Positions 1-64,000 of a stretch of 64,000 nt of DNA are shown one piece after another. A program made the translations under genes and the position numbers. This DNA is from Butyrivibrio sp. GTDB lineage: Bacteria > Bacillota > Clostridia > Lachnospirales > Lachnospiraceae. The notes beneath the pieces are model-generated. The model had not been told where the DNA came from and searched no databases. It saw nothing but the letters and a program-made list of their open reading frames with translations. Every line of letters starts with the position of its first letter. Position 1 is the first letter of the stretch. The DNA is taken from positions 1 through 64,000 of the forward strand of contig JAKVKH010000017.1 in NCBI GenBank assembly GCA_022486625.1. Direction: 5' to 3'.

Positions 1-90
1 ATCCATGAACATAAACAATAGAAACGTAACAAAAATCATGGATAAATAACAGATACATTCAACCCGACCACACAAGCCCGGGTTTTTCAA

Positions 91-180
91 AAAACATCTA
101 AATCGACCACACGCGAACCTCTGACATCTAAACTGACTACTCGCCAAGCACTGACATCTAAATCGCTCTGTCACAAGGTT
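91..180. repeat. Three 30-bp direct repeats, possible IS21-family terminus
   Basis: Three degenerate units of exactly 30 bp (91-120, 121-150, 151-180) share the core ACATCTAAA/T at the same offset, followed by CGACCAC- or TGACTAC-like bases. IS21-family elements carry several such short repeats inside their ends as transposase sites and finish in TG...CA; here a TGACA ends at 197. No transposase gene is visible, so this would be the end of an element lying left of the window or a remnant. Identification is inference. Confidence 0.45.
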
Positions 181-248
181 TTAAGCTCGTTTTGACATGT
201 TCCCTCGAAGTAAGAATCAGGCAATTTCCGAGCGGTGGTTTTTATGGC

Positions 249-276
249 AAAAACCTTGAAATGCCCTTATTTCAAG
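249..276 (-). terminator. Intrinsic terminator after the methyltransferase gene
   Basis: An 8-bp perfect stem (CTTGAAAT, 255-262 with 269-276) with a 6-nt loop is followed on the minus strand by a GG and a T5 run. It lies just past the stop codon at 284. Confidence 0.6.
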
Positions 277-283
277 CCCTTTT

Positions 284-1708
284 TTACGGCTGATTTTCAA
301 CCCTTGACATCAATACCACGCACTCGACGTGCACCGTCCACGGGAACTGGTCACAGCAGCAGGCCTTTCTGACGTAGTAGCCGCCGGCAAGCAGCTGCTC
401 CAGATCTCTGGCAAGGCTCGTCGGCTTGCAGGAAACATAGACAAGATTCTGCACGCCATAGTTTATGATCTTCTGCAGTGCCTTGGGGTGAATGCCGTCA
501 CGCGGCGGATCGAGGATGATATAGTCCGGCTTCTCCGTAATGTCATCGAGAACCTTCAGCACATCCCCCGCGATAAATTCGCAGTTCGTAAGGTCGTTCA
601 TCTTCGCATTCTCTCTGGCCGCTTCCACCGCCTCTTCGACAATTTCCACACCGATTACCCGGTCCGCAACAGGAGCCATCAGCTGCGAAATCGTACCGGT
701 ACCGCAGTACAGATCATAGAGCACGTGTCTGTGCGGCTCCTGCTGCCCGTCGCCAGCCTGCCCTGCAGTCACATCTGCGACATAATCCTGAACGGTTCCA
801 TACAGCACTTCCGCACTCAGACTGTTTGTCTGGAAAAAAGAAAACGGTGTAATCCTGAAGCGCAGCCCCAGCAGCTCTTCGTAGAAGGAATCGGTTCCAT
901 ACAGTGTTTCTGTTCCCTCATCTTTGACCGCGTCTGCCATGGAATCATTCTTCGTATGCAGAATACCGACGATCTGTCCGTCCAGCCGGAGTGCGAGAAG
1001 TGCATCCTTAAATCCGGTCAGGTCATGTGTTTCCTGCGTTGTCGTAACAAGATCAATCAGGATCTCTCCTGTTCTGGCCGCCTTTCTGACCAGCAGATGA
1101 CGCAGATATCCCTCCTGTTTCATACGATGATAGAAGGTGATGTTATGCTGCTCATAATCTTTGGCAAAAAAGTCAGTCACACAGCCGATAATTCTGCGGT
1201 AATCCTCATCCACGATCTGGCACTGTCTGACACTGACAATATCATACATGCTGCCGCGCTTATGCATGCCGAGGGCAAGCGGACCGCCCAGATACTCATC
1301 TCCGAAGGTAAACTCCATCTTATTGCGATAGCCGAACTGAATGGGACTTGATTTGATTCCTTCCCAGGTGCACTCCTCTTCCTGTCTTGAGAGCACCTCG
1401 CGCAGAAGGCTTCTGACCTGCTGCTCCTTCAGCCCCAGTTCCTTGGAATAGGGCATGCTCAGATACGCACACCCGCCGCACTCTCCGAAATGCGGGCAGG
1501 GACTCTTCACCGCATCCGGTGCTTCTTCCAGTACCTCCAGAAGCCTTGCCTCTGATTTATTCTTATGAACCTTCTGCACCATGCAGGAGACCTTCTGTCC
1601 CGGAAGCGCATTCTTTACAATACATTTTCCCTCCGGTGTTTCGATCACACCTTTATTCGGAAAGTCCACACGTTCTACAACACCTTCAATAATTTCCTTT
1701 TTTTTCAT
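284..1708 (-). CDS. 23S rRNA (uracil-C5)-methyltransferase, TrmA/RlmCD family
   Basis: Predicted SAM-dependent methyltransferase that makes 5-methyluridine in 23S rRNA. Domain order is complete for the family: an N-terminal TRAM RNA-binding domain (about residues 5-62), an iron-sulfur cysteine cluster (CPHFGECGGC, about 71-80), a linker, and a C-terminal Rossmann domain with DLYCGTGTIS, DPPRDG and the catalytic Cys in YVSCKPTSLARD. I use the ATG at 1708; a TTG lies one codon upstream and an AAGGA sits at suitable distance from either. Length (474 aa) is normal. A second family member at 58594-60267 lacks TRAM, so the two probably methylate different uridines. Family call firm; exact target base not determined. 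Monocistronic or last in its unit, with a terminator just downstream. Confidence 0.9.
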   Translation of the reverse strand: MKKKEIIEGVVERVDFPNKGVIETPEGKCIVKNALPGQKVSCMVQKVHKNKSEARLLEVLEEAPDAVKSPCPHFGECGGCAYLSMPYSKELGLKEQQVRSLLREVLSRQEEECTWEGIKSSPIQFGYRNKMEFTFGDEYLGGPLALGMHKRGSMYDIVSVRQCQIVDEDYRRIIGCVTDFFAKDYEQHNITFYHRMKQEGYLRHLLVRKAARTGEILIDLVTTTQETHDLTGFKDALLALRLDGQIVGILHTKNDSMADAVKDEGTETLYGTDSFYEELLGLRFRITPFSFFQTNSLSAEVLYGTVQDYVADVTAGQAGDGQQEPHRHVLYDLYCGTGTISQLMAPVADRVIGVEIVEEAVEAARENAKMNDLTNCEFIAGDVLKVLDDITEKPDYIILDPPRDGIHPKALQKIINYGVQNLVYVSCKPTSLARDLEQLLAGGYYVRKACCCDQFPWTVHVECVVLMSRVENQP

Positions 1709-1742
1709 CAAATTTTTCCTTATTCTTCTTTATACACAGTAA

Positions 1743-1779
1743 GAGAGCGGAACGCACTCATCATGTACATCCCGCTCTC
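1743..1779 (-). terminator. Hairpin between the small acidic protein gene and the methyltransferase
   Basis: An 8-bp perfect stem GAGAGCGG/CCGCTCTC (1743-1750 with 1772-1779) has a 21-nt loop and only a short TT after it on the minus strand. It could be a weak terminator of the pcrA unit or an RNA-stabilising hairpin. Confidence 0.4.
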
Positions 1780-1806
1780 CGCCTTGCATTTCATTTTACG
1801 TGATGC

Positions 1807-2085
1807 TCAGTCCTTTTTCTCAGACTTCTTGTCATCCTCTTCTTCGAAGTCATCTTCGAAATCGTCATCAAAATCATCATCATCATAGTCATCTTCATAT
1901 GCAGGTGTCATATAACGATATACTGCAAATGCGATTGCTGCAACTGCTGCAACTGCCCCGATGACTGCGAGCACCCAGAGGATTACGTTGGACGGCTTGC
2001 CGGTGCTTTCCTGGTCCTTCTTGTTCAAAAGCTCATTGATCTTGGTCATTTCCAATACATCATCTAACTTTGTTCTCATTCCCAT
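1807..2085 (-). CDS. Small single-pass membrane protein with acidic tail
   Basis: 92-residue protein of unknown function. A soluble N-terminal helix (MGMRTKLDDVLEM...) is followed by one membrane segment (about residues 36-56, rich in Ala/Val/Ile) and a cytoplasmic-looking tail composed almost wholly of Asp, Glu, Lys and a few Phe. The start is the ATG at 2085, preceded by AAAGGAAAGGGG; a GTG 36 bases upstream is possible in frame but lacks such a site. It lies 83 bases after pcrA in the same direction and may share its transcript. The acidic tail is encoded by a near-repetitive run of GAT/GAA codons that could vary by slippage. No family recognised. Confidence 0.7.
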   Translation of the reverse strand: MGMRTKLDDVLEMTKINELLNKKDQESTGKPSNVILWVLAVIGAVAAVAAIAFAVYRYMTPAYEDDYDDDDFDDDFEDDFEEEDDKKSEKKD

Positions 2086-2168
2086 ATGCAGCCCCTTTCC
2101 TTTAAGTGCTTTCTGTATCACTTATTTTACCACTGAACAGAGTATATTTCCATTCTATATATACATTT

Positions 2169-4670
2169 TCACACTTTTTTCAGTTTTGCGAATGCGGCAT
2201 ACATGACCTTCTGTCCGCATTCATCAAAGGCAACCGTAACCTTATAGTCTCTTGGCCCCTGCTCGACCTGTTTCACCGTGCCGGTTCCGTATTTTACATG
2301 CTCTACACGATCTCCTTCGCCGTAATCCGGCTTAGCAGCCATCGGCATTCCTTTGGTCAGCCCGCCGAGTGAAGCACCCGCATGTCTTGTGGATGCGCCT
2401 GCGATAAACGGTTTGTCCGGTACAGCGGACGGTTTCTTCCTGCCTGCCGCAGCTCTTGGCCGCTTTCCCAGTCCGTAGATACTGCTGCCATATTCATGGT
2501 CAACCTTTTCTCCGCTTCCTGCGCCATATCCGGAACGGGTTGCATAGCCTCTGCCGTCATATCCATAGCTGGTATTTCTGCTGCGTCCCTCATAGCCTTC
2601 TTCATCATCCGCTCCTGCAGATGCTTTCTTACGGTACATCCTGCCGGTGCTCAGATCAATGTCATCATCATCGTCAATGGTATCTCCGTCATCAAACAGG
2701 AACGCAGGCTTCTGCTTCCTGCTGTTTGAGGAATCATCCATCAGTTCCCTGGGAATCTCCTCCACGAAACGGCTGACATGATTAAACTGCAGCTCTCCGT
2801 GTATCATCCTGGCTCTGGCCGCTGTAATGGTGAGCATCTTCCTGGCACGTGTAATACCGACATATGCAAGACGCCGCTCCTCTTCCATTGCTGCAGGATC
2901 ACTTTCTTCCTGCTGCAGCGTCATGTAACTTGGGAAAAGACCTTCCTCCATGCCTGCCATATACACGTTCTGAAACTCCAGACCCTTGGCACTGTGCAAT
3001 GTCATCAGGAGAACCTTGTTGTCATCACCTGTTACATTATCAATATCCGCAACCAGTGCCACTTCCTCCAGGAATCCGCCAAGTGACGGCTCTTCCGCCT
3101 TTTCCTCATAACTGACAATCTTGGAAATCAGTTCGTCGACATTCTGTGTACGGTCATTGTCACCGCTTGCGTCATCCTCCTCGTCAAGCGACTTCAGATA
3201 GTCCATATAGGAAATGGTGCTGATAATGTCCCTGGTCAGTTCTTCAATGGAATAATCCTTTGCCCTGGTACGGAATGCACGGATCATCAGGTCAAAGCTC
3301 TTCAGCTTCTCCGCTGCCTTTCCGCCGACGATCATGTCCGCATCCGTAAGCGCATCATAGAAGCTCTTTAAATGTGCATCCGCATAGCTCTGGATTTTTT
3401 CAATGGTAGTGGCACCGATGCCGCGCTTTGGCACATTGATAATACGCTTTACCGCAAGGTCATCCAGACCGTTGTCAATCGTCTTCAGATATGCCAGCAG
3501 ATCCTTGATTTCTCTTCTGGAATAGAAATTCGTACCGCCGACAATATCATAAGGGATTCCGCTTAAAATGAACCGTTCCTCGATCAGTCTGGACTGTGCA
3601 TTGGTCCGGTACAGAACTGCGGTGTCACAGTAATCCGCCTTCCCGTCTCTTTTCTGCTTTACCACATCCTCGGCAATAAAGGCAGCCTCATCCTGTCCTG
3701 ACTCAAACTTGCAGAAACGGATCTTATCTCCTGCGCCTTCATCAGTCCAGAGTGACTTTTCCTTTCGTCCGCTGTTGTTGCGGATTACCTTGTTGGCTGC
3801 ATCCAGAATGTTCTGCGTAGAACGGTAATTCTGCTCCAGTTTGACTACCACGGCGTCCTGATATACTTTTTCAAAGTCCAGAATGTTTCTGATGTTCGCA
3901 CCGCGGAACCTGTAGATGGACTGGTCATCATCTCCGACCACGCACAGATTTCTGTACTTGGAAGCCAGGAGCCTGATCAGCTCGAACTGCGCATTATTGG
4001 TATCCTGATACTCATCCACCATGATATAGCGGAACCGTTCCTGATAATAATCCAGTACATCCGGGCAGGCTTTAAAAAGTTCAACGGTCTTCACGATGAG
4101 ATCATCAAAATCCATTGCATTGTTTTTTCGCAGATTTGCCTGATATTCCTGATATGCCTTGGCGATTCTGATCTTCTCGGAATCACCCGCCGTACTCAGA
4201 GAATATTCATCCGGTGTGACCAGATTATCCTTGGCAGAGGAAATACTGCTCATGATCCTGCGGATCTTGAGCGACTGTGTTTCCAGCTGATAACGTTTGC
4301 AAATGTCTTTCATGACGCTCTTGGAATCATCACTGTCATAAATGGTGAAATTCGTCTGATAGCCAAGCCTGTCTGCGAAACGTCGCAGAATCCGGACACA
4401 GGTGGAATGGAATGTGGTAACCCAGATGCTCTCGGAGCCAAAACCGACGATCTTGTCCACTCGCTCACGCATCTCGCCTGCTGCCTTGTTGGTAAAGGTG
4501 ATTGCCATGATATTCCATGGATTTACACCGCACTGATCAATCAGAAACGCCACTCTGTGCGTCAGAACTCTTGTTTTTCCTGATCCCGCACCTGCCAGTA
4601 TCAGTACCGGTCCTTCTGTCTGCAATACTGCCTTTTTCTGTTCGGGATTTAACGTATCATATATACTCAC
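2169..4670 (-). CDS. pcrA: ATP-dependent DNA helicase PcrA (UvrD family)
   Basis: Superfamily 1A 3'-5' DNA helicase for repair, rolling-circle replication and removal of RecA or stalled RNA polymerase. Visible motifs in order: Q-motif (LNPEQKKAV), Walker A AGAGSGKT near residue 27, motif II VDEYQDTN, motif IV QNYRST, motif V TLHSAKGLEF and motif VI VGITRARK. A long low-complexity linker rich in Gly, Tyr, Asp and Arg (about 665-775) precedes the C-terminal tudor-like domain (GDRVEHVKYGTGTV) that in PcrA contacts RNA polymerase. Length (833 aa) is somewhat above the usual 720-760 because of that linker. The ATG overlaps the stop of the DUF1836 gene by 4 bases, so the two are translationally coupled. 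Confidence 0.96.
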   Translation of the reverse strand: MSIYDTLNPEQKKAVLQTEGPVLILAGAGSGKTRVLTHRVAFLIDQCGVNPWNIMAITFTNKAAGEMRERVDKIVGFGSESIWVTTFHSTCVRILRRFADRLGYQTNFTIYDSDDSKSVMKDICKRYQLETQSLKIRRIMSSISSAKDNLVTPDEYSLSTAGDSEKIRIAKAYQEYQANLRKNNAMDFDDLIVKTVELFKACPDVLDYYQERFRYIMVDEYQDTNNAQFELIRLLASKYRNLCVVGDDDQSIYRFRGANIRNILDFEKVYQDAVVVKLEQNYRSTQNILDAANKVIRNNSGRKEKSLWTDEGAGDKIRFCKFESGQDEAAFIAEDVVKQKRDGKADYCDTAVLYRTNAQSRLIEERFILSGIPYDIVGGTNFYSRREIKDLLAYLKTIDNGLDDLAVKRIINVPKRGIGATTIEKIQSYADAHLKSFYDALTDADMIVGGKAAEKLKSFDLMIRAFRTRAKDYSIEELTRDIISTISYMDYLKSLDEEDDASGDNDRTQNVDELISKIVSYEEKAEEPSLGGFLEEVALVADIDNVTGDDNKVLLMTLHSAKGLEFQNVYMAGMEEGLFPSYMTLQQEESDPAAMEEERRLAYVGITRARKMLTITAARARMIHGELQFNHVSRFVEEIPRELMDDSSNSRKQKPAFLFDDGDTIDDDDDIDLSTGRMYRKKASAGADDEEGYEGRSRNTSYGYDGRGYATRSGYGAGSGEKVDHEYGSSIYGLGKRPRAAAGRKKPSAVPDKPFIAGASTRHAGASLGGLTKGMPMAAKPDYGEGDRVEHVKYGTGTVKQVEQGPRDYKVTVAFDECGQKVMYAAFAKLKKV

Positions 4671-5326
4671 TGATGTCTTTCCTTACTCTTCTTTTCGTTT
4701 TTGGTCCTGTCTTTTGCTTTTGTCTGTTCCTGCTCTGCCTTGCAGTTATCGAGCAGCTTCTCGATAATCAGCTTTTTAACATAAACGTCATAGCTGAGAA
4801 GCGAGATAAAGGAAAAAAGCTGCATCTCATCTTTTGTCTCTTCAGGTGCATCTGCAAATACCTTCTGTGACATCTTGAACTTTCTGGTAATATCCTCTTT
4901 GAGAAAGCTTACCTCTTCATCATCCTGCCCGCAGATGGTTTTATAGATATCGCTGAGTGTGAGCGCTTCCGTATCACTGAGATGAAATTTCTTTTTCACC
5001 GGCTCCAGAAGTGTCTGTATATCATTAATAGACAGAACACTTTTATAATAATAGATAAAGATCAGCAGAATCAGATGATCTTTCGAATACTTCTTTCTGA
5101 CCGGAGGCGGCAGAAGATCATTCTTTGCATAGTTATTGATCATGGTCTTGGTCAGCACCTTGTCTTCACCCGGATATCTGGTTGTCTTACGCAGCTTCTC
5201 TTCCATAAAGGTGGTCAGCTGATCCATATACAGATCAATCCCCGGAATATCCTCCAGCTGGATATTATCTATCCTGCCAAGACTTGCCATTATGCTGTTC
5301 AGTACATCTTCATTATCCAGTGTCAT
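4667..5326 (-). CDS. DUF1836 family protein
   Basis: 219-residue soluble protein matching, by eye, the DUF1836 family of Firmicutes, whose N-terminal half resembles a helix-turn-helix regulator (a YPGEDKVLTKTMINNYAKND-like region near residues 52-71). The function is unknown. The C-terminal end is strongly charged (KAKDRTKNEKKSKERHQ). It sits between recN (21 bases upstream) and pcrA (4-base overlap) in one transcription unit, which hints at a regulator or accessory of DNA maintenance but does not prove it. ATG start with a GGGG ribosome site 7 bases upstream. Confidence 0.75.
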   Translation of the reverse strand: MTLDNEDVLNSIMASLGRIDNIQLEDIPGIDLYMDQLTTFMEEKLRKTTRYPGEDKVLTKTMINNYAKNDLLPPPVRKKYSKDHLILLIFIYYYKSVLSINDIQTLLEPVKKKFHLSDTEALTLSDIYKTICGQDDEEVSFLKEDITRKFKMSQKVFADAPEETKDEMQLFSFISLLSYDVYVKKLIIEKLLDNCKAEQEQTKAKDRTKNEKKSKERHQ

Positions 5327-5347
5327 TATTTTGCCCCTGTTTTTGTC

Positions 5348-7033
5348 TTATGCCTTTGTCTGCTGCGCCATTCTGCGCATTTCTCTGGCGTTTTCAGTTA
5401 CTGCGTCTGTAATCTCTGCGCCCCCCAGAAGTCTTCCCAGTTCCTGGATGCTTTCCTCTTCCTGCAGCTTCCGGATTCTGGTAATGGTTCTGTCTTTTTC
5501 CAGCCCCTTTTCAATCAGGTAATGCGTATCTGCCATCGCCGCGATCTGCGGCAGATGAGTAATACAGATAATCTGATGCCCCTTTGCAAGAACACCCAGC
5601 TTTTCAGATACTTTCCATGCCGTGCGCCCGCTGATACCTGTATCAATTTCATCAAAAATAAGAGTTTCGATCTCATCCTTATCAGCAAGCACAGTCTTAA
5701 GCGCCAGCATGATTCTTGAAAGCTCACCGCCACTTGCAATCTGGTCAAGCGGTCTGACGCTCTCACCAGGATTCGTGGAAATCATGAATTCCACATCATC
5801 ATATCCGTTTGCACTGATATGTGCCTCATCCGGTCGCACCTGAATTTCGAACTGAACATCCAGAAAATTAAGGTCGATCAATGCCTTTTTCATCTTCTGT
5901 GCCAGTGTCTGCGCACTGCCACGCCTTTGCTGCGAAATCTTCCCGCACAGTTCCAGTGCCTCGGCAGTTGTCTTCTCCAGTTCCTTCTTCACCTGTATCC
6001 GATGTGCATCGAGATCCTGCAGCATTTCCAGGTGCTGCTGCCTTTCATCATGATATTCCAGAATCTTCGCAATTGTAGCGCCGTACTTATCCTTCAGATG
6101 ATTGATCAGATTCAGACGATCCTCCGTATGCCGGAAGTCCTCTTCATCAAATTCCATATCACTCATGTACTCTGAAAGTGCACGGCAGAAATCACTCAGC
6201 AGACTGTCAACCTCAGACAGTTGTTTTCCCAGTTCCTGTGCCTTTATATCATATCCGCCTACGGAGTTAATCTCTCTGAGAGCTCTGGAAACCGCATCAG
6301 AAGCATTCTCTTCCTCCGCTTCGCCTGAAAGAATCTCTGCCGCTTCTCCAACTGCTTCCGTTATCTTACGGCTGTTGGCCATTCTGCGGTAATCGCTTTC
6401 CAGTATTTCATCTTCTCCCTCTGTCAGCGCTGCATCTTCAATTTCGCGGACTTCAAACTCCGTCAGCTCCTGTTCACGCTGCCTCGTTTTCTCATCCAGA
6501 TCCGTACTGTCATATTCCCGCTGCAGTTCCTGATGACGACGATAGCATTCACGCAGCTGCATTTTTGTTTTTTCCAGTGCTTCGCCTGCATAATCATCCA
6601 GTATTTCCATCTGCTTTGTCTTATGCAGAAGTGCCTGATGATCATTCTGTCCATGAATATTAATCAGAAGATTGGACAGATCCTTCAGCTGCTTCGTAGT
6701 AACGGTTTCTCCGCCAACCTTTGATACACTGCGGCCCTGCATGATTTTCCGCTGGATGAGTACCGTATTGTCCTCTTCCACCAGAAGATCCAGATTCTTT
6801 ACTGCCTGTACCTGATCTTCGGAAAGTCCAAACGTCATTTCAATCAACGCATATTCACAGCCGGTGCGGATCATATCCTTATCCGCCTTTGCGCCAAGCG
6901 CAAGATTAACAGATCCGATAATGACCGATTTACCTGCGCCGGTTTCTCCGGTCAGGATATTCAGTCCATTCTCGAATTCAATTTCCTGTTCATCAATCAG
7001 TGCCAGATTCTTCACATGTAAATTATATAACAT
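5348..7033 (-). CDS. recN: DNA repair protein RecN
   Basis: SMC-like ATPase recruited early to DNA double-strand breaks, where it tethers ends. Walker A TGETGAGKS lies near residue 29, followed by the RecN-typical HGQNDHQAL. The middle (about 155-365) is a charged coiled coil, and the C-terminal lobe carries the ABC signature ASGGELSRIMLA and Walker B LIFDEIDTGISG. Length (561 aa) is normal. It starts 3 bases after argR stops, the same argR-recN pairing found in Bacillus, so it is likely co-transcribed with the long operon reaching back to asp23. Confidence 0.96.
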   Translation of the reverse strand: MLYNLHVKNLALIDEQEIEFENGLNILTGETGAGKSVIIGSVNLALGAKADKDMIRTGCEYALIEMTFGLSEDQVQAVKNLDLLVEEDNTVLIQRKIMQGRSVSKVGGETVTTKQLKDLSNLLINIHGQNDHQALLHKTKQMEILDDYAGEALEKTKMQLRECYRRHQELQREYDSTDLDEKTRQREQELTEFEVREIEDAALTEGEDEILESDYRRMANSRKITEAVGEAAEILSGEAEEENASDAVSRALREINSVGGYDIKAQELGKQLSEVDSLLSDFCRALSEYMSDMEFDEEDFRHTEDRLNLINHLKDKYGATIAKILEYHDERQQHLEMLQDLDAHRIQVKKELEKTTAEALELCGKISQQRRGSAQTLAQKMKKALIDLNFLDVQFEIQVRPDEAHISANGYDDVEFMISTNPGESVRPLDQIASGGELSRIMLALKTVLADKDEIETLIFDEIDTGISGRTAWKVSEKLGVLAKGHQIICITHLPQIAAMADTHYLIEKGLEKDRTITRIRKLQEEESIQELGRLLGGAEITDAVTENAREMRRMAQQTKA

Positions 7034-7036
7034 AGA

Positions 7037-7489
7037 TTAGTCCTTCAGCATCTCTCTGATCTTCTCCATCAGAACCAGTGTATCCTCACTTGTTCTGACC
7101 GCCGCCATAATAGTATCGTCTCCTGCAATACACCCGACAATCTCATCCATCTTCAGTGCATCAAGCGCTGCTGCAACTGCCATTGCCATCCCGGCCACAG
7201 TCTTCATGACCAGAATATTCTGTGCGCGGTCCATGGAAAGGTATCCGTTCTGAAGCACCTGAATATATTTATCCTTCAGATGATCGTCTCCCTGCTCCAT
7301 GATTCTGTACTTCTGCTTACCGCTTCCGGTGGATACCTTGGTCAGTTTCAGTTCTCTGATGTCTCTGGAAACAGTTGCCTGTGTTACATCGTAGCCTGCT
7401 TCGCGTAAGAGATCAGCCAGCTGCTCCTGTGTCTCTACATCATGCGTTCCGATCAGTTCAATGATTTTATCGTGTCTGTTTCTTTTCAT
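7037..7489 (-). CDS. argR: Arginine repressor ArgR
   Basis: Transcription factor that senses arginine and controls its biosynthesis and breakdown, acting as a hexamer. The N-terminal winged helix (residues 1-70) holds the DNA-recognition segment TQATVSRDIRELKL; the C-terminal oligomerisation and arginine-binding domain holds GCIAGDDTIMAAVRT, whose double Asp binds the ligand. Length (150 aa) is standard. It is placed between nadK (15-base gap) and recN (3-base gap). No ARG box was searched for systematically. Confidence 0.95.
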   Translation of the reverse strand: MKRNRHDKIIELIGTHDVETQEQLADLLREAGYDVTQATVSRDIRELKLTKVSTGSGKQKYRIMEQGDDHLKDKYIQVLQNGYLSMDRAQNILVMKTVAGMAMAVAAALDALKMDEIVGCIAGDDTIMAAVRTSEDTLVLMEKIREMLKD

Positions 7490-7504
7490 CTGTGCCTCAC
7501 TTTT

Positions 7505-8356
7505 CTATACCAGCTTCCGATGCAATACTTCCAGGAAGCTGACCTGACTCAGTTTCAGAATCTGCGTTGTCTGTCTTGATCTCGTAACTTCAATCCTGTC
7601 TCCGGTCTTCATCTCTATTCCGTTACGGCCGTCAAAACTGGCCTCTGCACGCAGCACTGCATCATCTCTGCCTGCAGCAATTTCAATGGTGACTATATCA
7701 TCCGCCGACAGCACAATACTTCTGGTGGTCAGTGTATGCGGGCAGATCGGCGTCAGAAGAATCATCTGTGCACCCGGCTCGACAATCGGACCGCCTGCCG
7801 ACATATTATACCCTGTAGAACCTGTCGGGGTGGATATGATCATTCCATCTGCATGATAGTTATTCAGGAACATGCCATTAACATATATGTTAAAGCTGAT
7901 CACCTGAAGTGATTCTTTTCTCGCAATTACAATATCATTCAGCGCTTCATCATGAATATCACCCTGCATGACTCCCCGCAGCATCATTCTGTTCTCAATG
8001 ACATAATGTTCATTCAGAAGCTGCTTAAGCGCATCATCAATTCCGCTTTTTTCAATTTCCGCAAGATAGCCCAGCGTCCCCAGATTCACCCCCAGAATCG
8101 GGATGTCTCTGCCCAGCACATTGTGCGACGCCTGCAGCATTGTTCCATCACCGCCCAGCACGATACAGCAGTCCACATCTTCCGGAATACTGCAGACATA
8201 ATCTCTGGCGTCCAGTGTGCCGTTTTTATCTGCATTTCCCTGATATTCAGCAATATCACATTTTTTTCCATGTTTTTCCAGATATGCCCGGATGTACTCT
8301 GTGAGTCTCAGATTCTCATCCTTGCTCTGATTGGTAATGATGAAAAAATGTTTCAT
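7505..8356 (-). CDS. nadK: NAD kinase
   Basis: Phosphorylates NAD to NADP, the sole route to NADP in most bacteria. The diacylglycerol-kinase-like fold is shown by GGDGTMLQASH (about 68-78) and the NAD-binding TPTGSTGYNMSAGG (about 175-188). Length (283 aa) fits the Firmicutes enzyme. Its ATG overlaps the tlyA stop by one base (TAATG), and argR follows after 15 bases, so expression should be coupled. Confidence 0.95.
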   Translation of the reverse strand: MKHFFIITNQSKDENLRLTEYIRAYLEKHGKKCDIAEYQGNADKNGTLDARDYVCSIPEDVDCCIVLGGDGTMLQASHNVLGRDIPILGVNLGTLGYLAEIEKSGIDDALKQLLNEHYVIENRMMLRGVMQGDIHDEALNDIVIARKESLQVISFNIYVNGMFLNNYHADGMIISTPTGSTGYNMSAGGPIVEPGAQMILLTPICPHTLTTRSIVLSADDIVTIEIAAGRDDAVLRAEASFDGRNGIEMKTGDRIEVTRSRQTTQILKLSQVSFLEVLHRKLV

Positions 8357-9249
8357 TATTCCAGTTCCTCATGTGCTTTTCGAACGGTTTCCGAAATCAG
8401 TCTGACATTCACATCCTGCGCGGAATAACCGGTTCCTGCAGAAATCAGTTCTGTCAGGCGATGGTTTCCGGTTACTTCGTCAATTGCCGCGGCCTCATCG
8501 TTTCGCTGTGAATCCTTCTGTATATGAATCAGATATTCGATATTGCCTTCCGGTCCCCTGATCGGTGAATAATCCAAGTGCAGAATCTTAAATCCGATCA
8601 GATCAGCAAAGTCCATCACCTTATGAATCACTTCCTCATGCACGGAAACATCACGTACCACGCCCTTTTTGCCGACTTTTTCCCTTCCTGCTTCAAACTG
8701 AGGTTTGATCAGGCAGACCATCTGTCCTTCATCCTTCAGAAGTTTCCTTGCAGGAATCAGAATCTTGGTCAATGAGATAAAAGAAACATCCACAGACGCA
8801 AAATCCAGATCGTCCGCTATATCCTCCCGTACCATATACCTGAAATTTGTCTTTTCCATGCAGACTACTCTCGGGTCACTCCGAAGTTTCCAGTCAAGCT
8901 GCCCATGTCCGACATCTACCGAATATACCTTCACTGCCCCGTTCTGCAGCATACAGTCCGTAAATCCGCCGGTTGAAGCTCCGATATCCATACAGATCTT
9001 TCCATCCAGCGTCAATGCAAAACTCTTCATTGCCTTCGCCAGCTTCAGACCTCCTCTGCTGACGTAAGGCAGCTGTTCGCCTCTGATTTCGAGCTGTTCT
9101 ATCTTACTTTCATCAAAAGATGTCCCGGGCTTATCTTCGCGTTGACCGTTTACAAATACATCACCGGCCATAATCACTGCCCTTGCCTTCTCACGCGATG
9201 TGGAAAGGCCTCTCTGTACGAGCAGAACATCCAAACGTTCCTTTGCCAT
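8356..9249 (-). CDS. tlyA: TlyA family rRNA methyltransferase/hemolysin-like protein
   Basis: S4-domain plus FtsJ-type Rossmann methyltransferase; characterised homologues 2'-O-methylate cytidines of 16S/23S rRNA, others are annotated as hemolysin A. The S4 RNA-binding domain spans residues 3-63 (RLDVLLVQRGLSTSREKA), and the SAM site is DIGASTGGFTDCMLQNGA (about 85-102). I start at the ATG at 9249, which has AGGAG 5 bases upstream and gives the family-typical MAKERLDVLL; an upstream in-frame extension of 21 codons has no such support. It lies 19 bases after dxs and overlaps nadK by one base. Confidence 0.92.
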   Translation of the reverse strand: MAKERLDVLLVQRGLSTSREKARAVIMAGDVFVNGQREDKPGTSFDESKIEQLEIRGEQLPYVSRGGLKLAKAMKSFALTLDGKICMDIGASTGGFTDCMLQNGAVKVYSVDVGHGQLDWKLRSDPRVVCMEKTNFRYMVREDIADDLDFASVDVSFISLTKILIPARKLLKDEGQMVCLIKPQFEAGREKVGKKGVVRDVSVHEEVIHKVMDFADLIGFKILHLDYSPIRGPEGNIEYLIHIQKDSQRNDEAAAIDEVTGNHRLTELISAGTGYSAQDVNVRLISETVRKAHEELE

Positions 9250-9268
9250 AAAATCTCCTGTCCTGTAC

Positions 9269-11119
9269 TCAGACTTCACGTAATATTCTGTCTGCAATCG
9301 ACTGTGCATCAAGCCCCAGCTGCTGCATCAGTATTTCCGGTTTTCCATGTGTCACAAATTCATCCGGAATCGCAATCTGAAGCACCTTTGCCTCTGTTCG
9401 TGCATCATCAAGGCATTCTCTTACCTTTTCACCGAATCCGCCGCTGGCGACATTTTCTTCCATTGTCACAATCAGCAGATGCGTCTTTGCCGCTACCCTG
9501 ACATAATCTGCATCAATCGGTTTCACAAATCGTGCATTCGTCAGAGAACAGTGCAGCCCCTTCTCTTTCAGAATCCGGCGTACTTCTTCCGCTTCCTTCA
9601 CCATACTGCCGACAGCTAACAGCAGAATGTCCTTTTCCTCATAGATCGGCTCTGCCTTACCCATCTCAACAGGTGCGCGGAACTCTTTAAGTCCTGCATA
9701 AGCCTCTCCTCTGGGATACCGTATGGCAATCGGGCCATCGAAATTCACAGCGAACTTCAGCATATCAGAAAGCTCCCACTTGTTCTTTGGTGCCATAATA
9801 TGCATATTGGGCATACTGGACAGATATGACAGATCAAAAATTCCCTGATGCGTTTCTCCATCACTTCCCACCAGTCCTGCACGATCTACTGCAAAAACAA
9901 CCGGCAGGTTCTGAAGACATACATCCTCCATAATCTGATCATAAGCTCTTTGCAGAAATGAAGAATATACCGCAAAAATCGGTTTAAGACCGCCAAGTGC
10001 AAGTCCTGCACTGAATGTCACTGCATGCTCTTCCGCAATTCCCGCGTCAAAAAATCTGTCCGGATACATGTTACGAAACCGCTTTAAACCGGTTCCTTCT
10101 GCCATTGCCGCTGTAATCGCCACCACTTTCGGATCACGCTCTCCCAGCTTACACATGCAGGTGGAAAAAATATCCTGATAATTTGCCGTAGTTCTGTGAT
10201 TTCTGGGGATTCCGTTTTCAATGACAAACGGTTCCGTTCCATGGAATCTTGCAGGATGCCGCTCTGCCGGCTCGTAACCTTTGCCTTTCTTGGTAAGGAC
10301 ATGGATCATGACTGCCTTTTTCACTTTTTTAGCTTCACGGATCTCCCGTTCAAGTGCCTGTACATCATGACCGTCTACCGGTCCCAGGTAGGTAATGCCA
10401 AGATTTTCAAACAGCATTCCGGGAACAAAAAGCTGCTTGAAGCTGTTCTTGGCACGTCTGATATGTGCGATTACTCTTGGCGCACTCTGAAGAGAATTAT
10501 AGACATCTTCTTTCAGGTTCAGATATCCTTCTGCCGTCCGTACACTGTTCAGGTATTTGGACATGCCGCCGATACTTTCCGAAATGGACATGTTATTATC
10601 ATTTAATATGATAATGAAATTTGTCTCCAGCTTGGCTGCATTATTAAGTGCTTCATAAGCAAGGCCGCCGCTTAACGAGCCATCCCCGATGACAGATACC
10701 ACCGTATATTTTGCGCCCTCCAGGTCTCTTGCCTTGACCATTCCAAGTCCTGCAGATACGGAAGTAGAACTGTGCCCCGTATCAAAACTGTCACAGTCGC
10801 TCTCCGACCTTTTCGGGAATCCGCTCATCCCGCCAAACTGACGCAGGTGATCAAATTCATTCTTTCTGCCGGTCAGAATCTTATGTGTATAGCACTGGTG
10901 CCCTACATCCCAGATAATCTTGTCTTCCGGAAGATTCAATGCTCTGTGCAGTGCCATTGTCAGTTCCACCGTACCCAGATTGGATGCCAGATGTCCGCCT
11001 GTCACACTGATTTTTTCGATCAGAAACTGCCTGATTTCTTCCGCAAGCTCCCTCATCTGAGATTCCGGAATCTGTTTGATATCATTCGGCTTTTCTATCT
11101 GATCCAGTAAATTTCCCAT
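9269..11119 (-). CDS. dxs: 1-deoxy-D-xylulose-5-phosphate synthase
   Basis: Thiamine-diphosphate enzyme joining pyruvate and glyceraldehyde 3-phosphate, the entry step of the MEP isoprenoid pathway and a source for thiamine and pyridoxal. The N-terminal TPP domain shows GDGSLSGGLAYEALNNA (about 146-162), the central transketolase domain DAGIAEEHAVTFSAGLA (about 357-373), and a C-terminal transketolase domain follows. Length (616 aa) is normal. It is flanked by ispA upstream (27 bases) and tlyA downstream. Later MEP genes dxr and ispG lie 37-40 kb away in the same window. Confidence 0.97.
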   Translation of the reverse strand: MGNLLDQIEKPNDIKQIPESQMRELAEEIRQFLIEKISVTGGHLASNLGTVELTMALHRALNLPEDKIIWDVGHQCYTHKILTGRKNEFDHLRQFGGMSGFPKRSESDCDSFDTGHSSTSVSAGLGMVKARDLEGAKYTVVSVIGDGSLSGGLAYEALNNAAKLETNFIIILNDNNMSISESIGGMSKYLNSVRTAEGYLNLKEDVYNSLQSAPRVIAHIRRAKNSFKQLFVPGMLFENLGITYLGPVDGHDVQALEREIREAKKVKKAVMIHVLTKKGKGYEPAERHPARFHGTEPFVIENGIPRNHRTTANYQDIFSTCMCKLGERDPKVVAITAAMAEGTGLKRFRNMYPDRFFDAGIAEEHAVTFSAGLALGGLKPIFAVYSSFLQRAYDQIMEDVCLQNLPVVFAVDRAGLVGSDGETHQGIFDLSYLSSMPNMHIMAPKNKWELSDMLKFAVNFDGPIAIRYPRGEAYAGLKEFRAPVEMGKAEPIYEEKDILLLAVGSMVKEAEEVRRILKEKGLHCSLTNARFVKPIDADYVRVAAKTHLLIVTMEENVASGGFGEKVRECLDDARTEAKVLQIAIPDEFVTHGKPEILMQQLGLDAQSIADRILREV

Positions 11120-11146
11120 ATTTAAACCTCCATGGCACGTTTTCCG

Positions 11147-12055
11147 TTACTTTTCTCTGGAAATCAGCCACCTGATCAGCTGCAGAAGGAATGCATCTTC
11201 TTCTCCCAGCTGCTGTGTCAGCCGCACTGCTTCTTCCGAAAGTGCAGCCACATCCTGTTTCGACTTCTCCAGACCGAATAACGTGACATAAGTCGTTTTA
11301 CCATTCTTCTCATCAGAACCGATCGGCTTCCCAAGTTCTTCCTGATTGCCTGTCACATCCAGGATGTCATCCTGAATCTGGAATGCGACTCCGATGTTGT
11401 GACCGATCCGCTGCATTTTCTGTACATCCGCTTCCGCAGCTCCTGCCAGTATCGCACCGATCATCAGTGAACTTTCGATCATTGCAGCAGTTTTATTCTC
11501 GTGAATGAACAGAAGTTCTTCCTGCGTCAGATCGCTGCGCTTTTCCGCCTCGATATCTGCACACTGACCGCCGACCATGCCATAGATTCCGGCCTTCTCG
11601 CCCAGTACCTTAAGTGCTGCAATCAGTCTGTCCTGATGCTCTCCTGCAAAAGCGGATGCCTTAAGAGCAGTTTCAAACGCATAATTTAAAAGCCCGTCTC
11701 CTGCCAGCGTTGCCATTCCTGCACCATATACAGCATGTGTGGTTTTGCGGCCTCTGCGGTACTCATCATTGTCCATTGCCGGAAGATCATCATGTACCAG
11801 TGAATAGGTGTGAATCATTTCCATGGCTGCCATGAACGGCTGTGCCAGTTCCTCCGGTGTTCCATGAAACAGTTCAAAAGACTCACGGAGAAGAACCGGA
11901 CGAAGCCTTTTTCCTCCCGCAAGCACACTGTAATTCATCGCTTCAATTACTGTTTTCTGATTTCCTTCTGCTGCAGGCAGATACTTCTCAATGACCTGTT
12001 CAGCATATTCCACACGCTTCTGCAGCTGGGATTCAAATTCTGTATTTGCAGACAT
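11147..12055 (-). CDS. ispA: Farnesyl diphosphate synthase (polyprenyl synthetase)
   Basis: Trans-prenyltransferase condensing DMAPP with IPP to geranyl and farnesyl diphosphate, the substrate for UppS (50953-51681). Both aspartate-rich motifs are present: DDLPAMDND (about 93-101) and DDILD (about 231-235), as are the GGKRLRP substrate residues near 52. Length (302 aa) is normal. Its ATG directly follows the xseB stop with no gap, so translation is coupled. Confidence 0.94.
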   Translation of the reverse strand: MSANTEFESQLQKRVEYAEQVIEKYLPAAEGNQKTVIEAMNYSVLAGGKRLRPVLLRESFELFHGTPEELAQPFMAAMEMIHTYSLVHDDLPAMDNDEYRRGRKTTHAVYGAGMATLAGDGLLNYAFETALKASAFAGEHQDRLIAALKVLGEKAGIYGMVGGQCADIEAEKRSDLTQEELLFIHENKTAAMIESSLMIGAILAGAAEADVQKMQRIGHNIGVAFQIQDDILDVTGNQEELGKPIGSDEKNGKTTYVTLFGLEKSKQDVAALSEEAVRLTQQLGEEDAFLLQLIRWLISREK

Positions 12056-12280
12056 TTATTCAAAATCCTCTGTTTTTCCGTCAGAAGATATCTTCTGAAC
12101 TTTTTTCTCCACTTTATCAATTGAATCATTGCAGTATTTCAGAAGTTTCATCCCCTCCTGATAGAACCGGAAAGAATCTTCAAGCGAAACATCCTCTTTT
12201 TCCAGCAATGAAATTTTCTTCTCAATTTCTTCAAAGGCCTGTTCTACCGTCATTGCCTTTTCTTCTTTTTTTGCCGCCAT
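12056..12280 (-). CDS. xseB: Exodeoxyribonuclease VII small subunit
   Basis: Small helical subunit of exonuclease VII, which degrades single-stranded DNA from both ends together with XseA. The 74-residue protein shows the family pattern TVEQAFEEIEKKISLLE...EDSFRFYQEGMKLL, predicted to form a helical hairpin. It begins 2 bases after xseA and abuts ispA. Confidence 0.93.
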   Translation of the reverse strand: MAAKKEEKAMTVEQAFEEIEKKISLLEKEDVSLEDSFRFYQEGMKLLKYCNDSIDKVEKKVQKISSDGKTEDFE

Positions 12281-12282
12281 TT

Positions 12283-13485
12283 TCAGATCTCCCCTGTCAC
12301 TCCCGTCACCTTTGTCTGAATCTGTCCGTCTGACACACGAACGCGGATGACATCGCCTTCCGTCACCTGTGTGATACTCCTGATATTTTCGCCTTTTTCA
12401 TTCTCCGCATAGGCATAACCGCCGCTGAGCCTCTCAAGAGGTGAAAGCCCCTTCATTCGTTCAGCATCAAGTGCCAGCTGATGTCTGAAGTTCTGCAGAA
12501 CCTGCTGCATTGCAGCATTCAGCCTGTCTTCACAGTTTGCTGCCCGCATCTGACGATCCCGGACTCTTGACATCGGGCTTAAAAGGGCCAACTCTCTGCC
12601 AAATGCAGCTGCCTTATCTTTTTTCAGCTGCAGCTGCCGTTGAAGCATTTGCATCAGTACTGTCGCATATTCTTCTGTTTTTTCCTGAAAACGGTCATAT
12701 TCAAAGACTGCAAGCTCCGCTGCCGCTGAAGGCGTCGGTGCACGCAGATCTGCCACATAATCCGCAATTGTCGTATCTGTTTCATGTCCCACTGCTGAAA
12801 TGATCGGAATAGGGCTGTTGAATATGGCTTCTGCCACACTTTCCTCATTGAATGCCCATAGATCTTCGATAGACCCGCCGCCACGTCCGACAATGATCAC
12901 ATCTACCGCACGTTCCGATAAAACCTGTATGCCTCTGACGATACTGGCAGCGGCCTGATCTCCCTGCACGATGGCAGGATAAAGAATAATCTGTATATAT
13001 GGATTGCGCCTCGTACTGATATTGATAATGTCCCGAACCGCAGCTCCTGTAGGAGCGGTAACGACACCAAGCGTTCTGATAAAGCGGGGAATCGGCTGCT
13101 TATACTCTTCGGCAAACATCCCCAGTTCTGAAAGTTTTCGCTTTAACTGCTCAAACTTCTCATATAACTGCCCGGCTCCATCCTGTTCAATCTGTCTTGC
13201 GTACAGCTGATACCTGCCATCACGTTCATAAACATCAACCGAACCTGTCACCTGAACCTGCATTCCCTCTTTCAGCTGAAAGGCAAGTCCTCTGCGGCTT
13301 CCCGCAAACATAACGCACGCAATCGCTCCGGCGCCATCCTTAAGCGTAAAATAAATGTGCCCCGAAGTATGATATTTGAGATTGCTGACCTCTCCCTTCA
13401 CTGTTACTGCGTGAAGCAGAAAGTCCTGCGTGAACATGTTTTTAATATATGCATTTACCTGCGATACGGTATATACATTATGCAA
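12283..13485 (-). CDS. xseA: Exodeoxyribonuclease VII large subunit
   Basis: Catalytic subunit of exonuclease VII. An N-terminal OB fold (1-100) is followed by the nuclease domain with [16 protein letters not shown] (about 186-201), [16 protein letters not shown] and [10 protein letters not shown], then a coiled-coil region. Length (400 aa) is slightly below the usual 430-450. The start is a TTG at 13485 that overlaps the end of nusB by 8 bases; no ATG gives the family-typical [14 protein letters not shown]-terminus, and a GGAG lies 12 bases upstream. A rare start plus overlap suggests deliberately low or coupled translation. Confidence 0.93.
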
Positions 13486-13876
13486 ATTTAGCCAACACTC
13501 CGTTTACAAATGCAGCAGAACCATCCTGCCCGAATTTCTTGGCCAGTTCTACTGCCTCATTGATTGCAACACCGGTAGGTACTGTTTCATCATATTTGAT
13601 TTCATAGATTGCCAGACGGATAATGGTAAGATCTACCTTTGCCATACGTCCGGTATCCCACCCAAGTGTTTCCTCATTGATCATTGCATCAATATCATAC
13701 AGCTTTGACGCAATTTTTTCATATTTTTCCTTTACTTCCTCTGCATCTGCAGCAGAAAGCTTTGGTTCATTTGTCGCAATAAACAGATCTTCCTGTTCTT
13801 CCATATCCTTCATTGAATTAAATTCCACACGGAAAAGCAGTTTAAATACCTGCTCTCTTATCTCACTTCTATTCAT
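13478..13876 (-). CDS. nusB: Transcription antitermination protein NusB
   Basis: All-helical RNA-binding factor that, with NusE/S10, forms the antitermination complex on rRNA operons. Family features: [13 protein letters not shown] at the N-terminus, [17 protein letters not shown] in the middle and a late [14 protein letters not shown] helix. I take the ATG at 13876 (MNRSEIREQ); an ATG 4 codons upstream lacks a ribosome site. It is 21 bases after the asp23 gene and overlaps xseA by 8 bases, the same asp23-nusB-xseA order as Bacillus. Confidence 0.94.
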
Positions 13877-13897
13877 AATCACTCTCATTCTGCTTTT

Positions 13898-14281
13898 TCA
13901 GGCCTGCGGCATTGTAATTCCGGCAATCCGGATATTCACATCCACAACCTCAAGACCTGTCATATTTTCAACTGCTGTTTTTACACGTGTCTGTGCTTTC
14001 TGGCAGGTTGCCGGAATATTGTATCCATATCCCATCAGAATGGATAAGTCTACTCTTACCTTGCTGCCGTCAAAAAGGACCTTCACTCCCTTGGACAGAT
14101 TTCTGTATCCTACTCTGCTCATCAGTTCACTGGTAATATTTCCTGCCATGGCAGAAACACCATCGATCTCCATCGCTGCAAGAGCTGCAATCATTCCAAT
14201 AACATCATTTGCAATCTTAACGGTTCCGATATCCGCATTATCTCTTAATGTGAATGTATTGCTGTCTGTATTTTTTTCCAT
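13898..14281 (-). CDS. Asp23/Gls24 family envelope stress protein
   Basis: 127-residue member of the Asp23/Gls24 family (Bacillus YqhY type), which associates with the inner face of the membrane and, in yqhY, is linked to fatty-acid synthesis control. Typical features are IANDVIGMIAALAAMEIDGVSAM near residues 22-44 and the C-terminal VVDVNIRIAGITMP. First gene of the nusB-xse-dxs-recN-pcrA cluster, with AT-rich promoter sequence just upstream. Confidence 0.9.
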   Translation of the reverse strand: MEKNTDSNTFTLRDNADIGTVKIANDVIGMIAALAAMEIDGVSAMAGNITSELMSRVGYRNLSKGVKVLFDGSKVRVDLSILMGYGYNIPATCQKAQTRVKTAVENMTGLEVVDVNIRIAGITMPQA

Positions 14282-14344
14282 AACAACGCCTCTTTCTGCC
14301 TGTATCAGTCAATTCGATGCTGTGGCATTACATTTGAGTTTATA

Positions 14345-14390
14345 TAAAGTCATTATACATAAAATTATACATTTTGCATAGATTGAATTG
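14345..14390 (-). promoter_or_regulatory. Candidate promoter for the asp23-nusB operon
   Basis: Two TATAAT hexamers lie 12 bases apart on the minus strand (plus coordinates 14352-14357 and 14364-14369) in very AT-rich DNA. No strong -35 box is at the ideal distance, so which one is used is open. Confidence 0.4.
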
Positions 14391-14545
14391 GGAATTTGGC
14401 TTCAAACAATATCCGCAGCCTTCATGATACATACTTCAGAAGAATAACGCAGATTGCGTATTCACAGAGAATTTCGTAAATTCATGCAGGGCCGTCCGCA
14501 GACCCGATTTCCGGGACGATCCTGCATAAAAATGAATACCACTAA

Positions 14546-16144
14546 TCAGTTCTTCCTGAATTCAGAAAGAACAAGACCCTTATTTCGCTCTACTGTCATT
14601 CCGACACTCCACTCATTTACAAACAGCAGAAGCGGCCTGTCGTTCATATCCTTGATCTTCTTCATATCTGATGTGCCGACCAGCTTTGCCATATCCACAT
14701 CCGGCGTATCCACCCATCGAATATATTCATACGGCAGCATGTCAAGATAAATCTCCACATTATACTCTGTATCCAGTCTGAATTTCAGAACATCAAACTG
14801 CAGTACACCGACAACGCCGACGATGATTTCTTCCAGTCCCATATTATATTCCTGGAAAATCTGAATTGCACCTTCCTGCGCGATCTGCGTAATTCCCTTT
14901 ACGAACTGCTTACGCTTCATCGTATCCACCTGCCGCACTCTTGCAAAGTGCTCCGGTGCAAATGTCGGGATTCCTTCATACTTTACATCATCTTTCGGCA
15001 TACATACCGTATCTCCGATAGAAAACATCCCGGGATCAAAGACGCCCATGATATCTCCCGCATAGGCTTCACTTAAAATTTTTCTCTCATCAGCCATCAG
15101 CTGCTGCGGCTGTGACAGACGCATCACTCTTCCGCTCTGCACATGTTTTACTTCCATGTTGGCATCATATCTTCCAGAACAGATTCTCATAAATGCCACA
15201 CGATCACGATGTGCCTTATTCATGTTGGCCTGTATTTTGAAGACAAATGCCGTAAAATTATGATCCACAGGATCAATAATATCTTCTCCGGACATTCTTC
15301 CAACCGGCGGTGTCGCCATCTGCAGGAAATGATGAAGGAAAATTTCCACACCGAAATTCTGAAGTGCGGATCCGAAAAATACCGGTGTCAGTTTTCCGGC
15401 ACGTACCGCATCAATATCAAACTGTGCACCCGCACCATCCAGAAGCTCAATTTCAGACTTCAGCGTTTCAAAGGCCTCAGTACCGACATACTGATCAATC
15501 ATCTTCTGATCATCAAGTGAAATAAAGGTTTCCGTACCTTCCTTGGTTCCCTTCATGGTATCCGCAAAGGTAACAATCCTGTCTTCCTGTCTGTCATAGA
15601 TTCCCTTAAAGTTCTTACCGGAACCAAGCGGCCAGTTCATCGGACAGGTTTCAATGCCAAGATTTCCTTCAATATCGCTCAGCAAATCAAAGGTATCCAT
15701 TGCATCACGATCCATTTTATTGATAAAGGTAAAAATCGGGATATGACGCATGGTACATACCTTGAACAGTTTTTTGGTCTGTGCCTCAACACCCTTTGAT
15801 GCATCAATAACCATGACTGCAGAATCCGCAGCCATCAGTGTACGGTAGGTGTCTTCTGAGAAATCCTGATGTCCGGGAGTATCCAGAATATTAATGCAAC
15901 AGTCTTCATAATTGAACTGCAGAACGGAAGAAGTAACAGAAATACCTCTCTGCTTCTCAATTTCCATCCAGTCAGATACGGCATGCTTTGAAGTTGCCTT
16001 TCCCTTAACACTTCCGGCCTGATTGATTGCTCCTCCGTATAACAGGAACTTCTCTGTCAGTGTTGTTTTTCCTGCATCAGGATGTGAAATAATGGCAAAG
16101 GTTCTTCTTCTGTTGATTTCATCGGCTACTTTATTATTGCTCAT
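14546..16144 (-). CDS. prfC: Peptide chain release factor 3
   Basis: Translational GTPase that removes RF1/RF2 from the ribosome after termination. G1 HPDAGKTTLTEK, the RF3-type switch II DTPGHQDFSEDTYR, G4 NKMDR, then EF-Tu-like domain II and the RF3 C-terminal domain. Length (532 aa) is standard. AAAGGAG stands 10 bases before the ATG. It is flanked by about 250-base gaps on both sides and is likely its own transcription unit between the two large operons. Confidence 0.95.
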   Translation of the reverse strand: MSNNKVADEINRRRTFAIISHPDAGKTTLTEKFLLYGGAINQAGSVKGKATSKHAVSDWMEIEKQRGISVTSSVLQFNYEDCCINILDTPGHQDFSEDTYRTLMAADSAVMVIDASKGVEAQTKKLFKVCTMRHIPIFTFINKMDRDAMDTFDLLSDIEGNLGIETCPMNWPLGSGKNFKGIYDRQEDRIVTFADTMKGTKEGTETFISLDDQKMIDQYVGTEAFETLKSEIELLDGAGAQFDIDAVRAGKLTPVFFGSALQNFGVEIFLHHFLQMATPPVGRMSGEDIIDPVDHNFTAFVFKIQANMNKAHRDRVAFMRICSGRYDANMEVKHVQSGRVMRLSQPQQLMADERKILSEAYAGDIMGVFDPGMFSIGDTVCMPKDDVKYEGIPTFAPEHFARVRQVDTMKRKQFVKGITQIAQEGAIQIFQEYNMGLEEIIVGVVGVLQFDVLKFRLDTEYNVEIYLDMLPYEYIRWVDTPDVDMAKLVGTSDMKKIKDMNDRPLLLFVNEWSVGMTVERNKGLVLSEFRKN

Positions 16145-16337
16145 CTCTTTATAACTCCTTTTTCTTCGTTTGAATTTCAGCTTCGATTATCAGGTTTCAT
16201 CATAAAGAGTGGTTACAACATGGACATACCCTCACATTTCGGTTCAATATGGGAAAAACAGCTGTCTTTGATCATAATATAAACCCATCCCATATCTGTC
16301 TCCTTTTTCTCAAACAAATTCACAATAACCTGCATAA

Positions 16338-16374
16338 GGGACCGGCATGCATAAAGCCTCCGCACGCCGGTCCC
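16338..16374 (-). terminator. Hairpin after pnp
   Basis: A 9-bp perfect GC-rich stem GGGACCGGC/GCCGGTCCC (16338-16346 with 16366-16374) lies 22 bases past the pnp stop. It lacks a long U-run on the minus strand, so it may be a weak terminator or a 3'-end stabiliser. Confidence 0.5.
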
Positions 16375-16395
16375 CTTCTGCAGAACAATTCTGTC

Positions 16396-18486
16396 TTACT
16401 GCTGTGCAACATCCTTCATGGAAAAACTGATTCTGCCCATACGATCCTTACCAAGGCATACTACAGTCACCTCATCACCAAGTGACAGAACATCTTCTAC
16501 ATGCTCAATTCTGTTCTTGGAAATCTTACTGATATGAACCATGCCTTCCTTACCAGGAGCGAATTCAATAAATGCACCGAAATCCTTGATGCTGACAACC
16601 TTGCCCTTGAAGATCTGGCCCTGTTCAAACTCAGTTACAATAATCTTGATCATATCCATTGCGTTCTGGATCTTATCCTTATCCTCACCGCAGATGGAAA
16701 CCTTGCCGTCATCTGTAATGTCAATCTTCACACCGGTACGGGCAATAATCTCATTAATTGTCTTACCACGCTGTCCGACAACATCGCCGATCTTCTCAGG
16801 ACTGATCTGCATGGAAACAATCTTCGGAGCATATTTGCTGACTTCCTTACGAGGTTCTGCAATGCAGGGTTCCATAATATTTGTCAGAATATATTCTCTT
16901 GCATCCTTGCAGTGTGCAATGGCTGTTTCAACGATCGGTCTTGTCAGACCATGAATCTTGATATCCATCTGAATGGCAGTAATTCCGTCATGTGTACCGG
17001 CAACCTTGAAATCCATGTCTCCGAAGAAATCTTCAAGACCCTGAATATCTGTCAGAACGATGAAATCATCATCTGTATCGCCTGTTACCAGACCACAGCT
17101 GATACCTGCTACCGGCTTCTTAAGCGGAACACCTGCTGCCATCAGTGACATTGTAGATGCACAGATGGAAGCCTGTGAAGTAGAACCGTTGGACTCAAAT
17201 GTCTCGGATACGCATCTGATGGAATAAGGGAACTCTTCCTTGGACGGCAGAACCGGAACGAGTGCTCTTTCCGCAAGTGCACCATGACCGATTTCACGAC
17301 GTCCCGGTCCTCTGCTGACCTTTGTTTCACCAACAGAATAAGACGGGAAATTATACTGATGAAGATATCTCTTCTCATTCACAAAACTGTCGAGGCCTTC
17401 CACCTTCTGCATTTCAGAAAGAGGAGCCAGTGTGCAGACATCACAGATCTGTGTCTGTCCACGTGTGAACATGGCGCTGCCGTGTACTCTCGGGATCAGA
17501 TCGATTTCTGCTGAAAGAGGTCTGATCTGTGTGATCTCACGTCCATCAGGTCTCTTGTGATCCTTGAGGATCATCTTACGTACGGTCTTCTTCTCATACT
17601 GATAAATTGCTTCGCCAAGAACCGCCAGCCAGTCTTCATGATCAGCAAAAGCTTCTGTCAGTCTGTCTGTGATCTGGGCAATATTTGCTTCACGAACCTG
17701 CTTTTCGTCTGTAAATACAGCTGTTTCCATTTCTGCCGGAGGAACGATCTCCTTCATGGCATCGAACAGCTCCTGCGGAACTGCGCAGCTTGTATATGCA
17801 GCTTTCGGCTTGCCTACTTCAGCAACGATACCCTTAATGAACTCAATGACCTGAAGGTTTACTTCATGAGCCTTGTAGATGGCTTCAATCATCTTGCTTT
17901 CCGGGATTTCATCTGCTCCGGCTTCGATCATGATAACCTTCTGACCTACAGATGCCACTGTCAGGTTCAGATCGCCTTCATCCCACTGTTTCTGAGACGG
18001 GTTCACGATCAGCTCCCCATCAATCATACCGATCTGTGTCATTGCACACGGACCGTCAAACGGTAAATCCGAGATGGAAAGCGCTACGGAAGAACCGATC
18101 ATAGCCAGAAGTTCAGGACGGCATTCCGGATCAACTGCCATTACCATATCATCAATGGTAACATCATTACGATAATCTTTCGGGAACAGAGGACGTATCG
18201 GTCTGTCAATTACACGGCTGGTCAGAACTGAATTCTCAGAAGCCTTGCCTTCTCTCTTATTGAATCCACCCGGGAACTTTCCGATGGAATACATCTTCTC
18301 TTCATACTCAACGCTCAGCGGGAAGAAATCAATACCATCTCTCGGCTTAGCTGACGCAGTTGCCGTACAGAGAACCGTTGTATCTCCATACTGCATGAAT
18401 GCACATCCGTTAGCCTGCTTGCCTACCTTGCCGATCTCCACGCGAAGTGTACGACCAGCCAGTTCCATTGTATAAGTTTTATACAT
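16396..18486 (-). CDS. pnp: Polyribonucleotide nucleotidyltransferase (PNPase)
   Basis: Phosphorolytic 3'-5' exoribonuclease and degradosome component. Two RNase PH domains (about 1-225 and 310-540; RPIRPLFPKDY and FPYSIRCVSETFESNGSTSQAS visible), a KH domain (about 553-615) and a C-terminal S1 domain (about 622-690). Length (696 aa) is normal. It lies downstream of rpsO, with a terminator-like hairpin and a second small hairpin in the leader; in other bacteria PNPase trims its own leader. AGGAGAG site before the ATG. Confidence 0.97.
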   Translation of the reverse strand: MYKTYTMELAGRTLRVEIGKVGKQANGCAFMQYGDTTVLCTATASAKPRDGIDFFPLSVEYEEKMYSIGKFPGGFNKREGKASENSVLTSRVIDRPIRPLFPKDYRNDVTIDDMVMAVDPECRPELLAMIGSSVALSISDLPFDGPCAMTQIGMIDGELIVNPSQKQWDEGDLNLTVASVGQKVIMIEAGADEIPESKMIEAIYKAHEVNLQVIEFIKGIVAEVGKPKAAYTSCAVPQELFDAMKEIVPPAEMETAVFTDEKQVREANIAQITDRLTEAFADHEDWLAVLGEAIYQYEKKTVRKMILKDHKRPDGREITQIRPLSAEIDLIPRVHGSAMFTRGQTQICDVCTLAPLSEMQKVEGLDSFVNEKRYLHQYNFPSYSVGETKVSRGPGRREIGHGALAERALVPVLPSKEEFPYSIRCVSETFESNGSTSQASICASTMSLMAAGVPLKKPVAGISCGLVTGDTDDDFIVLTDIQGLEDFFGDMDFKVAGTHDGITAIQMDIKIHGLTRPIVETAIAHCKDAREYILTNIMEPCIAEPRKEVSKYAPKIVSMQISPEKIGDVVGQRGKTINEIIARTGVKIDITDDGKVSICGEDKDKIQNAMDMIKIIVTEFEQGQIFKGKVVSIKDFGAFIEFAPGKEGMVHISKISKNRIEHVEDVLSLGDEVTVVCLGKDRMGRISFSMKDVAQQ

Positions 18487-18590
18487 CCTCTCTCCTTTTC
18501 CTGCTCATCCGTATCACTTCTTTGCGAAGGTACGTGTGCAGCTCTTCTTCTCGATATTTTTACATCCGGCTTCATGCCGGTTTTGTGCTT

Positions 18591-18634
18591 AAAAAAAGGC
18601 GGAAAACTGATACGTTTCAGTTTGATCCGCCTTT
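18591..18634 (-). terminator. Intrinsic terminator between rpsO and pnp
   Basis: The inverted repeat AAAGGCGGA...ACTGA/TCAGT...TCCGCCTTT is followed on the minus strand by seven T residues, 11 bases after the rpsO stop. It should reduce read-through into pnp. A second hairpin, CCGGC/GCCGG near 18566-18580, lies in the pnp leader. Confidence 0.85.
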
Positions 18635-18645
18635 AATTATCTGAA

Positions 18646-18912
18646 TTACTTTCTCAGACCAAGTTCATCGATCAGCTTACGATATCTCTCAATATCCTTA
18701 TCCTTAAGATAAGCAAGAAGTCCACGTCTCTGACCAACCATCTTCAGAAGACCTCTTCTTGAATGATGATCCTTGGGATTTTTGCTGAGGTGCTCATTCA
18801 GCTCCAGAATTCTTGATGTCAGAACTGCGATCTGAACTTCCGGTGAACCTGTATCACCAGCGGATCTTGCATACTTGTTGATAACTTCTGTTTTCTTTTC
18901 TTTTGAAATCAT
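18646..18912 (-). CDS. rpsO: 30S ribosomal protein S15
   Basis: Primary 16S rRNA-binding protein of the central domain. 88 residues, all helical, with the conserved [38 protein letters not shown] and LIDELGLRK. The start is the ATG at 18912, 7 bases after AGGAG, giving the canonical MISKEKK; an in-frame ATG 7 codons upstream overlaps that site and is not used here. Terminator immediately downstream; likely leader-based autoregulation upstream. Confidence 0.97.
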
Positions 18913-18941
18913 TTCATTTCTCCTTTTCTTCAATTCGCCGT

Positions 18942-19015
18942 ATACTGGGAATGGGTCAGAGTGTCCCGATTCCAGGTATCGGTAATATCCTTTAATTGCT
19001 TACACAACCAATTAA
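18942..19015 (-). promoter_or_regulatory. Candidate S15 autoregulatory leader
   Basis: The 115-nt rpsO leader has two imperfect to perfect hairpins: CTGGAATCGGG against CCCATTCCCAG (18942-18955 with 18965-18979) and TTAATTG against CAATTAA (18992-18998 with 19009-19015). S15 is known to repress its own synthesis through structured leaders in several phyla, with differing RNA shapes. This one was not matched to a known model. Confidence 0.4.
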
Positions 19016-19027
19016 CTTTATCACAGC

Positions 19028-19975
19028 TCATGCTTTCTGTAAAGCACTTTTCTGATAATCCTCATGAAACAGAAGACCATCTGCAATATCCTGTTTCATC
19101 TGCGTTTCCAGTTCCTGTATCCCTTTAAAATGCCTTTCCGGCCTGCGATATGCCAGTATTGCCACTTCTATAAACTGACCATACAGATCTCCGTCAAAAT
19201 CATACAGATAGGTTTCCACTCCGATCCGGCCTTCATCCGTCACCGTCGGTTTGCAGCCGATATTGGTCATCCCGCGGTAGGTCCTGTCTCCGACAGTTAC
19301 GAGTGAATAGTATACCCCATTCGGCGGCAGCAATTTATCCGCAGGCGGAAGCAGATTCACTGTCGGTACACCGATGGTATGCCCGAGATGGCGCCCATGC
19401 TCCACGGTTCCGCTCACTGTATAGGGAATTCCCAGAAGTTTCTGTGCCATCTCCATATGTCCGCAGGCAACTTCGGCACGTACATAGGTAGAACTGATTT
19501 CTCTTCCGTTCAGGCTTACTTTCTGAATCAGATGCACTTCATATCTATACCGGGAAGACAATTTCTGCAACAGACGATAATCTCCCCTGCCCTGATCTCC
19601 GAAAGATACGTCTGTACCTGCTGCGATATAGACCGCATGAATCATTCCAACCAGAATCTCCGAAACAAATACTTCGGGTTTCATCGCTGCCGTTTCCATT
19701 GTAAGTGGAAATTCCACCAGTACATCAATTCCACACTTCTGAAACCAGGCTCTTTTTTCTTCACGGGTAGACAGTCCCGGAACAGTCCGCCCTGAAAAAA
19801 AGGTTCCCGGCTCCGGGTCAAATGTAAAAATCACTGTTTTTCTTCCGCATTTTTTCTGCTTCAGAAGTTCGCTGATCAGTTGCCTGTGCCCAAGGTGAAT
19901 TCCGTCAAACTTGCCAATGGCAACGGCACTTTCACCTTCGATATTAAATTTTCTGCATCCTTCAATTATCTGCAT
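19028..19975 (-). CDS. ribF: Bifunctional riboflavin kinase/FAD synthetase
   Basis: Makes FMN and then FAD from riboflavin. The N-terminal adenylyltransferase domain has GKFDGIHLGHRQL (about 22-34) and SSTYVRAEVACG (about 161-172); the C-terminal flavokinase domain has GVPTVNLLPP (about 209-218) and VYYSLVTVGDRTYRGMTNIG. Length (315 aa) is normal. It lies 25 bases after truB, the usual Firmicutes arrangement, and is followed by rpsO. Confidence 0.95.
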   Translation of the reverse strand: MQIIEGCRKFNIEGESAVAIGKFDGIHLGHRQLISELLKQKKCGRKTVIFTFDPEPGTFFSGRTVPGLSTREEKRAWFQKCGIDVLVEFPLTMETAAMKPEVFVSEILVGMIHAVYIAAGTDVSFGDQGRGDYRLLQKLSSRYRYEVHLIQKVSLNGREISSTYVRAEVACGHMEMAQKLLGIPYTVSGTVEHGRHLGHTIGVPTVNLLPPADKLLPPNGVYYSLVTVGDRTYRGMTNIGCKPTVTDEGRIGVETYLYDFDGDLYGQFIEVAILAYRRPERHFKGIQELETQMKQDIADGLLFHEDYQKSALQKA

Positions 19976-20000
19976 GATTCTCTATTCTGCTTTTTTCATT

Positions 20001-20963
20001 TTATGATCTGTCAAAGAAAAATTTTTCCACCCGGAAGAATCCGGTTCTGGCATCATATGTATATATCCCAAAGAAAGTCTCATCCTGTCCGTAAACCCGG
20101 ATTTTCGTACCATCTTCATACATCTGATCCGGTTCCACGACATCCTGCTCATCCTCAGGCGCCTCCCGTACAAACTGCTCCTGACGGATACTGTTACCAT
20201 TTTCAAGCTGAACTCGGAATGCATCTGAAACATGCACCTCATCAAGATCTCTGAAAACAGCTTCTGCAGAACGGATGTGATCCGAAAGTGACCCGTCATC
20301 ACGTGCCGCCGTAATCTGATCCAGTGTCATGGCATCTTCCAGATGGAAACTTCCTACCGCTGTTCTGGTCAGATGTGCCATTGCAGCACCGCAGCCAAGC
20401 CGCTGTCCTATATCATGACAGAGCGTTCTGATATAGGTTCCCTTTGAGCATTTGACTTCCATGGTAAACACATGCTCATCCTGCAGATGTGAAATATCCA
20501 GAATGGAAATCGCCTCAATATGAATATGCCTTGGCTGACGCTCGATTTCTTTTCCTTCTCTTGCCAGCTCATACAGCTTTTTTCCGCCAATCTTGATCGC
20601 CGAATACATGGGCGGAATCTGATCATAATCTCCCTTAAATGCCATCACTGCTTCATGAAGCTGCTCCTGTGTTATCTGTACCGGGTTTTCTTCCAGTATG
20701 TTTCCTGACATGTCCTGAGTATCCGTAACAACGCCAAGCCTGCAGACTGCAATGTACTCCTTGGTATGCTCCGTCAGCATGTCACACAGCCGTGTTCCGT
20801 TTCCGAGGCAGACTACCATTACGCCGACCGCATCCGGATCCAGTGTACCGGTATGCCCGATCTTTCTCTGACGCAGGATTCCCCTCAGCTTTGCCACCAC
20901 ATCATTTGAAGTATAACCGGCTTCTTTATATACATTCAATAATCCATTATAAACATTACCCAT
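20001..20963 (-). CDS. truB: tRNA pseudouridine(55) synthase
   Basis: Converts U55 of the T-loop in tRNAs to pseudouridine. Catalytic Asp in GHTGTLDPDAVGVM (about 35-48), with KTYIRTLCHDIG-type motif GTYIRTLCHDIGQRLG further on. The family-typical N-terminus GLLNVYKEAGYTSNDVV supports the ATG at 20963; a TTG 9 codons upstream is in frame, and the AAGGA lies a long 14 bases before the ATG, so the start is the weak point. About 320 aa is slightly long because of an extended C-terminal region. Confidence 0.93.
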   Translation of the reverse strand: MGNVYNGLLNVYKEAGYTSNDVVAKLRGILRQRKIGHTGTLDPDAVGVMVVCLGNGTRLCDMLTEHTKEYIAVCRLGVVTDTQDMSGNILEENPVQITQEQLHEAVMAFKGDYDQIPPMYSAIKIGGKKLYELAREGKEIERQPRHIHIEAISILDISHLQDEHVFTMEVKCSKGTYIRTLCHDIGQRLGCGAAMAHLTRTAVGSFHLEDAMTLDQITAARDDGSLSDHIRSAEAVFRDLDEVHVSDAFRVQLENGNSIRQEQFVREAPEDEQDVVEPDQMYEDGTKIRVYGQDETFFGIYTYDARTGFFRVEKFFFDRS

Positions 20964-20973
20964 GTTCTGATGA

Positions 20974-21930
20974 TTATTCCTTACTTTCAAGTTGTTGTTC
21001 TATATAACGCGACAGATTATTTATAACATCGTATACCGTACCATTCATGGTACAGCCCGCTGCCCTTGCATGTCCGCCGCCGCCAAACAGCTGCGCGATT
21101 TCTGCAACATTAACACTGCCACCAGATCGAAGGCTCACCTTAAACTCCTGTGTCCCGGTCTCATACATGAAAATGGCACAGTCCACTCCCGAAGTCAGCA
21201 TCAGCTGACTGACAATTCCTTCCAGGTCGCTGCTCTTTGCCTGATAGAATTCCATTGTCTGTCTGGTCACGGCTGACGCAATGCATCTGCCATTCATAAA
21301 CAATGTGCTTTCCAGGAGTGCTCTTCCCAGTATCTGGTTCTGATTATAAGTTTTTTCATAAAAAACGCTGTCAATAAGTCTGCCGAAATCAAATCCGTAG
21401 GAAATAAGTTCAGCGCCGACTTTCATGGTCTTCGGAGATGTATTGGAATATTTGAACACCCCTGTATCGCAGATTATTCCCATATATAATGCTTCCGCAA
21501 TGTCCTCATCCATCCTGCCCATATCAATGACATCCGTTACCAGCTCCGAAGCAGAACTTGCCTGTGGTACAATATAATTCTCATCTCCGGTTCCGGAATT
21601 GCTGACATGATGATCAATATTCACGGTTTTCACTGCCGCATCAAAAAACCGCTCGGCTTCACCCAGACGTTCCTTCCCGGCATCAAGTGCAATAAACAGA
21701 TCATATCTGTCCACATCAGTGCTGTAATCACTCCTGATCTGATCACTGTCTTTGATAAACTTATAGATTTCCGGGATTTCCTGTAAAAAAACATCTACTC
21801 TGATCTGCGGATATGTCTTTCTCAGATACAGATACATTCCCATGCAGGATCCGATACAGTCTCCATCCGGGCGGACATGACCACTGATGCCGATTGTCCG
21901 TGCATCCCCGATCACATCATCTATTTTCAT
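20974..21930 (-). CDS. nrnA: Oligoribonuclease/pAp phosphatase (DHH-DHHA1)
   Basis: Degrades short RNA oligomers and hydrolyses 3'-phosphoadenosine 5'-phosphate. The DHH domain shows GHVRPDGDCIGS (about 17-28), DAGKERLG and VNIDHHVSN; the C-terminal DHHA1 domain ends in GGGHARAAGC. Length (318 aa) fits. Its ATG overlaps the rbfA stop by 4 bases. NrnA stands in for Orn in Firmicutes, and its presence in a translation operon is typical for the group. Confidence 0.94.
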   Translation of the reverse strand: MKIDDVIGDARTIGISGHVRPDGDCIGSCMGMYLYLRKTYPQIRVDVFLQEIPEIYKFIKDSDQIRSDYSTDVDRYDLFIALDAGKERLGEAERFFDAAVKTVNIDHHVSNSGTGDENYIVPQASSASELVTDVIDMGRMDEDIAEALYMGIICDTGVFKYSNTSPKTMKVGAELISYGFDFGRLIDSVFYEKTYNQNQILGRALLESTLFMNGRCIASAVTRQTMEFYQAKSSDLEGIVSQLMLTSGVDCAIFMYETGTQEFKVSLRSGGSVNVAEIAQLFGGGGHARAAGCTMNGTVYDVINNLSRYIEQQLESKE

Positions 21931-22325
21931 TCTTCTTCCTCTTTTTCTTCTTTTCTTGCTTCCTGTGCCTTGGCATCTGCAGCCGTCACTTCATCAATTT
22001 TCTTTGACATATTGATGGCATATTCTATGGAATCATCCATGATAAACTTAAGTGTCGGTGTATTACGCAGATTGATTTCCTTGGCAATTGTGCTGCGGAT
22101 ATATCCTGTTGCGCTCTGCAGTCCTTCCATTGTCTTCTTTCTGTCCATATCATCACCAAGCACGCTGACCCATACCTTGCAGGTCTTAAGATCCGGTGCC
22201 ACTTCCACTTCCATTACAGAAGTCATGGGACTGATTCGCGGATCCTTGCTGAAACGGATCGCTTCAGAAATCACACGCATCACTTCGCCGTTGATTCGAA
22301 TATTTTTAATACTGTTCTTCCTCAA
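21927..22325 (-). CDS. rbfA: Ribosome-binding factor A
   Basis: KH-like 30S maturation factor that binds near the 5' helix of 16S rRNA. It begins with MRKNSIKNIRINGEVMRVISEAI and contains DPRISPMTSVMEVEVAPDL and the conserved LRNTPTLKFIMDDSIE. The last about 15 residues are almost all Glu and Lys. 132 aa. Coupled to nrnA by a 4-base overlap. Confidence 0.94.
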   Translation of the reverse strand: MRKNSIKNIRINGEVMRVISEAIRFSKDPRISPMTSVMEVEVAPDLKTCKVWVSVLGDDMDRKKTMEGLQSATGYIRSTIAKEINLRNTPTLKFIMDDSIEYAINMSKKIDEVTAADAKAQEARKEEKEEEE

Positions 22326-22430
22326 AAGAGTTACCTCCTGCTTTTCACGTTGAATCTAATCAAGGGAACTCCCGCTTTTCCCAAATTCAAAGCAAAAGTC
22401 CCCTCAATCAGTTTCACCCGGTATATTCCT

Positions 22431-25400
22431 TTATTCTCTCGGAACCTCTACCATCGTATATGCTTCTACCACATCAAGTTCCTGAATCTGATCAAAGTCT
22501 TCAAATACAAGACCACATTCAAATCCTTCCTTGACTTCCTTTACATCATCCTTGAATCTCTTTAAGGATGCAAGCTTACCTTCAAAGATCTGCTCGCCAT
22601 CCCTTGTAATACGGACATCACAACCCTTCTGCATCAGGCCGTCCGTAACAAATGATCCTGCAATGTTACCGATTGAAGACGCCTTGAAGATCTGACGAAC
22701 CTCGGCATGACCGATAACCTTTTCTTCATACACAGGTGCCAACATGCCCTTCATTGCAGCATCCACATCTTCAATTGCCTGATAGATGACCTTGTACAGC
22801 TTGATCTCAACGCCTTCATGCTCTGCCATACTCTTGGCTGTTGCATCCGGACGTACATCAAATCCGATAATGATTGCACTTGAAGCAGCTGCCAGCGTAA
22901 CATCGGATTCATTGATGGCGCCAACGCCGCCATGAATAATCTTGACCACAACTTCATCATTGGACAGCTTCATCAGACTCTGCTTAAGTGCTTCCACACT
23001 ACCCTGAACATCAGCCTTGATAATGATATCCAGTTCCTTCAGCTTGCCTTCTTCGATCTTGGAATACAGATCATCCAGAGACATCTTTGCCTTGGTTTCA
23101 TCAATCAGGTCCTTCTTATGCTGCTGCAGATAGGTATCTGCATACTGCTTGGCTTCCTTGTCGCTCTCATGTCCCAGAATAACCTCACCGGCATTCGGAA
23201 CATCTGACAGACCCAGTATCTCAACAGGCTGTGAAGGAAGTGCTTCCTTGACACGTTTACCCTTATCATCTGCCATGGCTCTGACCTTGCCGGAACATGC
23301 ACCTGCAGAAATGAAATCGCCGACATGCAATGTACCTTTCTGAATCAGAACATTGGCAACAGGTCCGCGACCCTTATCCAGCTTTGCTTCCAGTACAAGT
23401 CCTCTGGCCTGACGGTCCGGATTTGCCTTAAGTTCCAGAATATCTGCAGTCAGCAGAATGGTTTCCAGAAGTGTATCGATTCCTTCACCTGTCTTTGCAG
23501 AAACAGGAACAAACTCTGTTGTTCCGCCCCAGTCAGTTGCAACAAGACCGTATTCTGTCATTTCCTGCTTTACACGATCCACATTTGCATTGGGCTTATC
23601 AATCTTATTTACAGCTACAATAATCTCAACCTTTGCAGCCTTGGCATGATTGATTGCTTCAATAGTCTGCGGCATTACACCATCATCCGCAGCAACTACC
23701 AGAACTGCGATATCTGTGGAATTTGCACCACGCATACGCATCGCGGTAAATGCCTCATGTCCAGGTGTATCCAGGAACGTAATTTTCTGATTCTGTACAG
23801 AAACCGTATATGCGCCAATCTTCTGTGTAATACCACCTGCCTCACGGCTGGTTACACTGGTATTACGGATTGCATCCAGAAGTGATGTCTTACCATGATC
23901 GACATGACCCATGACACAGACAACAGGAGGTCTCTTAACCAGTGTTTCCGGTGCATCCTCGTCTTCTTTCAGAAGTTCTTCGATAACATCAACCGGAATT
24001 TCCTTCTCGCAGATAATATCATAATCTATTGCAATATTCTCAGCTTCTTCATATGTCAGTTCAGAATTTACGGTAACAATCTGACCGGACAGGAACAGCT
24101 TCTTGATAATTGCAGCAGGCTGCATTCTCATCTTCTCCGCAAGTTCCTTAATTGTCAGTTTTTCAGGAATGGAGATTACCTTGATCTGTTCTTCCGGTTC
24201 TACAACCTTCTTAACCTCAGGTTTGATGAATCTGCCGACTCTCTTACTTCTCGGCATCTTGGACTCATCCTCTTCATAGACAAGATCCTTTCTGGAACGC
24301 TTGTCCTTTTCCTGTCCGATTCTTCTCTTTTCTTCATCTCTATGCTTCTCAGCATCCTTGATCGGAGCATCTGCAAAATCATTGCCGCCCTGGCGTCCCG
24401 GTCTTCCCTGACCGCCACGACCTGCATTATTACCATAAGAAGGTCTTCCAGAAAATCCGCCCTGACCACCACGGTTATAGCCGCCGCCCTGACCATCTCT
24501 GTTTCCGTAGCTGCCGCCCTGACCACCGCGGTTATAGCCGCCGCCCTGACCGTTACGATTGTAGCTGCTGCCCTGACCGTCTCTGTTTCCGTAGCTGCCG
24601 CCCTGACCGCCGCGGTTATAGCCGCCGCCCTGACCGTTACGATTGTAGCTGCTGCTCTGACCATCCCTGTTTCCGTAGCTGCCGCCCTGACCACCGCGGT
24701 TATAGCCGCCGCCCTGACCGTTACGATTGTAGCTGCTGCTCTGACCACCCCTGTTTCCGTAGCTGCCGCCCTGACCACCGCGGTTATAGCCGCCGCCCTG
24801 ACCGTTACGATTGTAGCTGCTGCTCTGGCCATCTCTGTTTCCGTAGCTGCCGCCCTGGCCACCGCGGTTATAGCCGCCGCCCTGACCGTTACGATTATAG
24901 CTGCTGCTCTGACCGTCCCTGTTTCCGTAGCTGCCGCCCTGACCACCACGATTATAGCCGTTGTTCTGGCCATCTCTGTTTCCATAGCTGCCCTGACCAC
25001 CACGATTGTAACCATTGCTCTGGCCGTCTCTGTTCCCATAACCGCCCTGACGGGTATTTCTGTCGCCCGAAGGTCTTGCTGCCGGTGCGGAAGAAGCCGT
25101 ACTCTGAACCGGTGCTGTTCTGGTCTCCAGAGTTGTCTTTACTTCCGATGCTGTTCTGGTTTCCGATGTTGTCCTGGTTTCCGGTGCTGTTTTCACTTCT
25201 GAAGCTGTATTCTGCGGTGCTGCCACCTGCACGGTTTCCTTTTCTGCAGCAGGCTGCTTCTGAACCGGAGCCGTCTTTACTTCTGAAGCTTTTTCCACAG
25301 GCTTTGTTTCTGTCTTTGTAATTACCGTATCATAGCTTTCAAGCTGTGAGGGCGCCGTCTTGGGTTTGATCGGATGATAGACATTCTGAGATGCAGCAAA

Positions 25401-25817
25401 TCCAGCTCTGCTGCGGTTATTATTATTACTATTTCCCGAGTTTCCGGACTGTGGCTGAGACTGCCGCGGTGCACTGCGATTTTCCTGTGCCGGACGTGTC
25501 CCTGAAATTTTCGAATTTCCGGGATTGCTCACAAAAATAATCTTCTTCTTTTTTTTCTGGGGCTGTTCAGCTCCCATTTCTGTGTTGTGTTCTGCCGTCT
25601 TGATTTCTTCACTTGCAGCAGCTTTTTCTTCTTTTTTCTCCACTGTCTTTCCTGCAGCCTTTCCAAAATGCTTTCTTGCCTGATCTGCTTCCACATCCTC
25701 AATAGAACTTGTAGAACGTTTCGCCGCCTCTATCCCTTTTTCCTGCAAATAGCCCAGTAAATCCTTGCTTTCGCAATCGAGCTCTTTTGCAAGTTCAGAT
25801 ATCTTAATTTTTGCCAT
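22431..25817 (-). CDS. infB: Translation initiation factor IF-2 with repeat-rich N-terminus
   Basis: GTPase that places initiator tRNA on the 30S subunit. The conserved C-terminal part is intact: an IF2N segment (about 558-600), G1 GHVDHGKTS near residue 640, DTPGHEAF and NKIDKP, and the EF-Tu-like domains II-IV. An IF2_N domain also lies at the extreme N-terminus ([16 protein letters not shown]). Between about 80 and 530 the protein is disordered in composition; residues about 260-460 are Gly/Asn/Gln/Arg/Ser/Tyr repeats with 28-residue periodicity. At 1128 aa it is long even for IF-2. ATG start overlaps ylxQ by 14 bases. Confidence 0.96.
24440..25040. repeat. 84-bp tandem repeats inside infB
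   Basis: Near-identical units recur with a spacing of exactly 84 bp; the marker GACCGTTACGATT occurs at 24548, 24632, 24716, 24800 and 24884, with shorter partial units towards 25040. Each unit encodes 28 residues built from [15 protein letters not shown] and [10 protein letters not shown] modules. The near identity at the DNA level points to recent expansion by slippage or unequal recombination, and copy number may vary among strains. Confidence 0.93.
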
Positions 25818-26145
25818 TCATATCTCCTCCGTCCTGTTCGCCTGAGAGTAATTTCTTCATCAGTGCCTGTGCCAGACCAGTATCTGTTATTGCCAGACTG
25901 GTTCTTTCTGATTTCCCGGTTGCATGCCCCAGTTTTTCCTTCTCTCCAAATTCCACGACAGGGACGTTGTAAAACCTGCACTTATCATGAAACTGCTTCT
26001 TTGTATTCTCGGAAGCATCCTCACTGATAATAATGAGCCTGGCTTTCCCGGAGCTGATGCTCTTTTCCACTGCAAGTTCTCCCGTATCAAGCTTACCGGC
26101 CCTGATACAGAGTCCCAGGAAGGAATATATTTTATCATTTTCCAT
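25804..26145 (-). CDS. L7Ae-like ribosomal protein YlxQ
   Basis: Small K-turn RNA-binding protein of the L7Ae/L30e/S12e family, found between ylxR and infB in Firmicutes. The fold is suggested by [30 protein letters not shown] and the [18 protein letters not shown] segment. I use the ATG at 26145 (AAGGAG 10 bases upstream); another ATG two codons earlier is 4 bases from the same site. Overlaps ylxR by 11 bases and infB by 14, so three genes are tightly coupled. About 113 aa. Confidence 0.88.
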
Positions 26146-26404
26146 CCGCATCGAACTCCTTTTCCAGGCTGTCATATACTTCCGCAGGGATCTGCTGCCT
26201 GAACGAGCGCTCCAGTCCTTTATTTTTTCTGGCTTTGATCAGGCAATCCCTATCATCACAGATATAGGCGCCTCTGCCATTCTGCCTTCCGGTTCTGTCC
26301 AAAAGGATTTCCCCGGTAGCTGTTTTTATGACGCGGATCATGTCTTTTTTGTTCTTCATGAGTCCGCATCCGACGCACTGTCTCATCGGAATTTTTTTGG
26401 CCAT
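26135..26404 (-). CDS. YlxR family RNA-binding protein (DUF448)
   Basis: 89-residue basic protein of the YlxR family, recently connected with RNase P in Bacillus. The family motif RQCVGCGLMKNKKDMIRV is at residues 8-25, and GRQNGRGAYICDDRDCLIKA follows. It sits between nusA (59-base gap) and ylxQ in the usual order. Confidence 0.92.
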   Translation of the reverse strand: MAKKIPMRQCVGCGLMKNKKDMIRVIKTATGEILLDRTGRQNGRGAYICDDRDCLIKARKNKGLERSFRQQIPAEVYDSLEKEFDADGK

Positions 26405-26463
26405 TCACACACTCCTAAACTGGTTGACCATCGGTTACGAAAAACCTCAGCCTTTCATAATAC

Positions 26464-27633
26464 TCAGGCCTCCGGCTGTTCTTCAGATGCAGCATTATTC
26501 TGCTCATCTGTATTCTCCGGATTATCTTCATATTCTTCACCGTCTTCCACATCATCATCCATATAATCTTCATAGCGGAATCCAGGTGCATCCTTTGCCT
26601 GTGTCTCACTCTTAATATCAATCTTATATCCTGTCAGTCTTGCAGCAAGGCGGGCATTCTGACCTTCCTTACCAATCGCAAGCGACAGCTGATAATCGGG
26701 AACAACAACCTTTGCAGATTTCTCATCAGGATCAGCAAATACTGCAACAATCTTTGCAGGTGATAATGCATTCTGAATCAGATTTCCAGGGTTCTCATCC
26801 CAGTTTACAACATCGATCTTTTCTCCGCGAAGCTCATCTACAATCAGATTTACTCTGCTGCCGTTCACACCGACACATGCGCCAACCGCATCCACGTTCG
26901 GATTATTGGACCATACGGCAATCTTGGTACGGCTTCCCGCTTCTCTTGCGATACTGCGGATCTCCACTGTACCATCCTTAATCTCTGTTACTTCCTGTTC
27001 AAACAGTCTCTTTACCAGATCCGGATGCGTACGTGAAACCAGAATTCTTGGTCCCTTATTTCCATTCTTCACTTCCAGAATATATACCTTGATCCGGTCT
27101 GTCGGCTTATAAACCTCACCCTTCACCTGCTCATTTTCATTCAGAACCGCATCTGCTCTCCCGAGATTGATGCTGATATTTCTGCCGATATATCTCTGTA
27201 CCACACCGGTTACAATGTCATGTTCCTTTGTATAATACTCATTGTAAACAGCTCCGCGTTCTTCCTCACGTATCTTCTGCAGAATGACATTCTTGGCATT
27301 CTGTGTGGCAATACGTCCAAAGTTCTTGGAATTGATCGGAACCTTTACCACATCGTCAATCTGTGCCTTCTTATCTATTTTACGGGCATCGTCAAGCGAT
27401 ACCTCAATCATCGGATCCATGACATCATCTTCTGTTTCCACAACGGTCTTTTCAGCGTAAAGCTTGAAATCGCAGGTCTCCCTGTCCACCTCAACCGTAA
27501 CATTATCTGCCTTGCCGAAATTATTCTTGCATGCTGTCACCAGAGAATTTTCAATCGCATCAAAAAGGCTCTCCTTGCTGATATTTTTCTCTTTCTCGAG
27601 CGCATCAAGTGCTTCCATCAATTCTTTGCTCAT
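26464..27633 (-). CDS. nusA: Transcription termination/antitermination protein NusA
   Basis: RNA polymerase-associated elongation factor acting at pauses, terminators and antitermination sites. N-terminal domain (1-130), S1 domain (about 132-200) and two KH domains (KIAVWSNNPNVDAVGACVG; VPDYQLSLAIGKEGQNARLAARLTG). The end is acidic and variable, without the AR2 repeats of Proteobacteria, as usual in Firmicutes. Start at the ATG 27633 (GGAG 6 bases upstream, MSKELMEALDAL); the ATG 4 codons earlier forms part of that site. 389 aa. Confidence 0.95.
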   Translation of the reverse strand: MSKELMEALDALEKEKNISKESLFDAIENSLVTACKNNFGKADNVTVEVDRETCDFKLYAEKTVVETEDDVMDPMIEVSLDDARKIDKKAQIDDVVKVPINSKNFGRIATQNAKNVILQKIREEERGAVYNEYYTKEHDIVTGVVQRYIGRNISINLGRADAVLNENEQVKGEVYKPTDRIKVYILEVKNGNKGPRILVSRTHPDLVKRLFEQEVTEIKDGTVEIRSIAREAGSRTKIAVWSNNPNVDAVGACVGVNGSRVNLIVDELRGEKIDVVNWDENPGNLIQNALSPAKIVAVFADPDEKSAKVVVPDYQLSLAIGKEGQNARLAARLTGYKIDIKSETQAKDAPGFRYEDYMDDDVEDGEEYEDNPENTDEQNNAASEEQPEA

Positions 27634-27657
27634 CGTAATCTCCATTTCCGCTTTGCG

Positions 27658-28122
27658 TTAAAAATCCAAAGCAAGCTTAATCACTGAAATTTCCTTCCTG
27701 AGGAATATCTTTTCCTGATCGTTCAAAACAATGGTAACCGTATCTGAATCAAATGCCTTCAGGACTCCTGAAAATTCCTTACAGCCGTCTACCGGCTTGT
27801 AGGTTTTCAGATCTACCTCCTGCCCGATGCTTCCGGCGAGATGTCTGTCCTTTTTCAGCTGCCTGCCAAGTCCCGGACTGCTGACTTCCAATGTATATGA
27901 TTCTTCGATAAAGTCTTCTTTGTCCAGTGCATCTGAAAGCGCATGACTGACATCCACACATTCGTTAATGTTCACACCCTCCGCCTTATCAATATAAGCT
28001 CTCAGGTACCATTCTCCGGCTTCCTTCACAAATTCCACATCATAGATGGAAACGCCATTTGCCTGTGCAATCGGCTCCAGCAGTTGCTCCGTACGTGTCT
28101 CAATTTCTTCTTTTCTTGACAT
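27658..28122 (-). CDS. rimP: Ribosome maturation factor RimP
   Basis: 30S assembly factor for the S19/S12 region. Recognisable by EQLLEPIAQANGVSIYDVEFVKEAGEW and the central CVDVSHALSDALD, EVSSPGLGRQLK motif. I start at the ATG 28122 with AAAGGAG 5 bases upstream; a longer in-frame reading through the upstream repeat is an artefact. 154 aa. First gene of the large translation operon, with an odd leader. Confidence 0.94.
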   Translation of the reverse strand: MSRKEEIETRTEQLLEPIAQANGVSIYDVEFVKEAGEWYLRAYIDKAEGVNINECVDVSHALSDALDKEDFIEESYTLEVSSPGLGRQLKKDRHLAGSIGQEVDLKTYKPVDGCKEFSGVLKAFDSDTVTIVLNDQEKIFLRKEISVIKLALDF

Positions 28123-28128
28123 GTAACT

Positions 28129-28331
28129 CCTTTGCATGCAAGCATACAGATGCATACGCCTCATCCGGCTCTGCATTTCTGTATGCTCTTTTTCATGCAA
28201 ATGCAGATCATAACCTCGTCTCCGCTTCGCTTCAACTCGGTCATGATGCTCGCCCTATTTCGACGTATGCACCTTTGCATGCAAGCATACAGATGCATAC
28301 GCCTCATCCGGCTCTGCATTTGCATGAAAAA
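28129..28331. repeat. Composite repeat element in the rimP leader
   Basis: A 50-bp perfect direct repeat (28129-28178 and 28272-28321) brackets a 93-bp core, and an 18-bp perfect inverted repeat (28189-28206 and 28314-28331) encloses it. The left direct repeat reaches the rimP ribosome site and supplies its AAAGG. Short frames read through it in both directions, but none has a convincing start. It looks like a dispersed non-coding element (MITE- or REP-like); this is inference because only this locus is visible. Confidence 0.8.
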
Positions 28332-28354
28332 AGTGGACTCTCGCAAGTCCACTT
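28326..28354 (-). terminator. Early intrinsic terminator/attenuator ahead of rimP
   Basis: A 9-bp perfect stem AAGTGGACT/AGTCCACTT (28331-28339 with 28346-28354), a 6-nt loop and six U residues on the minus strand. It begins only about 20 nt after the predicted start of the rimP operon transcript, so it would have to be read through or controlled. Confidence 0.75.
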
Positions 28355-28379
28355 CACATTCCACAATTACTACGATGGT

Positions 28380-28409
28380 AGAATAGCACATTTATCGGGA
28401 AATCGTCAA
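28380..28409 (-). promoter_or_regulatory. Predicted promoter of the rimP-nusA-infB operon
   Basis: TTGACG (28404-28409) and TATTCT (28380-28385), read on the minus strand, are 18 bases apart, and a TG dinucleotide precedes the -10 box by one base (extended -10). Predicted start near 28373, directly before the terminator hairpin at 28331-28354. Confidence 0.6.
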
Positions 28410-28561
28410 GGCTTTTGCCGTAAAAAGTCGGTAAAAACTCAATATTCTGCGTTTTCTGAATCAAATATGCCCTAATGTTGCTTTTTATCCTATCAGATTT
28501 GCCTTCCTGCAACACTGATTTCATGCTTTTTATCAGAAGAATAAAAAATATAAAAATTTCC

Positions 28562-28590
28562 TCTTGCTTTTTTCTTTTTGCTATGATAAT
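28562..28590 (+). promoter_or_regulatory. Candidate promoter of tRNA-Glu
   Basis: TGCTATGAT (extended -10, hexamer 28582-28587) or GATAAT (28585-28590) lies about 35 bases before the tRNA. The possible -35 boxes, TTGCTT or CTTGCT near 28562-28569, are imperfect in sequence or spacing. Confidence 0.4.
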
Positions 28591-28622
28591 GTATCTAAGT
28601 CGGCGCTAACCGATACAGATAT

Positions 28623-28694
28623 GGCTCGTTGGTCAAGAGGCTAAGACGCTGCCCTCTCACGGCAGAATCATGGGTTCGATTCCCGTACGAGCTA
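28623..28694 (+). tRNA. tRNA-Glu (anticodon CTC)
   Basis: 72 nt without an encoded CCA. The acceptor stem GGCTCGT/ACGAGCT closes with one G-T pair, the anticodon stem CTGCC/GGCAG encloses the loop CTCTCAC with anticodon CTC, and the T-arm carries GGTTCGATTCC. It is one of only two plus-strand genes and is followed by a terminator. Confidence 0.96.
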
Positions 28695-28729
28695 CTGACT
28701 ATTTATAATGAATAGCCCAACCCGAAAGA

Positions 28730-28768
28730 AGCTGTGTATTGATGAAAATCAGTATACAGCTTTTTTTT
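28730..28768 (+). terminator. Intrinsic terminator after tRNA-Glu
   Basis: Stem AGCTGTGTA/TATACAGCT with an internal wobble pair, followed by eight T residues on the plus strand. Confidence 0.85.
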
Positions 28769-28820
28769 GCCCTGAAGTCCGGCTGTTTTCTTCCGTGGTG
28801 GCAGGCTGTCAGCCCTGCCA

Positions 28821-30002
28821 TCACTTTCTTAAAAGATTTACAGATTCAACATTCTGATAATACCAGTTCATTCTTTTCCGGATCTGTGTTTCACTCATTA
28901 CCTTTCCGCTTTTTCCTCTGATCTGTCCATCATTGGTTTTCAGCTCTCCGCTGAATATTTTTAACTTCCCACTCAGGATATCTGCTCTTGCCTGCTCTAT
29001 TTTTTCTTTTCCCCCGGGCAAACCAAAGCTTTCAGGATCCGTAATATTTACAAGTCCGTCCTGTATGCCACCGTAGTAATTATATCCCTTCCATGTTCCG
29101 TTCATAATTTTTTCAACTGCATCCGTATAATATACTGACCAGTCCCAGACTACGGAAGTCAGTACAGAATGCGGTGCCACTTCCTGCATGTCTGAATTAT
29201 ATCCGATTCCCATGATTCCGGCTCTTGCCGCCGCAAGCTGCGTTGCCGGAGAATCACAGTGCTGCGCCAGAATGTCACATCCTCCGTCCATCAGTTGCTC
29301 CGCTGCCGCCGTTTCTGCATCCGGATCATTCCAGCTCTCCGTACAGCATACCAGCACTCTGCACTTCTTATTCACCGCATTTACGCCCAGTGCAAATGCA
29401 TTTACGCTGCCGGTTACTTCAGAGCTTTTAAGTCCCTTGGCTGCAACAAATCCGACACGGTCTGTCTTTGTGTTCATACCGGCAATCATCCCGGAAAGAT
29501 ATCTGGCTTCATAAAGTCTGCCGAAATAATTTACGAGATTACTTCCGTTACTTTGTGTTCCGCTGCATACGGCAAATACCGTATCCGGATATTTCATTGC
29601 ATAGGTTCTGCAGATGTCCATAAAACCGACACTGGTTGCAAAGATAATATTACAATGTGCCTGAATCAACTCATGAAACGCTTCTTCAATTGCGGTATCA
29701 TCACTTTCACTGATACTGCTTCTGCTGATAATCTGACTGTCTGTCAGCCCCAGCTGTTTCTGCATTTTCTTTATTCCTGCCCAGTGTGCATAAGAATAAC
29801 CCGTTCCGGTTTCCGGATCTCCATTATAGATCACTCCGATACATATCTTTTTCCCAACTGCGGGATACAGCCCGTCCACATTCTGCTCTGTCGTTACCGC
29901 CACACTGTCCTGCTCAGCAGACATATGCTGCGAATCCGCACATCCGCACAGCATAACTGCCATCATCAGCAGCGCTGTCAGCCTGAATCGCATTTTTTTC
30001 AT
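28821..30002 (-). CDS. BMP-family (PnrA/Med-like) lipoprotein
   Basis: Substrate-binding lipoprotein of the basic membrane protein family, whose characterised members bind purine nucleosides. Signal peptide with lipobox LCGC (lipidated Cys 21), then a type I periplasmic-binding fold: KICIGVIYNGDPETG, YSYAHWAGIKKMQ, NIIFATSVGFMD, ARYLSGMIAGMNTKTDRVGFVA and the hinge region DILAQHCDSPA. The C-terminal 60 residues exceed the core. It is the last gene of the seven-gene signalling operon: its ATG overlaps the kinase stop by 4 bases. No ABC ATPase or permease is nearby, unlike ordinary BMP transporters, so I infer a sensing role as an extracellular ligand carrier for the kinases; an orphan transport role remains possible. 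Confidence 0.85.
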   Translation of the reverse strand: MKKMRFRLTALLMMAVMLCGCADSQHMSAEQDSVAVTTEQNVDGLYPAVGKKICIGVIYNGDPETGTGYSYAHWAGIKKMQKQLGLTDSQIISRSSISESDDTAIEEAFHELIQAHCNIIFATSVGFMDICRTYAMKYPDTVFAVCSGTQSNGSNLVNYFGRLYEARYLSGMIAGMNTKTDRVGFVAAKGLKSSEVTGSVNAFALGVNAVNKKCRVLVCCTESWNDPDAETAAAEQLMDGGCDILAQHCDSPATQLAAARAGIMGIGYNSDMQEVAPHSVLTSVVWDWSVYYTDAVEKIMNGTWKGYNYYGGIQDGLVNITDPESFGLPGGKEKIEQARADILSGKLKIFSGELKTNDGQIRGKSGKVMSETQIRKRMNWYYQNVESVNLLRK

Positions 30003-32833
30003 CCGCAGCCTTCTTTCCCAGCTCTGTCTTCATCAAGCATCTTCAGCATCTCCTCCGCAACCGACTGTATTCGGTCAAATTCCAGTTCATTTCCTGCTTT
30101 CTGCAACTGCTGCATTTTTTCTTTCAGAATATCCTCCGGCTCTGCTCCTGTCAGTTTTCCAATTGCTTCATCCGTACCGTCCATGTCCATGATTCCCGCG
30201 CAGTCGCGCGTTTTTTTGAGCAACTGTATCAGTTCTTCCCGTTTCAATGATTCCTGCGGCTTTTTTTCACCTTCTTCTGTTTTCAGTATTTTTCTGATTT
30301 TTTCTGAGATAACTCCATATGCCTGTACCAGCAGTTCATGATTTTCCTCGATGTTTTCCCATTTTTCCTCTCTGGCTGCCTGTTCCAGTTCCTTTGCCTT
30401 TTCCGAAAAATCATCTGCGCCAATTGTCTTTGCCGTACTCTTAAGTGCATGTACGGTAATTCTGTAATTATCAGTATCCCTGCATACGTAGAATTCCTGC
30501 AGTTGTCTGATTCTGTCCGTTTCTGCAAAATCATGCAGCATTTCGAGATAAAAAGGGATCTTATTCATGCAGTACTTCAGACCTTCCTCCACATTCAGAA
30601 GTTCCGACAGTTCTTTTATAATTTCATTTTTTTCCGGATTCTGCACCGGTTCATTTTTCTGAACTGTGCCGCATTCGAAAATCAGGTGCGATGTCAGATA
30701 TTTTCTGCAGACTTCAATCAGTGCCGCTTCTTCCACCGGTTTTGCAAGATAATCACTGAATCCCTCCTCCAGATACTGCTGCTTCGCACCAGTCACTGCA
30801 TTTGCCGTCAGCATGATAATCGGCGTATCCCGGTTCAGATTTCCTTCCATCTGCCGCATTCTTCTGAACGTTTCAATTCCATCCGGTGCCGGCATCATAT
30901 GATCCAGAAAAATCAGATCATATTTCTGCATGGTCACTGCCTTCAGACATGCCTCTCCGCCGTCCGCAAGGTCCACATGCATCCGGGATGCAGAAAAAAG
31001 TTCTTCCATTACCCGCAGATTCATTTTCACATCATCTACCACCAGCACATACGCATCCGGCGCCTGAAACCATAGCTGATGCTGTGGAAGTCGTTCCCTG
31101 ATATTCCGGATTCTGTCAGAATAATTTCCAATCGGCTCTATGGAAACTGTTTTCTGCGGCAAAATCACTGTAAATACTGTACCCTTTCCATATTCGCTTT
31201 CCACGCTGATCTGCCCGTTCATCAAGGTAACCAGTTGCCTGGTAATGGAAAGGCCAAGACCGGTTCCCTCAATTCCGCGGTTGATCTTTTCATCCACACG
31301 CTCATAAGATACAAACAGTTGATCAATGTTTTCCGGCCGGATACCGATTCCGGTATCTTTCACATGGATGATCAGATTGATGCCATCTTCTGACACCTTT
31401 TCGTAGTCAATCTGAAACAGCACCTCCCCCCGACGTGTATATTTCACGGCATTGGTCAGAAGATTGATGATAATCTGCCGAATTCTCATTTCATCACCCT
31501 GAAGCTTTGAAGGAATATCCCGGTTATTCTCGACTCTGAGTGTGAGTCCCTTTCCCTGTGCCCGCATAATGATCATGTTATAGCAGTCATTAATCAGAGA
31601 AGAAAGGTCATAAACAGCAGGAACAATCTGCATCTTTCCGGTTTCAATACTGGAAAAATCAAGAATATCATCCATAATGGAAAGAAGCGATGAAACCGCA
31701 TTTCTGATGTCTGCCGCGTGATCAAGCATTCCTGGATCTGTACTTTCCCGCAGAATCAGACTGTTCATACCGGTAATGGTATTTACCGGAGTCCTGATTG
31801 CATGCGACATTTCCGCCAGGAATACACTTTTTTCCTCATTCAGCTCATACGCTGCAAAATCCTGCAACTGCAGTTGTTCCACTTCTCTGATAAACTGAAT
31901 CAGAAGCGTCAGGCAAAGAGCAAGAATCCCTGCTACATACAACGAATACAGGCCTCCCATTCCAAAAGCAATCCGCATGAACGCATCGGTTCCTGCACAG
32001 ATCAGGAAAGCAGCCGTGCCCGTCAGTATCATTCTGTCCTTCAGATTTTTTCCCATAAAAATCATGTAGAACAAAAGTGGTATCACTGTATAACCCGCCA
32101 GAATACGTTCCATATACTGTGCAAATCCGATATTCTGCATAAATGCCTGCCGCATGGGCGAATGCATCAGAAGCTGCAGACCCGACATGATCATAAAAAA
32201 GCTGAGGCATGCATATTCCGGAACCTCCTTGCGAAGCAGTGCCACAAGATAATAAACCAGTATGAATATTCCACCCAGCAGAATCAGAAAAGAAGCAACT
32301 ATGGTGAACGCATTGATTCTGAGCAGATGATAGATAATTGCCGTCTTGTCTCCCAGATACATTTTGTCAAGCCAGCCGCCAAAGCTCTTTTCTCCGGTAT
32401 CATAGCAGATTTTCAGCTGCTGATCGCTGTCGCTGCTGTGCAGCTTGACCATATACCATTCCGACGGTATTTTCTCTCCAAGCGGATACCATGCAGCTGC
32501 CTGATCATTTCCCACACAGACACCTCCGATGTACACACGTACATTCAGATTTGCCGTATACAGAAACAGTACTTCCCCTTCCTGAATTCCATCCGGAAGT
32601 TTTCTGCTGAGAATACATTTCTGCCCTGAATCTAAATCCAGATAATGAGGAAGCGAAAAATTATGTTCTTCCATATCTGCTGTTTTTAACTGAATTCCGC
32701 TTTCTATTGTCCTGTAGGTTCCTTCATCAAAGCCATTATTTTCGTGTGGATATACAGCACTGAATATGGTGACCAGCACTACTGCCAGAAGAATCAGTCC
32801 ATATATTTCCCACGTCCTGCTGCCTCTCTTCAC
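29999..32833 (-). CDS. 7TM hybrid histidine kinase with REC and HPt domains (cassette 2)
   Basis: 944 residues. One membrane helix (about 9-28), an extracellular beta-rich domain (about 32-165, resembling the 7TMR-DISM sensor type), seven further helices (about 170-318), HisKA (about 335-400), HATPase_c with NAVKYT, DTGIGI and GTGLGLSI, a receiver domain with phospho-Asp 644 in LDHMMP, an HPt domain with His 795 in VHALKS, and an extra helical tail (about 850-944). The phospho-acceptor box is SHAIRTP: His 344 is present, but the acidic residue after it is Ala 345. Its paralogue at 36028-38844 has the same change. Start overlaps the upstream kinase by 4 bases; downstream overlap with the lipoprotein is also 4 bases. 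Confidence 0.9.
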   Translation of the reverse strand: MKRGSRTWEIYGLILLAVVLVTIFSAVYPHENNGFDEGTYRTIESGIQLKTADMEEHNFSLPHYLDLDSGQKCILSRKLPDGIQEGEVLFLYTANLNVRVYIGGVCVGNDQAAAWYPLGEKIPSEWYMVKLHSSDSDQQLKICYDTGEKSFGGWLDKMYLGDKTAIIYHLLRINAFTIVASFLILLGGIFILVYYLVALLRKEVPEYACLSFFMIMSGLQLLMHSPMRQAFMQNIGFAQYMERILAGYTVIPLLFYMIFMGKNLKDRMILTGTAAFLICAGTDAFMRIAFGMGGLYSLYVAGILALCLTLLIQFIREVEQLQLQDFAAYELNEEKSVFLAEMSHAIRTPVNTITGMNSLILRESTDPGMLDHAADIRNAVSSLLSIMDDILDFSSIETGKMQIVPAVYDLSSLINDCYNMIIMRAQGKGLTLRVENNRDIPSKLQGDEMRIRQIIINLLTNAVKYTRRGEVLFQIDYEKVSEDGINLIIHVKDTGIGIRPENIDQLFVSYERVDEKINRGIEGTGLGLSITRQLVTLMNGQISVESEYGKGTVFTVILPQKTVSIEPIGNYSDRIRNIRERLPQHQLWFQAPDAYVLVVDDVKMNLRVMEELFSASRMHVDLADGGEACLKAVTMQKYDLIFLDHMMPAPDGIETFRRMRQMEGNLNRDTPIIMLTANAVTGAKQQYLEEGFSDYLAKPVEEAALIEVCRKYLTSHLIFECGTVQKNEPVQNPEKNEIIKELSELLNVEEGLKYCMNKIPFYLEMLHDFAETDRIRQLQEFYVCRDTDNYRITVHALKSTAKTIGADDFSEKAKELEQAAREEKWENIEENHELLVQAYGVISEKIRKILKTEEGEKKPQESLKREELIQLLKKTRDCAGIMDMDGTDEAIGKLTGAEPEDILKEKMQQLQKAGNELEFDRIQSVAEEMLKMLDEDRAGKEGCG

Positions 32834-35193
32834 TGCTCTGCACCTCCTGCCGCAAACGTATTCAGCACAGTCTGCAATGTCCTCCGTGTCAGAGGTTTCA
32901 TCAGCAGCCCGTCAAATGCCTTTTCCGAAACCATATTTTCAAGCTCACCACTGTCTTCTGCAGTCAGCATGTAAATTTTCGTTTCTGCATTCCGGTGCTG
33001 CACATCATTTCTGATTCTTCTGCATGCTGCTTCCCCATTAAGCCCCGGCATCAGATAATCCATCAGAATCAGGTCATATCTTCTGTCCGCTGCCATCTCT
33101 ACCGCAGCAAACCCGTCTTCTGCCAGTTCCGGCTCTATCTTCATGTCATGCAGAAGTTCTTCTGCAATTCTCCGGTTCATGGGTTCATCATCTGCCACCA
33201 GAACTTTCAGTCGGGAATAGTCTTCCTGTCCTTCTGTATCCGGAATTTCCTCCTGTGGCTCCAACTGTACTTCACAACCAAGTGCAGCCGGCGCTGTCAC
33301 CTGCTGCAGAATCAGCACACTGAAATCAGATCCGATTCCCGTTGTGCTCCTGACCGTAATATCACCTTCCATCATATGCGCAAGACTGTATGCAATATAG
33401 AGTCCAAGCCCTGCCCCTGCAGTTCCGTCAGAAAGATGTCTGAACTGATGAAACAGAGTCGGCAGGTTTTCTTTTTCAATCCCGCTTCCGGTATCTCTCA
33501 CTTCCATTTTCAGGCAGGTTTTTTTATCCTCTGTCGGCTCTGCGCTGACATTTACGATCACCGCGCCACTTTTTGTATGTGCATAGGCATTTTCAATCAG
33601 GCAGGACATGATCTGACAGATCCTGCTCTCATCTCCGCACATTCCGGATGGCAACTCCGGAGAATATCTGAACACGGTCTGTACCTTACCGGATGCATTT
33701 CTTTCATATTTTCTGACCATCTCCCGCAGATCCTTCAGCAGCGTCTGCGTCTGATAGCCATCCTCTGTCAGTTTCATTCTTCCGGAATCAATTCTGGAAC
33801 TGTCCAGAATTTTATTGATCAAAGACAGCAGCTTTTCCGCAGCCTCCGCAACATATCCGGTTCTTTCCCGGGTTACTGAATCTCCTGCTTCCTTCTGCAT
33901 CCTGGTTGCTGTCCCGATAATCGCATTTACCGGTGTTCGGATTTCGTGAGATACATTCGCCAGAAATTCGCTCTTTGCCTTCGCCTGCCTGATTGCCACT
34001 TTCTTTTTACTGTCATCACTCTGAATCTGAAGTGATGCCCATCTGTATATACAGATGCAGTAGATCAGTGCTCCGATTGCCATAAATCTTCCATGCTGCA
34101 TATATTCACTGGCAAGTGCAAAGCCCATCTCCAAAAGTGCTGCAAATCCCAGGGATGCATAGGCATAGGCAAGCCAGCGCATTTCATGAAAAAGCGCCCG
34201 GTCCCCGTAATATACCAGAATCATGGTAATATAGGTATACAGAACTGCCATACCGATCATCATCAGTGTAACCCAGTTAATCTGCAGATAATCCATATGC
34301 AGTATGAAAACAGAAAAAAATACAACAAAAATGGAAATCAGATCCACTGCACTTAAAATATGTGCTGCAAACTGATATCGATATCTTGTAATTCTGTCTG
34401 TTGTACAGATCACAGGAATGGGGATCATCATCAATGCGAAAAATTCAAGAAACCTTGCGTAGGAAATATCCTTAAAAAAGAGCTGTGCCAACCCCGTCTG
34501 GAGGCAAAGCCATATTCCGGTAAAAAAGACAAAAACACCAATATAAGTACTTTCCTGCCGGTAGCGAATCCATTTTTTCACTACAAACTGCAGTACCATC
34601 ATGGTAATGCCAAACGCAACCATAAGGATTCCGCCTGCCAGCGCAGGAAGTTTCTGCATCACCAAAGTATGAATGATGTCGGTACGATCTCCGATATAAA
34701 TCATTCCGATATTTCCACGATAAGACGTATAAGGGCTGCCAAATACAATAGTCAGCTTTTTCCCTCCGTCACTCTTTTTCAAAGGCAGAAAGATCTTCGC
34801 ACTCGCCGGATATTTACTTGCCAGAAGTCCGCCCATTCCGTAGTATTCCTTTACCAGAGCCCCGCTGATATAGATGCTGACCGTGTTCAGCGGTGCCGGT
34901 ACCTCCAGATACCAGCCGCCGGAGATATACTGCGGCAGTGAATGTTCAATAGTTACCGTCTGTACGCTGTTCGGAACTCTTATCCTCGTTGGAAGTGAAA
35001 TTTCCTGCACATGTGTCCCATCGTCTTCCATGTACTGCCATCCACTTGAAAGTGCATAACATTCCTGCGTATCAAAGCCGTCCTTCATATAGGGGCGCGA
35101 ATAGTTTGCAACCACATGTATGATCAGAACTGCCAGCAGAAGCATATAAATATTCCAGATTCTGCGAAGTGTTTTTTTCCGTTTCTTCATCAA
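32830..35193 (-). CDS. 7TM hybrid histidine kinase with REC domain (cassette 2)
   Basis: 787 residues. Helix (about 12-30), extracellular beta-rich domain (about 35-172), seven helices (about 180-385), HisKA with canonical SHEIRTP (His 416), HATPase_c with ENAYAHT, DTGSGI and GAGLGLYIA, and a C-terminal receiver with phospho-Asp 712 in LMDYLMP. There is no HPt. The acidic residue next to the His is intact, so this member should autophosphorylate, while its partner at 29999-32833 carries the HPt. Overlaps the response regulator by 4 bases upstream and its partner by 4 bases downstream. The ligand is unknown. Confidence 0.9.
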   Translation of the reverse strand: MMKKRKKTLRRIWNIYMLLLAVLIIHVVANYSRPYMKDGFDTQECYALSSGWQYMEDDGTHVQEISLPTRIRVPNSVQTVTIEHSLPQYISGGWYLEVPAPLNTVSIYISGALVKEYYGMGGLLASKYPASAKIFLPLKKSDGGKKLTIVFGSPYTSYRGNIGMIYIGDRTDIIHTLVMQKLPALAGGILMVAFGITMMVLQFVVKKWIRYRQESTYIGVFVFFTGIWLCLQTGLAQLFFKDISYARFLEFFALMMIPIPVICTTDRITRYRYQFAAHILSAVDLISIFVVFFSVFILHMDYLQINWVTLMMIGMAVLYTYITMILVYYGDRALFHEMRWLAYAYASLGFAALLEMGFALASEYMQHGRFMAIGALIYCICIYRWASLQIQSDDSKKKVAIRQAKAKSEFLANVSHEIRTPVNAIIGTATRMQKEAGDSVTRERTGYVAEAAEKLLSLINKILDSSRIDSGRMKLTEDGYQTQTLLKDLREMVRKYERNASGKVQTVFRYSPELPSGMCGDESRICQIMSCLIENAYAHTKSGAVIVNVSAEPTEDKKTCLKMEVRDTGSGIEKENLPTLFHQFRHLSDGTAGAGLGLYIAYSLAHMMEGDITVRSTTGIGSDFSVLILQQVTAPAALGCEVQLEPQEEIPDTEGQEDYSRLKVLVADDEPMNRRIAEELLHDMKIEPELAEDGFAAVEMAADRRYDLILMDYLMPGLNGEAACRRIRNDVQHRNAETKIYMLTAEDSGELENMVSEKAFDGLLMKPLTRRTLQTVLNTFAAGGAEQ

Positions 35194-35966
35194 AGATGCG
35201 CTTCTTTCTTTCTGGCAAAAAAGCTGTCAACTTCAGCAATGATCTTCTCAGGTTCCATCGTTTTAAGCAAATATCCCTCCGGTCTCAGCTTTGCTATGTC
35301 TGTCACTATGGTTCTGTCATTGCATGCAGTCAGAAAAATAATGGGAATGGTTTCAAAATCCCTCTCTGAGCGGATCATTTCAAGTACCTGTTTTCCATTC
35401 AGCACCGGCATCTCATAATCCAGCAGAATCAGGTCCGGCATTTCCATTGTCAGATATTTAATTGCCATTGCTCCTGACTTTGCGACTGTCACATCATATT
35501 TTTCTCCCAGCCATTCCTTGATCTTGCGAAGCATTTCAAAAGAATCATCCACCACCAGTATTCTGTATCTGATGCCCTCTCTTTTCTTTTTTACCAGTTC
35601 CGCCACATATGCAGCGACTTCCTCAATGTTGATCGGACGGATAAAAATCCGGTCAATATATTCTGCGGAAAAGATACGCTCCACATTTTCCATATTAAAA
35701 CGATTTCCCAGAAGAACCAGCGGAATCTGCTCATTTACTGCCCTTTTTCTTAAATAAATCAGTGTTTCATCGCTGATCTGCTCCTGATCAATAAACAGAA
35801 CAATCACACTGACCGGTTCCTTTTCCGTTACAATAGAATCCATATCCGCCTTTGCATGGATTGTCCGGATTCTCTTTTCCGCCAGCTTTTCCTTAAGAGA
35901 AATCAGGAGATAACTGTTTTCTGATGTTACCAGTAATACGGTACTTCCGATTCTGCTCTCACTCAA
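35190..35966 (-). CDS. Double-receiver response regulator without output domain (cassette 2)
   Basis: 258 residues from a TTG start at 35966 that has GAGGGG 7 bases upstream and matches the length and N-terminus of its paralogue; an ATG 29 codons upstream would add unrelated residues and overlap the preceding kinase. The N-terminal receiver (about 9-125) is degenerate: the acidic pair at strand 1 is replaced by VTSE and the conserved Lys-Pro by Arg-Pro, though an Asp remains in LFIDQ. The C-terminal receiver is complete (VVDD, Asp about 183 in LLDYEMP, FLTAC, LLKTM). No DNA-binding or enzymatic domain follows, so it most likely passes phosphate to another protein or acts by protein contact. 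Confidence 0.85.
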   Translation of the reverse strand: MSESRIGSTVLLVTSENSYLLISLKEKLAEKRIRTIHAKADMDSIVTEKEPVSVIVLFIDQEQISDETLIYLRKRAVNEQIPLVLLGNRFNMENVERIFSAEYIDRIFIRPINIEEVAAYVAELVKKKREGIRYRILVVDDSFEMLRKIKEWLGEKYDVTVAKSGAMAIKYLTMEMPDLILLDYEMPVLNGKQVLEMIRSERDFETIPIIFLTACNDRTIVTDIAKLRPEGYLLKTMEPEKIIAEVDSFFARKKEAHL

Positions 35967-36027
35967 TGCCTGTCCCCTCACAATCTGCACCTGCGCAGTA
36001 ATTTGTACCTCTGCCTCTGATATATAT

Positions 36028-38844
36028 TTATTCCGCTGACATATCTTCGTCAAGTGTTTTCATCATTTCTGATGTAATCTGCTGAATCTGATCAAGTTCA
36101 AGCTCATTGCCTGCCTGTGCCAGCTCCTCCATCCTGCCTGCAATCTGGTTCGGCAAAATGCAGCTCTGAAGCTGTCTTATGGCATCACATGCCCCGTCTG
36201 CATCAAATATGCGTGCACAGTCATGTGCCTTATGAAGCAGCTGCAACAGTTCCTCTCCGGAAATATTCTTCTTTACTTCTTTTTTACCGTTATCCCCGAT
36301 GACTTCCCTGATTTTCGCCGTTAATGTATCATAAGCTTCCAGCAGTCCCTGATAATGTGCCTCCATATATGCGCTGTCCTGACTGCGTGCAGCAGCTTCC
36401 AGAGCCTTTGCCTGTTCAGAGATATCATCTGCGCCCAGCGTATGTGCCATGCTCTTAAGAGAATGCACATTGATCCGATAGCTGTCCAGATCTCCCGCCT
36501 GATAACTGTCTCTGATCATCTGCACTCTTTTCGTAGAAAGAAAATCCCGTATCATTTCCATATAAAAAGAAGAATTATTCATGCAGAATTTCATTCCTTC
36601 CGCCGTATTCAGAATATTCTTCAATGCATCAACTGTCAGTTTTTCCTGCTCTCCCTCTGCCTTTTTTACTTCTCCGCCTTGTTCCTCCGGCACTTTTTGA
36701 AAAAGCGCCGGGTTCATATGCTTTCTGCAGATTTCAATCAACATACTCTCTTCCACAGGCTTAGACAGATAATCCGAAAATCCTTCTGCCAGATATTTAT
36801 CCTTTGCACCGATCACGGCATTCGCTGTCAGCATGATCACCGGCGTATTCTGGTTCAGCGGCAGATACATGCTGCGCATGAGGCGGAACGTCTTCACTCC
36901 GTCCGGATCCGGCATCATATGGTCAAGAAAAATAATGTCATAATGTTTCTGCGCCATTTTCTCCAGACAGGCATTCCCGCCATCTGCCAGATCCACCTGC
37001 ATACATGCTTCCTGCAAAAGTGCCTTCATCACTTTCAGGTTCATATCCACGTCATCAACGACCAGCACCTGTGCTTTTGGTGCATAGAACCATGCGGGAC
37101 TCTGTGAATGGTTATCCCTGATCTCCCTGATCCGGTCTGAATAATTCCCGATCGGCTCCGGATCCAGCACTTTCTGCGGAATACTGACATAGAAAACAGA
37201 TCCTTTGCCATATTCACTTTCCACAGATATCTTGCCATTCATCAGAAAGATCAGCTGCCTTGTAATCGACAATCCAAGCCCGGTGCCTTCAATTCCACGG
37301 TTTCTCACCTCATCCAGCCTCTCATAGGAGGTGAACAGCCTGTCAATGTTTTCCGGTTTGATTCCGATCCCGGTATCTCTTACTTCTATTTTGAGACTGA
37401 TCATATCCTCTGTCAGCCTGTCATAACCGATTCTGAATTCGACATGACCAACTCTCGTATATTTCACCGCATTGGTCAGAATATTGATGACAATCTGACG
37501 CAGCCGCATCTCATCTCCTAACAGCTTCGTCGGAATCTGTCTGTCATTTTTCACAATGAAGTCAAGGCCCTTGGCATGCGCTCGCATGACAATCATGTTA
37601 TAGCAATCATTAATCAAAGAAGAAAGATCATATTCTGCCGGCAGAATTTTCATTTTTCCGGATTCGATTTTCGAGAAATCAAGAATGTCATCAATAATTG
37701 ACAGAAGCGATGCTACTGCGTTCTTGATATCTACCGCGTATTCAAGCGTTTTTTCATTCCTGCTTTCTCTTATAATCATGGCATCCATACCCATTACAGT
37801 ATTGACCGGCGTACGAATTGCATGTGACATATCAGCAAGAAAAGCAGTTTTTTCATCATTCTTGAGTACTGCGGCTCTGCGCTCTCTGCGAATACTGCTC
37901 ATATGTAAAATAAACTGACTCATCCACAGAAGACACATCAGCAGTGCGCCGACCACATACAACCAGTAATACTGATTGTTATGAAAAATCAGTTTGGCAA
38001 TCAGATGCAGTATGAGTCCAGCAAAAAAGGCTGTTATACCAATCCATGTCATTTTCTTTTCCGCATTTTTGCCACTGCCAAGAAGATACATGAAAAAAGC
38101 TGCAAGAGACAGAATAAAAAATCCGTTTTCCATGACATTTGCATAGTCAATATTCTGAAGATAAAGCTGACGGACAGGAGAATGCATCAGAAGCTGCAGG
38201 CCGATAATTATCATAAAGCTTCCAAAAAAGCGATACTGTCTGATCTGCGTCTTTCTGAGTACTCCCAGATCATAAATGCGGACGAATAATCCCATAATGA
38301 TCAGGATAAATGCCGTAATCAAAGAAAAGAGATTCACCCGCAGAAGGTGGTACAGAATCGCTGTCTGATCTCCAATATATATTTTTTCAATCCAGCCGGT
38401 ATTTTTCTCTTCTGCTTCATAGATAATCTGCAGTTCTTTCCCTGCATACTGATCTTCCAGCGGAACTCCGATCCATTTTGCAGGAGTTTTACTGCCAAAC
38501 GCCCCCATTCCTGCCGCCTGATAGGTATCCACACATATTCCGTCAATCTCAGCTTCCACATTCATATGCCCGGAATAGAGATACAGAAAATCATCATGAT
38601 CAATGGATTCTGGAAAACGATAAGTCAGAATCACCCTGCCTTCCTGCTGTGGACAAACGTAATATGGAAGCTTCACCGTCTCCGCTTTTCCCTGGTCAAG
38701 TACTGCTGCCCTACTGACCGTCACAAAATCCCGGTCGTCAAAGCCGTCCAGGGAATGCGGTTTCAAAGCACTGATAATGGCAGCCGCAACGGCAATCATC
38801 AAAATAATGCTATAGAGGAAACGTACAAGATCAAACTTTCGCAT
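36028..38844 (-). CDS. 7TM hybrid histidine kinase with REC and HPt domains (cassette 1)
   Basis: 938 residues, starting at the ATG 38844 (GGAGG 8 bases upstream); an ATG 16 codons earlier is weaker. Same order as the paralogue at 29999-32833: helix, beta-rich extracellular domain starting at GFDDRDF, 7TM region, HisKA with SHAIRTP (His 341 followed by Ala 342), HATPase_c with NAVKYT, DTGIGI and GTGLGLSI, receiver with LDHMMP, HPt with VHSLKS, and a conserved helical tail. Retained ATP-binding motifs and HPt alongside loss of the acidic residue suggest weak kinase but active phosphotransfer. Overlaps the upstream kinase by 14 bases; 61 bases separate it from the next response regulator. Confidence 0.9.
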   Translation of the reverse strand: MRKFDLVRFLYSIILMIAVAAAIISALKPHSLDGFDDRDFVTVSRAAVLDQGKAETVKLPYYVCPQQEGRVILTYRFPESIDHDDFLYLYSGHMNVEAEIDGICVDTYQAAGMGAFGSKTPAKWIGVPLEDQYAGKELQIIYEAEEKNTGWIEKIYIGDQTAILYHLLRVNLFSLITAFILIIMGLFVRIYDLGVLRKTQIRQYRFFGSFMIIIGLQLLMHSPVRQLYLQNIDYANVMENGFFILSLAAFFMYLLGSGKNAEKKMTWIGITAFFAGLILHLIAKLIFHNNQYYWLYVVGALLMCLLWMSQFILHMSSIRRERRAAVLKNDEKTAFLADMSHAIRTPVNTVMGMDAMIIRESRNEKTLEYAVDIKNAVASLLSIIDDILDFSKIESGKMKILPAEYDLSSLINDCYNMIVMRAHAKGLDFIVKNDRQIPTKLLGDEMRLRQIVINILTNAVKYTRVGHVEFRIGYDRLTEDMISLKIEVRDTGIGIKPENIDRLFTSYERLDEVRNRGIEGTGLGLSITRQLIFLMNGKISVESEYGKGSVFYVSIPQKVLDPEPIGNYSDRIREIRDNHSQSPAWFYAPKAQVLVVDDVDMNLKVMKALLQEACMQVDLADGGNACLEKMAQKHYDIIFLDHMMPDPDGVKTFRLMRSMYLPLNQNTPVIMLTANAVIGAKDKYLAEGFSDYLSKPVEESMLIEICRKHMNPALFQKVPEEQGGEVKKAEGEQEKLTVDALKNILNTAEGMKFCMNNSSFYMEMIRDFLSTKRVQMIRDSYQAGDLDSYRINVHSLKSMAHTLGADDISEQAKALEAAARSQDSAYMEAHYQGLLEAYDTLTAKIREVIGDNGKKEVKKNISGEELLQLLHKAHDCARIFDADGACDAIRQLQSCILPNQIAGRMEELAQAGNELELDQIQQITSEMMKTLDEDMSAE

Positions 38845-41182
38845 CTCTCGCACCTCCTCTGACACCTGCCTGCAGCATTGCTTCCACAGCATTCTCTCTG
38901 GTCACCGGTTTGAGAATATATCCTGCAAATCCCATTTCCGTAATGCTGTTTCTGAATGCCTCCTGATTCTCTGCCGTCAGCATGATTACCGGTGTCTTCT
39001 GATTGATTCCGCTACCGGATCTGATTCTGCAAAAGACTTCTTCTCCATTCATTCCCGGCATCAAATGATCCATCAGAATTGCATCATATGGCGTCTGCTC
39101 TGCTCTGCCAAGTGCTTCCATTCCATCTGATGCCGTATCCACTGTAATTCCGGTATCTGAAAGTACATTGCGGGCGATTTTCAGATTCATTGGTTCATCA
39201 TCCACAACCAAAATGTGACAATCTGAAAGTTTCCGCTCTGCATTTTCCGGATTTTCCATTTCCGGTGCCACTGCTCTGTATATGCCAAGAGGTACCGACG
39301 AGCTTATTTCCTGCGGAATTTCAATGGTAAAAAGAGAGCCGATCCCATCAGCGCTTTCAACGTCAATGGTTCCGTTCATCATCTGCGCCAGCTTCCATGA
39401 GATGGACAGTCCAAGGCCTGCGCCCTGCGCCTCATAACCTGGTCTTTTGAACTGGCTGAAAATATCTGTCTGTCCGTCATCGGAAATTCCTCTGCCGGTA
39501 TCCCGTATCCGTATGATCAGAATCAGATCACCATTATCCTTCATCCTGTAATTCAAACTGATGATAACTGCACCATCATCTGTGTATTTAAATGCATTTT
39601 CCACAATATGCGTAACCATCGTACATATTTTGGGTTCATCCCCATATAGCACTGAGGGTAGTTCCGGATTATTTTTCAAAATGTATTTTACTCCGGATTT
39701 AAAATATCTTTCCGCATTCTCATTCAGGTCCTCAATTAAGAGCGCCACAGCATAGTCCGCCTTTGTCAGCGCCATTTTCCCTGATTCCAGTTTGGAACTG
39801 TCAAGAATTTTATTAATCAAAGATAACAGTTCCCTTGCAGAATATTCAATGTCATCTGCATAGGAAATAATCTTCGGTTCTGTACTCTCGCGCTTTAGCA
39901 TGTCATCTATTCCCAGAATGGCATTGACAGGCGTCCTGATCTCATGCGACATGTTAGCAAGAAATTCACTCTTAGCCGAAGTCTGTCTTCTTACCTTTTC
40001 CTTCTCGATTTCATCCTTTCGGATCTGCTGCATCCCCCAGCGGAATGCACAGGTGCAGTAAATCACAACTGCCGGAAGCATAAAGGAGCCAACATGAACA
40101 TAGGAATCAAACACCGCATCCATGATCTCAAGTACGGTTCCGGCTCCCAGAAAAAAGTTAGCATACACAAGCCATTTCAGGTCATCAAACAATGCCCGGT
40201 CAGTCAGTCTGATCTGGATAAAAGTTCCCATAACATAGAGCACCGTTGCACACAAAACCAGCAGATTGATCCAGTTTACCTCAAGGAAATCCATCTGCCT
40301 GTAATAGACCAGTCCAAAAATAAGAATAATGCTGCCAATACTGATAAATGACAGGATCTGTGCCAATGTATGATGAATCTGCATCGTTACGCTGTCAATA
40401 TGCCGGATAACCGGGATCGGTATACTCAGCAGGGCAAAAAACTCTGCTGCACGCGCGAATGCAATGTCCTGAAATACGAGCTGTGCCATTCCCGACTGCA
40501 AAAGAAACCATATACCGATCAGAAGAATATATACGCCCATGAAAAAATAATCATTTCTGTGTGTTACCCACTTTTTCATGAAAATCCGAAGAATCAGAAG
40601 GATAACTCCTACCACAACAAGAATGGTTCCACCAACCAGTGCGGTCCATACAGATGCGATCATATGATAGATAATCGCAGTATGATCTCCGATATAGATA
40701 TTTCCGATACTTCCGTCATATGGTTGTATCGGACTTTTGAAAGTAATTGTCAGTTTTTTCCCGGCATCTTTCTGATGAAGCCTGACAAAAAGTTTCTCAT
40801 TTGCAGGCATGCCGGACGCCAGAAACCCTTTCGGGCCGGTATAATCAAGTACCTGTGTCTGATCAATATACACCTGTACCAGATCAAGCGGTGCGGGTAT
40901 TTCCAGATACCATCCAACAGGAATGGACGCCGGAAGTCTACGTGAAACAGTCACCTCGGAAAGTGTCTGCGAAAATCTGACCTTCACAGGCAATGTTGTC
41001 TGCTGCACTTTACTATTTCCAAGAAAAATGTCCCATTTCTCCGAAAGTGCATAACATTCCCCTGAATCAAAGCCTTCACTTATATATGGACGGCTGAAAC
41101 TCAGAATCGTGTAAATCACTACACTTATTATGACTGCAAGGTAAACATACCATGCTTTCTCATAAATTTTTTCTTTTTTCAT
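38831..41182 (-). CDS. 7TM hybrid histidine kinase with REC domain (cassette 1)
   Basis: 783 residues. Helix (about 12-30), beta-rich extracellular domain (about 33-172), seven helices (about 175-385), HisKA with canonical SHEIRTP (His 413), HATPase_c with ENAFKYT, DTGRGI and GAGLGLSI, and a receiver with Asp 705 in LMDHLMP and a conserved Lys in YILKPV. Paralogue of 32830-35193 with the same architecture and similar length. It begins 3 bases after the response regulator stop and overlaps its HPt partner by 14 bases, which favours equal amounts of the two kinases and perhaps heteromer formation. Confidence 0.9.
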   Translation of the reverse strand: MKKEKIYEKAWYVYLAVIISVVIYTILSFSRPYISEGFDSGECYALSEKWDIFLGNSKVQQTTLPVKVRFSQTLSEVTVSRRLPASIPVGWYLEIPAPLDLVQVYIDQTQVLDYTGPKGFLASGMPANEKLFVRLHQKDAGKKLTITFKSPIQPYDGSIGNIYIGDHTAIIYHMIASVWTALVGGTILVVVGVILLILRIFMKKWVTHRNDYFFMGVYILLIGIWFLLQSGMAQLVFQDIAFARAAEFFALLSIPIPVIRHIDSVTMQIHHTLAQILSFISIGSIILIFGLVYYRQMDFLEVNWINLLVLCATVLYVMGTFIQIRLTDRALFDDLKWLVYANFFLGAGTVLEIMDAVFDSYVHVGSFMLPAVVIYCTCAFRWGMQQIRKDEIEKEKVRRQTSAKSEFLANMSHEIRTPVNAILGIDDMLKRESTEPKIISYADDIEYSARELLSLINKILDSSKLESGKMALTKADYAVALLIEDLNENAERYFKSGVKYILKNNPELPSVLYGDEPKICTMVTHIVENAFKYTDDGAVIISLNYRMKDNGDLILIIRIRDTGRGISDDGQTDIFSQFKRPGYEAQGAGLGLSISWKLAQMMNGTIDVESADGIGSLFTIEIPQEISSSVPLGIYRAVAPEMENPENAERKLSDCHILVVDDEPMNLKIARNVLSDTGITVDTASDGMEALGRAEQTPYDAILMDHLMPGMNGEEVFCRIRSGSGINQKTPVIMLTAENQEAFRNSITEMGFAGYILKPVTRENAVEAMLQAGVRGGARDAKV

Positions 41183-41185
41183 ACA

Positions 41186-41959
41186 TCAGAGTTTCTCGGC
41201 TTTTTTCTCTGCAAAAAAAGTATCCACCTGAGCAATAATCTGTTCAGGATCCATCGTCTTGAGCAGATACCCCTCCGGTTTAAGCTTCGCTATGTCCATG
41301 ACCACATTTCTGTCATTGCATGAGGTCAGGAACATGATCGGAATTGTTTCAAAATCTTTTTCCGAACGTATCATTTCCAGCACCTGTTTGCCGTTTAATA
41401 CCGGCATTTCATAATCCAGAAGAATAAGATCCGGTATCTCCATTGTCAGATATTTAATGGCCATGGTCCCTGACTTAGCCACAATCACCTGATACTTTCC
41501 CTGAAGCCATTCCTTGATCTTCTTCAACGTATCTGCAGAATCATCCACTACCAGAATTTTCTTTTTGACACTTGCATTTCTCGCCTTGATGATCGCCTGC
41601 ACATGCGCTGCCACCTCATCCACATTAATAGGCCGAAAAAAGATGCTGTCAATAAAGTCTTTGGAAATAGACTTCTGAACCGCCTCAATATTATATTTAT
41701 CTCCAAGAAGAATTATGGGAATATTTCCGGTATCTGCACGATCACGAAGAAAAACCAGTACCTCATCACCGATCGGTGTCTGGTCTACATATACAAGAAT
41801 TACGTTTGCTTTTTCCTTAGACTGAAATATGGAAGCAATATCCGCATCAACGCTGACTGTCCTGATCCTGCGTTCTGCCAGTTTATCAATCAGTGACACC
41901 ATCAGGTAGCTGTGCTCGGTAGTTACCAGTAAAGCAAGATTGCCTAACCCGTCTGCCAT
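41186..41959 (-). CDS. Double-receiver response regulator without output domain (cassette 1)
   Basis: 257 residues, first gene of the seven-gene operon. The N-terminal receiver-like domain (about 8-125) lacks the acidic pair (LVTTEH) and has Arg-Pro in place of Lys-Pro. The C-terminal receiver (about 134-255) is complete: Asp 139/140, phospho-Asp 182 in LLDYEMP, Thr 212, Lys 234. No output domain. GGAG stands 7 bases before the ATG. Paralogous over its full length to 35190-35966. Confidence 0.88.
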   Translation of the reverse strand: MADGLGNLALLVTTEHSYLMVSLIDKLAERRIRTVSVDADIASIFQSKEKANVILVYVDQTPIGDEVLVFLRDRADTGNIPIILLGDKYNIEAVQKSISKDFIDSIFFRPINVDEVAAHVQAIIKARNASVKKKILVVDDSADTLKKIKEWLQGKYQVIVAKSGTMAIKYLTMEIPDLILLDYEMPVLNGKQVLEMIRSEKDFETIPIMFLTSCNDRNVVMDIAKLKPEGYLLKTMDPEQIIAQVDTFFAEKKAEKL

Positions 41960-42021
41960 GGAAATACTCCTTTTCGCAAGCCGTAATAACGATTATTCAT
42001 AAAATAGAAACTAATAAAATC

Positions 42022-42050
42022 ATTATATCAAATCACCGTTTAATTGTAAA
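42022..42050 (-). promoter_or_regulatory. Promoter of the seven-gene signalling operon
   Basis: TTTACA (42045-42050) and a perfect TATAAT (42022-42027), read on the minus strand, are 17 bases apart. Predicted start near 42015 and a leader of about 55 nt. No other strong promoter is evident inside the operon, though the 61-base gap at 35967-36027 could hold one. Confidence 0.7.
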
Positions 42051-42092
42051 AGAAAACCCGCTATAAAGAACGCCTCCTCTGTAACGGATTTT
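42050..42092 (-). terminator. Terminator after polC
   Basis: A 10-bp stem AAATCCGTTA/TAGCGGGTTT with wobble pairs and a 19-nt loop (42054-42063 with 42082-42091), followed by a T-rich run on the minus strand. It abuts the -35 box of the signalling operon promoter, separating the two units. Confidence 0.6.
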
Positions 42093-42105
42093 CACAGAAT
42101 CTGGT

Positions 42106-45100
42106 TCACATGCCAAAGTCAAAAAGGCTGATCTGATTACTTTCCGGAATTTCTCCCAGAAGTCCCAGCTCATTCAGCGTATCAATTACTCCCTGCGGAC
42201 ACTTGGTTCTGTCTCTGAAGTCATCTCTTGACAGGAACGGTCCGTCCTTTGCCGCTTCCACTACTGCATCAGCGGCTTTTTCACCCATTCCGTCTATGCT
42301 CTTTAACGATGGCATGATCTTGTCTCCAACCACCTGAAACAGTCTTGATTTTGCCGTAAATATATCAATCGATGCAAATTCAATGCCTCTTTCATACATT
42401 TCTTCAACAACACGCATATCGCCGTACTCTGCCTGCTCAGTATTGGATAACTCATCCTTCCTGTTGTTGTACTCATTCATGACACTGTGAAGATGATTCT
42501 CTCCCTGACACATGTCCTTATAGGAAAACGCTTTTGCACGGATACTGAACCATGCGGCATAAAATGCCTGCGGTACGTACACCTTGAAATAGGCAATACG
42601 CCAGGCCATCATTACATATGCCGCCGCATGTGCCTTCGGAAACATGTACTTGATTTTCAGGCAGGACTGAATGTACCATTCCGGAACGCCTGCCGCAATC
42701 ATGGCTTCCTTCATTTCAGGCTTTAATCCCTTTCCCTTTCGAACCGACTCCATGGTCTTGAAAGAAAGCGATTTGTCCATTCCCTTCTGAATCAGATAGA
42801 TCATGATATCATCACGGGTACAGATAGCAGTATCAATGGTTGCCGTGCCTTCCATGATGAGTGTCTGCGCATTACCCAGCCATACATCCGTTCCATGTGC
42901 AAGACCTGCAATACGGATCAGATGAGAGAAAGAGGTCGGCTGTGCATCAATAACCATCTGCATGGCAAAATCCGTACCGAATTCCGGAAGTCCAAGGCAT
43001 CCGAGCTTTGTTCCGCCAATCTGATCCGGTGTAATGTTCAGTGCCGAAGTATCTTCAAACAAACTCATGACATTATGATCATCCAGCGGCACCAGCTTGG
43101 GATCAAGCCCGGTACAGTCCTGAAGGAAACGGATCATGGTCGGATCATCATGTCCCAGAATATCCAGTTTCAACAGGTTATGGTCAATGGAATGGTAATC
43201 ATAATGTGTTGTTACCGTTGCCGTTGTCATATCGTTTGCCGGATGCTGCACGGGGGTAAAGGAATTAATATCCTCTCCTACAGGAAGCACGATGATTCCG
43301 CCGGGATGCTGACCGGTTCCTCTTCTGACACCGACCAGTCCCTGCAGCACTCTGTTGATCTCACATTTTCTCTTACCCTGCCCCAGTCCGTCATAGAACT
43401 TCTTTACATAACCGTATGCAGTCTTATCTGCCAGACCAGCAATGGTTCCTGCACGGAAAGTCTGCCCGTATCCAAAAATAACCTCTGTATATTTGTGTGC
43501 CTTACTCTGATATTCACCGGAAAAGTTCAGATCGATATCCGGCTCCTTATCTCCTTTAAATCCAAGGAATGTCTCAAACGGAATATCAAACCCGTCCTTA
43601 TTCATCATGTGTCCGCATTTCGGACAACGCTTATCCGGCATATCACATCCGGATTTTCCTGAAAAAGCCTTCACATCATCTGAATCAAAATCACTGTAAT
43701 GACATTTCGGGCATACATAGTGTGGGCTTAAGGAATTCACTTCCGTAATACCTGAAGTAAATGCAACAAAAGAAGATCCGACAGACCCACGCGAGCCTAC
43801 CAGATACCCATCTTCATTCGATTTCCATACCAGCTTCTGTGCAATGATATACATTACGGCAAATCCGTTGGAAATGATGGAATGAAGCTCCTTTTCCAGT
43901 CTTTCCTCTACAATGGAGGGCAACGTTTCTCCATATATTTCATGTGCACGGTTGTAGCAGATTGTAGTCAGAATCTTATCGCTGTCCGGAATGACAGGCG
44001 GACATTTATCCGGTCTGACCGGAGAAATGCTGTCACACATATCCATAACTTTACGTGTATTGGTAATACAGATTTCCCGCGCCTTATCTGTTCCCAGATA
44101 ATCAAATTCCTTCAGCATTTCCTCTGTGGTTCGAAGGTAAAGCGGTGCCGGTGCCTCATCATCAAAGCCCCGTCCTGCCTGAATAATCTGCCGGTAAATC
44201 TGATCCTCCGGATTCAGAAAATGTACATCACAGGTTGCTACAACAGGCTTATGAAACTGTTCTCCCAGTGTGCAGATCCTTTTATTGATCTCTCTGATAT
44301 CATCATCAGAATGAATATCATCATAATGATCAGAATCCACCATGAAATGGTTGTTTCCGATCGGCTGGATTTCCAGATAATCGTAGAAATTGACCAGTCT
44401 GGCAATCTCCTGTTCCGGGCGATCTTCCACGACTGCGCCGTAAAGTTCTCCAGCGCAGCATGCACTTCCGATAATAAGTCCCTCTCTGTATTTCATCAGT
44501 TCGCTCTTGGGAATCAGCGGAAATCTCTGAAAATAAGTCAGATGAGATTTACTGACAAGCGTATACAGGTGCACTCTGCCCAGCGTATTCTTCGCCAGAA
44601 TGATACAGTGATGCGGCCGCAGATGCCTTACCATCTCGGGTGTAGATACTCCGAGTGCATTAACCTCAGTCAGATTCTGCACATTTTTTTCCTGCATCAT
44701 GGGCACGAATTTCAGGAAAATAAGCGCAGTACATTCCGCGTCATCTACTGCGCGGTGATGGTGCTCAAGCGAAATATTCAGCGTCTTTGCTACTGCATCC
44801 AGTGTATGCTTGGCCTGCAGCGGGAAAAACACCCTGGAAATTCCCAGTGTATCCACTGTAGTAAACTCTGCAGTAATCCCCAGTTCCTTACAGTTCTGAT
44901 TAATAAAGCTGATATCAAAACTGACATTATGTCCGACCAGCACACATCCCTCACAAAACTCCAGAAATTTCGGAATAATAACATCTCTCGTCGGCGCATT
45001 CATTACCATCTCATCATTGATACTGGTCAGTTTCTCAATTCGGAACGGAATCGGCACCTCGGGATTAACGAACTCAGAAAAACGATCAATGATCTCCCCG

Positions 45101-46635
45101 TTCTGTACCTTTACGGCGCCGATTTCAATAATCCGGTTCTTTAACGGAGAAAATCCGGTTGTCTCGATATCAAAAACCACAAAGGTAGAGTCTGTCAGAC
45201 TCTGTCCCTTATCATTTAAAACAATTTCCTTCAGATCATCTACAAGATAAGCTTCCACACCGAGGATCAGTTTGAAAAACTTCTGTCTGTCCGGATGCGG
45301 ATCTCCTGCTTCCTTCCGTTTTCCTGCTTCTTCACCCCAGAAATCATCCCAGAGATGATTGGCATCTGTCAGTGCCTGCACCACACCATGATCCGTAATG
45401 GCAATCCCCGGCATGCCCCATTTATATGCCTGTTTCACAATATCTCTGACTTCGGATACGCCATCCATATCACTCATCTTGGTATGACAGTGCAGTTCCA
45501 CACGTTTTAATTCGCTGTTATCCACACGTTTTACCGTAAAATCAGTAATTTTGCGAATCCCGGCAACTGAACCGATGGTCAGCTCATGGTCAAATTTATC
45601 AACCATGGTAATACCTTTCAGTTTAATGAACGCGCCAACCTTGATTTCCTTTTCAAGATCCGGCACCTGTTCATTATGCGTGAACATCTTAACGGTAATG
45701 GTGTCTGTAAAATCTGTCACATCAAAAATCAGGATACTCTTTTCATTTCTGATTTCTCTCTTATCATACAGGATAATCTTGCCATGAATGCAGACTTCTC
45801 CCATTTCTCCGGCAATATCCGCAATCTGCATGGTATCATCGTCAAAGTCCCTGCCATAAATGACATTCGGATCATCTGATTTCTTAAAGCCTCCGAAATC
45901 ACGTCCACCCCACTTGCTCTTTCCCTTGAATGAACCACCTTTAAAGCTCCCTGTGCCGTTTCCAAAGGAAGTTTTCGGTGCACCTGCAGTACCTTCTGCC
46001 GCCTTTCTTTCTTCCTTTGCCTGTTCTCTTTTTTCTTTTCTGGCTTCCTTTGCTTCTTCCGTGGCTTCCATTTTCGCAGCCATCTTTGCAGATTCTCTGC
46101 TGTAATCCGGCGCCACTTCCTCTTTTTTCTCTGCTTTCTTAAAGGAAGAGGAAACCCGCACGGAAAATCCGCATCGTTCATTAAGAATTTTGGTCAGAAT
46201 CGTAGTGATCTCCGGTGCCTTGCTCATGCCGACGACAGAATCTTCCAGCACCAGTTCCACCTGGTCTTCTTCCGGAAAAACAAACTCTGCATTTTTCAGA
46301 AGGGTATACTCAATAGGACTGTATTCCTTAAATTCCTGAAGAATACTGTCCTCATAGATTTCCATCAGATTCTGCGGCGTATACTGTGCTGACAGATGAA
46401 ACCGCTCGTAGATCTTTACCGTCAGATCCGCACTGCCAAAGAACTGCTTTTTAATTTCCTTTTCTGCCTTCCAGACATCCGCTTTTTCAATCAGGCGATT
46501 ACTGGAAAGATAAATCCGTATGAAATCCTGCTTTCTGGTCGTGGATACCTTATCCACTTCCACTTCATTCATCAGTTCCTTCATACGTCCATCCAGCTTT
46601 AATGTTGGAAATACATCAAAAAAAGGCTTTGCCAT
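42106..46635 (-). CDS. polC: DNA polymerase III alpha subunit, PolC type
   Basis: Main replicative polymerase of low-GC Gram-positives. N-terminal domain, an inserted charged then Gly/Phe/Lys-rich linker (about 175-265), OB fold (about 275-375), PHP domain beginning ELHCHTKMSDMDG, DEDDh proofreading exonuclease (FVVFDIETTGFS; VGHNVSFDISFI) inserted in the PHP domain, zinc-binding cysteines (CPKCHYSDFD; CPKCGHMM), palm with DIDLNFSGE and a C-terminal helical region. 1509 aa, somewhat above the usual 1430-1470, mainly from the linker. AAGGGG 10 bases before the ATG. Last gene of the pyrH-polC cluster, 26 bases after ispG. Confidence 0.97.
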   Translation of the reverse strand: MAKPFFDVFPTLKLDGRMKELMNEVEVDKVSTTRKQDFIRIYLSSNRLIEKADVWKAEKEIKKQFFGSADLTVKIYERFHLSAQYTPQNLMEIYEDSILQEFKEYSPIEYTLLKNAEFVFPEEDQVELVLEDSVVGMSKAPEITTILTKILNERCGFSVRVSSSFKKAEKKEEVAPDYSRESAKMAAKMEATEEAKEARKEKREQAKEERKAAEGTAGAPKTSFGNGTGSFKGGSFKGKSKWGGRDFGGFKKSDDPNVIYGRDFDDDTMQIADIAGEMGEVCIHGKIILYDKREIRNEKSILIFDVTDFTDTITVKMFTHNEQVPDLEKEIKVGAFIKLKGITMVDKFDHELTIGSVAGIRKITDFTVKRVDNSELKRVELHCHTKMSDMDGVSEVRDIVKQAYKWGMPGIAITDHGVVQALTDANHLWDDFWGEEAGKRKEAGDPHPDRQKFFKLILGVEAYLVDDLKEIVLNDKGQSLTDSTFVVFDIETTGFSPLKNRIIEIGAVKVQNGEIIDRFSEFVNPEVPIPFRIEKLTSINDEMVMNAPTRDVIIPKFLEFCEGCVLVGHNVSFDISFINQNCKELGITAEFTTVDTLGISRVFFPLQAKHTLDAVAKTLNISLEHHHRAVDDAECTALIFLKFVPMMQEKNVQNLTEVNALGVSTPEMVRHLRPHHCIILAKNTLGRVHLYTLVSKSHLTYFQRFPLIPKSELMKYREGLIIGSACCAGELYGAVVEDRPEQEIARLVNFYDYLEIQPIGNNHFMVDSDHYDDIHSDDDIREINKRICTLGEQFHKPVVATCDVHFLNPEDQIYRQIIQAGRGFDDEAPAPLYLRTTEEMLKEFDYLGTDKAREICITNTRKVMDMCDSISPVRPDKCPPVIPDSDKILTTICYNRAHEIYGETLPSIVEERLEKELHSIISNGFAVMYIIAQKLVWKSNEDGYLVGSRGSVGSSFVAFTSGITEVNSLSPHYVCPKCHYSDFDSDDVKAFSGKSGCDMPDKRCPKCGHMMNKDGFDIPFETFLGFKGDKEPDIDLNFSGEYQSKAHKYTEVIFGYGQTFRAGTIAGLADKTAYGYVKKFYDGLGQGKRKCEINRVLQGLVGVRRGTGQHPGGIIVLPVGEDINSFTPVQHPANDMTTATVTTHYDYHSIDHNLLKLDILGHDDPTMIRFLQDCTGLDPKLVPLDDHNVMSLFEDTSALNITPDQIGGTKLGCLGLPEFGTDFAMQMVIDAQPTSFSHLIRIAGLAHGTDVWLGNAQTLIMEGTATIDTAICTRDDIMIYLIQKGMDKSLSFKTMESVRKGKGLKPEMKEAMIAAGVPEWYIQSCLKIKYMFPKAHAAAYVMMAWRIAYFKVYVPQAFYAAWFSIRAKAFSYKDMCQGENHLHSVMNEYNNRKDELSNTEQAEYGDMRVVEEMYERGIEFASIDIFTAKSRLFQVVGDKIMPSLKSIDGMGEKAADAVVEAAKDGPFLSRDDFRDRTKCPQGVIDTLNELGLLGEIPESNQISLFDFGM

Positions 46636-46661
46636 TAATTACAGACCCCTTACATTTCACT

Positions 46662-47717
46662 TTACTTCCAGTGATCAAGTTCATCCTTTAATACTGCCAG
46701 AAGCTGATCTTCCGGAATTTTTCTGATAATCTCGCCATGTTTGATCAGAAGGCCTTCTCCGTCTCCACCGGCAATTCCGATATCTGCTTCCCTTGCTTCT
46801 CCCGGACCGTTTACCGCACAGCCCATTACCGCTACCTTAATATCCAGCGGATACTCCTGCACCATGGTCTCCACCTGGCTTGCCAGACCGATCAGATCTA
46901 TTCTTGTACGTCCGCAGGTAGGACAGGCAACCACTTCTATTCCCCCCTTACGAAGGCCAAGCGTTTTCAGAATCAGCTTCGCTGTCTTGATCTCTTCTAC
47001 CGGATCACCGGAAAGAGACACTCTGATCGTATCGCCGATTCCTTCATTCAAAATAATTCCAAGACCGACAGAGGACTTGATATTGCCGCCATATACCGTT
47101 CCCGCTTCCGTAATCCCGACATGCAACGGATAATCCGTCTTCTGTGCCAGAAGCTCGTGAGCCTTTACGCACAGCATGACATTGGAAGATTTAATACTGA
47201 TAACCATATTGTCATAGCCACATTCTTCTACAATATGTACCTTATCAAGGGCGCTTTCCACCAGCCCTTCTGCCGTGACACCGCCATATTTCTCCAACAG
47301 ATCCTTTTCAAGTGAGCCGCTGTTTACACCCACACGGATCGGAATATTTCTCTCCCTTGCCGCTGAAACAACTTCTGCAATCTTATCCTTCGAGCCAATA
47401 TTTCCGGGATTAATCCGGATTTTATCCGCGCCGTTTTCAATTGCGGCAATTGCCATTTTATAATCGAAATGGATATCTGCTACAAGCGGAATATGGATCT
47501 GCTGTCTGATTCTGCCGATTGCCTGTGCTGCTTCCAGTGTCGGGCAGGTGCATCTCACAATATCGCAGCCGGCCTTTTCCAGTCTGAGGATCTGTGCAAC
47601 CGTTCCCTCCACATCTTCAGTCCTTGTATTGGTCATGGACTGAATCATGATCGGATTACCACCGCCGATTACCTTATTTCCAATCTGTACTGTCCTTGTA
47701 TGATCTCTGTATGCCAC
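46662..47717 (-). CDS. ispG: 4-hydroxy-3-methylbut-2-enyl diphosphate synthase IspG
   Basis: Iron-sulfur enzyme converting MEcPP to HMBPP, the penultimate MEP step. TIM-barrel domain (GGGNPIMIQSMTNT; VADIHFDYKMA; INPGNIG) plus a C-terminal domain with the 4Fe-4S ligands in CPTCGRTRIDL and GCAVNGPGEAREAD. I take the GTG at 47717, which has GGAGG 8 bases upstream; the in-frame ATG 5 codons earlier contains that site itself. 351 aa. 21 bases after rseP by this start. Confidence 0.94.
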   Translation of the reverse strand: MAYRDHTRTVQIGNKVIGGGNPIMIQSMTNTRTEDVEGTVAQILRLEKAGCDIVRCTCPTLEAAQAIGRIRQQIHIPLVADIHFDYKMAIAAIENGADKIRINPGNIGSKDKIAEVVSAARERNIPIRVGVNSGSLEKDLLEKYGGVTAEGLVESALDKVHIVEECGYDNMVISIKSSNVMLCVKAHELLAQKTDYPLHVGITEAGTVYGGNIKSSVGLGIILNEGIGDTIRVSLSGDPVEEIKTAKLILKTLGLRKGGIEVVACPTCGRTRIDLIGLASQVETMVQEYPLDIKVAVMGCAVNGPGEAREADIGIAGGDGEGLLIKHGEIIRKIPEDQLLAVLKDELDHWK

Positions 47718-47738
47718 TTGCTGTACCTCCATATACGC

Positions 47739-48794
47739 TCATCTGAAAAATTTCGTAATATCATTGAACATGACAAACACCATCAACGCCATCAGCGCTA
47801 CCATGCCTGCCAGATGCACCAGTCCTTCCTTATCCGGTGGAACCGGTTTGCCACGGACAACTTCCACCAGCAGAAATACCAGTCTGCCACCATCCAGTGC
47901 CGGAATCGGGAGCAGATTCATAACTCCGAGGTTAACGGACAGAAGTATTGCCAGATCCAACATGGTCAGCGCCACGGAAGGAAGACCATAAGGCTTTGCC
48001 TCCTCATAGGTATCGTCAACCATCTTGACCATTCCTACCGGCCCCGAGACCGCATCCTTACCGAGCTTACCTTCTACCAGCATGATCAGGCTCTTGTAAG
48101 TTGCCTTCAGATAGTACTGCACCATATAACCCGCATAGGGAACTACCTTCGCGCCGGTTACTGTACCGGCTTTTCCGATATAAACTCCCATGTAATAGCG
48201 TTTGTCAGACTGACTGTATTTGGGGGTCAGACTGGTCGTGTATTTCTGACCATCACGTTCGTATATAATATCCAGAACTTCTCCATCGCTGTTGAGCTGG
48301 GAAATCAGCGTTGCTTCCTGTGCCAGATGAATCTTCTCCCCATTCATGCTCAGAATGGTATCTCCTTCTTTCAGCCCCGCTTCCTGCGCCGCTGAGTCCT
48401 TCATGACACCGGACACTACCGGAAAATCCCATACGGAAAAGCCTGTAACAATCAATGCCAGCAGAAATGCCAGCAGGAAATTAAACAACGGTCCTGCCAG
48501 AACTGTCGCAATTCTCGACCAGACATTGGCTTTCAGAAAGGAATGCTCATCCGGCTCGCCTTTCTGTTCCTCAAGTCCGTCCATTCCGTCAAAAATACAT
48601 GCCCCGCCAATCGGCAGGAGACGTATGGTATAAAGTGTATCTCCCTTTTGCTTTTTAAACAGCTCCGGTCCCATACCGACGGAAAATTCATTGACACGGA
48701 TCCCGTTTGCCTTTGCAATCAGGAAATGCCCACCCTCATGAGAAATGACAAGTACTCCGAATATAATAAAGAAGATGATAATACTGATCAGCAC
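47739..48794 (-). CDS. rseP: Site-2 protease RseP (RasP)
   Basis: Intramembrane zinc metalloprotease that cleaves anti-sigma factors and remnant signal peptides. HEGGH zinc motif in the first membrane helix (about residues 19-23), a PDZ domain (about 120-195), and the third zinc ligand in NLLPIPALDGGRL near 295. Four membrane segments. GTG start with AAAGGA upstream; 351 aa is normal. Sits between dxr and ispG as in Bacillus. Confidence 0.95.
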   Translation of the reverse strand: MLISIIIFFIIFGVLVISHEGGHFLIAKANGIRVNEFSVGMGPELFKKQKGDTLYTIRLLPIGGACIFDGMDGLEEQKGEPDEHSFLKANVWSRIATVLAGPLFNFLLAFLLALIVTGFSVWDFPVVSGVMKDSAAQEAGLKEGDTILSMNGEKIHLAQEATLISQLNSDGEVLDIIYERDGQKYTTSLTPKYSQSDKRYYMGVYIGKAGTVTGAKVVPYAGYMVQYYLKATYKSLIMLVEGKLGKDAVSGPVGMVKMVDDTYEEAKPYGLPSVALTMLDLAILLSVNLGVMNLLPIPALDGGRLVFLLVEVVRGKPVPPDKEGLVHLAGMVALMALMVFVMFNDITKFFR

Positions 48795-48813
48795 TTATGT
48801 TCCTTTCTTCCAC

Positions 48814-49962
48814 TTAAAAATTTCTGGACTGAAGATACTCATATGTCTCTGCTTCGGCCTGCAGAATTTCATCTACCGTAGGATCTGCAATGGTCTTATG
48901 ATGCTCCATGGCATCCGTAATCATATCATATATTTCCAGAAAACGAATTTTACCGGAAAGGAAATGTTTTACCGCCATCTCATTCGCTGCATTAAATACT
49001 GTCGGCATACTTCCGCCGATTCCTGCTGCCTGATACGCAAGATCCAGACCTTTGAATGTATCCGTATCCGGTTTTTCAAAAGAAATGCTTCCAAGCTTGA
49101 AGAAATCCAGTCTGTCCTCCGTCATCGGCATACGATCCGGATAAAACAGTGCATACTGAATCGGCAGCTTCATATCCGGAACTCCGAGCTGTGCAATTAC
49201 CGCACCATCACAGTACTGTACCATGGAATGAATGATGCTCTGCGGCTGCACAATAACCTGAATCTGATCCAGTCTGACATCAAAAAGCCATCTGGCTTCC
49301 ATAACTTCAAGCCCTTTGTTCACAAGTGAGGCCGAATCAATCGTTACCTTTGGCCCCATCGACCAGTTTGGATGCTTTAATGCTTCTTTTACCGTAATTG
49401 TTTCCAGCTGTTCCCGCTTCATTCCGCGAAACGGGCCACCGGATGCTGTCAGTAGAATCTTCTCCAGCCTGCACTTCGGTTCTCCGTTTAATGACTGGAA
49501 AATTGCGCTGTGCTCACTGTCAACCGGCAGAATCTGAACATGGTATTCTCTTGCCAGCTGTGTAATCAGATGTCCTGCTGTTACCAGCGTTTCCTTATTG
49601 GCAAGTGCAATATCCTTTCCACTCTTAATGGCTTCAATTGTCGGGCGTATTCCAATCATCCCGACAACTGCAGTCAGTACGGTATCAGCTTCCGGCATGG
49701 TAACCATTTCCAGAAGTCCGTCCATGCCTTCATATATCTTAACCGGAAGATCACTGACTTTCCCCCGCAGATCTGCCGCTGCAGCCGGATCGAACATGGC
49801 TGCGTATCTGGGCCGGAACTTCCTGATCTGCTGTTCCATCAGATCCGTATTCCGGTTCGCTGCAAGTCCGATCACTTCAAGATCTGCATTGTTTCTGACT
49901 ACATCAAGTGTCTGGGTTCCGATGGATCCGGTCGATCCCAGAAGGATAATTTTTCTTCCCAT
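48814..49962 (-). CDS. dxr: 1-deoxy-D-xylulose 5-phosphate reductoisomerase
   Basis: NADPH-dependent second enzyme of the MEP pathway and the target of fosmidomycin. LGSTGSIGTQTLDV at the NADPH site (8-21), metal and substrate motifs VDSEHSAIFQ (about 149-158) and TASGGPFRG, then VTIDSASLVNKGLEVMEA. 382 aa, standard. A 151-base gap with a hairpin separates it from cdsA upstream. Confidence 0.96.
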   Translation of the reverse strand: MGRKIILLGSTGSIGTQTLDVVRNNADLEVIGLAANRNTDLMEQQIRKFRPRYAAMFDPAAAADLRGKVSDLPVKIYEGMDGLLEMVTMPEADTVLTAVVGMIGIRPTIEAIKSGKDIALANKETLVTAGHLITQLAREYHVQILPVDSEHSAIFQSLNGEPKCRLEKILLTASGGPFRGMKREQLETITVKEALKHPNWSMGPKVTIDSASLVNKGLEVMEARWLFDVRLDQIQVIVQPQSIIHSMVQYCDGAVIAQLGVPDMKLPIQYALFYPDRMPMTEDRLDFFKLGSISFEKPDTDTFKGLDLAYQAAGIGGSMPTVFNAANEMAVKHFLSGKIRFLEIYDMITDAMEHHKTIADPTVDEILQAEAETYEYLQSRNF

Positions 49963-50026
49963 ATAATCTCCATTTCAAATAAAACAGCAGTCATAAACAC
50001 CTTGCTCTGCTTGTTCACACATATTG

Positions 50027-50056
50027 CAAAATGCCGATGCTTGTATGCACCGGCAT
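50027..50056 (-). terminator. Hairpin between cdsA and dxr
   Basis: Stem ATGCCGGTGC/GCATCGGCAT with one wobble pair (50031-50040 with 50047-50056) and a TTTT on the minus strand. It may partly separate cdsA from the dxr-rseP-ispG-polC genes. Confidence 0.5.
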
Positions 50057-50113
50057 AAACTCCGTGGTCTGAATATAATATATGTACTTTCAGATACTGC
50101 GGCTATCCTGCAA

Positions 50114-50932
50114 TTATTTTATAAAAAAGACTGCCAGAAGATATACCATCGGTGTAACGAAAATAACACTGTCAAACCGGTCCATAATTCCGCCATGCCC
50201 AGGGATCAGATTGCCATAATCCTTGATCTGATGATCTCTCTTGATTCCGGATGCCGTTAAATCCCCTATCTGCGAAATAATTCCGGCTACCAGGGTAATG
50301 ATCATAAAAATCCAGATCATATTGCTGTCATGAGCAACAAATTCCGATAAAACTACACCAAAAACCGCACCTGCAACTACTGATCCGATAACTCCGCCAA
50401 TTGCACCTTCAATGGTTTTATTCGGCGACAGTTTCGGACAAAGCTTGTGCTTTCCAAACGCGCGTCCGCACAGATATGCAAAAGTATCACAGATCCACGC
50501 TACAAAAGGAACCCATACGATAAACTGACCATAGGGAACCAGACGAAGCAGATAAATAAACGAAAGCATCATCGGTGCGTACAGAAATGAAAAGACTGCT
50601 GTCATGGCCTGCTGCGCATTATATCTCGGAAACGTAAGCACATATACAATCATTATCGCAAAGAATACAAACAGGATTGAAATCACAAAATATCTGATAT
50701 CTCCACTTGTCAGTATCATAAGCACATAATGCAGCACAATGGCAACATAACCGCACAACTCAATTCCGTTACACCTGCACTCTTTCTGATGTATCCCCGT
50801 TGCCCGCATCAGTTCAAAATATGCGATTTCTGATAATATCAGCAAAACACCTGCCAGTACATATCCGCCGCTCAACAGCACAATCAGAAGTATCAATCCG
50901 ATTGCAATACCGCTCATTACTCGTGTTTTCAA
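50114..50932 (-). CDS. cdsA: Phosphatidate cytidylyltransferase
   Basis: Integral membrane enzyme making CDP-diacylglycerol for phospholipids. The family signature is present near the C-terminus: SGIKRDHQIKDYGNLIPGHG followed by GIMDRFDS. About seven to eight membrane helices. The start is a TTG at 50932 giving the family-typical MKTRVMSG; an ATG five codons later is the alternative. 21 or 36 bases after uppS. 272 aa. Confidence 0.94.
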   Translation of the reverse strand: MKTRVMSGIAIGLILLIVLLSGGYVLAGVLLILSEIAYFELMRATGIHQKECRCNGIELCGYVAIVLHYVLMILTSGDIRYFVISILFVFFAIMIVYVLTFPRYNAQQAMTAVFSFLYAPMMLSFIYLLRLVPYGQFIVWVPFVAWICDTFAYLCGRAFGKHKLCPKLSPNKTIEGAIGGVIGSVVAGAVFGVVLSEFVAHDSNMIWIFMIITLVAGIISQIGDLTASGIKRDHQIKDYGNLIPGHGGIMDRFDSVIFVTPMVYLLAVFFIK

Positions 50933-50952
50933 ATCACGCTACCATCCTGACC

Positions 50953-51681
50953 TTATTCTTTGGCATCCTTTTTAAGTCCGCCATATTTTCTGTCCCGTTT
51001 TTCATACGCAGCAATTGCCTTTTCAAGCTCTGCCTTGTCGAAATCCGGCCACGCAATGTCTGTATAGTAGAATTCCGTATATGCACACTGCCATAACAGG
51101 AAATTGGAAATACGTTGCTCACCGCAGGTTCTGATCAGCAGATCCGGATCCGGAAGTTCCGCCGTATCCAGCTCATCCCGAATCTCAGCTTCCGTAATTT
51201 CTTCAGGGCTGAGTGTTCCATCGACGCATTTGCGTGCAACCCGGCGAACCGCACGTGTAATTTCATCTCTGCTGCCATAATTGATCGCAATAGTGAAATT
51301 AAGACCCGTATTCCCGGCTGTTGTCTCCTCCAGATTCTGGATTGCCTTCTGGATATCTTCCGAAAGCCTTGACTTTTCACCGATTACACGGCATCTGACA
51401 TTATTCTTCATGGACTTCTTCACACTGGTCTTCAGATAATTCTGAAGAAGTGTCATGAGCGCAGAAACTTCCTTTTCAGGTCGGTTCCAGTTCTCCGTGG
51501 AAAATGCATATACTGTCAGATATTTGATTCCAAGGTCTCTCGCATCCACCAGAATATCTTCTACTGCCTTTGCTCCCTGAAGATGACCGTAATTACGGGG
51601 CATGCCCTTCGCTTTCGCCCATCTCCCGTTGCCATCAAGAATGATGGCAACGTGTGCAGGTACTCTTCTCTCTTCTGCCAT
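50953..51681 (-). CDS. uppS: Undecaprenyl diphosphate synthase
   Basis: Cis-prenyltransferase extending farnesyl diphosphate to C55, the lipid carrier for peptidoglycan. Catalytic Asp in IILDGNGRWAKA (about 13-24), then AFSTENWNRP, and the C-terminal DLLIRTCGEQRISNFLLWQ. 242 aa. In the uppS-cdsA-dxr-rseP order typical of Firmicutes; its substrate-maker ispA is at 11147-12055. Confidence 0.96.
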   Translation of the reverse strand: MAEERRVPAHVAIILDGNGRWAKAKGMPRNYGHLQGAKAVEDILVDARDLGIKYLTVYAFSTENWNRPEKEVSALMTLLQNYLKTSVKKSMKNNVRCRVIGEKSRLSEDIQKAIQNLEETTAGNTGLNFTIAINYGSRDEITRAVRRVARKCVDGTLSPEEITEAEIRDELDTAELPDPDLLIRTCGEQRISNFLLWQCAYTEFYYTDIAWPDFDKAELEKAIAAYEKRDRKYGGLKKDAKE

Positions 51682-51722
51682 AATTTATCCACATTCCCAT
51701 ACATGTCTGTCTGAAAAAGATT

Positions 51723-52274
51723 TCAGACCTTCATGATCTCTTTTGATTTTTCTTCCACTGCTGCATCCAGTTCTTTAATATACTTGTCAGTCAGTTTCTG
51801 AAGCTGATCCTCAAGCTCGCTGATCTCATCCTCTGAAACATCTGATCCCTTCAGCTTCTTGAATTCATCATTGCCATCACGGCGGATATTACGAACTGCG
51901 ATCTTTGCATCCTCGCCTTTTTTCTTAATATCCTTGGCAAGCTGCTTTCTACGCTCTTCCGTAAGCTCCGGGAACACAAGACGGATCATTGTTCCATCAT
52001 TGGTCGGTGTAATTCCGACATCAGATCCCAGAATTGCCTTCTCAATTTCCTTCATCATGCTCTTATCCCATGGCACAATCTGAATAATTCTGGCTTCAGG
52101 GACAGAGAGATTGGCAACCTGCTGAATCGGTGTAGGTGTACCATAATAATCTATGCGAATCTTATCCAGAACATGCGGATTTGCACGTCCTGCACGAATT
52201 GTGGAAAGATCTTCACACAGAAAATCATAAGCCTTCTTCATTTTTTCTTCATAAACTTTCATCTTTTCATTCAT
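51723..52274 (-). CDS. frr: Ribosome recycling factor
   Basis: tRNA-shaped protein that, with EF-G, splits post-termination ribosomes. Family motifs RAGRANPHVLDKI, YYGTPTPIQQVANLSVPEAR and the C-terminal helical IRNIRRDGNDEFKK. 183 aa. GGAGG 8 bases before the ATG; 26 bases after pyrH. Confidence 0.96.
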   Translation of the reverse strand: MNEKMKVYEEKMKKAYDFLCEDLSTIRAGRANPHVLDKIRIDYYGTPTPIQQVANLSVPEARIIQIVPWDKSMMKEIEKAILGSDVGITPTNDGTMIRLVFPELTEERRKQLAKDIKKKGEDAKIAVRNIRRDGNDEFKKLKGSDVSEDEISELEDQLQKLTDKYIKELDAAVEEKSKEIMKV

Positions 52275-52300
52275 AGTCTTATCCTCCGACGGGCGGTCTT

Positions 52301-52996
52301 TTATAAAGTGGTGACTGTCGTGCCGTTAAACTTACCTGCAGCTGCCTTGACAATACTGTTTTCTTCCTGCAGTGCAAACACACGCATGGGTACATGATTA
52401 TCTCTTGCCAGAATAGAAGCAGTCATATCAACCACCTGCAGATTCTGTGCAATCACATCATCAATTGAAATTGTATCATAGCGCTTTGCAGCAGGATTCT
52501 TTGCCGGATCACTGTCATATACACCATCAATTGCCTTGGCCAGCAGAATCACATCTGCTTCAACTTCTACTGCTCTTAATACAACCCCTGTATCCGTTGA
52601 GAAATATGGGTGTCCGGTACCACCGGCAAAAAAGACAACCATATTTCTGGAGAAATACTTGTTTGCTCTGTCCTTGGAAAAAAGTTTGGTAAATGATCCG
52701 CATTCAAAAGGAGTCAGTACACTTGTCATCATTCCTTCACTGCGAAAAATTTCAGATACATAAATACAGTTCATAATAGTAGCCAGCATACCGATCTGAT
52801 CTGCCTTCACACGGTCAATATTCTCGCTGGTGCGGCCTCTCCAGAAATTACCGCCACCAATTACAATTCCGACCTGTGTTCCTGCATCTGTAAGCTGTTT
52901 TACCTGCAGCGCAACCTTTCTTACTGTAGGCTCATCAAAGCCTGTCTTCTTATCACCTGCAAGTGCCTCTCCGCTCAGTTTCAGTAAAATTCTCAT
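52301..52996 (-). CDS. pyrH: Uridylate kinase
   Basis: Phosphorylates UMP to UDP; amino-acid-kinase fold. LLKLSGEALAGDKKTG at the start (the usual two or three leading residues are missing but the catalytic core is complete), VIGGGNFWRGR, and the C-terminal VVDMTASILARDNHVPMRVF. 231 aa. First of the pyrH-frr-uppS-cdsA run; bactofilin lies 18 bases upstream in the same direction. Confidence 0.95.
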   Translation of the reverse strand: MRILLKLSGEALAGDKKTGFDEPTVRKVALQVKQLTDAGTQVGIVIGGGNFWRGRTSENIDRVKADQIGMLATIMNCIYVSEIFRSEGMMTSVLTPFECGSFTKLFSKDRANKYFSRNMVVFFAGGTGHPYFSTDTGVVLRAVEVEADVILLAKAIDGVYDSDPAKNPAAKRYDTISIDDVIAQNLQVVDMTASILARDNHVPMRVFALQEENSIVKAAAGKFNGTTVTTL

Positions 52997-53014
52997 TTTT
53001 ATGCGCCCCGATTT

Positions 53015-53953
53015 TTATTTATTTTTCAGTTCTTCAAAGAATGCAGAAGGATTTACTTCAGCATATACCTGTGAGCACATACCTTCAATCACTGCACCAT
53101 TATTGATCTGAACAGACTGAGATTTGATATTTCCCATGACAATGGCTGTCGTATCAAGTACCACCGGTCCGTGTACATCAATATCTCCTTTGATGGCTCC
53201 TGCAATTACTGCACTGTTTGCATAGATGTTGCCGATAATTACTGTGCTCTGACCGATCTTTGCAGAACCCTGACTGTGAATATCGCCCGTTATTCTTGCA
53301 GATTCCGCATAAACCTCAGCAGCATTGGAATCGCCTTCAATTTCTCCGTTTACATTCAGTTTGCCGAAAACAGTCACATTCCCGACTACCTTTCCCATAA
53401 GATCAAGCGATCCGGTTGTCTGAATATCACCGTTAATCACCATTCCACCTGTAATTGATGCTGTCTCATCCGTAACTACCTGCTGTGCGTCCATCATATC
53501 ATTTCCCCCACGGTTTTCTTTATATTCTTCCTGTACCGGAGCTGTCCGGTCAGACTGATCCGCTTTCATGGCCTCAAGTGCACTGAGTGCATCCTGAGCC
53601 TCAGTATTCTGAACACTATCCTGCTGTGGTTCCTCCGATACCGGAGTTTCCAATGTATCTTCCGTTTCCGCAGTCACTTCAGGTTCTGCCTCTTCTGCAG
53701 GCAGTTCCGCCATCTCCTGCTGCTCTTCCGGCTCGGTTTCCACCGTTTTTTCTTCCTGCGGTTCATCAAAGTCTTCGTCCAGCTTGATGTTATCAAGACG
53801 GTTCAGCATACTGTCAAGATCCACCTCATCAGCTTTCCCTGTCGTATTCGCTGTAACTTTTCCTGCCGTAAGGTCGCCGTCGGCCTCATCCTTAGGTGAA
53901 ATCGTATTCACCGCTGAGGACAGATCGCTTTTCAGCTCTGAGAAAAATCCCAT
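53015..53953 (-). CDS. Bactofilin-family polymer-forming protein
   Basis: Cytoskeletal protein with the beta-helical bactofilin (DUF583) core at about residues 155-295, recognised by short beta repeats (INGDIQTTGSLDLMGKVVGN; GKLNVNGEIEGD; IIGNIYANSAVIAGAIKGDI). The first 150 residues are acidic, Pro/Glu-rich and probably disordered. Start at the ATG 53953 with GGAGG 9 bases upstream; 312 aa. Paired with a polysaccharide deacetylase 16 bases upstream, consistent with a role at the wall or division site, since bactofilins often organise peptidoglycan enzymes. Confidence 0.88.
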   Translation of the reverse strand: MGFFSELKSDLSSAVNTISPKDEADGDLTAGKVTANTTGKADEVDLDSMLNRLDNIKLDEDFDEPQEEKTVETEPEEQQEMAELPAEEAEPEVTAETEDTLETPVSEEPQQDSVQNTEAQDALSALEAMKADQSDRTAPVQEEYKENRGGNDMMDAQQVVTDETASITGGMVINGDIQTTGSLDLMGKVVGNVTVFGKLNVNGEIEGDSNAAEVYAESARITGDIHSQGSAKIGQSTVIIGNIYANSAVIAGAIKGDIDVHGPVVLDTTAIVMGNIKSQSVQINNGAVIEGMCSQVYAEVNPSAFFEELKNK

Positions 53954-53969
53954 GTCTACAATCCTCCCA

Positions 53970-54971
53970 CTATTTTTCATTTGATTTATGATGTTGAACC
54001 GGAACGGTATCTTCCGTCACCGGGACGATCACTGTATTGTCCATATTCTGTATATACTCAATTATCTTCGGAAGTGCTTCTACCGTCTCTTCCTTATCCG
54101 AAGCATCATGCATCAGAATCATTGCGTCCGAATAGGAGGCAATATTCCCGGTCACATTCTGAACCATTGTCCTGGCATCGACATCATCTCCGCCATATAT
54201 GTTCCAGTCAAAATATGTGATATGATCTCTTCCCAGATAATCAATCAGATCCTGCATTCTGACTTTGCTGGCGGTATTGGAACTTCCGCCCGGGAAACGG
54301 TAATATGTTGTCCACACTCCGGTTGTTTCATACAGAAACTCCTGAAGCTTATGCATATCCGCCTGAAAACTGTCCACCGAACTGTATATCTCACTGTAAT
54401 TATGACTGTAGGAATGCATGCCCAGCGTATGCCCATCCGTCACAATTCTCCTGTAAACCGCCTGATAACTGCTGTCTGTTTTCCCAACCACAAAAAATGT
54501 GGCCTTAACATGATACCGGTCAAGTACATCCAGTATACGATCCGTCATTGTACTCGGACCATCATCAAACGTCAGGTAGACTTTCCGGACATTACCACTT
54601 CTATCCGAGCTTCCCGATGTACTGGCTGCTACACTGCCTGTTTCTGAAGAAGCCTCAGATGATGCTGCTGATGCTGCATTCCTGTCTCCATATCTTTCCT
54701 GATACCACTTCAGATTATTCTTCGTATCCTTCAAAAGACCGACAGTATTAAAATAACTGATCCCGAAAAAAATGCAGAAACAGACCGCTGCCAGAACAGT
54801 TACAGCTGCAAGGCCAACAGGCATATGATGTTGCCCTCCGGCTTTTTCAGATTCCGCATCATGCTGTATCTGAATGCAGGTGCCATTGCACCCGCATTTA
54901 ATATCATGATTTCTTGGGCTGTTGTTTCTCTGGCTGTTCCGGTTATTTCTGACCTCTTTATTTGAAGCCAT
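53970..54971 (-). CDS. Membrane-anchored polysaccharide deacetylase (NodB domain, CE4)
   Basis: Predicted peptidoglycan or glycan N-deacetylase. A basic, Asn-rich cytoplasmic start contains a short Cys cluster (KCGCNGTC), then one membrane helix (about 60-82), a Ser/Ala-rich spacer, and the NodB domain with TFDDGP (catalytic Asp and metal Asp), the His pair HSYSHN, FRFPGG-type YRFPGGSSN and the late LMHDASD. 333 aa from the ATG 54971 (GGGAG 9 bases upstream); a longer in-frame start is unsupported. Followed by bactofilin. Confidence 0.9.
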   Translation of the reverse strand: MASNKEVRNNRNSQRNNSPRNHDIKCGCNGTCIQIQHDAESEKAGGQHHMPVGLAAVTVLAAVCFCIFFGISYFNTVGLLKDTKNNLKWYQERYGDRNAASAASSEASSETGSVAASTSGSSDRSGNVRKVYLTFDDGPSTMTDRILDVLDRYHVKATFFVVGKTDSSYQAVYRRIVTDGHTLGMHSYSHNYSEIYSSVDSFQADMHKLQEFLYETTGVWTTYYRFPGGSSNTASKVRMQDLIDYLGRDHITYFDWNIYGGDDVDARTMVQNVTGNIASYSDAMILMHDASDKEETVEALPKIIEYIQNMDNTVIVPVTEDTVPVQHHKSNEK

Positions 54972-55002
54972 GTGTTTTCTCTCCCGTACTGAACCATTGT
55001 TT

Positions 55003-55030
55003 AGTATAACATATATTATGCCATACCAAA
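55003..55030 (-). promoter_or_regulatory. Candidate promoter for the deacetylase-bactofilin genes
   Basis: TATACT (55003-55008) with TTTGGT (55025-55030), read on the minus strand, 16 bases apart, about 32 bases before the ATG at 54971. The -35 box is weak. Confidence 0.4.
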
Positions 55031-55070
55031 AGAAAAAAATACGTGAATCAGCTCGTCTGCAATCTGCATA

Positions 55071-55102
55071 AAAATTACCGGGCAGAACGATCTCTGCCCG
55101 GC
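55071..55102 (-). terminator. Intrinsic terminator after the beta-helix gene
   Basis: A 9-bp perfect stem CCGGGCAGA/TCTGCCCGG (55078-55086 with 55093-55101) followed on the minus strand by TAATTTTTA. Confidence 0.8.
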
Positions 55103-55125
55103 AACCCATTCCTCAATAAGCTTTT

Positions 55126-56898
55126 TTACTTTTTCTTTCTCAATGAATAGGCAATTCCGCATACAATTGCTGCAATTGCTGCCGCGCTGCCTGCATATAA
55201 CGGAACTTTTGATGATCTTGAAGAATCCGCCTTCTCACTTTCCGCTGAAATACTCCCTGTCTCTGCAGTCGCTGATACTGCCGAGCCCGTGGATGAAGCA
55301 CTGTCTGCAGATACCGCATCAGATGATGTATTTGCTACAGATGCTGCTGCCGTCAGCTGTGACGGTACCGCCACTTCATAATCTGACCACTCTGGTGAAG
55401 ACTGTGCACCTGAAAGGTCCACCTGGTTCGCATATGTATCAACCGTTATTTTATACTGACTTGTTCCTTCCACATATACAGTTCCATCGGTATCTACAAT
55501 TGGAACTGTATTTCCGTCTGCATCGACAATTTTGCCCTCGTTATACAGGTTCGTTACCGTACTGTCTCCGGTTACCGTCCATGTAGAAGAATCATCCACA
55601 TAAACATTACAGTATCCGTCCCCGCCATTTCCTGCATATGTCTCATCGTCCTGAACCGCACCGGTCAGTGTGCTTCCATCCGTCATGTAGAAATCGAGAT
55701 CGCTGATGCTGTCCCAGATCACATTACCACTCATCACCTGATCAATTGCAGTGAAATTGCACTGAGATCCGTTTGCTCCGGAAGTACCCCAGCCTCTTTC
55801 ATTTGCATTGCCGGATACGCGCAGAAAATACTCACTGTCATCAGCTGTCGTAATCGTCACATCATTTAAAAGAATGTCACATTCAGTATTTGTGGTATAG
55901 AAAACGCCTCCGTTTTTGGAGGTTATGCTGCCACCTGTCATATCAAATGTTGAGTTACCGACTTCCGAGTCGCCGGACATACTCTGGTAAAGGATGACTG
56001 ACCATGTGGAATCGTTTGTATCAAGATCCTTCATATTGGAAGTCAGGTCAGAGTTAAAAAGTCTGAGTGAATTCAGTCCTTCAATACAGACACCCTCTGA
56101 ACCGTTTGCCACCAGGGTTGAATCATTTACAGATATATCCGCTGTGCAGTATACTGCCGGAGATCCTTCACCATTAGAAGTATAAGTTCCTCCATTCACC
56201 ACCATGGTACCGCCGCCGCGGTCACTCCGGATAGCTGCTGCAGACTCTCCCTGTGTGGTTGCATTTACATCCCAGGCATAAAGTGTTCCGCCGCCGGCAA
56301 CATGAATGCCGCCCGATGTGTTCTTTGAAGTACTGATAGTCGTTCCTGCCACATAGGTAATTCCCTTATCATAGGAAAAGATACCTGCACCACCGGCAGT
56401 ATCCGTTGTAATGTTACCGCCGTTTACATATGTGGTTCCCTCTGTTGTCAGAAGCGCTGCACCGACGCCGTAAAAACTGGAATTATCTCCGCCGTTACTG
56501 TCCGAGCTCGTTCTGGTAATTGTGGGGTTATTCAGTACAGCACTTGCTCCGCCGGAAACATGAACTGCATTTTCATCTGTTCCCGTGGAATCATAGGTCT
56601 GGTTGTCCTCTGTTGTATCTGATGAAATTTCTTTTACTGCCGACCACTCAGTCACTGCGCTGCTGCCACCGCCTGGTGCTGCTCCAGGCGCCTGTCCGCC
56701 TGCACCACTGCTACCTGTCCCTGATACTGCGCCCGGTGCCTGTCCATCCGGCGGTGCCTGCGGCGCACTGTTTCCGTTTCCCGAAGTTTTCTCTGCTGCA
56801 GATACCGTACCTGTACCTACGCTTCCTGCAACAGTCGTAGTCATTACAATTGCTCCTATTGTACCTGTCAGAATTTTTCTGGCCTTATCTGATTTCAT
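55126..56898 (-). CDS. Secreted right-handed beta-helix surface protein
   Basis: 590 residues, function unknown. Signal peptide (1-34), a Pro/Gly/Ala/Gln-rich stretch with repeated GQAPGA modules (about 45-78), then a long beta-helix-like domain of Asn/Gly/Thr repeats (about 90-490, e.g. TYVNGGNITTDTAG, MVVNGGTYTSNGEG) resembling pectate-lyase-fold and Cthe_2159-type carbohydrate-binding proteins, a Ser/Ala-rich spacer, and a C-terminal membrane helix with a KKK tail. No LPXTG motif, so anchoring is probably by the membrane helix. GAAAGGGG 10 bases before the ATG. Monogenic: its own operator-like promoter region and terminator. Confidence 0.85.
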   Translation of the reverse strand: MKSDKARKILTGTIGAIVMTTTVAGSVGTGTVSAAEKTSGNGNSAPQAPPDGQAPGAVSGTGSSGAGGQAPGAAPGGGSSAVTEWSAVKEISSDTTEDNQTYDSTGTDENAVHVSGGASAVLNNPTITRTSSDSNGGDNSSFYGVGAALLTTEGTTYVNGGNITTDTAGGAGIFSYDKGITYVAGTTISTSKNTSGGIHVAGGGTLYAWDVNATTQGESAAAIRSDRGGGTMVVNGGTYTSNGEGSPAVYCTADISVNDSTLVANGSEGVCIEGLNSLRLFNSDLTSNMKDLDTNDSTWSVILYQSMSGDSEVGNSTFDMTGGSITSKNGGVFYTTNTECDILLNDVTITTADDSEYFLRVSGNANERGWGTSGANGSQCNFTAIDQVMSGNVIWDSISDLDFYMTDGSTLTGAVQDDETYAGNGGDGYCNVYVDDSSTWTVTGDSTVTNLYNEGKIVDADGNTVPIVDTDGTVYVEGTSQYKITVDTYANQVDLSGAQSSPEWSDYEVAVPSQLTAAASVANTSSDAVSADSASSTGSAVSATAETGSISAESEKADSSRSSKVPLYAGSAAAIAAIVCGIAYSLRKKK

Positions 56899-56954
56899 CT
56901 TTGATGAACCCCTTTCGCGCTATATTTCAGTTGTTTACTTTCTGGAATAAGTAA

Positions 56955-56990
56955 AGGTTAGCATGTCAGCCTAAAATGAACCTAAAAGCC
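56955..56990 (-). promoter_or_regulatory. 11-bp direct-repeat operator ahead of the beta-helix gene
   Basis: On the minus strand TTTTAGG recurs with an exact 11-bp period (plus-strand CCTAAAA at 56970 and 56981), followed directly by a CATGCTAAC that could serve as a -10 region. Such tandem 11-bp half-sites at the -35 position are typical for OmpR/PhoB-class activators. No such regulator is encoded in the window. Confidence 0.5.
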
Positions 56991-57096
56991 GTAAAATTAC
57001 TGTTAAATATATTTCTTCAATGTCAGGATTCTGATTCATAGGGATCTGTGCAATAAGTAACATCCCCTGTAGCAGTACATTAATGAATCATCAGAC

Positions 57097-57127
57097 AAAA
57101 AAACCGCTTCGGATTGCTCCGGAGCGG
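57097..57127 (-). terminator. Intrinsic terminator after the purine permease
   Basis: Stem CCGCTCCGGA/TCCGAAGCGG with one mismatch, a 4-nt loop and at least seven T residues on the minus strand. Confidence 0.85.
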
Positions 57128-57147
57128 CTCTTAAACGTAAATGTTTA

Positions 57148-58497
57148 TTATTGGAACTTTGTAATCAGCGTAAGTACCCGCAAGCAGAACATAACAAAAA
57201 TGACCCACATAACAGGACTTACATCCTTCGCCTTTTTGGAGAAGACCTTGACAATTACCCAGCCCATAATACCAAACATGATACCATTGGCAATGGAATA
57301 AGTCAGGGGCATCATCATCATCGCGAGGTATGCACCAAAGCTGTCTGCCATATCACCGTCAAACTTGATCTTGGTTGCACTGGATACCATCAGCATACCA
57401 ACATAAAGAAGTGCCGGTGCTGTTGCAAATCCGGGAATTGCAAGGAAGAACGGGCTGAATACCAGAGATACCAGGAACAGGATACCTGTTGTCAGAGCGG
57501 TAAGACCTGTTCTGCCGCCTGCAGCAACACCTGCACTTGACTCAACAAAGCTTGTGATTGTAGATGTTCCGAGGCAGGCACCTGCAACTGTTCCGATTGC
57601 ATCGGACATGAATACCTTGCCTACACGCGGAAGATTTCCGTCTTTATCCAGGAGTCCCGCCTTGTCTGCAACACCGACAACTGTACCTACTGTATCAAAC
57701 AGATCTACAAACAGGAAACTGAACATGATTGCAGTAAACTGAATCAGATGTGCACCTGCCCATGCAAAATTGAAATGAAATGCTGTATTTTTAATACCAC
57801 TCAACTGAATTCCCTGTGAAAAATCAGGGAAGCAGTTACCCGCTGTATACCAGCCTGTCTTCTGCGCAATCATTCCCAGAATCCATGTTGCAATAATTCC
57901 GATCAGAACGGAACCCTGTACATTATAATGTGACAGAATAATAATAATCAGAAGACCGATAAAGCAAAGAATTACCGGTGCACTACTGAAATCGCCAAGA
58001 TTTACAAGTGTTGCATCACTGTTTGTAACGATTCCCGCACCCTGCAGTCCGATAAACGCAACGAACAGACCAATACCTGCAGAAATACCATACTTCAGAT
58101 TCTGCGGAATACCATTGATAATCTGCTCTCTGAATTTAAACGCAGAAATAACGATGAAAATAATACCTTCCACAAATACCGCAGTCAGACAGATAGTGAA
58201 CGGATCCTGTACATCCTTCAGCTCTCCAAGGCAGACTGTATATGCAAAATACGCATTCAGACCAAGACCTGCAGAAAGGGCAATCGGATAATTAGCAAGA
58301 AATGCCATAATAAATGTGGCAATTGCAGAAGCAAGTGCGGTGGCAACAAATACACCGTTTGCATCCATAACATTCCCCAGAATGCTCGGGTTAACCGCAA
58401 GAATGTAAGCCATTGCAAGGAAAGTGGTAATTCCGGCAACAATTTCCGTCTTGACAGTCGTCCCATGTGCTTTTAACTGAAACATTTTCTCCAACAT
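57148..58497 (-). CDS. NCS2-family purine permease (AzgA type)
   Basis: Proton-driven uptake of adenine, guanine or hypoxanthine is the usual role. 449 residues with about 13 helices; family motifs EIVAGITTFLAMAYILAVNP, ALSAGLGLNAYFAYTV and FLFVDLFDTVGTVVGVADKAG. The start is the ATG 58497 with GGAGGAG 6 bases upstream; an ATG five codons earlier overlaps that site. Its own promoter and terminator make it a single-gene unit. The leader is under 70 nt and holds no purine riboswitch that I can see. Confidence 0.93.
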   Translation of the reverse strand: MLEKMFQLKAHGTTVKTEIVAGITTFLAMAYILAVNPSILGNVMDANGVFVATALASAIATFIMAFLANYPIALSAGLGLNAYFAYTVCLGELKDVQDPFTICLTAVFVEGIIFIVISAFKFREQIINGIPQNLKYGISAGIGLFVAFIGLQGAGIVTNSDATLVNLGDFSSAPVILCFIGLLIIIILSHYNVQGSVLIGIIATWILGMIAQKTGWYTAGNCFPDFSQGIQLSGIKNTAFHFNFAWAGAHLIQFTAIMFSFLFVDLFDTVGTVVGVADKAGLLDKDGNLPRVGKVFMSDAIGTVAGACLGTSTITSFVESSAGVAAGGRTGLTALTTGILFLVSLVFSPFFLAIPGFATAPALLYVGMLMVSSATKIKFDGDMADSFGAYLAMMMMPLTYSIANGIMFGIMGWVIVKVFSKKAKDVSPVMWVIFVMFCLRVLTLITKFQ

Positions 58498-58546
58498 AGC
58501 GAACTCCTCCATTTGTCAGCTACTATAATAAATCACACCGTTTTTT

Positions 58547-58576
58547 ATTCTACCAGTGCTGCATACAATTATGCAA
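58547..58576 (-). promoter_or_regulatory. Promoter of the purine permease
   Basis: TTGCAT (58571-58576) and TAGAAT (58547-58552), read on the minus strand, 18 bases apart. The spacer starts with a small palindrome GCATAATTGTATGC spanning the -35 box (58561-58574), a possible regulator site. Confidence 0.55.
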
Positions 58577-58593
58577 CCATAATTTGATCTATT

Positions 58594-60267
58594 TTATTTT
58601 TTTCGGAGGAGTACAATTGTTTCCACTGATCGCGTGAAGGGAAACATGTCAACCGGTATGGCATGCTCAGCCTCATATCCATGCTTCGTAATAATCTCAA
58701 GGTCATTGGCAAGTGAATCAGGACTGCAGGAAATGTATACGATGCGGTCCGGTGCAAGTCGGAACATCGCCTGCAGGAAAACAGGTGTCGAACCAGACCT
58801 TGGAGGATCCATGAACACCACATCCACCTTTTCTCCTGCATCTGCCATCTGAAGCATGAATCTGCTGGCATCATTTTCATAGAAGGTAATGTTCCCGATC
58901 TTATTCCTTCTGGCGTTTCCGATAGCGTCCTGAACCGCATCATGATTCAGTTCTACGCCAATTACCTCACCTGCATGCTGACTGGCAATAATTCCGATTG
59001 TACCGACACCGCAATAGCAGTCCAGTACACGCTCTTTTCCCGTGAGCCCTGCAAGTTCAATTGCCGTGCGATACAGTTTCTCTGTCTGTACCGGATTCAC
59101 CTGATAAAATGACTTCGGAGAAATTTTGAATTCCATACCGCACATGGTATCCAGAATATATCCCGGACCATAGATTGCTTTCTCTTTATCCCCCAGAATC
59201 ATACTTGTCTGTTTTTCATTTACATTGATCACAACCGTCGTGATTTCCGGATGCCTCTGCCGAAGTGCCTTTACGAAATTATTCTTGGACGGCAGAATCG
59301 GTGAAGTCAATACCAGTACCACCATGATCTGACCGCTTTCGTGCCCGACGCGGATCAGTACATGACGCAGAAGTCCAAAACCATTATCCTCGTCAAAGGT
59401 TTTGATCTTGAAAGATTTAAGCATTCCTCTGATGGTAGCAATAATATCGTCCGCTTTTTTATTTTCCAGAAGGCATTCTTCAATCGGAACAACATCATGC
59501 GTTCCCTCACGATATATCCCGGAAAGCGGATTTCCCTTTCTGTCATGGGTAAATACCGCATGCACCTTGCAGCGATAATGCTCCGGTTCATCCATTCCGA
59601 TAAAGGATTCTACTCTGCAGTATGGGGAAAGCAGTTCCTGTACTCTCTCCTGCTTGATTTTCAGCTGTTCCTGATAAGGAACGTCAATCATCTGGCATCC
59701 ACCGCATTTCTTTGATACCGGACACCTGCTGCACTTACCTTCTTTGGCTGCAACAGCTTCCCTCGCTGCCTTGCTGACACGGTGACTGTACTTCGTTGTC
59801 GTGTTGTCCTGTTGTCCCTGCATCTCATCATCCACTGACATGGCAAGTCTCATCATTTTTTCTACAGAGGTATCGATTCTCTTGCCGTCCGTTCTGGAAG
59901 TTCCGATTCGCCTGTTTTCTGTCCTGGTGGTTCCGATTCTGCGGTCATCATATTTTGCTGTGCCGATCCGTTTATTATCTTTCTTTGCCGTTCCGATTTT
60001 CTGATCATCGCGTCTTGCTGTGCCGATCCGTTTATTATCTTTCTTTGCCGTTCCGATTTTCTGATCATCGCGTCTTGCTGTGCCAATCCGTTTATTATCT
60101 TTCTTTGCCGTTCCGATTTTCTGATCATCACGTCTTGCTGTGCCGATCCGTTTATGCTCTGTCTTAGAAGTCCCGATTCTGCGATCATCCTGCTTTGCAG
60201 TAGCGATTCTTTCTGTTTTTCCCAATGTTTCCATGCGACTGCCATTTTTCTGTGTATTTCGTTCCAT
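58594..60267 (-). CDS. RlmD-like rRNA (uracil-C5)-methyltransferase with decapeptide-repeat N-terminus
   Basis: 557 residues from the ATG 60267 (GGAGG 8 bases upstream; a TTG two codons earlier is too close to it). The enzyme part is complete: cysteine cluster CSRCPVSKKCGGC (about 180-192), Rossmann motif DCYCGVGTIG, MDPPRSG and catalytic Cys in YISCSPDS. Instead of a TRAM domain, residues 20-129 are eleven tandem decapeptides of the form R/K-I-G-T-A/S-x-x-D/E-x-x, strongly basic and probably disordered. They may substitute for TRAM in RNA binding (inference). Three neighbouring 60-bp DNA units are almost identical, so copy number may vary. Confidence 0.9.
   Translation of the reverse strand: MERNTQKNGSRMETLGKTERIATAKQDDRRIGTSKTEHKRIGTARRDDQKIGTAKKDNKRIGTARRDDQKIGTAKKDNKRIGTARRDDQKIGTAKKDNKRIGTAKYDDRRIGTTRTENRRIGTSRTDGKRIDTSVEKMMRLAMSVDDEMQGQQDNTTTKYSHRVSKAAREAVAAKEGKCSRCPVSKKCGGCQMIDVPYQEQLKIKQERVQELLSPYCRVESFIGMDEPEHYRCKVHAVFTHDRKGNPLSGIYREGTHDVVPIEECLLENKKADDIIATIRGMLKSFKIKTFDEDNGFGLLRHVLIRVGHESGQIMVVLVLTSPILPSKNNFVKALRQRHPEITTVVINVNEKQTSMILGDKEKAIYGPGYILDTMCGMEFKISPKSFYQVNPVQTEKLYRTAIELAGLTGKERVLDCYCGVGTIGIIASQHAGEVIGVELNHDAVQDAIGNARRNKIGNITFYENDASRFMLQMADAGEKVDVVFMDPPRSGSTPVFLQAMFRLAPDRIVYISCSPDSLANDLEIITKHGYEAEHAIPVDMFPFTRSVETIVLLRKK
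59881..60210. repeat. Eleven 30-bp tandem repeats in the RlmD-like gene
   Basis: 330 bp of in-frame 30-bp units encoding decapeptides. The middle part consists of 60-bp double units repeated three times with only one or two base differences, so it arose by recent duplication. Confidence 0.93.
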
Positions 60268-60296
60268 CGTCAATTCCTCCTGTTTAATCCATCTTC

Positions 60297-60355
60297 CGGA
60301 AAAAAGAAAACGGGGTGCGCACCTCCGATTTCACCGGACTGTGCCGCAACCCCGC
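60297..60355 (-). terminator. Terminator after the 103-residue protein gene
   Basis: Long GC-rich hairpin with outer stem CGGGGT/ACCCCG (60311-60316 with 60349-60354) and inner pairs, followed on the minus strand by TTTTCTTTTTT. Confidence 0.7.
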
Positions 60356-60360
60356 ATGTA

Positions 60361-60672
60361 CTATTTCTTCTGGCCGGAACTGCCGTTTTCAGTATCGTAG
60401 TCCCTGAACTTTATGTCCTTGAAATCCTTTACCAGTTCATGTGCCCGTTCAATATCCGCCTTATTAATTCTGATAGTGCATGTAATACGGTCTTTTGCCG
60501 AACGTCCGCCAAAAACTCTCTGCCAGAACGTCTTGTCCTGCCATTCCACATAGTAAGAAACACGGTGCTTCAGAAATGTTTCTTCCAGCATTTTCTTTGT
60601 TTCCTGACTGTATATGGTGCAAAACGGGACTTCATTATTGAAGACCTGATCTTCCTGTAATATTGATGACAT
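60361..60672 (-). CDS. Conserved-looking 103-residue soluble protein, function unknown
   Basis: Starts at the ATG 60672 with GGAGG 10 bases upstream; a longer in-frame start 12 codons earlier lacks a site. Predicted alpha/beta: SSILQEDQVFNNEVPFCTIY, then KMLEETFLKHRVSYYVEW, a basic stretch (FGGRSAKDR), and ITCTIRINKADIERAHELVKDF. The pattern of a strand, a helix, a strand, then an N-K-x-D-I-E-R-A-x-E-L-V helix resembles small ferredoxin-like or DUF2007-type proteins, but I cannot assign a family. A strong promoter and terminator frame it as a single-gene unit just upstream of the RlmD-like gene. Confidence 0.75.
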   Translation of the reverse strand: MSSILQEDQVFNNEVPFCTIYSQETKKMLEETFLKHRVSYYVEWQDKTFWQRVFGGRSAKDRITCTIRINKADIERAHELVKDFKDIKFRDYDTENGSSGQKK

Positions 60673-60742
60673 AATATTGTAACCTCCAAAACCTGTCCAG
60701 TCATTCACTGCCCCCTGTTGTATTCATCAGGAACGCATAATA

Positions 60743-60771
60743 ATTATACACGTCTGGCGGTTACATGGCAA
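60743..60771 (-). promoter_or_regulatory. Promoter of the 103-residue protein gene
   Basis: TTGCCA (60766-60771) and a perfect TATAAT (60743-60748), read on the minus strand, exactly 17 bases apart. Confidence 0.7.
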
Positions 60772-60798
60772 TCACTGTTTGATATTACGGATTTATAT

Positions 60799-60828
60799 TG
60801 ATTTTTTCATGTTTTTATGATATATATT
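60799..60828 (+). promoter_or_regulatory. Promoter of the FliD-like gene
   Basis: TTGATT (60799-60804) and TATATT (60823-60828), 18 bases apart, about 70 bases before the ATG. It is divergent from the promoter at 60743-60771. Confidence 0.5.
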
Positions 60829-60894
60829 ATTTAGAGAAACTTTGTAAATCTCAGGCATGGATGCCGCCATTTCTAACAGCAGGGAAGTGATTAT

Positions 60895-61677
60895 ATGAGT
60901 ATTAATCTGAATGTTGATTATTCCACCTTATTTGGCAGTCTTTCATCGGGAAGCAGCAGTTCAAGTGATTATGTGTCTTCCCTTTCAGGTCTAGTTTCAG
61001 ACTATAATTCCATTAAGAACGGAAGCTATGGAAAAGTTGTTTCGGCATACTATACCAAAACCGCCGGCAAAACCTCAGGCGCTTCGACAACCTCTTCCAC
61101 CAGTTCTTCTGCAAATACATCAACTGCTTCTGCAACCGAGTATGCTTCTGTTGCCAAAAATGCACAGTCACTTGAAACTTCTGTGGAAGCACTTTCTTCA
61201 AAATCCTTATATAGCAAAAAAAATATTACCTCCACCGCTTCTGATGGAACCAAAACAACGAGCTATGGGTACGATACCGACAGCCTTTATAAAGCCGCTT
61301 CCGACTTTGTGGACAAATATAACTCACTTCTTTCCTCCGGTTCTTCTTCCACTGGTACGAATATTGCCTCCAGGACAGCATATATGAAGACCACAACAAA
61401 TCAATATGCAAAAGCACTATCAGATATCGGCATTACCAAAGATGATACTACCGGTAAACTTTCCATTGATGAGACAGCATTCAAAAAAGCTGATGTCAGT
61501 AAGCTTCAGTCACTTTTCAGTACTGACTCCGGATATGGCTATCAGATTTCCACTGCCGCATCATTAGTTGAAAGTGCTGCAACCAGTGCCGTATCATCTG
61601 CCTCCGCTTCTACCTACACCTCATCCGGTACCTATAATACATACAACACCGGAACATTATTAAATTCTATTGTTTAA
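60895..61677 (+). CDS. FliD C-terminal-like Ser/Thr-rich protein
   Basis: 260 residues, no signal peptide or membrane segment. Low-complexity Ser/Thr/Ala stretches (about 15-25, 58-82) alternate with helical parts. The segment from about 140 to 210 (FVDKYNSLLSSG ... ALSDIGITKDDTTGKLSIDE ... LQSLFS) matches the flagellar cap protein FliD C-terminal domain pattern. There are no flagellar genes around it, it is too short for a full FliD (450-600 aa), and its N-terminus does not look like a flagellin. AGGGAAGTG precedes the ATG. Only protein gene on the plus strand, with its own promoter and terminator. Secretion route and role unknown. Confidence 0.75.
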   Translation: MSINLNVDYSTLFGSLSSGSSSSSDYVSSLSGLVSDYNSIKNGSYGKVVSAYYTKTAGKTSGASTTSSTSSSANTSTASATEYASVAKNAQSLETSVEALSSKSLYSKKNITSTASDGTKTTSYGYDTDSLYKAASDFVDKYNSLLSSGSSSTGTNIASRTAYMKTTTNQYAKALSDIGITKDDTTGKLSIDETAFKKADVSKLQSLFSTDSGYGYQISTAASLVESAATSAVSSASASTYTSSGTYNTYNTGTLLNSIV

Positions 61678-61694
61678 AATGAGTGAATCACATG

Positions 61695-61730
61695 AAAAAG
61701 CTCTGCAGGATCAACCTGCAGAGCTTTTAT
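61695..61730. terminator. Bidirectional terminator between convergent genes
   Basis: A 14-bp perfect stem AAAAGCTCTGCAGG/CCTGCAGAGCTTTT (61696-61709 with 61715-61728) with a 5-nt loop and A/T runs on both sides, serving the FliD-like gene on the plus strand and the GH3-like gene on the minus strand. Confidence 0.9.
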
Positions 61731-61743
61731 CATCTGTCATATT

Positions 61744-63201
61744 CTATTTCTGTGATGTATCTGCCCCTGCGTCTGAAGAATCCCCGGACGACGCAACAGA
61801 TGAATTTTCAGTCTCCGGTCCTGATGTTGCTGAACTGATAGTGTCATCTGCCGCAATCTCATCCACCTTATCTGCATATTTAATCCGGTATATTCTCATC
61901 AGCGATTCATCAATACGATCCTCCGAAATAGTTCCTGCCTGCACTGCCTTAAGAAGTCCGTCATAGGCTTTCTGAAAATTTTCCGGCATATACAGTAGAT
62001 CTGCACCCGCCTGGACAGCGGTTACCGCTGCCTGATCCGGCGTATAATAGTCCGTAATTGCACTTGAATTCAATGCATCCGTAATGACAATCCCCTTAAA
62101 TCCAAGTTCATTTCTGAGTTCATCCGTAATCATGACTTTGGAAAGTGAACAGGGCGTATTATCTCCCGTTGCATTCGGTGCTGCAATATCACTTACCATA
62201 ATCATGGTTGTCCCGGATTTTATCCCTTCCTTAAAAGGAAGAAATTCACTTTTTCTCATATCATCAAGCGTCAATGCTGTTGACTCAATGCCATCTTCAG
62301 CTTTATCTGATGTGTCTCCCATTACCGGAAAATACTTCATACAGGCACTCACACCTGTTCCCTGAAGACCCTGCACCACCGCTGATGAAAGTTCTGATAC
62401 CTTAGAAGCATCATTTCCATATGTTCTTACTGACTGATCGCTATCCTTCTTTGACAGATTGGCAACCGGTGCAAAATCCAGATTAAAGCCCATCTCATTG
62501 AGATAGGTTCCAATTGAAGCTCCTTCCGTACTTGCTGTATCACTGTTCCCGGAAGCTCCAAGATCTGATGCGGAAGAAGCCTCGTCCATGCCAAGTGCAG
62601 CTGCAGCATCACTGTTTTTTCCACCTTCCTCACTTACGGCAAAAAAAAGCGGATATTTGCTCATACCCTGTGTATCAGAGATCATCTGTGTAATCTGATC
62701 CTTGTCTTTGATATTTTTGGGCAGATATACAATTCCGCCAACTGCATATTTGGAAAGTGCATCCTGCGTACTGCTGCCAGCCTTGACTACCGAATCCACT
62801 CCGGTCAGCTGTTCCGGTGTGACGACAAACAGCCCTGCAACCTTATCCTCAACAGGCATCTCCGCAATGCATGTTTTCGCAATCTCATCCAGCATCTCTT
62901 CTCTGCTCTGCGTCGATGCGGCAGAAGAAACATCGGGATTTCCGATGGTAATTCCCTCGCTGGCACTATCCTGCGCCAGTACAGATGCATTCTCAGCAGA
63001 TTGATATTCTTTTAAAAGTTGTCTTACTCTGGTTGTTCCCAGAAAAAAAACCACAGCAATTACCACAAGAAGTACTGAAATCGTCACATAAGCAATTATC
63101 TGATTTCTGACTCTTCTCTGTCTCCTGCGTTCTTTTTTTTCTTCCGGGCTCTCCTGATTTTCCTTCTGTTCTTCTCTGTCATTTTGCATCTGTAATCCCA
63201 T
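61744..63201 (-). CDS. Membrane-anchored GH3-family (NagZ-like) protein lacking catalytic His residues
   Basis: 485 residues. A highly charged cytoplasmic N-terminus (1-33) precedes one membrane helix (34-56), a spacer, and a GH3 N-terminal barrel (about 103-440). Family landmarks: GGIVYLPKN, the SEEGG turn, MGFNLDFAPVANL, and the nucleophile region IVITDALNSSAI with Asp 375 retained. The usual KHFPGHGDT...DSH loop reads KYFPVMGDT (289-297) with no Asp-x-His after it, so the His residues used for binding and acid/base catalysis in NagZ are absent. It is either inactive and ligand-binding or catalyses differently. Start uncertain: ATG 63201 or the ATG 4 codons later. No gene follows in the same unit. 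Confidence 0.82.
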   Translation of the reverse strand: MGLQMQNDREEQKENQESPEEKKERRRQRRVRNQIIAYVTISVLLVVIAVVFFLGTTRVRQLLKEYQSAENASVLAQDSASEGITIGNPDVSSAASTQSREEMLDEIAKTCIAEMPVEDKVAGLFVVTPEQLTGVDSVVKAGSSTQDALSKYAVGGIVYLPKNIKDKDQITQMISDTQGMSKYPLFFAVSEEGGKNSDAAAALGMDEASSASDLGASGNSDTASTEGASIGTYLNEMGFNLDFAPVANLSKKDSDQSVRTYGNDASKVSELSSAVVQGLQGTGVSACMKYFPVMGDTSDKAEDGIESTALTLDDMRKSEFLPFKEGIKSGTTMIMVSDIAAPNATGDNTPCSLSKVMITDELRNELGFKGIVITDALNSSAITDYYTPDQAAVTAVQAGADLLYMPENFQKAYDGLLKAVQAGTISEDRIDESLMRIYRIKYADKVDEIAADDTISSATSGPETENSSVASSGDSSDAGADTSQK

Positions 63202-63282
63202 CCCATCAGATTAATTCTGTCCTATATTTTATCATACTCGCAGGATAATGAAAAGAAGACGTCTGTGCAATTGTCCATACCC

Positions 63283-63323
63283 AAAAAGAGCGGAAGCTTT
63301 CTTAATTTCAAAAGCCTCCGCTC
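63283..63323 (-). terminator. Intrinsic terminator of the short transcript
   Basis: A 13-bp stem with one mismatch, GAGCGGAAGCTTT/AAAGCCTCCGCTC (63288-63300 with 63311-63323), and five T residues on the minus strand. Confidence 0.8.
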
Positions 63324-63646
63324 CTAAACTGGTTCCGACTCCTTTACTTCTTTTACTGACTGCGTCGGAGAATCATCATGATCCAATGGACTGTCCTCCT
63401 TTTTCTCAACCTGTTCTTTCCATCTACTTTTTGCATTTGGATGCTGTGACGGTCAAGGTGTTGATATTGATTCTCGTCACTTTTCATGTACTTGAACTGT
63501 TGTCATTTATAAAATACAGATTCTCAATCAAGTTTCCGGTGGAATGTACCTCACTTTCCTGTATATTTTACTTCCTATGTTTTGGGATTGTACCTGCCTT
63601 TCTTTCGGATCCTCCGAAGTATTTTTCTTTCTTCTTCTCTTTTGTT
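63283..63646 (-). ncRNA. Short transcript with consensus promoter, possible sRNA
   Basis: A perfect promoter and an intrinsic terminator delimit a transcript of about 360 nt with no convincing ORF. Internal pairing candidates include TTCGG/CCGAA near 63605-63620, TGACG/CGTCA (about 63449-63481) and TCCGAC/GTCGGA (about 63333-63370). A minus-strand reading frame without a start codon ends in a stop just before the terminator and has a charged, coding-like composition (about 40 codons, PSQHPNAKSRWKEQ...), so the remnant of a gene is the alternative. It matches neither tmRNA, RNase P RNA nor SRP RNA by eye. Confidence 0.45.
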
Positions 63647-63652
63647 GATTTT

Positions 63653-63681
63653 ATTATATGAAATAGGCGAAGATTTGTCAA
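63653..63681 (-). promoter_or_regulatory. Consensus sigma-A promoter
   Basis: TTGACA (63676-63681) and TATAAT (63653-63658), read on the minus strand, exactly 17 bases apart, in AT-rich DNA. The strongest promoter match in the window. Confidence 0.85.
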
Positions 63682-63828
63682 TACATTTTACAATTATTTT
63701 TATATTATTCTAATTATTATCGTTTTATTTATATATATTCTGTATATTATTTAAATTGCATATTTTTCATGAACTATTTTGCAGGTTTCAACAGTTAACT
63801 TTACATCGCATTTTCTGCTGCTTTTATG

Positions 63829-63875
63829 ATCCGATCAGTCAGACAGACATCTTCCGTTTGTCTGACTGATCGGAT
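63829..63875. other. 17-bp perfect inverted repeat
   Basis: A 17-bp perfect palindromic stem (63829-63845 with 63859-63875) around a 13-nt loop. It lies 26 bases past the stop of the partial gene at the right edge. Neither strand shows a real T-run, so it may be an unusual terminator, an RNA-stabilising hairpin or a DNA site. Confidence 0.7.
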
Positions 63876-63900
63876 TGTTGCATCTGTTTTGAAAAATCCG

Positions 63901-64000
63901 TCACATTCTTTTGCTGATTACCCTGTATGCAATCAAATATGCGATAAAAAAAACAGCGATCAGCGGTTCAATGATTCTGATAATCTCCGGCATCCCGATT
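63901..64000 (-). CDS. C-terminal end of a membrane protein (partial)
   Basis: The last 32 codons of a gene that runs off the right edge. The readable part (IGMPEIIRIIEPLIAVFF, then IAYLIAYRVISKRM and a TGA stop) is a hydrophobic segment followed by a short basic tail, as at the end of a membrane protein. Too little for a family call. Confidence 0.55.
   Translation of the reverse strand, partial: IGMPEIIRIIEPLIAVFFIAYLIAYRVISKRM

What the first reader, a model, noticed from the sequence alone, without database searches (positions are those of the whole stretch)
28821..42050. Seven-gene membrane phosphorelay operon built from two tandem cassettes and a BMP lipoprotein
Two consecutive three-gene cassettes have the same order: output-less double-receiver protein, 7TM hybrid kinase (REC), 7TM hybrid kinase (REC-HPt). 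They are paralogous gene by gene (257/258, 783/787 and 938/944 aa). Start-stop overlaps or 3-14 base junctions couple most genes, and a BMP-family lipoprotein closes the operon with a 4-base overlap. One good promoter precedes the whole. Known: BMP lipoproteins normally feed ABC transporters, and hybrid kinases normally end on a DNA-binding regulator; both are absent here. Inference: a two-channel surface signalling complex whose output is a protein contact or a distant target, with the lipoprotein presenting a ligand (possibly a nucleoside).
Basis: partly seen in the sequence, partly recalled or inferred. Interest (0 to 1): 0.85.

Follow-up and report, generated by a model that had tools for sequence, protein, structure and literature searches.

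The report
Lipoprotein-coupled double phosphorelay operon
Seven adjoining bacterial genes appear to build a cell-surface sensor in which a lipoprotein with a purine-binding pocket works with four membrane kinases; it is an unusual, duplicated version of a known way of sensing rather than a new kind of machine.

Summary
The seven-gene operon is real: two paralogous cassettes of A (pseudo-receiver plus receiver), B (7TM hybrid kinase, no HPt) and C (hybrid kinase, REC-HPt), then a BMP lipoprotein; junctions 3, -14, 61, -1, -4, -4 bases. A is not a working double receiver: REC1 is degenerate, REC2 is intact in 58 of 58 aligned homologues. No second copy of the full order turned up in the sampled genomes; one other genome has a single A-B-C cassette, and metagenome proteins 73-78% identical to B1, B2, C2 and BMP exist (linkage unseen). 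A-kinase pairs are common (53 of 59 A loci). BMP belongs to the AtzT/3s99 purine-base group, keeps its pocket and nests among ABC-transporter BMPs. A separate class of BMP genes sits directly before hybrid kinases in 19 of 20 loci (seven followed by REC-GGDEF), so BMP-kinase coupling is recurrent. Best model: purine-loaded BMP modulates B/C; B feeds C's HPt as LadS feeds GacS; HPt phosphorylates A-REC2; output probably reaches c-di-GMP (inferred from relatives only). New variant of a known kind: solute-binding-protein-coupled kinases.

The parts
42022..42050 (-). putative sigma-70-type promoter, TTTACA-17-TATAAT with TG before -10
   Evidence: 11 of 12 matches; sequence; 62 bases before the A1 start codon
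41186..41959 (-). A1, 257 aa: N-terminal pseudo-receiver plus C-terminal intact receiver (REC2 residues 135-245)
   Evidence: low-confidence model, receiver folds
38831..41182 (-). B1, 783 aa: TM helix, beta-sandwich ectodomain, seven-helix membrane part, HisKA-HATPase-REC, no HPt
36028..38844 (-). C1, 938 aa: membrane sensor, HisKA-HATPase-REC-HPt (HPt motif VHSLKS at residues 793-798)
35190..35966 (-). A2, 258 aa (TTG start): paralogue of A1, 62% identical
32830..35190 (-). B2, 786 aa: paralogue of B1, 41% identical, no HPt
29999..32833 (-). C2, 944 aa: paralogue of C1, 49% identical, REC-HPt (VHALKS)
28821..30002 (-). BMP-family (PF02608) lipoprotein, 393 aa, lipobox LCGC near residue 21, AtzT-like purine-base pocket residues kept

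Best explanation
A solute-binding-protein-coupled, two-cassette phosphorelay. Shown: gene order, domain content, intact kinase, receiver and HPt motifs, and the purine-base-type pocket. Inferred: (1) the BMP lipoprotein, anchored outside the membrane, binds a free purine base (adenine- or guanine-like) and, loaded or empty, contacts the ectodomains of the B and/or C kinases. (2) B has no HPt, so its receiver can act only through another protein's HPt; the partner in the same cassette is C, as LadS feeds the HPt of GacS. B and C thus form a two-input kinase pair joined at C's HPt. (3) C's HPt phosphorylates the intact second receiver of A; A's first half is a pseudo-receiver that serves for docking or dimerisation. 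(4) Phosphorylated A is the diffusible end product of each cassette, and the downstream effect most likely runs through c-di-GMP enzymes encoded elsewhere. The two cassettes diverged long ago and probably have different partners or ligands. My odds: step 1 coupling 0.6, purine ligand 0.6, step 2 0.5, step 3 0.65, step 4 c-di-GMP 0.35.
For: Cassette and packing. B without HPt, C with HPt. A and a kinase as neighbours: 53 of 59 A loci examined, window included, have a hybrid kinase within 1.5 kb, 48 with a match that reaches the HPt part (these are the best-scoring, capped loci). The A homologues are in 101 of 299 family genomes at E 1e-20 and 79 of 79 genus genomes. REC2 key residues D139, D140, D182, T212, K234 are kept in 58 of 58; REC1 has G for T in 57 and R for K in 56 of 58. 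A-B-C in the same order in G137 (L049); B-C pairs without A in L011 (own genome), L213, L236 and L237. BMP best solved relatives: AtzT 6pi5 E 1e-53 and 3s99 E 3e-52; Med (2hqb) E 2e-13. The AtzT pocket (Y45, S97, E165, W194) is kept, with H and D at 218 and 220 as in the 3s99 alignment. BMP-kinase gene pairs: 19 of 20 ~370-aa BMP loci; independent L224. c-di-GMP: kinase relatives that share C's sensor are followed by REC-GGDEF in L216, L217 and L219 (in L219 after a LytTR gene) and by REC-HD_5 in L227, i.e. 4 of the 20 loci annotated; in 7 of 19 BMP-kinase loci the next gene is REC-GGDEF; B-type sensors are fused to GGDEF in L230. Precedents: LadS-GacS HPt (passages of PMC7695008); SBP-activated receptors (passages of PMC9602780).
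Against: No binding, phosphotransfer or transcript data. The complete operon was not found in any other sampled genome, so co-conservation of BMP with these kinases rests on proteins whose DNA I could not see; two of them (P0011, B-like; P0020, BMP) list the same longest-contig length, 13,075, which suggests but does not show linkage. In the closest cassette (G137) the BMP gene is in an ABC operon on another contig. The window's own operon and the C-A pairs hold no c-di-GMP gene. In the BMP-kinase class the kinases have two TM segments in the five examined, not seven, so they do not show that 7TM kinases take BMP. One survey passage predicts sugars for nearly all Bmp-family proteins (PMC9602780). 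NCBIfam's only match is a putative B6-transporter model, far below cut-off (59.9 of 400 bits). The ectodomain also resembles sugar-binding domains, so B may bind a ligand of its own.
Confidence: 0.5

Rival explanations
1. The BMP lipoprotein is simply a transporter component that lost its neighbours: it feeds an ABC transporter encoded elsewhere (for example the one beside the second BMP gene), and the kinases sense other ligands on their own.
For: The window BMP nests inside ABC-transporter BMPs with support, and 22 of 39 BMP loci examined have the ABC ATPase beside them. The genome has a second BMP gene that I read as part of an ATPase-permease-permease cluster (L016).
Against: Four-base overlap with C2; the second BMP is of another subfamily (27% identical, pocket residues differ), so its transporter is not an obvious partner; the BMP relatives of this clade changed Phe98/Trp to Val and Gly169 to Ser, as if released from the transporter. 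BMP genes beside kinases and chemoreceptors are common. I did not search the genome for other ABC genes of the AtzT-type set.
Confidence: 0.25
2. The output is not c-di-GMP: phosphorylated A acts directly by protein contact (chemotaxis or flagellar parts, Spo0A/Spo0F-type relay) or works as a phosphate sink that switches the kinases off.
For: A has no output domain and is widespread as a C-A pair without a c-di-GMP gene; stand-alone receivers such as Spo0F, DivK and CheY work this way (recalled).
Against: Homologous kinases and sensors are coupled to GGDEF and HD-GYP domains; the genome has 47 GGDEF matches, 46 over the cut-off, which also means that c-di-GMP genes are so many that their presence is weak evidence.
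Confidence: 0.4
3. The two cassettes are independent, insulated relays that merely sit in tandem; no cross-talk and no common role for BMP.
For: B1 and B2 fall in separate, supported clades with their own metagenome relatives (B1 with P0002 and P0003-P0006; B2 with P0009), so the duplication is old and each copy is under its own constraint; one cassette alone occurs in G137.
Against: Joint packing in one operon behind one good promoter. The relatives at 73-78% for B1, B2, C2 and BMP fit a sister species that kept both cassettes and BMP, although linkage there was not seen.
Confidence: 0.3

Closest known systems
Bacillus subtilis Med-KinD (BMP-family lipoprotein required by a histidine kinase; Banse 2011, known to me by title from reference lists; the paper itself is not held)
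   Same: A BMP-family lipoprotein that serves a kinase rather than a transporter; Med's structure 2hqb is among the PDB matches of the window BMP (E 2e-13).
   Different: KinD is a TM-dCache-HisKA-HATPase kinase (table in PMC11210211), one kinase only; here four hybrid kinases with a beta-sandwich plus 7TM sensor (modelled for B1).
SBP-kinase receptors LuxP-LuxQ, TorT-TorS, XylFII-LytS (partly recalled; the principle is in passages of PMC9602780 and PMC11113362)
   Same: Solute-binding protein encoded beside a (hybrid) kinase.
   Different: Other SBP and sensor families; here a duplicated B-C kinase pair and output-less A proteins.
LadS/RetS-GacS multikinase network of Pseudomonas
   Same: 7TM hybrid kinase without HPt beside a hybrid kinase with REC-HPt; the B1 model's ectodomain weakly matches RetS's (3jyb, Foldseek E 1e-2); LadS feeds the GacS HPt (PMC7695008).
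   Different: B and C are operon partners and both have membrane sensors; Pfam finds no 7TMR-DISM domain in B or C sensors; the end point is A, not a GacA-type regulator.
AtzT and 3s99 purine-base-binding BMP proteins
   Same: 35% or so alignment over nearly the whole protein by phmmer (E 1e-53, 3e-52); pocket residues Y, S, E, W kept.
   Different: No ABC genes beside the window BMP; H/D at 218/220 where AtzT has N/N (3s99 has H/D in the alignment); V at 98.
BMP(-BMP)-hybrid kinase(-REC-GGDEF) operons of the same bacterial family (found here; not seen described in my ten paper searches)
   Same: BMP gene packed against a hybrid kinase gene, pocket mostly kept.
   Different: Their BMPs form other clades, their kinases have two TM segments in those examined, the BMP precedes the kinase, 12 of 19 have two BMP genes, and 7 of 19 are followed by REC-GGDEF.

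Membership tests
SBP-activated histidine kinase (LuxPQ / TorTS / XylFII-LytS / Med-KinD type) | solute-binding-protein gene in the same operon as the kinase | tested here: met
   BMP overlaps C2 by 4 bases; PF02608
SBP-activated histidine kinase (LuxPQ / TorTS / XylFII-LytS / Med-KinD type) | kinase with an extracytoplasmic sensor domain | tested here: met
   B1 model: TM helix, beta-sandwich, seven helices; hydropathy for the others
SBP-activated histidine kinase (LuxPQ / TorTS / XylFII-LytS / Med-KinD type) | direct binding of SBP to the sensor and change of kinase activity | not testable with these tools
   needs biochemistry
AtzT/3s99 purine-base-binding BMP proteins | BMP fold family and pocket residues (AtzT Y45, S97, E165, W194) | tested here: met
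AtzT/3s99 purine-base-binding BMP proteins | binding of guanine or adenine | not testable with these tools
   needs a binding assay
BMP-ABC transporter (substrate-binding subunit) | ATPase and permease genes beside the BMP gene | tested here: not met
   neighbours are C2 and, after a gap with a tRNA gene on the other strand, the rimP-nusA side of the window; transporter in trans not excluded
LadS/RetS-GacS-type multikinase relay | hybrid kinase without HPt paired with a hybrid kinase with HPt | tested here: met
LadS/RetS-GacS-type multikinase relay | 7TMR-DISM sensor recognised by sequence | tested here: not met
   no such Pfam match up to E 1 for the four sensors; fold match to RetS ectodomain weak
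LadS/RetS-GacS-type multikinase relay | phosphotransfer from the receiver of B to the HPt of C | not testable with these tools
   needs in vitro phosphotransfer
BMP-kinase-REC-GGDEF operon class described here | BMP in the same clade as that class | tested here: not met
   window BMP nests among ABC-type BMPs, support 97/95 and higher
BMP-kinase-REC-GGDEF operon class described here | REC-GGDEF gene in the operon | tested here: not met
   within that class itself only 7 of 19 loci meet it
PleD-type response regulator | two receiver folds in tandem followed by GGDEF | tested here: not met
   A has no GGDEF; Foldseek top rows for the A1 model are PleD, but with rmsd 17-18 over both domains and a low-confidence model

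The most novel reading that the evidence does not exclude
In this bacterial family (probably Lachnospiraceae) AtzT-type lipoproteins have been recruited repeatedly from purine transporters to drive signalling: to chemoreceptors, to two-TM hybrid kinases with REC-GGDEF partners, to the L224 locus (HD-GYP, BMP, A, hybrid kinase), and, separately, to the window's doubled B-C kinase relay. Together they would be a family-wide route by which free purine bases outside the cell set c-di-GMP and movement, with the window as its most elaborate, two-channel form using a pseudo-receiver adaptor (A) as a diffusible end product.
Probability: 0.3. Interest if true: 0.7.

Novelty: new variant of a known kind. 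Interest (0 to 1): 0.5.

Why it matters
If right, it gives a concrete ligand class (purine bases), a concrete relay order (B receiver to C HPt to A second receiver) and a testable output (c-di-GMP) for a group of orphan hybrid kinases and output-less receivers that is very common in this family (A homologues in 79 of 79 genomes of the genus searched). It also shows that a BMP annotation as 'ABC transporter substrate-binding protein' is often a poor guide to function: in the 39 best BMP loci examined, 13 sit beside a chemoreceptor, and a further class sits directly before hybrid kinases (19 of 20 loci).

Tried and rejected
Finding the whole operon elsewhere: the one genome-contig scan with A1 gave a single irrelevant locus (27% identity). 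Samples of whole genomes (B1 sensor: 35 of 299 at E 1e-12; 13 of 79; 6 of 397 at 1e-25; 1 of 1; 2 of 394 at 1e-40; these samples overlap) gave no second copy; the best non-own hit is G137 at 26%. In these searches only a few candidates per genome are scored and hit lists are capped, so a diverged copy could be missed. Relatives at 57-78% are known only as proteins; I could not see their DNA.

Literature: ten searches of the PMC library. I saw listings, and passages only of PMC6834077, PMC3911142, PMC11210211, PMC7695008, PMC9602780, PMC11113362, PMC12415202. The Banse 2011 paper and the 2021 review on solute-binding proteins in signalling are not held. In the listings I saw no description of BMP-hybrid-kinase operons of this family; that is not proof that none is in print.


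Full report
What is there. On the minus strand from 41959 to 28821 lie seven genes in the order A1-B1-C1-A2-B2-C2-BMP. Junctions are 3, -14, 61, -1, -4 and -4 bases. polC ends at 42106 upstream; a promoter-like site with 11 of 12 matches and an extended -10 lies at 42050-42022, though over the region such sites are at chance number (28 against 26.2, sd 4.5). Downstream there is a tRNA-Glu gene on the other strand. Base composition does not set the genes apart.

Domains. B1 and B2 are HisKA-HATPase-REC; C1 and C2 are HisKA-HATPase-REC-HPt; the A proteins show one Pfam receiver each; BMP is PF02608. H, G1, G2, receiver and HPt motifs are intact in the four kinases by pattern; the N-box pattern that I used matched B1 and B2 only and was too narrow for the C proteins, where LTNAVKYT is visible in the alignment. 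Across 58 aligned A proteins (window A1 and A2 included; full-length homologues from the 59 loci) REC2 keeps D139, D140, D182, T212 and K234 in 58 of 58, while REC1 has lost the acidic pair, carries G for the threonine in 57 and R for the lysine in 56, and keeps an acidic D or E at position 59 in 53. So A is a pseudo-receiver joined to a working receiver. A model from two sequences is of low confidence (mean pLDDT 64; residues 1-49 under 50) but matches receiver folds, PleD first.

The B sensor. A model from 11 sequences (mean pLDDT 74) shows a TM helix, a beta-sandwich (residues about 43-166) and seven further membrane helices. The sandwich matches sugar-binding domains of beta-glucuronidases and, weakly, CBM35 and the RetS ectodomain. 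Pfam finds no 7TMR-DISM domain.

Spread of the parts. A homologues: 101 of 299 genomes of the family sample and 79 of 79 of the genus. Of 59 A loci with 1.5 kb flanks (best-scoring, capped lists; window included) 53 have a hybrid kinase beside A and 48 a match reaching the HPt part; six have none. The own genome has two further kinase-A pairs, a B-C pair and a lone C. A-B-C in the window's order was found in G137 only (A 55%, B 34%, C 38% identical). B-C pairs lacking A were seen in L011, L213, L236 and L237. B1 and B2 fall in separate supported clades with their own relatives, so the duplication is older than those splits.

The lipoprotein. Its best solved relatives are AtzT (6pi5) and 3s99, with Med (2hqb) further down. 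AtzT binds guanine (KD 0.11 uM) and adenine (2.5 uM), with Y45 and W194 around the ring and S97, E165, N218, N220 bonding; 3s99 was modelled with adenine (passages of PMC6834077). The window BMP has Y, S, E and W at these places and H and D for 218 and 220, as 3s99 has in the alignment; the same set, with W for Y45 in most of the kinase-linked class and Q for E in five of them, runs through the ABC-, MCP- and kinase-linked BMPs, but not through the other BMP of this genome. Against a purine ligand stand a survey that predicts sugars for nearly all Bmp proteins (passage of PMC9602780) and a far sub-threshold NCBIfam match to a B6-transporter model.

Where such lipoproteins sit. Of 39 best BMP loci of two searches, 22 have the ABC ATPase within 1.5 kb, 13 a chemoreceptor, 2 a kinase (the window and L208), 2 neither. 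I then fetched 20 loci of ~370-aa BMP genes chosen from those hit lists by length, tandem pattern or a nearby kinase hit, so the sample is not random: in 19 a hybrid kinase follows directly on the same strand (18 overlapping, one gap of 40; start codons were taken mechanically, so overlaps are upper bounds), 12 of the 19 have two BMP genes, and the 20th ends at its contig end. Kinases of five were scanned: HisKA-HATPase-REC in all, HPt over the cut-off in three and below it in two. The next gene is REC-GGDEF in 7 of 19, and three more have an HD-GYP-type (HD_5) protein beside them (L242, L244, L252); not every neighbour was scanned. In the tree of 59 BMPs the window BMP and its metagenome kin nest among ABC-type BMPs (97/95 with L099 of G137), away from the kinase-linked clades. 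L224 has an HD-GYP protein, a BMP, an interrupted A gene and a HisKA-HATPase-REC kinase in a row; its BMP is a long branch of unsure place.

How it most likely works. The mechanism in Best explanation follows from: B has no HPt and C has one; A follows or precedes kinases with HPt; LadS, a 7TM hybrid kinase, feeds the HPt of GacS (passages of PMC7695008); ligand-loaded SBPs activate kinases, chemoreceptors and c-di-GMP enzymes in several bacteria (passage of PMC9602780). The c-di-GMP end is the weakest step: it rests on relatives of C (L216, L217, L219, L227), on B-type sensors fused to GGDEF (L230) and on the BMP-kinase class, while the window's operon itself has no such gene. The 47 GGDEF matches in the genome offer many targets and little discrimination.

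Verdict. What is unusual is the doubled A-B-C set with its own separately recruited BMP.

Noticed in passing
L238-L257 (e.g. L243:8758-14788, L246:8564-14611): Operons of one or two ~370-aa BMP genes directly before a hybrid kinase, often with REC-GGDEF next; I saw no description of them in my paper searches.
   Followed up: partly
L103, L104, L108, L114, L115, L116, L117: BMP genes beside a chemoreceptor gene (sCache_3_3, HAMP, MCPsignal in the one scanned, L114); L117 has three BMP genes in a row.
   Followed up: partly
L224:3642-11650: HD-GYP propeller protein, BMP, A gene interrupted into two open pieces, hybrid kinase: a second BMP-A-kinase neighbourhood in another genus.
   Followed up: partly
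L153:52-2685, also L148-L150: Output-less proteins with a C-terminal receiver 40-55% identical to A's REC2; the one scanned by Pfam (L153) has an N-terminal hemerythrin domain.
   Followed up: partly
L230:9014-12410: Two adjacent proteins, the first with a B-type sensor match, both ending in GGDEF, as if paired receptors occur with other outputs too.
   Followed up: no
window 29999-30250 and 36028-36280 (C-terminal ends of C2 and C1): About 80 conserved residues after the HPt domain of the C proteins without a Pfam match; possibly a second, inactive helical bundle.
   Followed up: no
window 28690-28840: Hairpin-rich stretch after the operon, folding energy z-score -3.4, beside a tRNA-Glu gene on the plus strand (28623-28695).
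   Followed up: no
G000, whole genome: 47 GGDEF matches, 46 over the cut-off: a very rich c-di-GMP repertoire for a 3.57 Mb genome.
   Followed up: no
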